A stretch of 12,848 nt of DNA from a bacterium. Lineage in GTDB: Bacteria; JAMCPX01. The notes under the pieces are model-generated. The model did no database searches. It saw nothing but the letters and a program-made list of their open reading frames with translations, and had not been told where the DNA came from. The stretch is taken from contig JAJYUJ010000052.1 in assembly GCA_021792615.1 (NCBI GenBank), positions 1 to 12,848 on the forward strand, read 5' to 3'. The position numbers and the translations under genes were made by a program. Shown in pieces: positions 1-12,848 of this stretch. The first letter of the stretch is position 1, and every line of letters begins with the position of its first letter.

Positions 1-15
1 TAGCAAAGATAAGGC

Positions 16-858
16 ATGACATTAAAAGCAGCGGTTATGGGAATGCAAATCATAATGGTTTCGGTGTTTGGTGCAGCGTATGCACAGGCCCGGCCCTTTT
101 CAACCGTTGATTCATGTGCCGGCCCGTATGCATTGTTAAACGTGCTCGACAGGCCAACAGTAAGTGACAGCGCTTGTGCCGTAAAAAAGAACAAAGTAAT
201 GGTAGAATTGGGCTACCACTATCAGTTTGAGACGGGCAGTAGTATCAATACACTCGAAAGACTCCCTCAGCCTGAAATACGCTATGGTACAGGGCATAAT
301 GTCGAGTTAAAGCTATTCCCTCCCAACTACATGCTTCAAGCAACCCATGCGGCCGGGAAAAAAAGTATCGTTGATGGCTATAGTGATGCAGGTCTTGGGA
401 TGAAATATGAGTTTGGATATGGAGAGAAATGGGGCCTTGCTACCGATACTGCAATAACCTTTCCATCCGGAACAAGGGAGTTCAGCAGTCATGGTACCGG
501 AGTCATCGTTAACGGCATAGTTGCCTATAACGTGAATGCAGATATTGGGATAGAGTTTCAGCTCGGTTTGTTCCATTTATTCAATGCTGATTATACCGCT
601 CAGGAGACTTCGATTAACCCGATCATCGATGTGTCCGATGAATTGAATGAAATAACAGACAAGTTGCAGATTTACGCAGAGTGTTACAATACAATAGACA
701 TCATGCATAACGGAGGCATCGCATCTTTTCTCGATGCAGGCGTACAATACCTTTTAACCCCAACCGTTGAGGTTGATTTGTCGGCAGGGCACAATCTTTC
801 CGGAATCCCGGATAACAATATAACCTATGTTGATCTCGGCACCGGCCTGGAGTTTTGA
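16..858 (+). CDS. Putative outer-membrane beta-barrel protein (MetA/phenol-degradation-like transporter family)
   Basis: This encodes a 280-residue exported protein. Residues 1-25 look like a Sec signal peptide: Lys4, a hydrophobic core, and an AYA-Q-A cleavage region near residues 21-25. The mature part has alternating polar/hydrophobic strands with many Gly and aromatic residues (GYHYQF, GLGMKYEFGYG, GIEFQLGLFHLF) and ends in Phe (GTGLEF), as outer-membrane barrels do. The N-terminal stretch DRPTVSDSAC before the first strand resembles the start of PF13557-type (MetA-pathway-like) barrels. Cys34 and Cys54 could form a periplasmic disulfide. The start is the first ATG after an in-frame TAA at 10-12, so the gene cannot extend upstream. 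No good Shine-Dalgarno site is seen, and the internal Met8 or Met10 is possible. A terminator hairpin follows directly. The substrate is unknown. Confidence 0.6.
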   Translation: MTLKAAVMGMQIIMVSVFGAAYAQARPFSTVDSCAGPYALLNVLDRPTVSDSACAVKKNKVMVELGYHYQFETGSSINTLERLPQPEIRYGTGHNVELKLFPPNYMLQATHAAGKKSIVDGYSDAGLGMKYEFGYGEKWGLATDTAITFPSGTREFSSHGTGVIVNGIVAYNVNADIGIEFQLGLFHLFNADYTAQETSINPIIDVSDELNEITDKLQIYAECYNTIDIMHNGGIASFLDAGVQYLLTPTVEVDLSAGHNLSGIPDNNITYVDLGTGLEF

Positions 859-867
859 TATAAGGTC

Positions 868-892
868 TTGCAATGATTTACCATCATTGCAA
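868..892. terminator. Bidirectional intrinsic terminator between convergent genes
   Basis: A perfect 10-bp inverted repeat, TTGCAATGAT at 868-877 and ATCATTGCAA at 883-892, encloses a 5-nt loop. On the + strand it is followed by CCCTTTTG, a short U-run. It lies 10 nt after the stop of the barrel gene and 40 nt before the 3' end of the opposing lipoprotein gene, so it can serve both. The stem is AT-rich and the U-run short, so efficiency may be moderate. Confidence 0.7.
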
Positions 893-931
893 CCCTTTTG
901 CCGCCGTCTGCCAATATGTTTTCCCTTATCG

Positions 932-1498
932 TTACAAGGTCACGTTGAGATCCAGGGACGATGACGCGAGGCCGTTGAGCATTACCTGGATCCTGTATGC
1001 ACCGGGGGCCAGTTTTTCGGGGATGGTGAGCATGACCATTTTTTCGGATACCTCACCCTTCGAATATTTCCTGTCGAGCAGCGTAATTGCTTTATGAACG
1101 CCGTACTTTGGCGTTAGGTTCACATCGACCTCTGCAGCAGCCGGGGCCGGACCCTGAAGATTAAACGCAATCCTGTCCCCGGGATGAACGCGGAAAGAAG
1201 GCGTATTCAGGGAGTCATCCATTCTTATATCAATGCGCCTCCTGTCCCATCTGTGTGTATTGCCGTGTCCTCCGAAGTATATGGAGCCGGAGGTAAAGTC
1301 CACAACCAGCGCTGCCACACCCGGGACAATACCGGGGATAAGCCACAGGCAATCCATGACAAGTATCGTTCCGTCAATGACCCCGGGCCTGTTTCCCCGT
1401 CTTTCGGGGTAGAGAAGGAAGCCGCAATTGACCGTCGTCAATGTCATAAAGAGCAAAACAACTGCAACAAGAAAACGAGACTTTATGAGCTTTTTCAC
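932..1498 (-). CDS. Small YceK-like (DUF1375-type) lipoprotein with extra C-terminal domain
   Basis: This 188-residue protein probably sits in the cell envelope. The N-terminus MKKLIKSR, followed by a hydrophobic stretch ending in T-V-N-Cys25, looks like a lipoprotein signal, although Asn at -1 and Thr at -3 of the lipobox are non-canonical. After the Cys, GFLLYPERRGNRPG, then a hydrophobic segment WLIPGIVPGVAALVVDF and TSGSIYFGG match a widespread family of short lipoproteins (Cys-Gly-x-hydrophobic-Tyr-Pro-Glu-Arg-Arg-Gly). Those usually end soon after this point. Here about 100 more residues follow (from about residue 85), rich in beta-type sequence, with PGAYRIQVMLNG near the end, perhaps an Ig-like or sugar-binding fold. 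The start is GTG, chosen because an AGGAGG box lies 7 nt upstream and the signal peptide begins there. Function is unknown. Confidence 0.65.
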   Translation of the reverse strand: MKKLIKSRFLVAVVLLFMTLTTVNCGFLLYPERRGNRPGVIDGTILVMDCLWLIPGIVPGVAALVVDFTSGSIYFGGHGNTHRWDRRRIDIRMDDSLNTPSFRVHPGDRIAFNLQGPAPAAAEVDVNLTPKYGVHKAITLLDRKYSKGEVSEKMVMLTIPEKLAPGAYRIQVMLNGLASSSLDLNVTL

Positions 1499-1505
1499 CT
1501 TATTA

Positions 1506-1511
1506 CCTCCT
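1506..1511 (-). promoter_or_regulatory. Shine-Dalgarno AGGAGG deciding a GTG start
   Basis: CCTCCT on the + strand reads AGGAGG on the - strand, 7 nt before the GTG at 1498. It supports this non-ATG start for the lipoprotein gene. Confidence 0.8.
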
Positions 1512-1544
1512 GAATTAACGATCGAAAATCTGATTTACTTTTGA

Positions 1545-1573
1545 AAACTAACAATTTCCTGCGGCTTCGTCAA
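1545..1573 (-). promoter_or_regulatory. Possible sigma70-like promoter of the lipoprotein gene
   Basis: On the - strand TTGACG (1573-1568) and TAGTTT (1550-1545) are separated by 17 nt. The -35 is good and the -10 poor. The predicted start of transcription falls about 40 nt before the GTG codon. It lies in the 102-nt gap after the MFS gene, so the lipoprotein may be transcribed alone or by read-through. Confidence 0.35.
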
Positions 1574-1600
1574 GAGCGGATTATGGACAGGGTATCAGAC

Positions 1601-2821
1601 TTATTTCCCACGGTCGGGGTGTGTTTCCTTTATAAGAATTGAAAGGACAAGGGCTGCGACGAAGAATGCCATCATCAGCCAAATAGAGTTGCGGAAGCTG
1701 TTCGTTACGTTCTTGATCCACTCCATCAGATATATGACAACCACCGCACCAACGGAACCGATGAGCATGAGAAGACCCGTTGCAGTGCCGGTAAGTCTTT
1801 CACCGACAATCTCCGTTGTCATCTGCAGAATGATGGGCAGCAGGGATATTACGAAGAAGCCGATCACGGCACCGAGCACCATCGCCGACGTCATGCTGCG
1901 GGCATCCAGGAACGGATAGATGACTGACCCGCCGAGCAGCGTTGCAATGATCAGAAAAGGTTTTCTTCTCTTGAGTACATCGGATAACAGGGGGATTGCG
2001 AGAGCTCCCAGTATACCCCCTCCTATGATCACACCCCCTATGGTACCTGTCTGAACCGTGGAGAAACCATTTTGTGAAAGAAGCTCGTCCATCCATGTCA
2101 TGAGTCCATTGAAAAATCCGATACCGATGAACATTATCGCTATAAGCAGAAGCATGTCTTTCATACCGAAAATACTTTTATAGGCATCCAAGCCTTTGTA
2201 TTCTTTTTCTTCTTCCTTGAGGGAAGAACTCAGGGAAGGGTTGTCCTTACCAAGCAAGAGGAACAGGATACTCCCGAGGAGTGTGATTCCCGCATAGACA
2301 TACAGGGAATATCCGAGCCCTTTGCCGGCTACCAGTACTGGGGTAATGACCATGGCCGCTATCATACCGATAAACATTGCCATGGATCCGAGCCCGTTCG
2401 CTATAACACTTTCATCCTTGTCAAACCAGACAGACGCGAATTTGGACACACTGTTCAGAATGAACGGCTGGGCAACCGATATCCCGAATTGCCCGGCAAA
2501 CAACCATGCATACGAATGGTACTTCAATCTCAGCAAAACGGATACACCCATGATGATGACGCCGAGCGAGACCGTGAACCGGAAGCCCTTTGCGTCAAGC
2601 AGGGTACCAACCGGGGCTGATAGTATGATACTGAGTATGGGAAAGATAGAGGTGAGCAGGCCGACTTTAAACACGTCTATGCCCAACTGGTGACGGACCG
2701 CCGTCTCTATGGGAGCAAAGTTAAGCCATAAAAATTGGGTAAGTGCAATGGCATACATGAATACGAACAAAACTACCCATCGATAAGCGCTATAGTTCGT
2801 TTGTGGCCTTTCCGTACCCAT
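1601..2821 (-). CDS. MFS transporter, FLVCR/DIRC2-like subgroup
   Basis: This 406-residue inner-membrane protein has about 12 hydrophobic segments in two halves, joined by a charged cytoplasmic loop at about residues 194-217 (SSSLKEEEKEYKG). The segment between helices 2 and 3 carries a degenerate MFS motif A (GTLLDAKGFR, 72-81). Two stretches resemble the FLVCR/DIRC2 group of the major facilitator superfamily: YRWVVLFVFMYAIALTQFLW near the N-terminus, and AQPFILN followed by SKFASVWFDKDE at 117-137. Eukaryotic members carry haem, choline or other small solutes, and the bacterial substrates are mostly unknown. It stands alone, divergent from the LPS operon, and nothing nearby fixes its substrate. 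The ATG at 2821 has no clear Shine-Dalgarno site, but it places the N-terminal soluble tail and first helix as expected. Confidence 0.8.
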   Translation of the reverse strand: MGTERPQTNYSAYRWVVLFVFMYAIALTQFLWLNFAPIETAVRHQLGIDVFKVGLLTSIFPILSIILSAPVGTLLDAKGFRFTVSLGVIIMGVSVLLRLKYHSYAWLFAGQFGISVAQPFILNSVSKFASVWFDKDESVIANGLGSMAMFIGMIAAMVITPVLVAGKGLGYSLYVYAGITLLGSILFLLLGKDNPSLSSSLKEEEKEYKGLDAYKSIFGMKDMLLLIAIMFIGIGFFNGLMTWMDELLSQNGFSTVQTGTIGGVIIGGGILGALAIPLLSDVLKRRKPFLIIATLLGGSVIYPFLDARSMTSAMVLGAVIGFFVISLLPIILQMTTEIVGERLTGTATGLLMLIGSVGAVVVIYLMEWIKNVTNSFRNSIWLMMAFFVAALVLSILIKETHPDRGK

Positions 2822-2875
2822 GGTGTACCAGTATCATCGGTAAGGCCGCAGCGCAACAAATAATGGTTTCCCGGG

Positions 2876-2881
2876 ATTATA
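2876..2881 (-). promoter_or_regulatory. Candidate -10 box for the MFS gene
   Basis: The - strand reads TATAAT, a perfect -10 hexamer, 54 nt before the ATG. The hexamer 17 nt upstream is TATAGC, a poor -35, so an activator may be needed. It lies back to back with the candidate promoter of the LPS operon. Confidence 0.4.
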
Positions 2882-2897
2882 CTTCTTGACTCAAATC

Positions 2898-2906
2898 TGC
2901 TATACA
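2898..2906 (+). promoter_or_regulatory. Candidate extended -10 promoter of the LPS operon
   Basis: TGCTATACA matches the extended -10 pattern TGnTATAAT with one mismatch in the hexamer. A weak -35 (TTATAC, 2877-2882) is 18 nt upstream. It would start transcription about 35 nt before the Trm112 gene, the first gene of the nine-gene operon. No other promoter-like site is obvious upstream of the Trm112 gene. Confidence 0.4.
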
Positions 2907-2932
2907 GTTAGGCAATAAAGGGTATTTTTATG

Positions 2933-2938
2933 AAGGAG
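2933..2938 (+). promoter_or_regulatory. Shine-Dalgarno AAGGAG deciding the Trm112 start
   Basis: AAGGAG lies 8 nt before the ATG at 2947. A TTG at 2941 in the same frame would be only 2 nt away and is therefore unlikely to be the start. Confidence 0.8.
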
Positions 2939-2946
2939 TTTTGGAA

Positions 2947-3129
2947 ATGGCTATAAGTAAAGAATTGCTGGACATACTTGCCTGCCCGCAATGCAAGGGT
3001 GCTTTGGAGCTTGAAAAAGACGGGTCAGGTCTTGTGTGTCATGCGTGTGATCTTAAATTTCCCATAGTAGACGATATACCCGTCATGCTGATTGATGAGG
3101 CAACAAAGCTGAATGAACATTCCAAATGA
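2947..3129 (+). CDS. Trm112/YcaR-family zinc-ribbon protein
   Basis: This 60-residue protein is close to the length of E. coli YcaR. Two CxxC pairs (Cys13/Cys16 and Cys31/Cys34) form a zinc ribbon. The motifs LLDILACPQCKG and FPIVDDIPVML are typical of the Trm112/UPF0434 family. Eukaryotic and archaeal Trm112 activate methyltransferases. The bacterial role is unsettled, but the gene often lies among lipid A/Kdo/core genes (lpxK-ycaR-kdsB in E. coli), and here it leads an LPS operon. The last 17 nt overlap the start of the next glycosyltransferase gene in another frame, so translation is probably coupled. The partner enzyme here is unknown; an encoded transferase or a separate methyltransferase is possible. 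Confidence 0.88.
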   Translation: MAISKELLDILACPQCKGALELEKDGSGLVCHACDLKFPIVDDIPVMLIDEATKLNEHSK

Positions 3130-4138
3130 GCCGCGGCGAATCCTTGTAATCCAGACAGCGTTTCTTGGCGATATTGTACTGACCATCCCTTTACTCCGGG
3201 CGTTAAGAAAATACCGGCGTAAAGCAGAACTGTTTTTTCTTACGACGCCGGCCGGTAACTCTTTGCTTGAAGACCAGCGTATCGTGGATAAAATCATCGT
3301 GTATGATAAAAAGGGTGCGGATCGTGGGGGTACGGCATTATTCGATAAGATAAAAGAGGTGAGGGCTTGCAGCATCGATATGGTTCTGTCACCGCACCGA
3401 TCTTTCCGGTCGGGCCTTATTGCATTGTTTTCAGGTGCAAAGTACAGAATAGGTTATAATCTGCCGCACTTAATGCCGTTTTATAATGTCAGGGTCGGCA
3501 GGGACAAATGCGGGCACGAGATCGATCGCATCCTGTCTTTGCTGGATCCTCTCGGGATAAAGGTACCGGTAGGAGAACGGTTTCCTTCATTGGTCGCGCG
3601 CAACGCCATACGGCAGGAAAAGCTTATCGGCATAGCACCGGGTTCAACGTGGGGAACGAAACAATGGACGCAGGAAGGATATGCGGAATTGATTAAACGA
3701 TTGCATGAAAAAGGTTTTCATATGGTACTCATTGGAAATAAAAGCGATGCAGCGGTTGCGGACAGGATAAAGGTCATTGCGGATGTCGGGCTCGACGATA
3801 TGACCGGTAAAACAGGGCTGAAAGAACTTATAGAATTGCTATCAAGCATCAGATTACTGATATCCAACGATAATGGCGCAATGCAGGTGGCCCAGGCGCT
3901 CAATACGCCCACAGTGGCTCTGTTTGGCCCCACCGTTCCCGAACAGGGATTTGCCCCCATTCGGCCGAATACCGTTGTCATCGAAAGCAAAGGGCTTTAC
4001 TGCAGGCCATGCTCTGCTCATGGGCCCATGGAGTGCCCCGAAGGCCATTTTTTATGCATGAAGTCCATTACACCGGACGCTGTGTTCAAGGTGGTGGAGG
4101 AAATGGCGGGTGAACGGATTGGGAGGGTTGACCTATGA
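3113..4138 (+). CDS. GT9 glycosyltransferase, lipopolysaccharide heptosyltransferase II-like
   Basis: This 341-residue cytoplasmic GT-B enzyme of family GT9 probably transfers L,D-heptose from ADP-heptose to the inner core. The N-terminal Rossmann domain begins ILVIQTAFLGDIVLTIP, and Asp20 matches the catalytic Asp13 of E. coli WaaC. The C-terminal domain holds APGSTWGTKQW (Lys183-x-Trp185, the ADP phosphate site), SNDNG (Asp253) and FGPT (271-274). A four-cysteine cluster follows (Cys297, 300, 308, 315; spacing x2, x7, x6). Length is normal for the family. The start lies inside the Trm112 gene with only a weak GAGG upstream, so coupling is likely. The stop overlaps the next ATG as ATGA. The exact acceptor cannot be told from sequence. 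Confidence 0.88.
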   Translation: MNIPNEPRRILVIQTAFLGDIVLTIPLLRALRKYRRKAELFFLTTPAGNSLLEDQRIVDKIIVYDKKGADRGGTALFDKIKEVRACSIDMVLSPHRSFRSGLIALFSGAKYRIGYNLPHLMPFYNVRVGRDKCGHEIDRILSLLDPLGIKVPVGERFPSLVARNAIRQEKLIGIAPGSTWGTKQWTQEGYAELIKRLHEKGFHMVLIGNKSDAAVADRIKVIADVGLDDMTGKTGLKELIELLSSIRLLISNDNGAMQVAQALNTPTVALFGPTVPEQGFAPIRPNTVVIESKGLYCRPCSAHGPMECPEGHFLCMKSITPDAVFKVVEEMAGERIGRVDL

Positions 4139-5166
4139 GAATTCTTATCAGTAGGACTGACAGGATAGGGGACCTGGTGTTGTCGACGCCGGTCTTCGAG
4201 GCCATAAAAAAACACCTGCCGGACGCCTCTACGCTGGTCATGGCACGAAAAGGCATCATAGACGTTATCAGCGACAACCCGTTTGTCGATGAGTATATAA
4301 CCTATGATCCCATGGGAGCGCATAAAGGATTCAATGGTGCCCTGGCCCTTTCAAAAACGCTGCGACAAAAGCATGTCGATATCGCAGTCGAATTGTTCAT
4401 GTCGTTTTATCCCGCACTCGCTGTCAGGCTTGCAGGTGTAAAAAAGATAATCGGGCCGGGCTCGAGGATTTACTCCTTTGCGCTCCTGACCGATGTTATA
4501 CAACAGCACCGTAAAGAGTCTCAATACAATGAGGCTGCTTATAATCTTATGCTGTTAAAGCCGCTGGGCGTGGATGAAATGAATATTAAACCGCGGGTGT
4601 ACCTGTCCGACAACCAGGACAGCTGCGAAAAATTCCTGTTGAATCAGGGCGTGAAACCCTTCAACTACTTCGTTGTTCATCCGGGTATGGGCGGGTCCGC
4701 GAAGAACCTGTCCGTTGAAAAGTATGTGACGTTAATCAGGGCTATGACGGAACGCTACAAGCTCCCCGTGGTATTGACCGGAAGCTATGTGGATCATACG
4801 GCGGTAAACAGAATAACCGCGGAGCTGCATGACAATCCTCAGGTCAAAGACATGTGCTGTGTCCTGTCCATGCACCAATTAAAAATGGTCTTATTTTTTG
4901 CAAAGGCCATGATAGGCCCGTCTACGGGACCAATGCACATATCGGCGGCACTGGGCAGGCCGACCGTTGCCGTGTTTTCACCGATAAAGGCGCAATCCGC
5001 TACTCGCTGGTCCCCCTATTTACTTCGCAACGCTGCTGTAGTAGAACCGGAAATAGGGTGTACAGAACAGTACACGTGTAATAAAAAATGTTTACATTAT
5101 AATTGTATGGATTCAATAAGTATAGAAAAGATATTAAAAAAGGTGGAGGAGTTAATTGCAATTTAA
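4135..5166 (+). CDS. GT9 glycosyltransferase, divergent heptosyltransferase-like
   Basis: This is the second GT9 enzyme, 343 residues. MRILISRTDRIGDLVLSTPV carries the catalytic-type Asp13. The nucleotide-binding half is divergent. The Lys-x-Trp motif reads Lys190-Asn-Leu192 within HPGMGGSAKN. The loop that is NDNG or DTG in the other copies reads GPSTG (261-265), so the acidic residue is replaced by Ser. FSPIKA replaces FGPT. Another four-cysteine cluster sits near the C-terminus (Cys309, 315, 319, 324; spacing x5, x3, x4). The GPSTG form is known in a GT9 subgroup, so this is probably an active enzyme with a different acceptor or donor. ATGA overlap with the gene before, and an 11-nt overlap with the radical SAM gene after. 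Confidence 0.85.
   Translation: MRILISRTDRIGDLVLSTPVFEAIKKHLPDASTLVMARKGIIDVISDNPFVDEYITYDPMGAHKGFNGALALSKTLRQKHVDIAVELFMSFYPALAVRLAGVKKIIGPGSRIYSFALLTDVIQQHRKESQYNEAAYNLMLLKPLGVDEMNIKPRVYLSDNQDSCEKFLLNQGVKPFNYFVVHPGMGGSAKNLSVEKYVTLIRAMTERYKLPVVLTGSYVDHTAVNRITAELHDNPQVKDMCCVLSMHQLKMVLFFAKAMIGPSTGPMHISAALGRPTVAVFSPIKAQSATRWSPYLLRNAAVVEPEIGCTEQYTCNKKCLHYNCMDSISIEKILKKVEELIAI
5145..5151 (+). promoter_or_regulatory. Shine-Dalgarno GGAGGAG deciding a TTG start
   Basis: GGAGGAG lies within the 3' end of the preceding GT9 gene, 4-6 nt before the TTG at 5156. It supports the non-ATG start of the radical SAM gene and an overlap-coupled junction. Confidence 0.75.
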
Positions 5167-6106
5167 CAGCGCTGTCAGGCTGATCGGACCGCTCAGAAAG
5201 CCTCTCAGAAATTATATACTGAGCAAAAGACTGAAATTCCCAAAGCTTATCTCTCTTGAACTCACGAACGCCTGTAACGCCCGGTGCGTGATGTGTCCGA
5301 GGGACCAGATGAGCAGAAAGATAGGCACCATGGGCATGGATGTAATAGAAAAATTATGCCGTGATGCTTACCAAAAGCCCGTGCAGAAGATCAATATGTT
5401 CGGGTTTGGAGAGTCTTTGCTGCATCCCCGGCTTATTGAAATCATCAATTACGTCAAAAAATCTCTTCCCGGCGTTGAATTGAACCTCAGCACGAACGCC
5501 CAGCTTTTGGATGACCGTCTTGCATCCGGGCTGCTTGCTTCCGGCATTGACAGGATCAACATAGATATCGACGGAGTTACGAAAGGAACATACGAACAGG
5601 TCAGGAAGCAGTTGAAATTCGAGACCGTGATCGCCAATATCAACAACTTGATACAGATGCGGAACAAACTGCATTCCCGGGTCATCGTGTCCGTTACGAT
5701 CATTGAAATGGATCTGACAAAAGCGGAGATAAAGCCGTTTCAGCGGTTATGGTCGGGCGTTGCCGATATCGTTTATGTAAATCATTATAACACATGGACA
5801 GGAGTATTTCCCGACAGGAATACCCGCAAAGTCAAGCAGAATAAATTCAATGTTCCCTGTAAGAATCCGTGGAGGGAAATGATCGTGAATTATAACGGAA
5901 GCATAGCGTTTTGCTGTATGGACTTCAATTCAACGGTCGTTATCGGCAATATCATGGAGCAGACAATCGAGGAGATCTGGCGCGGTGAGAAAATGGAAAA
6001 ATTGAGACGATTGCACCTCCAGGGCAGGTATAACGAGATACCGATATGCAGCCGGTGTAACGAATTCGTTTTTCAGAGCGACACATTTTGGGCCAATCTT
6101 TTCTAA
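5156..6106 (+). CDS. Radical SAM/SPASM-domain protein in the LPS operon
   Basis: This 316-residue protein has a radical SAM [4Fe-4S] motif in NACNARCVMCPR (Cys40, Cys44, Cys47). FGFGES at 82-87 corresponds to the GGE-type SAM-binding motif, and further radical-SAM strands follow (LNLSTNAQLL, INIDIDG). The C-terminal part looks like a SPASM/twitch domain: Cys235 in CKNPW, NGSIAFCC (Cys253/254), then IGNIMEQTIEEIW and ICSRC (Cys298/301). It could therefore bind one auxiliary Fe-S cluster. SPASM proteins include peptide modifiers and several uncharacterised enzymes in polysaccharide loci. No peptide substrate gene is visible nearby, so a sugar or lipid substrate is the better guess. The start is TTG with a strong upstream SD. 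The next gene begins 2 nt after its stop. The reaction is unknown. Confidence 0.88.
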   Translation: MQFNSAVRLIGPLRKPLRNYILSKRLKFPKLISLELTNACNARCVMCPRDQMSRKIGTMGMDVIEKLCRDAYQKPVQKINMFGFGESLLHPRLIEIINYVKKSLPGVELNLSTNAQLLDDRLASGLLASGIDRINIDIDGVTKGTYEQVRKQLKFETVIANINNLIQMRNKLHSRVIVSVTIIEMDLTKAEIKPFQRLWSGVADIVYVNHYNTWTGVFPDRNTRKVKQNKFNVPCKNPWREMIVNYNGSIAFCCMDFNSTVVIGNIMEQTIEEIWRGEKMEKLRRLHLQGRYNEIPICSRCNEFVFQSDTFWANLF

Positions 6107-6108
6107 AA

Positions 6109-7125
6109 ATGAAAATACTGCTTTTAAGATTCAGTTCTCTCGGGGACGTAGTTCTGACCATGCCGGTTGCACGGGCACTGGTGCGCGCAATGCCGGATGC
6201 ATCCGTGGACCTTGGTACAAAGCTCGAATATCGCGGCCTGTTTACCCCGGCATCCCCGTTCACCGCGGTACACTACCTCGATGACGCCGGTGCTTTGCCG
6301 TTTATAAAAACCGTAAATGAGCAAGGCTATGATATCATCGCCGACCTGCACGCAAGCCTCAGAACCACCGTGATGATGCCGTTCCTGAAAGCCCGGGTAA
6401 AGAAAAGGTACAGGAATGGGGCTTTTACACGAAGGTTTTTTGTCGGAACGGGTATAAAACTATCGGCTTTCCCTACTGTACTCCAGAGGTATCTGAGCAC
6501 ATTTGCTCTGACGGACATTCCCGGGGCGCCATGGTTTGCCCTCGGCAAAGAGGAGAGGAGGAAGGGCGGTCTCATCTTAAAAGATGCGGGCATTCATAGA
6601 GACAGGGTAATCGGTGTTGCACCGGGAGCAAAATGGGATACAAAAAAATGGGATATCAGCCGTTTCGCAGACCTTGCCCGCAGGCTCGAAGATAAAGCGT
6701 ATGACGTTGTTTTCGTTTTTGGTAAAGGGGATGAAAAGGACAGGGACATGCTGTTGAATATATCTCCGGATTTCAAGATGCTGAACACCGCCGATTATAC
6801 CCTGCGGGAAATAGCTTATGCAATTGGGACAATGGATGCGTTTGTCAGCAGTGATACCGGGCTTATGCATCTTGCCGAGGCAGCGGCTACACCCCTTGTC
6901 ACGATGTTCGGACCAACCACCCGGGAGTTCGGTTTTTTCCCTGCCGGACAAAAAAGCATTGTACTGGAAAAGCAGCTCGTGTGCAGGCCATGCACCGTTC
7001 ACGGCTCTGAGAAATGCAAGCAGGGTGGCCATACGTGCATGGAGGAAATCACGGTTGAGAACGTAGAATCGGCCGTCCTGAGTCTCATCGATACTATGCC
7101 GGCAGCGAGTGCGGGGATGGTATAG
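6109..7125 (+). CDS. GT9 glycosyltransferase, heptosyltransferase-like
   Basis: This is the third GT9 enzyme, 338 residues from the ATG at 6109. A TTG seven codons upstream would overlap the previous gene and add residues outside the family's usual start. MKILLLRFSSLGDVVLTMPV carries catalytic-type Asp13. APGAKWDTKKW holds Lys179-x-Trp181, SSDTG holds Asp249, and FGPT is at 267-270. The C-terminal cluster Cys292, 295, 303, 310 has the same spacing (x2, x7, x6) and CRPC start as in the first GT9, so these two are probably the closest pair and may act on neighbouring heptoses. No SD box is evident and the ATG lies 2 nt after the previous stop, so it probably depends on coupled translation. Confidence 0.87.
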   Translation: MKILLLRFSSLGDVVLTMPVARALVRAMPDASVDLGTKLEYRGLFTPASPFTAVHYLDDAGALPFIKTVNEQGYDIIADLHASLRTTVMMPFLKARVKKRYRNGAFTRRFFVGTGIKLSAFPTVLQRYLSTFALTDIPGAPWFALGKEERRKGGLILKDAGIHRDRVIGVAPGAKWDTKKWDISRFADLARRLEDKAYDVVFVFGKGDEKDRDMLLNISPDFKMLNTADYTLREIAYAIGTMDAFVSSDTGLMHLAEAAATPLVTMFGPTTREFGFFPAGQKSIVLEKQLVCRPCTVHGSEKCKQGGHTCMEEITVENVESAVLSLIDTMPAASAGMV

Positions 7126-7127
7126 AA

Positions 7128-7904
7128 ATGTCCGGGTTGTCCGTTGTCATTGTTACCCAGAACGAGCAGGACAGGATCCAGCAATGTCTTGAATCGGTCG
7201 CATGGGCGGATGAGATCATCATTGTTGATGCGTTCAGTACGGACAGGACGATCGAGCTCTGCAGGCCGTTCACGGACAAGATATACAGCAGGCGCTGGGA
7301 TGGGTTTATACCGCAAAAGAACTATGCATTGTCCCTTGCAACGAAACAATGGGTACTGTCTCTGGATGCGGACGAACAGTTGTCCGGGCAGGTACAAACG
7401 GAGATCAAGGACGCACTGAAAGGACATGACCCTGATTGCTCCGCTTATTCCATGCCGAGGAAAACGTGGTATCTCGGGAGATGGATGCTCCATTCCGGCT
7501 GGTACCCGGATCGAAAGGTAAGGCTTATCAGGAAGGGTTCTGCTCTGTGGGGAGGGAGCGAACCTCATGACGTACTGCAAGCAAAGGGCAGAATCTGTGC
7601 GTTGAAGGGCGATATCCTTCACTATTCTTTCCGAAATCTCTCCCACCATATAAAGAAACTCGATTATTTTACGGATGCAGCTTCCATGGAATTGATAAAA
7701 TCAGGCAGGCGTGCCGGTATTCAAGACATGGTCATGCACCCTGCAGGTATGTTTTTCAAGATGTTTGTTCTGAAAAAGGGTTTTCTGGACGGCGTGCAGG
7801 GATTTATTGCTGCAGGTGTATCCGCATTCCACGTGTTTATGAAATATGCAAAGGCATGGGAGGCGGGCAAAGGGATCGAAGGGAAAGGGATTGGGAGTAC
7901 ATGA
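7128..7904 (+). CDS. GT2 glycosyltransferase, WaaE/KdtX-like LPS core glucosyltransferase
   Basis: This 258-residue GT-A enzyme is the usual length for the WaaE/KdtX group, which adds a beta-1,4-glucose to core heptose I in Klebsiella and Serratia. LSVVIVTQNEQDRIQQCLES starts the nucleotide-sugar fold. IIVDAFSTDRT (Asp34), QKNYALS (63-69) and the metal-binding LDADE (Asp80, Asp82) follow. HSGWYPDRKVRLIRKG and the Trp-Gly-Gly and Glu-Pro-His-Asp positions match the acceptor half of the group. A hydrophobic/basic C-terminal part (about 205-245) may touch the membrane. It starts 2 nt after the third GT9 and overlaps the next ATG as ATGA. Sugar specificity (glucose or another hexose) is inferred. 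Confidence 0.85.
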   Translation: MSGLSVVIVTQNEQDRIQQCLESVAWADEIIIVDAFSTDRTIELCRPFTDKIYSRRWDGFIPQKNYALSLATKQWVLSLDADEQLSGQVQTEIKDALKGHDPDCSAYSMPRKTWYLGRWMLHSGWYPDRKVRLIRKGSALWGGSEPHDVLQAKGRICALKGDILHYSFRNLSHHIKKLDYFTDAASMELIKSGRRAGIQDMVMHPAGMFFKMFVLKKGFLDGVQGFIAAGVSAFHVFMKYAKAWEAGKGIEGKGIGST

Positions 7905-9019
7905 GGATCGTGGAAGTCATCAACGTACCCTGGTGGAATGCTGCCGCTGAATACTGCATATCCATAAGCAGTGCATTGTCAAAAAGGGGGCACGACGTGA
8001 TCGTACTTTGCGAGAAGGACACGCCGTCGTACAAGAAGGCCGTTGCAGAAAACCTGCAGGTTGAATCCTTGCTCAGATTCAGACCGCTGCATTTTCTTTC
8101 GGATCTGTTTACGATAAAGAGTACATTCAGAACATTGTACAACGATGTGCAGATCGTCAATGTTCATACGGCCCATACCCAGACCTTGTTCGTTATTGCA
8201 AAAGTGCTGTTTGGTCTGAGGTATAAACTGATCAGAACGCGCGTTGACTCAAGAAAGATCAAGCGGTATCCTTTCAATAAATTCTCTTATAAGAGCATGA
8301 GCGGTGTTATCGTAGCGAACAAAGCAGACCAGGAAGAGATCGGGTCGTTTACAAACTTACCCGGGAACAGGATTAAGATAATCCACGCAGGTGTGGACAC
8401 AGACCGATTCAGGAATACCGGCAAGAAAGCAGAGAGCAGGCAGAAGTTCCACATACCATCCGATGCGCTGGTGATAGGCAATATAGCACGGCGTTCTCCG
8501 GTAAAAGGCCATGATGTTTTTTTTAAGGCCGCACAGCTTGTTCAGAGCGATATGAAGAACGCCTTTTTCGTTACTGCCGGTGTCGATGATACTGTTTCCC
8601 TGGAGTCTTTAAGAGATATGGCTAAGCAGGCAGGCGTACTTGAAAGAACGCTGTTCCTGGAGTATGTGGACAATGTCGAAGAACTGATAAACTGCCTTGA
8701 TATCGGCATTGTGAGTTCGGTCGGTTCGGAAAATCATTCGCGCATAACGCTCGAATACATGGCGTGCGGCATTCCCGTCGTGGGCTCAAACGTAGGAGAC
8801 ATAGCGGAATTGATAGAAGACAGGAAAACCGGCTTCCTTGTCAGGTCAGGGGATTTTGTTGCAATGGCGGATGCAATTATCCGGTTATTGAAGGACAATG
8901 AGCTGCGGGAAATTTTTGGTTATCGTGCCCGCAAACTTGCAGAGCAGCAATTTTCTGTAAACAATTTTGCGGAATCAACGGAGCTGTTTTACATGGGAGT
9001 CATGAGCAGGAAGGGATAG
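7901..9019 (+). CDS. GT4-family glycosyltransferase
   Basis: This 372-residue GT-B retaining glycosyltransferase is of the large GT4 family. The N-terminal half (MRIVEVINVPWWNAAAEY, SSALSKRGHDVIVLC, VHTAHTQ) is the acceptor domain. The C-terminal half has GNIARRSPVKGHD (193-205) and the EX7E signature Glu277...Glu285 in SENHSRITLEYMACGIPVV, followed by GDIAELI and KTGFLV, which bind the nucleotide sugar. The start is the ATG at 7901, overlapping the previous stop as ATGA. An in-frame ATG at 7856 would add 15 low-complexity residues (GGGQRDRRERD) and is rejected. It probably adds a further core or O-chain sugar; donor and acceptor are not determined. Confidence 0.88.
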   Translation: MRIVEVINVPWWNAAAEYCISISSALSKRGHDVIVLCEKDTPSYKKAVAENLQVESLLRFRPLHFLSDLFTIKSTFRTLYNDVQIVNVHTAHTQTLFVIAKVLFGLRYKLIRTRVDSRKIKRYPFNKFSYKSMSGVIVANKADQEEIGSFTNLPGNRIKIIHAGVDTDRFRNTGKKAESRQKFHIPSDALVIGNIARRSPVKGHDVFFKAAQLVQSDMKNAFFVTAGVDDTVSLESLRDMAKQAGVLERTLFLEYVDNVEELINCLDIGIVSSVGSENHSRITLEYMACGIPVVGSNVGDIAELIEDRKTGFLVRSGDFVAMADAIIRLLKDNELREIFGYRARKLAEQQFSVNNFAESTELFYMGVMSRKG

Positions 9020-9037
9020 GGAAGGTACGGTACGGGA

Positions 9038-10084
9038 ATGGAAACTATAAAAGAACACGCCGGATTTTTAATCATACATACAGGTCAGATAGGGGATAAT
9101 CTGCTAACGACCCCGGTCATAAGAAGCATAAGAAAGGCAAGGCCTGACGCATATATTGCATTCCTGACGACCCGGCCGAACATTCACGTGTTTACCTATA
9201 ATCCCTATCTTGACGAAATTATTCTGCTCGATAAATCGATGCAGGTTGGCGAGTACACAAGATTTTTGCTGAACATCAAAAAGAGAAGGTTCGACATCGT
9301 GCTGGATTATCTTTGCAACCCGAGGACCGCATTCATAACGTGGTTTTCTGACGCACGGCAGAGGGTTGGCTATGACCTCAGGTTCCGAAAATATGCATAC
9401 AATGTCGTGGTGACCAGGGACCCCAAACCGAAATACAGCGTTGATTTTAAATACGACCTGTTGAAAGCCCTTGGCATTCAGGGAGACGGGTATGGACTGG
9501 ACCTTTTTATACCGGACTCAGCAGACAGGTTTGCCATGGAATTCCTGTCCGGCATAAAGAAAGAGCCCGCACCGCTGATAACGATGTCTGTTGTCAGCAG
9601 AAGGGCGTATAAGCAGTGGGCGCCGGAAAGGTTTGCAAGACTCGGCGATATGCTCATCGGCAAGCTCGGGGCTTCGCTGCTCCTGTTATGGGGGCCGGGA
9701 GAGAAGACGTATGTTCAGCAGGTCATGTACATGATGAAACATAAGCCGTTTCTGTCGCCGCAAACCGGGTCTATCAAGGAACTTGCAGCTATAATCCGGC
9801 ATTCGGATATGCATATCGGCAACGACAACGGCGTAAAGCATATTGCCATTGCAATGCAAACACCAACCATTACCATCCATGGTCCGAGCGATCCCGTAAG
9901 CTGGGAACCGCCCGGCAGCCCTTTTCATGTTTGGATTAAAAAAGACGCCGGATGCGGCAAGTGTGTGCCGCGTAATTGCAAACACGAATTGAAGTGCCTT
10001 GATGCTGTACAGCCCGACGAGGTGTTTGGGCTCGCGGAGCTCCTGCTCAAAAGGATCGGCGGCATACAAAGGAATGCGGTTTAG
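9038..10084 (+). CDS. GT9 glycosyltransferase, heptosyltransferase-like
   Basis: This is the fourth GT9 enzyme of the operon, 348 residues. FLIIHTGQIGDNLLTTPVIR contains catalytic-type Asp20. The ADP-binding half has SRRAYKQW (Lys192-x-Trp194), GNDNG (Asp263) and HGPSDP in place of FGPT. It has a third kind of cysteine cluster (Cys306, 309, 314, 320; spacing x2, x4, x5). The 18-nt gap before it and 17-nt gap after it are the widest in the operon, with no promoter-like sequence in either, so it is still part of the transcript. It probably acts on a later core sugar than the first and third GT9. The substrate is not determined. Confidence 0.86.
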   Translation: METIKEHAGFLIIHTGQIGDNLLTTPVIRSIRKARPDAYIAFLTTRPNIHVFTYNPYLDEIILLDKSMQVGEYTRFLLNIKKRRFDIVLDYLCNPRTAFITWFSDARQRVGYDLRFRKYAYNVVVTRDPKPKYSVDFKYDLLKALGIQGDGYGLDLFIPDSADRFAMEFLSGIKKEPAPLITMSVVSRRAYKQWAPERFARLGDMLIGKLGASLLLLWGPGEKTYVQQVMYMMKHKPFLSPQTGSIKELAAIIRHSDMHIGNDNGVKHIAIAMQTPTITIHGPSDPVSWEPPGSPFHVWIKKDAGCGKCVPRNCKHELKCLDAVQPDEVFGLAELLLKRIGGIQRNAV

Positions 10085-10101
10085 CACCGGAAGAACGGCG
10101 T

Positions 10102-10560
10102 ATGACACCCTTTGATAAATGGCTTGCGGTTGTTCTTACCACGTTGAACCCTCTCACCGGCAGGGGCGTGGCGATCCCGCTCGGCATAGAGTTCGGCCTG
10201 CCCATAGTTCTCGTATCTCTTGTGTCCGGTGTGACCAACTTCATCCTTGCAGTCGCGCTGGTTCTGTTTGTAGACCGGTTCGGGCATATTCCGTGGATGA
10301 GAAAGTATATAGACAGGAAACGCGGCCACAAAGTAACGCAGTTTATACAGGGGAAAGGGCTTCTCTATTCTGTGGTGTTGGGACCTTTTATCCTTGGTAC
10401 GTTTGCGGTTGTGCTCGTGTTTCAGGCGCTCGGCGCCGACAGGAAGCGCATGGTACTGTACAGCCTCCTCAGTGCCATCATCGTGACCCCGGTACTGGCA
10501 TGGATCTCACCGCTCTTTGTGGACATATTGAATCAATATAAAAGGATGCTGCATTTTTAA
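10102..10560 (+). CDS. Small membrane protein, Sm_multidrug_ex/COG2426-like
   Basis: This 152-residue protein has about four hydrophobic segments (approximately 6-24, 27-57, 86-112 and 119-140). RGVAIPLGIEFGLP with a following long helix, then GLLYSVVLGPFILGTFAVVLVFQALGADRKR, resembles the PF06695 'small multidrug export' family. That name is historical and transport has not been well shown. Gly-Pro and Gly-Thr in the second half are typical. It closes the LPS operon, 17 nt after the last GT9, with GGAAG 8 nt before the ATG. A role in envelope lipid or glycan handling would suit the location but is only inferred. Confidence 0.7.
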   Translation: MTPFDKWLAVVLTTLNPLTGRGVAIPLGIEFGLPIVLVSLVSGVTNFILAVALVLFVDRFGHIPWMRKYIDRKRGHKVTQFIQGKGLLYSVVLGPFILGTFAVVLVFQALGADRKRMVLYSLLSAIIVTPVLAWISPLFVDILNQYKRMLHF

Positions 10561-10571
10561 ACCCGGCAGAG

Positions 10572-10598
10572 GCCGTTTCAGGTTAACCCGAAAAAGGC
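10572..10598 (+). terminator. Imperfect hairpin after the LPS operon
   Basis: The sequence around the palindrome GGTTAACC (10581-10588) can fold as GCC-TTTC-GG, loop TTAA, CC-GAAA-GGC, with small bulges. It starts 12 nt after the operon's last stop. There is no clear U-run afterwards, so it may be a weak terminator or an mRNA 3'-stabilising hairpin. It overlaps the left arm of the inverted repeat. Confidence 0.3.
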
Positions 10599-10620
10599 GA
10601 TTGTAAAATAAGGAGGTTTA
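10583..10620 (+). repeat. Left arm of a long imperfect inverted repeat
   Basis: The arm consists of TTAACCCGAAAAAGGC (10583-10598), an extra 8 nt, and AATAAGGAGGTTTA (10607-10620). The inner 14 bp are an exact reverse complement of 10780-10793, and the outer 16 bp match 10794-10809 at 14 positions. The inner part contains the AGGAGG box that precedes a 25-codon ORF. Confidence 0.85.
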
Positions 10621-10624
10621 TGCA

Positions 10625-10702
10625 ATGAGCGATAAGCCCGCGTCAGACAAAGGTATTCTTCGAAAATCCGATGAGGAAACCATACGGGGTAATTGCATAT
10701 AA
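10625..10702 (+). CDS. Possible 25-residue small ORF inside the inverted-repeat segment
   Basis: The ORF is ATG AGC GAT AAG ... ATA TAA and encodes MSDKPASDKGILRKSDEE followed by seven more residues. It is charged and without a membrane segment. It has one of the best ribosome sites in the window, AGGAGG (10611-10616) 8 nt before the ATG, but that box is part of the repeat arm. It could be a real small protein, a leader peptide, or the truncated start of a lost gene. No family is recognised. Confidence 0.25.
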   Translation: MSDKPASDKGILRKSDEETIRGNCI

Positions 10703-10719
10703 ACATACAGAGGACTAAA

Positions 10720-10748
10720 ATCTCGTTTCTATAAGGAAACGTAGAGAT
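10720..10748. other. Hairpin within the inverted-repeat segment
   Basis: ATCT plus CGTTTC (10720-10729) pairs with GAAACG (10736-10741) and AGAT (10745-10748), with a 6-nt loop and a 3-nt bulge. No U-run follows, so it is not a classical terminator. It lies in the centre of the segment enclosed by the two repeat arms. Confidence 0.4.
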
Positions 10749-10779
10749 ATCAGGAGGATCGCGGGATTGAGCGAATAAT

Positions 10780-10809
10780 TAAACCTCCTTATTGCATTTT
10801 TCAGGTTAA
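10780..10809 (-). repeat. Right arm of the long imperfect inverted repeat, including the gmk stop codon
   Basis: Read on the - strand, this is TTAACCTGAAAAATGC then AATAAGGAGGTTTA. The gmk stop TAA (10808-10806) lies at its outer end. On the - strand an AAGGAGG box follows the stop by 15 nt, as if another gene once followed, but only ATT ATT CGC comes after it and no coding region is seen. Confidence 0.85.
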
Positions 10810-11366
10810 GAGGATTTTGCCTTGTCTATGATTTCTTCTATAGAGGCTATGACCCTGTCCAGCGTGTCGTTGATGACGATATAGTCATACCGCTGCGCTT
10901 GCTTCATCTCCCGCGCCACCCGTTCCAACCGCAGGACGAGCCGGTCTTTTTCACCCCGCGCCTCTAACCTTTCCTTGAGCGTATCGAGCGACGGCGGTTT
11001 GATGAATATGGACACGGCTTCCGGATAAAGGGATTTGATCGATGCGGCACCTTTTATATCGATATCGATGACCGCATGGTTGCCTGTTTGTGTGATTGCA
11101 TTGATCCCGGCCTTCGGCGTTCCGTACCGGTACCCGTTTATTTCAGCCCATTCTGCAAGCTGGTTATCCTCGATGAGCCGTGTGAATGCCGGCTCATCGA
11201 CAAAGAAATGATCCACGCCGTCCCGCTCTTCAGGCCTCTTTGCCCGCGTTGTGTACGTTATACACTGTTTGAGCAGCGGCACCTCATTGACGAGCCGGTG
11301 GATGATGGTCGTCTTGCCGGCGCCCGAAGGACCGGATATGATAATGATCAGTCCTTTCTTATCCAT
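10806..11366 (-). CDS. gmk: Guanylate kinase
   Basis: This 186-residue cytosolic enzyme phosphorylates GMP to GDP with ATP in purine nucleotide supply. It has a P-loop GPSGAGKT at residues 12-19. The GMP-binding region has TTRAKRPEERDGVDHFFV, and AEINGYRYGTP and DIDIKGAASIK are typical family blocks. RLVLRLERVAREM forms the lid region and YDYIVINDTLD lies near the C-terminus. The ATG at 11366 is preferred: it lies 10 nt after the yicC stop, with GGAG overlapping that stop. A TTG at 11396 would add ten residues overlapping yicC. The gene order yicC-gmk is common. rpoZ, often next, is absent here. Confidence 0.95.
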   Translation of the reverse strand: MDKKGLIIIISGPSGAGKTTIIHRLVNEVPLLKQCITYTTRAKRPEERDGVDHFFVDEPAFTRLIEDNQLAEWAEINGYRYGTPKAGINAITQTGNHAVIDIDIKGAASIKSLYPEAVSIFIKPPSLDTLKERLEARGEKDRLVLRLERVAREMKQAQRYDYIVINDTLDRVIASIEEIIDKAKSS

Positions 11367-11376
11367 TTGCGGCTTT

Positions 11377-12249
11377 TCACTCCACGTTTTGAGCAAGTTC
11401 CTTTATCCTCTCGACGATATTCTTGGCATCGATGACACCGGTGGTTATGTCCGCTTCCCCTGCCTTGGATCCTATGGTGTTCAGCTCCCGTATGAACTCC
11501 TGTGTGAAAAATTCCAGCTTTTTACCGACAGTCCCCCGGGCATCGAGGAGCTGTACGAAGGCCTTGAGGTGAGACTGAATGCGTTTTATTTCTTCGTGCA
11601 CATCTATCTTGTCGATGTAGTTCCCGATGATGACCTCCGGTGATATTGCGGCATCGGACGATTGTTTGACATCCTTGATACGCTCGATTGTTTTTTGCCG
11701 GTACTGTTCGATTATACCGGGAATCCTGCCCTCTATGTTCTTCACGGCCGCGTTGATACCCTCAATGAGGGATTGAAGCTCTTTTCTGATCTCCTCGCCT
11801 TCCGTATCACGCATAAGCACGGCTTTTTTTGCGGCCTCTTCCACGATGTTGATCATGTCGTTGACGGCACTGTCTGATACGGGCTTGTCGTCCTTCAGGA
11901 AAAACTCCGGCGAATGGGTAAACACATCCACGGTTATGCGGCCCCTGAGACGCAGGGCTTTTTTTATCGTTTTGAGGAGCTCTATATAAAGGCCCGCCTT
12001 TTTACTGTCGATGGTAAAGGGCCACCGCTGCTTGTACTCGTAGTTTTTTATCGTTACATTAAGGAATATACTTCCCCGTGAGAACTTGCCCTTCAATGCC
12101 CGGATCAGGGGCACCTCGAAAACGGAAAGCTCCCTCGGCAGCCGTACGTTCACATCGAGGTACCGTCCGTTGAGCGTTTTCAATTCGCACGAAAGCCCAA
12201 AGCCTTCCACGACACCTGTGGCAATACCATAGCCGGTCATACTCTTCAT
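11377..12249 (-). CDS. yicC: YicC/YloC-family endoribonuclease
   Basis: This 290-residue protein, against 287 in E. coli, begins MKSMTGYGIATG, the family hallmark. ELKTLNGRYLDVNVRLPREL and the FSRGSIFLNVTI block belong to the N-terminal YicC domain. The C-terminal DUF1732 part has EEIKRIQSHLKAF, GKKLEFFTQEFIRELNTIGSKA and a final coiled segment. Family members are endoribonucleases linked to small-RNA turnover in E. coli. GGAGGG lies 5 nt before the ATG, inside the end of the phosphohexomutase gene, whose stop overlaps this ATG as ATGA. It is followed by gmk after 10 nt. Confidence 0.95.
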   Translation of the reverse strand: MKSMTGYGIATGVVEGFGLSCELKTLNGRYLDVNVRLPRELSVFEVPLIRALKGKFSRGSIFLNVTIKNYEYKQRWPFTIDSKKAGLYIELLKTIKKALRLRGRITVDVFTHSPEFFLKDDKPVSDSAVNDMINIVEEAAKKAVLMRDTEGEEIRKELQSLIEGINAAVKNIEGRIPGIIEQYRQKTIERIKDVKQSSDAAISPEVIIGNYIDKIDVHEEIKRIQSHLKAFVQLLDARGTVGKKLEFFTQEFIRELNTIGSKAGEADITTGVIDAKNIVERIKELAQNVE

Positions 12250-12848
12250 AGAGTCCCTCCTGTAAGAGCGGTCAGCCGTTTTATGAATTCATCGACGAGT
12301 GAATCCGCTTTGTCCTTTTCCGTGAGTTCTGCATAAATCCTTACCACGGGTTCTGTTCCTGAAGCCCGTGCCATCAGAAACCCCCCGTTTTTGAATATGA
12401 ACTTGTAGCCGTCCCTGTCGTCGATCTCGTAATTGCCGAAGTTAACCATCAGCCTGTCCTTGTTGAGCATGATAGTATCGTATACCGTTCCCGGGTTGCC
12501 CACATGCAGGTCTTTTCTCCGGTAATAGTACCTGCCGGTGACAGCATACATGGCCTCTATCAGTTCCTGTAAGGATTTTTTCCTTTTCAGCATCATCTGT
12601 GTTATCAGGATGCCGGCAAGCAGTCCGTCCCGTTCCGGGATATGGGCTGCGATGCCTATGCCGCCGCTTTCCTCGCCGCCGATCATAACATTGCCCTGCT
12701 GCATGAGTTCGCAGATATACTTAAAGCCGATCTTCGTCGTGTGCAGTTTCAGATTGTAATGCGCACACAGCTTGTTGATCATTTCGGTACTTGAAACCGT
12801 TTTCGCCACCTCGCCGTTCATGCCCATCTCCTCGACGAGGTACATGAT
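12246..12848 (-). CDS. Phosphoglucomutase/phosphomannomutase family protein, C-terminal part (5' end outside window)
   Basis: About 200 C-terminal residues are visible. The frame stays open to the window edge (ATC codon at 12848-12846), so the ATG at 12845 is internal. The alpha-D-phosphohexomutase sugar-binding loop reads GGEESGGIG, and HIPERDG (near 68-74 of the visible part) follows. The C-terminal phosphate-binding loop is ARASGTEPVVRIYAE. Enzymes of this type interconvert hexose 1- and 6-phosphates, feeding nucleotide sugars for LPS or storage. GEESGG argues for a PGM/PMM rather than GlmM, which usually has GEQSGH. The catalytic phosphoserine and metal loop lie beyond the window. It overlaps yicC by 4 nt. 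Confidence 0.9.
   Translation of the reverse strand: MMYLVEEMGMNGEVAKTVSSTEMINKLCAHYNLKLHTTKIGFKYICELMQQGNVMIGGEESGGIGIAAHIPERDGLLAGILITQMMLKRKKSLQELIEAMYAVTGRYYYRRKDLHVGNPGTVYDTIMLNKDRLMVNFGNYEIDDRDGYKFIFKNGGFLMARASGTEPVVRIYAELTEKDKADSLVDEFIKRLTALTGGTL
12255..12260 (-). promoter_or_regulatory. Shine-Dalgarno of yicC within the upstream gene
   Basis: The - strand reads GGAGGG, 5 nt before the yicC ATG and inside the last codons of the phosphohexomutase gene. It supports coupled translation at the ATGA junction. Confidence 0.75.

Follow-up and report, generated by a model that had tools for sequence, protein, structure and literature searches.

What is the long inverted repeat that ends at the gmk stop codon in this bacterial contig, and how did it come to lie there? 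A sequence-only reading of the window (the whole 12,848-nucleotide stretch of contig JAJYUJ010000052.1 that was analysed) left three options: an inverted duplication of the gmk 3' region, a small MITE-like mobile element, or a structured RNA. The second was right, as dispersed copies with precise ends and 4-bp duplications demonstrate. The feature is very probably one copy of a non-autonomous MITE of about 219 bp which, judging from sequence comparison, would have been mobilised in trans by a DDE transposase of the IS1380 family.

A repeat search over 601 bp found the exact arms where they had been reported, at 10607-10620 and 10780-10793; they are 14 nt long, 100% complementary, and separated by 159 nt, and the search yielded no further inverted pair. 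By our estimate some 7e-4 such pairs would be expected there by chance. Outward of the exact arms, TTAACCCGAAAAAGGC (10583-10598) faces GCATTTTTCAGGTTAA (10794-10809) with 14 of 16 positions paired, and the eight nucleotides of GATTGTAA (10599-10606) are unpaired and found on the left side alone, again as first described. The gmk stop codon, TTA on the plus strand at 10806-10808, was correctly placed within the right end. The interval 10583-10809 comprises exactly one element with the two 4-bp copies of its duplicated target, that is, a core of 219 bp, or 227 bp with both TTAA copies (Table 1).

Table 1. Features of the element at gmk, in window coordinates.
Feature	Position	Strand	Basis
Target-site duplication TTAA, left copy	10583-10586	.	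Identical flanking 4-mers in 51 of 74 two-ended copies
Left arm	10587-10620	+	Repeat search and alignment of copies
Left terminal inverted repeat CCCGAAAAAGGC	10587-10598	+	Part of left arm
One-sided 8 nt	10599-10606	+	Part of left arm
Inner left arm AATAAGGAGGTTTA	10607-10620	+	Part of left arm
25-codon frame behind Shine-Dalgarno-like AAGGAGG, probably not a gene	10625-10702	+	Frame survey, substitution test
Inner covarying stem, left side	10638-10644	+	Helix 4 of covariation analysis
TAAA, empty here; holds nested 94-bp second element in other copies	10700-10703	.	Alignment of copies
Small internal hairpin with weak terminator-like tail on minus strand	10724-10741	-	Terminator inspection
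Inner covarying stem, right side	10757-10764	+	Helix 4 of covariation analysis
Right arm, whole TAAACCTCCTTATTGCATTTTTCAGG	10780-10805	-	Repeat search and alignment of copies
Inner right arm TAAACCTCCTTATT	10780-10793	-	Part of right arm
Right terminal inverted repeat GCATTTTTCAGG	10794-10805	-	Part of right arm
Target-site duplication TTAA, right copy; holds gmk stop codon (10806-10808, minus strand)	10806-10809	.	

BLAST searches for second copies, which the sequence-only reading had proposed for the source genome and its relatives, found them in number. With 10560-10820 as query, the genome of the window itself yielded 53 pieces, about 30 of them whole copies and the rest halves or copies split by further insertion. 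Matches occurred in all nine genomes examined of the lineage, and extending the search to the phylum added no further genome. Aligned copies have sharp common ends and unrelated flanks. The family has the makeup of a MITE: terminal inverted repeats of the type CCCGAAAAATGC at both ends, a core of 219 bp (MITEs being under about 600 bp) dispersed in about 30 whole copies, and no transposase gene within the element, whose longest frame is 58 codons and in which no IS1380 homologue was found. A 25-base pattern, scanned against 84,980 named species genomes from which records of the window's own genome were possibly left out, matched five unclassified MAGs (WY2.bin9, FK_Sedi_A_Bin.102, DBS2-1.bin173, FK4.bin6, and clean1809); it matched none of the viral contigs scanned. 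Very short derivatives of 52-87 bp, nearly perfect hairpins with little beyond the two arms, also occur (L115:554-605, L120:1031-1083, and L109:565-651).

Two pairs of elements, each pair divided between genera and lying at unrelated sites, are nearly identical (L008 and L088, 97%; L097 and L099, 95%); the gmk protein of one such genome, G007, is 54% identical to that of the window. These similarities indicate that elements moved later or were exchanged across genera, with the caveat of mis-binned contigs. Over 1.2 kb, which includes an element copy with its flanking sequence, 96% identity was seen between L054 (on the 3,008-bp contig C16 of the window's genome) and L080 (G007), which would reflect recent exchange between two genera or a mis-binned contig.

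Identical 4-mers flank 51 of the 74 two-ended copies. In 37 of these the duplicated sequence is TTAA; the other 14 (TCAA, TTCA, TGAA, TTTA, TAAA, ATAA, TAAC, and CTCA) are mostly one base off TTAA. Where TTAA is found on neither side, 14 of 23 copies still have identical flanks, compared with 2.4 expected when the sides are re-paired and a maximum of 8 in 10,000 shuffles. A perfect duplication is missing in 23 of the 74 copies, which we attribute to age. The earlier statement that no obvious target-site duplication flanks the arms was wrong, since the TTAA copies at 10583-10586 and 10806-10809 are the outermost 4 bp of what had been counted as arms; they were overlooked because TTAA is palindromic and reads as arm tips.

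A base-exact empty site accompanies these duplications. In the window's own genome, the L061 copy splits a different repeat at GGCGAACTATGCGA-TTAA-CATGTTC, and the uninterrupted forms of that repeat, ACTATACGATTAACATGTTCC in L008 of the same genome and GCTTTGTGATTAACATATTCC in L131 of G004, have a single TTAA each. This further repeat is itself dispersed and intergenic in the same genomes, carries the terminator-like hairpin GAAGAAGCCACGCTGTTTACAGCGTGGCTTCTTC (L061:480-502 and 827-875, L008:2610-2725, L131:310-445, and L066:660-770), and is both target and passenger of these elements. At gmk, the copy is common to the window and G003 (98% identity). G004 has the same convergent gene pair with the genes abutting and the element absent, and G001 and G002 have another gene between the two convergent genes; none of these three genomes offers a base-exact empty site at gmk itself. 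Relatives that keep gmk with unrelated sequence here had been named, along with a lack of second copies and of covariation, as grounds for reducing the repeat to a local accident. Such relatives do exist in G001, G002, and G004, but absence of this kind is what a mobile element predicts.

The TTAA target and the CCC ends suggested an IS1380- or piggyBac-like transposase, and we therefore searched for one. In G006, from a sister genus, a 1,620-bp element (L135:1089-2708) lies between TTAA on both sides and has perfect 16-bp ends, CCCGAAAAATGCATTT, that are the same as the MITE ends, as is expected of an autonomous counterpart. Its split transposase occupies two overlapping frames, one of 87 aa and the other of 388 aa. 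NCBIfam IS1380 model NF033539 finds the 388-aa frame with an E-value of 3.7e-49 and the 87-aa frame with 2.7e-5, each frame alone scoring below the curated cut-off of 180 bits, and PF13701 finds the 388-aa frame above cut-off (6.9e-23); by these profile matches the predicted transposase classifies as a member of the IS1380 family. In G007 the last 161 residues of the transposase are left (79% identical), together with the same right end, and in G008 there are transposase fragments. A search of the window's genus gave no match to an L135-type transposase. One remote IS1380 remnant (C18:61426, 25 bits) is present in the window's own genome; its ends do not match, and it was rejected as partner. 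Because no closely related transposase is found there, the copies in that genome are probably orphans, now immobile.

We propose that an IS1380-family transposase would recognise ends of the type CCCGAAAAATGC and insert at TTAA-like sites, with duplication of 4 bp, and that an L135-type transposase would have moved these copies by cut-and-paste. On this reading the copy described here inserted between two convergent genes, at the TTAA in which the gmk stop codon lies, and so left both coding sequences intact. The link between MITE and transposase rests on the shared ends and target, from which we infer activity. Against the pairing stand the location of the sole whole partner in another genus, the division of its transposase over two frames, and the negative search for a related transposase in the window's genus.

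Covariation across relatives, a check proposed at the outset, was found. Among 24 diverse copies, 96.2% of cells pair, and in 13 of 44 pairs both partners have changed, compared with 6.5 in shuffles. The covariation score is 0.189, versus 0.115 for shuffles and 0.024-0.078 for slid controls, and the signal includes the inner stem, which lies beyond the terminal repeat, to its inside. The two strands fold more stably than shuffled sequence, with z-scores of -4.6 and -6.1. The structured RNA option thus stands as far as covarying arms and folding go, but a search of the window with Rfam covariance models at gathering score returned no family. Whatever its mobile origin, the element could have been retained for a function as a structured RNA or as a bidirectional 3'-end element, acting in mRNA end protection or in termination between convergent genes. 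We regard such a retained role as unlikely. A stop-to-stop ORF survey with 500-bp flanks places 14 of 30 copies between convergent genes, but this is a raw count rather than an enrichment. The element contains no strong terminator, its absence at gmk in the three relatives named above argues against such a role, and the covariation itself can arise from arm-to-arm copying or from the need of a transposase for matched ends.

An insertion of about 22 bp that contains GGGGTACCC is found in the left arm of L056, L058, L068, and L141, and is mirrored in the right arm of G008 copies (L159, L162-L164), L098, and L145, which from the sequences we read as if it had been copied from arm to arm. Selection for the hairpin is one reading of the covarying arms. 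Another, suggested by the mirrored placement of this insertion in the two arms, is that sequence was copied from one arm to the other within an extruded hairpin.

It is far less probable that the element is a small mobile gene, spreading a peptide encoded by the left-arm frame. The left arm does contain AAGGAGG, followed by ATGAGCGAT, with this Shine-Dalgarno-like motif 8-9 nt before the ATG, and the frame, 25 codons long in the window, extends across the element to 50-58 codons in many copies from G008 and in some from G005. However, synonymous changes outside the arms are not in excess (31 against 34.7 expected in G008, 10 against 10.7 in G005), and on that account we do not regard the frame as a gene. 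The frame is also interrupted in many copies from G005 as well as in the window's genus, and gave no confident match in Pfam or NCBIfam. As for a local inverted duplication of the gmk 3' region, the contact of the right arm with the gmk stop codon invites it, but the presence of the same 227 bp at dozens of loci unrelated to gmk excludes it, and G004 has gmk facing the same convergent gene without any intervening repeat.

In the stop-to-stop ORF survey, the stop codon of a neighbouring frame falls inside the duplication or within one base of it in about one third of copies, gmk here among them. The gene context of the MITE copies can be accounted for by purging of in-gene insertions, together with the fact that TTAA itself contains a stop codon. 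At L121:485-1635, two element ends with TTAA on both sides surround a gene for an NAD-dependent epimerase, a would-be cassette of 1,151 bp. Gene capture was rejected for this locus: the upstream neighbours of the epimerase match those in G001 and G002, which means that the gene still sits at its original site and did not travel.

A second inverted-repeat element is nested at one TAAA in 10 of 30 aligned copies. It is 94 bp long (about 200 bp in two copies), has ends CCCCGTTAGAAA and TAAA flanks, and its carriers in the window's own genome are L061, L063, L065-L069, and L071-L073. Mapped on the tree of the outer element, the nested state takes 9 changes; well-supported branches require at least 3 of these, and grouping all its carriers in a single clade is rejected (p-AU 1e-7). 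Empty copies all read TATAAAC, with no scar. This scattered distribution could have arisen through excision that leaves no footprint, through several insertions at one and the same site, or through gene conversion among copies.

Among known systems, the sister-genus element L135 is an IS1380-family insertion sequence by its NCBIfam and Pfam matches and shares the 16-bp ends and TTAA flanks, whereas the element in the window, at 219 bp against 1,620 bp, lacks a transposase gene. Prokaryotic MITEs such as Chunjie (Geobacter uraniireducens, 235 bp) are alike in size, inverted ends, target duplication, tens of copies, mostly intergenic location, and lack of a transposase, and small frames inside them are common (PMC10969869). 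The window element differs from MITEs of the Chunjie type in sequence, in its tie to the IS1380 family, and in its TTAA-like 4-bp target; the text of that review mentions neither IS1380 nor TTAA. REP and BIME palindromes are likewise dispersed, palindromic, and intergenic, and REPs are linked to REP-associated tyrosine transposases (PMC2817692). Unlike these palindromes, the window element has target duplications, and its ends are common with a DDE-type element. This MITE family of IS1380 type is new as a family and ordinary in kind; a literature search confined to open-licence papers, which is weak evidence of novelty, found no paper on an IS1380-derived MITE.

From what is generally known of these families, the element has in common with the piggyBac elements of eukaryotes the TTAA target, the 4-bp duplication, and ends that start with CCC. 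It differs in its bacterial host and in a target that is not strictly TTAA: 37 of the 51 perfect duplications are TTAA and 14 are other 4-mers. IS1380 has been described as a distant prokaryotic relative of piggyBac, with CCC/GGG as the usual first bases of the terminal inverted repeats (PMC10140906). A bolder proposal would make these elements a bacterial counterpart of piggyBac, in which excision by an IS1380-type transposase leaves no footprint, so that one MITE can insert into another and later leave it intact, and the arms are kept throughout an uncultured phylum as structured 3'-end elements; we think this a long shot.

The IS1380 reading of the MITE family accounts for the puzzling palindrome at gmk and for dozens of similar ones. 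It describes a bacterial MITE family with an IS1380 parent identified by sequence and a TTAA-like 4-bp target, present in every examined genome of an uncultured lineage. Its points of interest are the TTAA/CCC hallmark in common with piggyBac and the scattered nested second element, and it enables a direct test of whether IS1380 transposases share the TTAA chemistry and clean excision of piggyBac.
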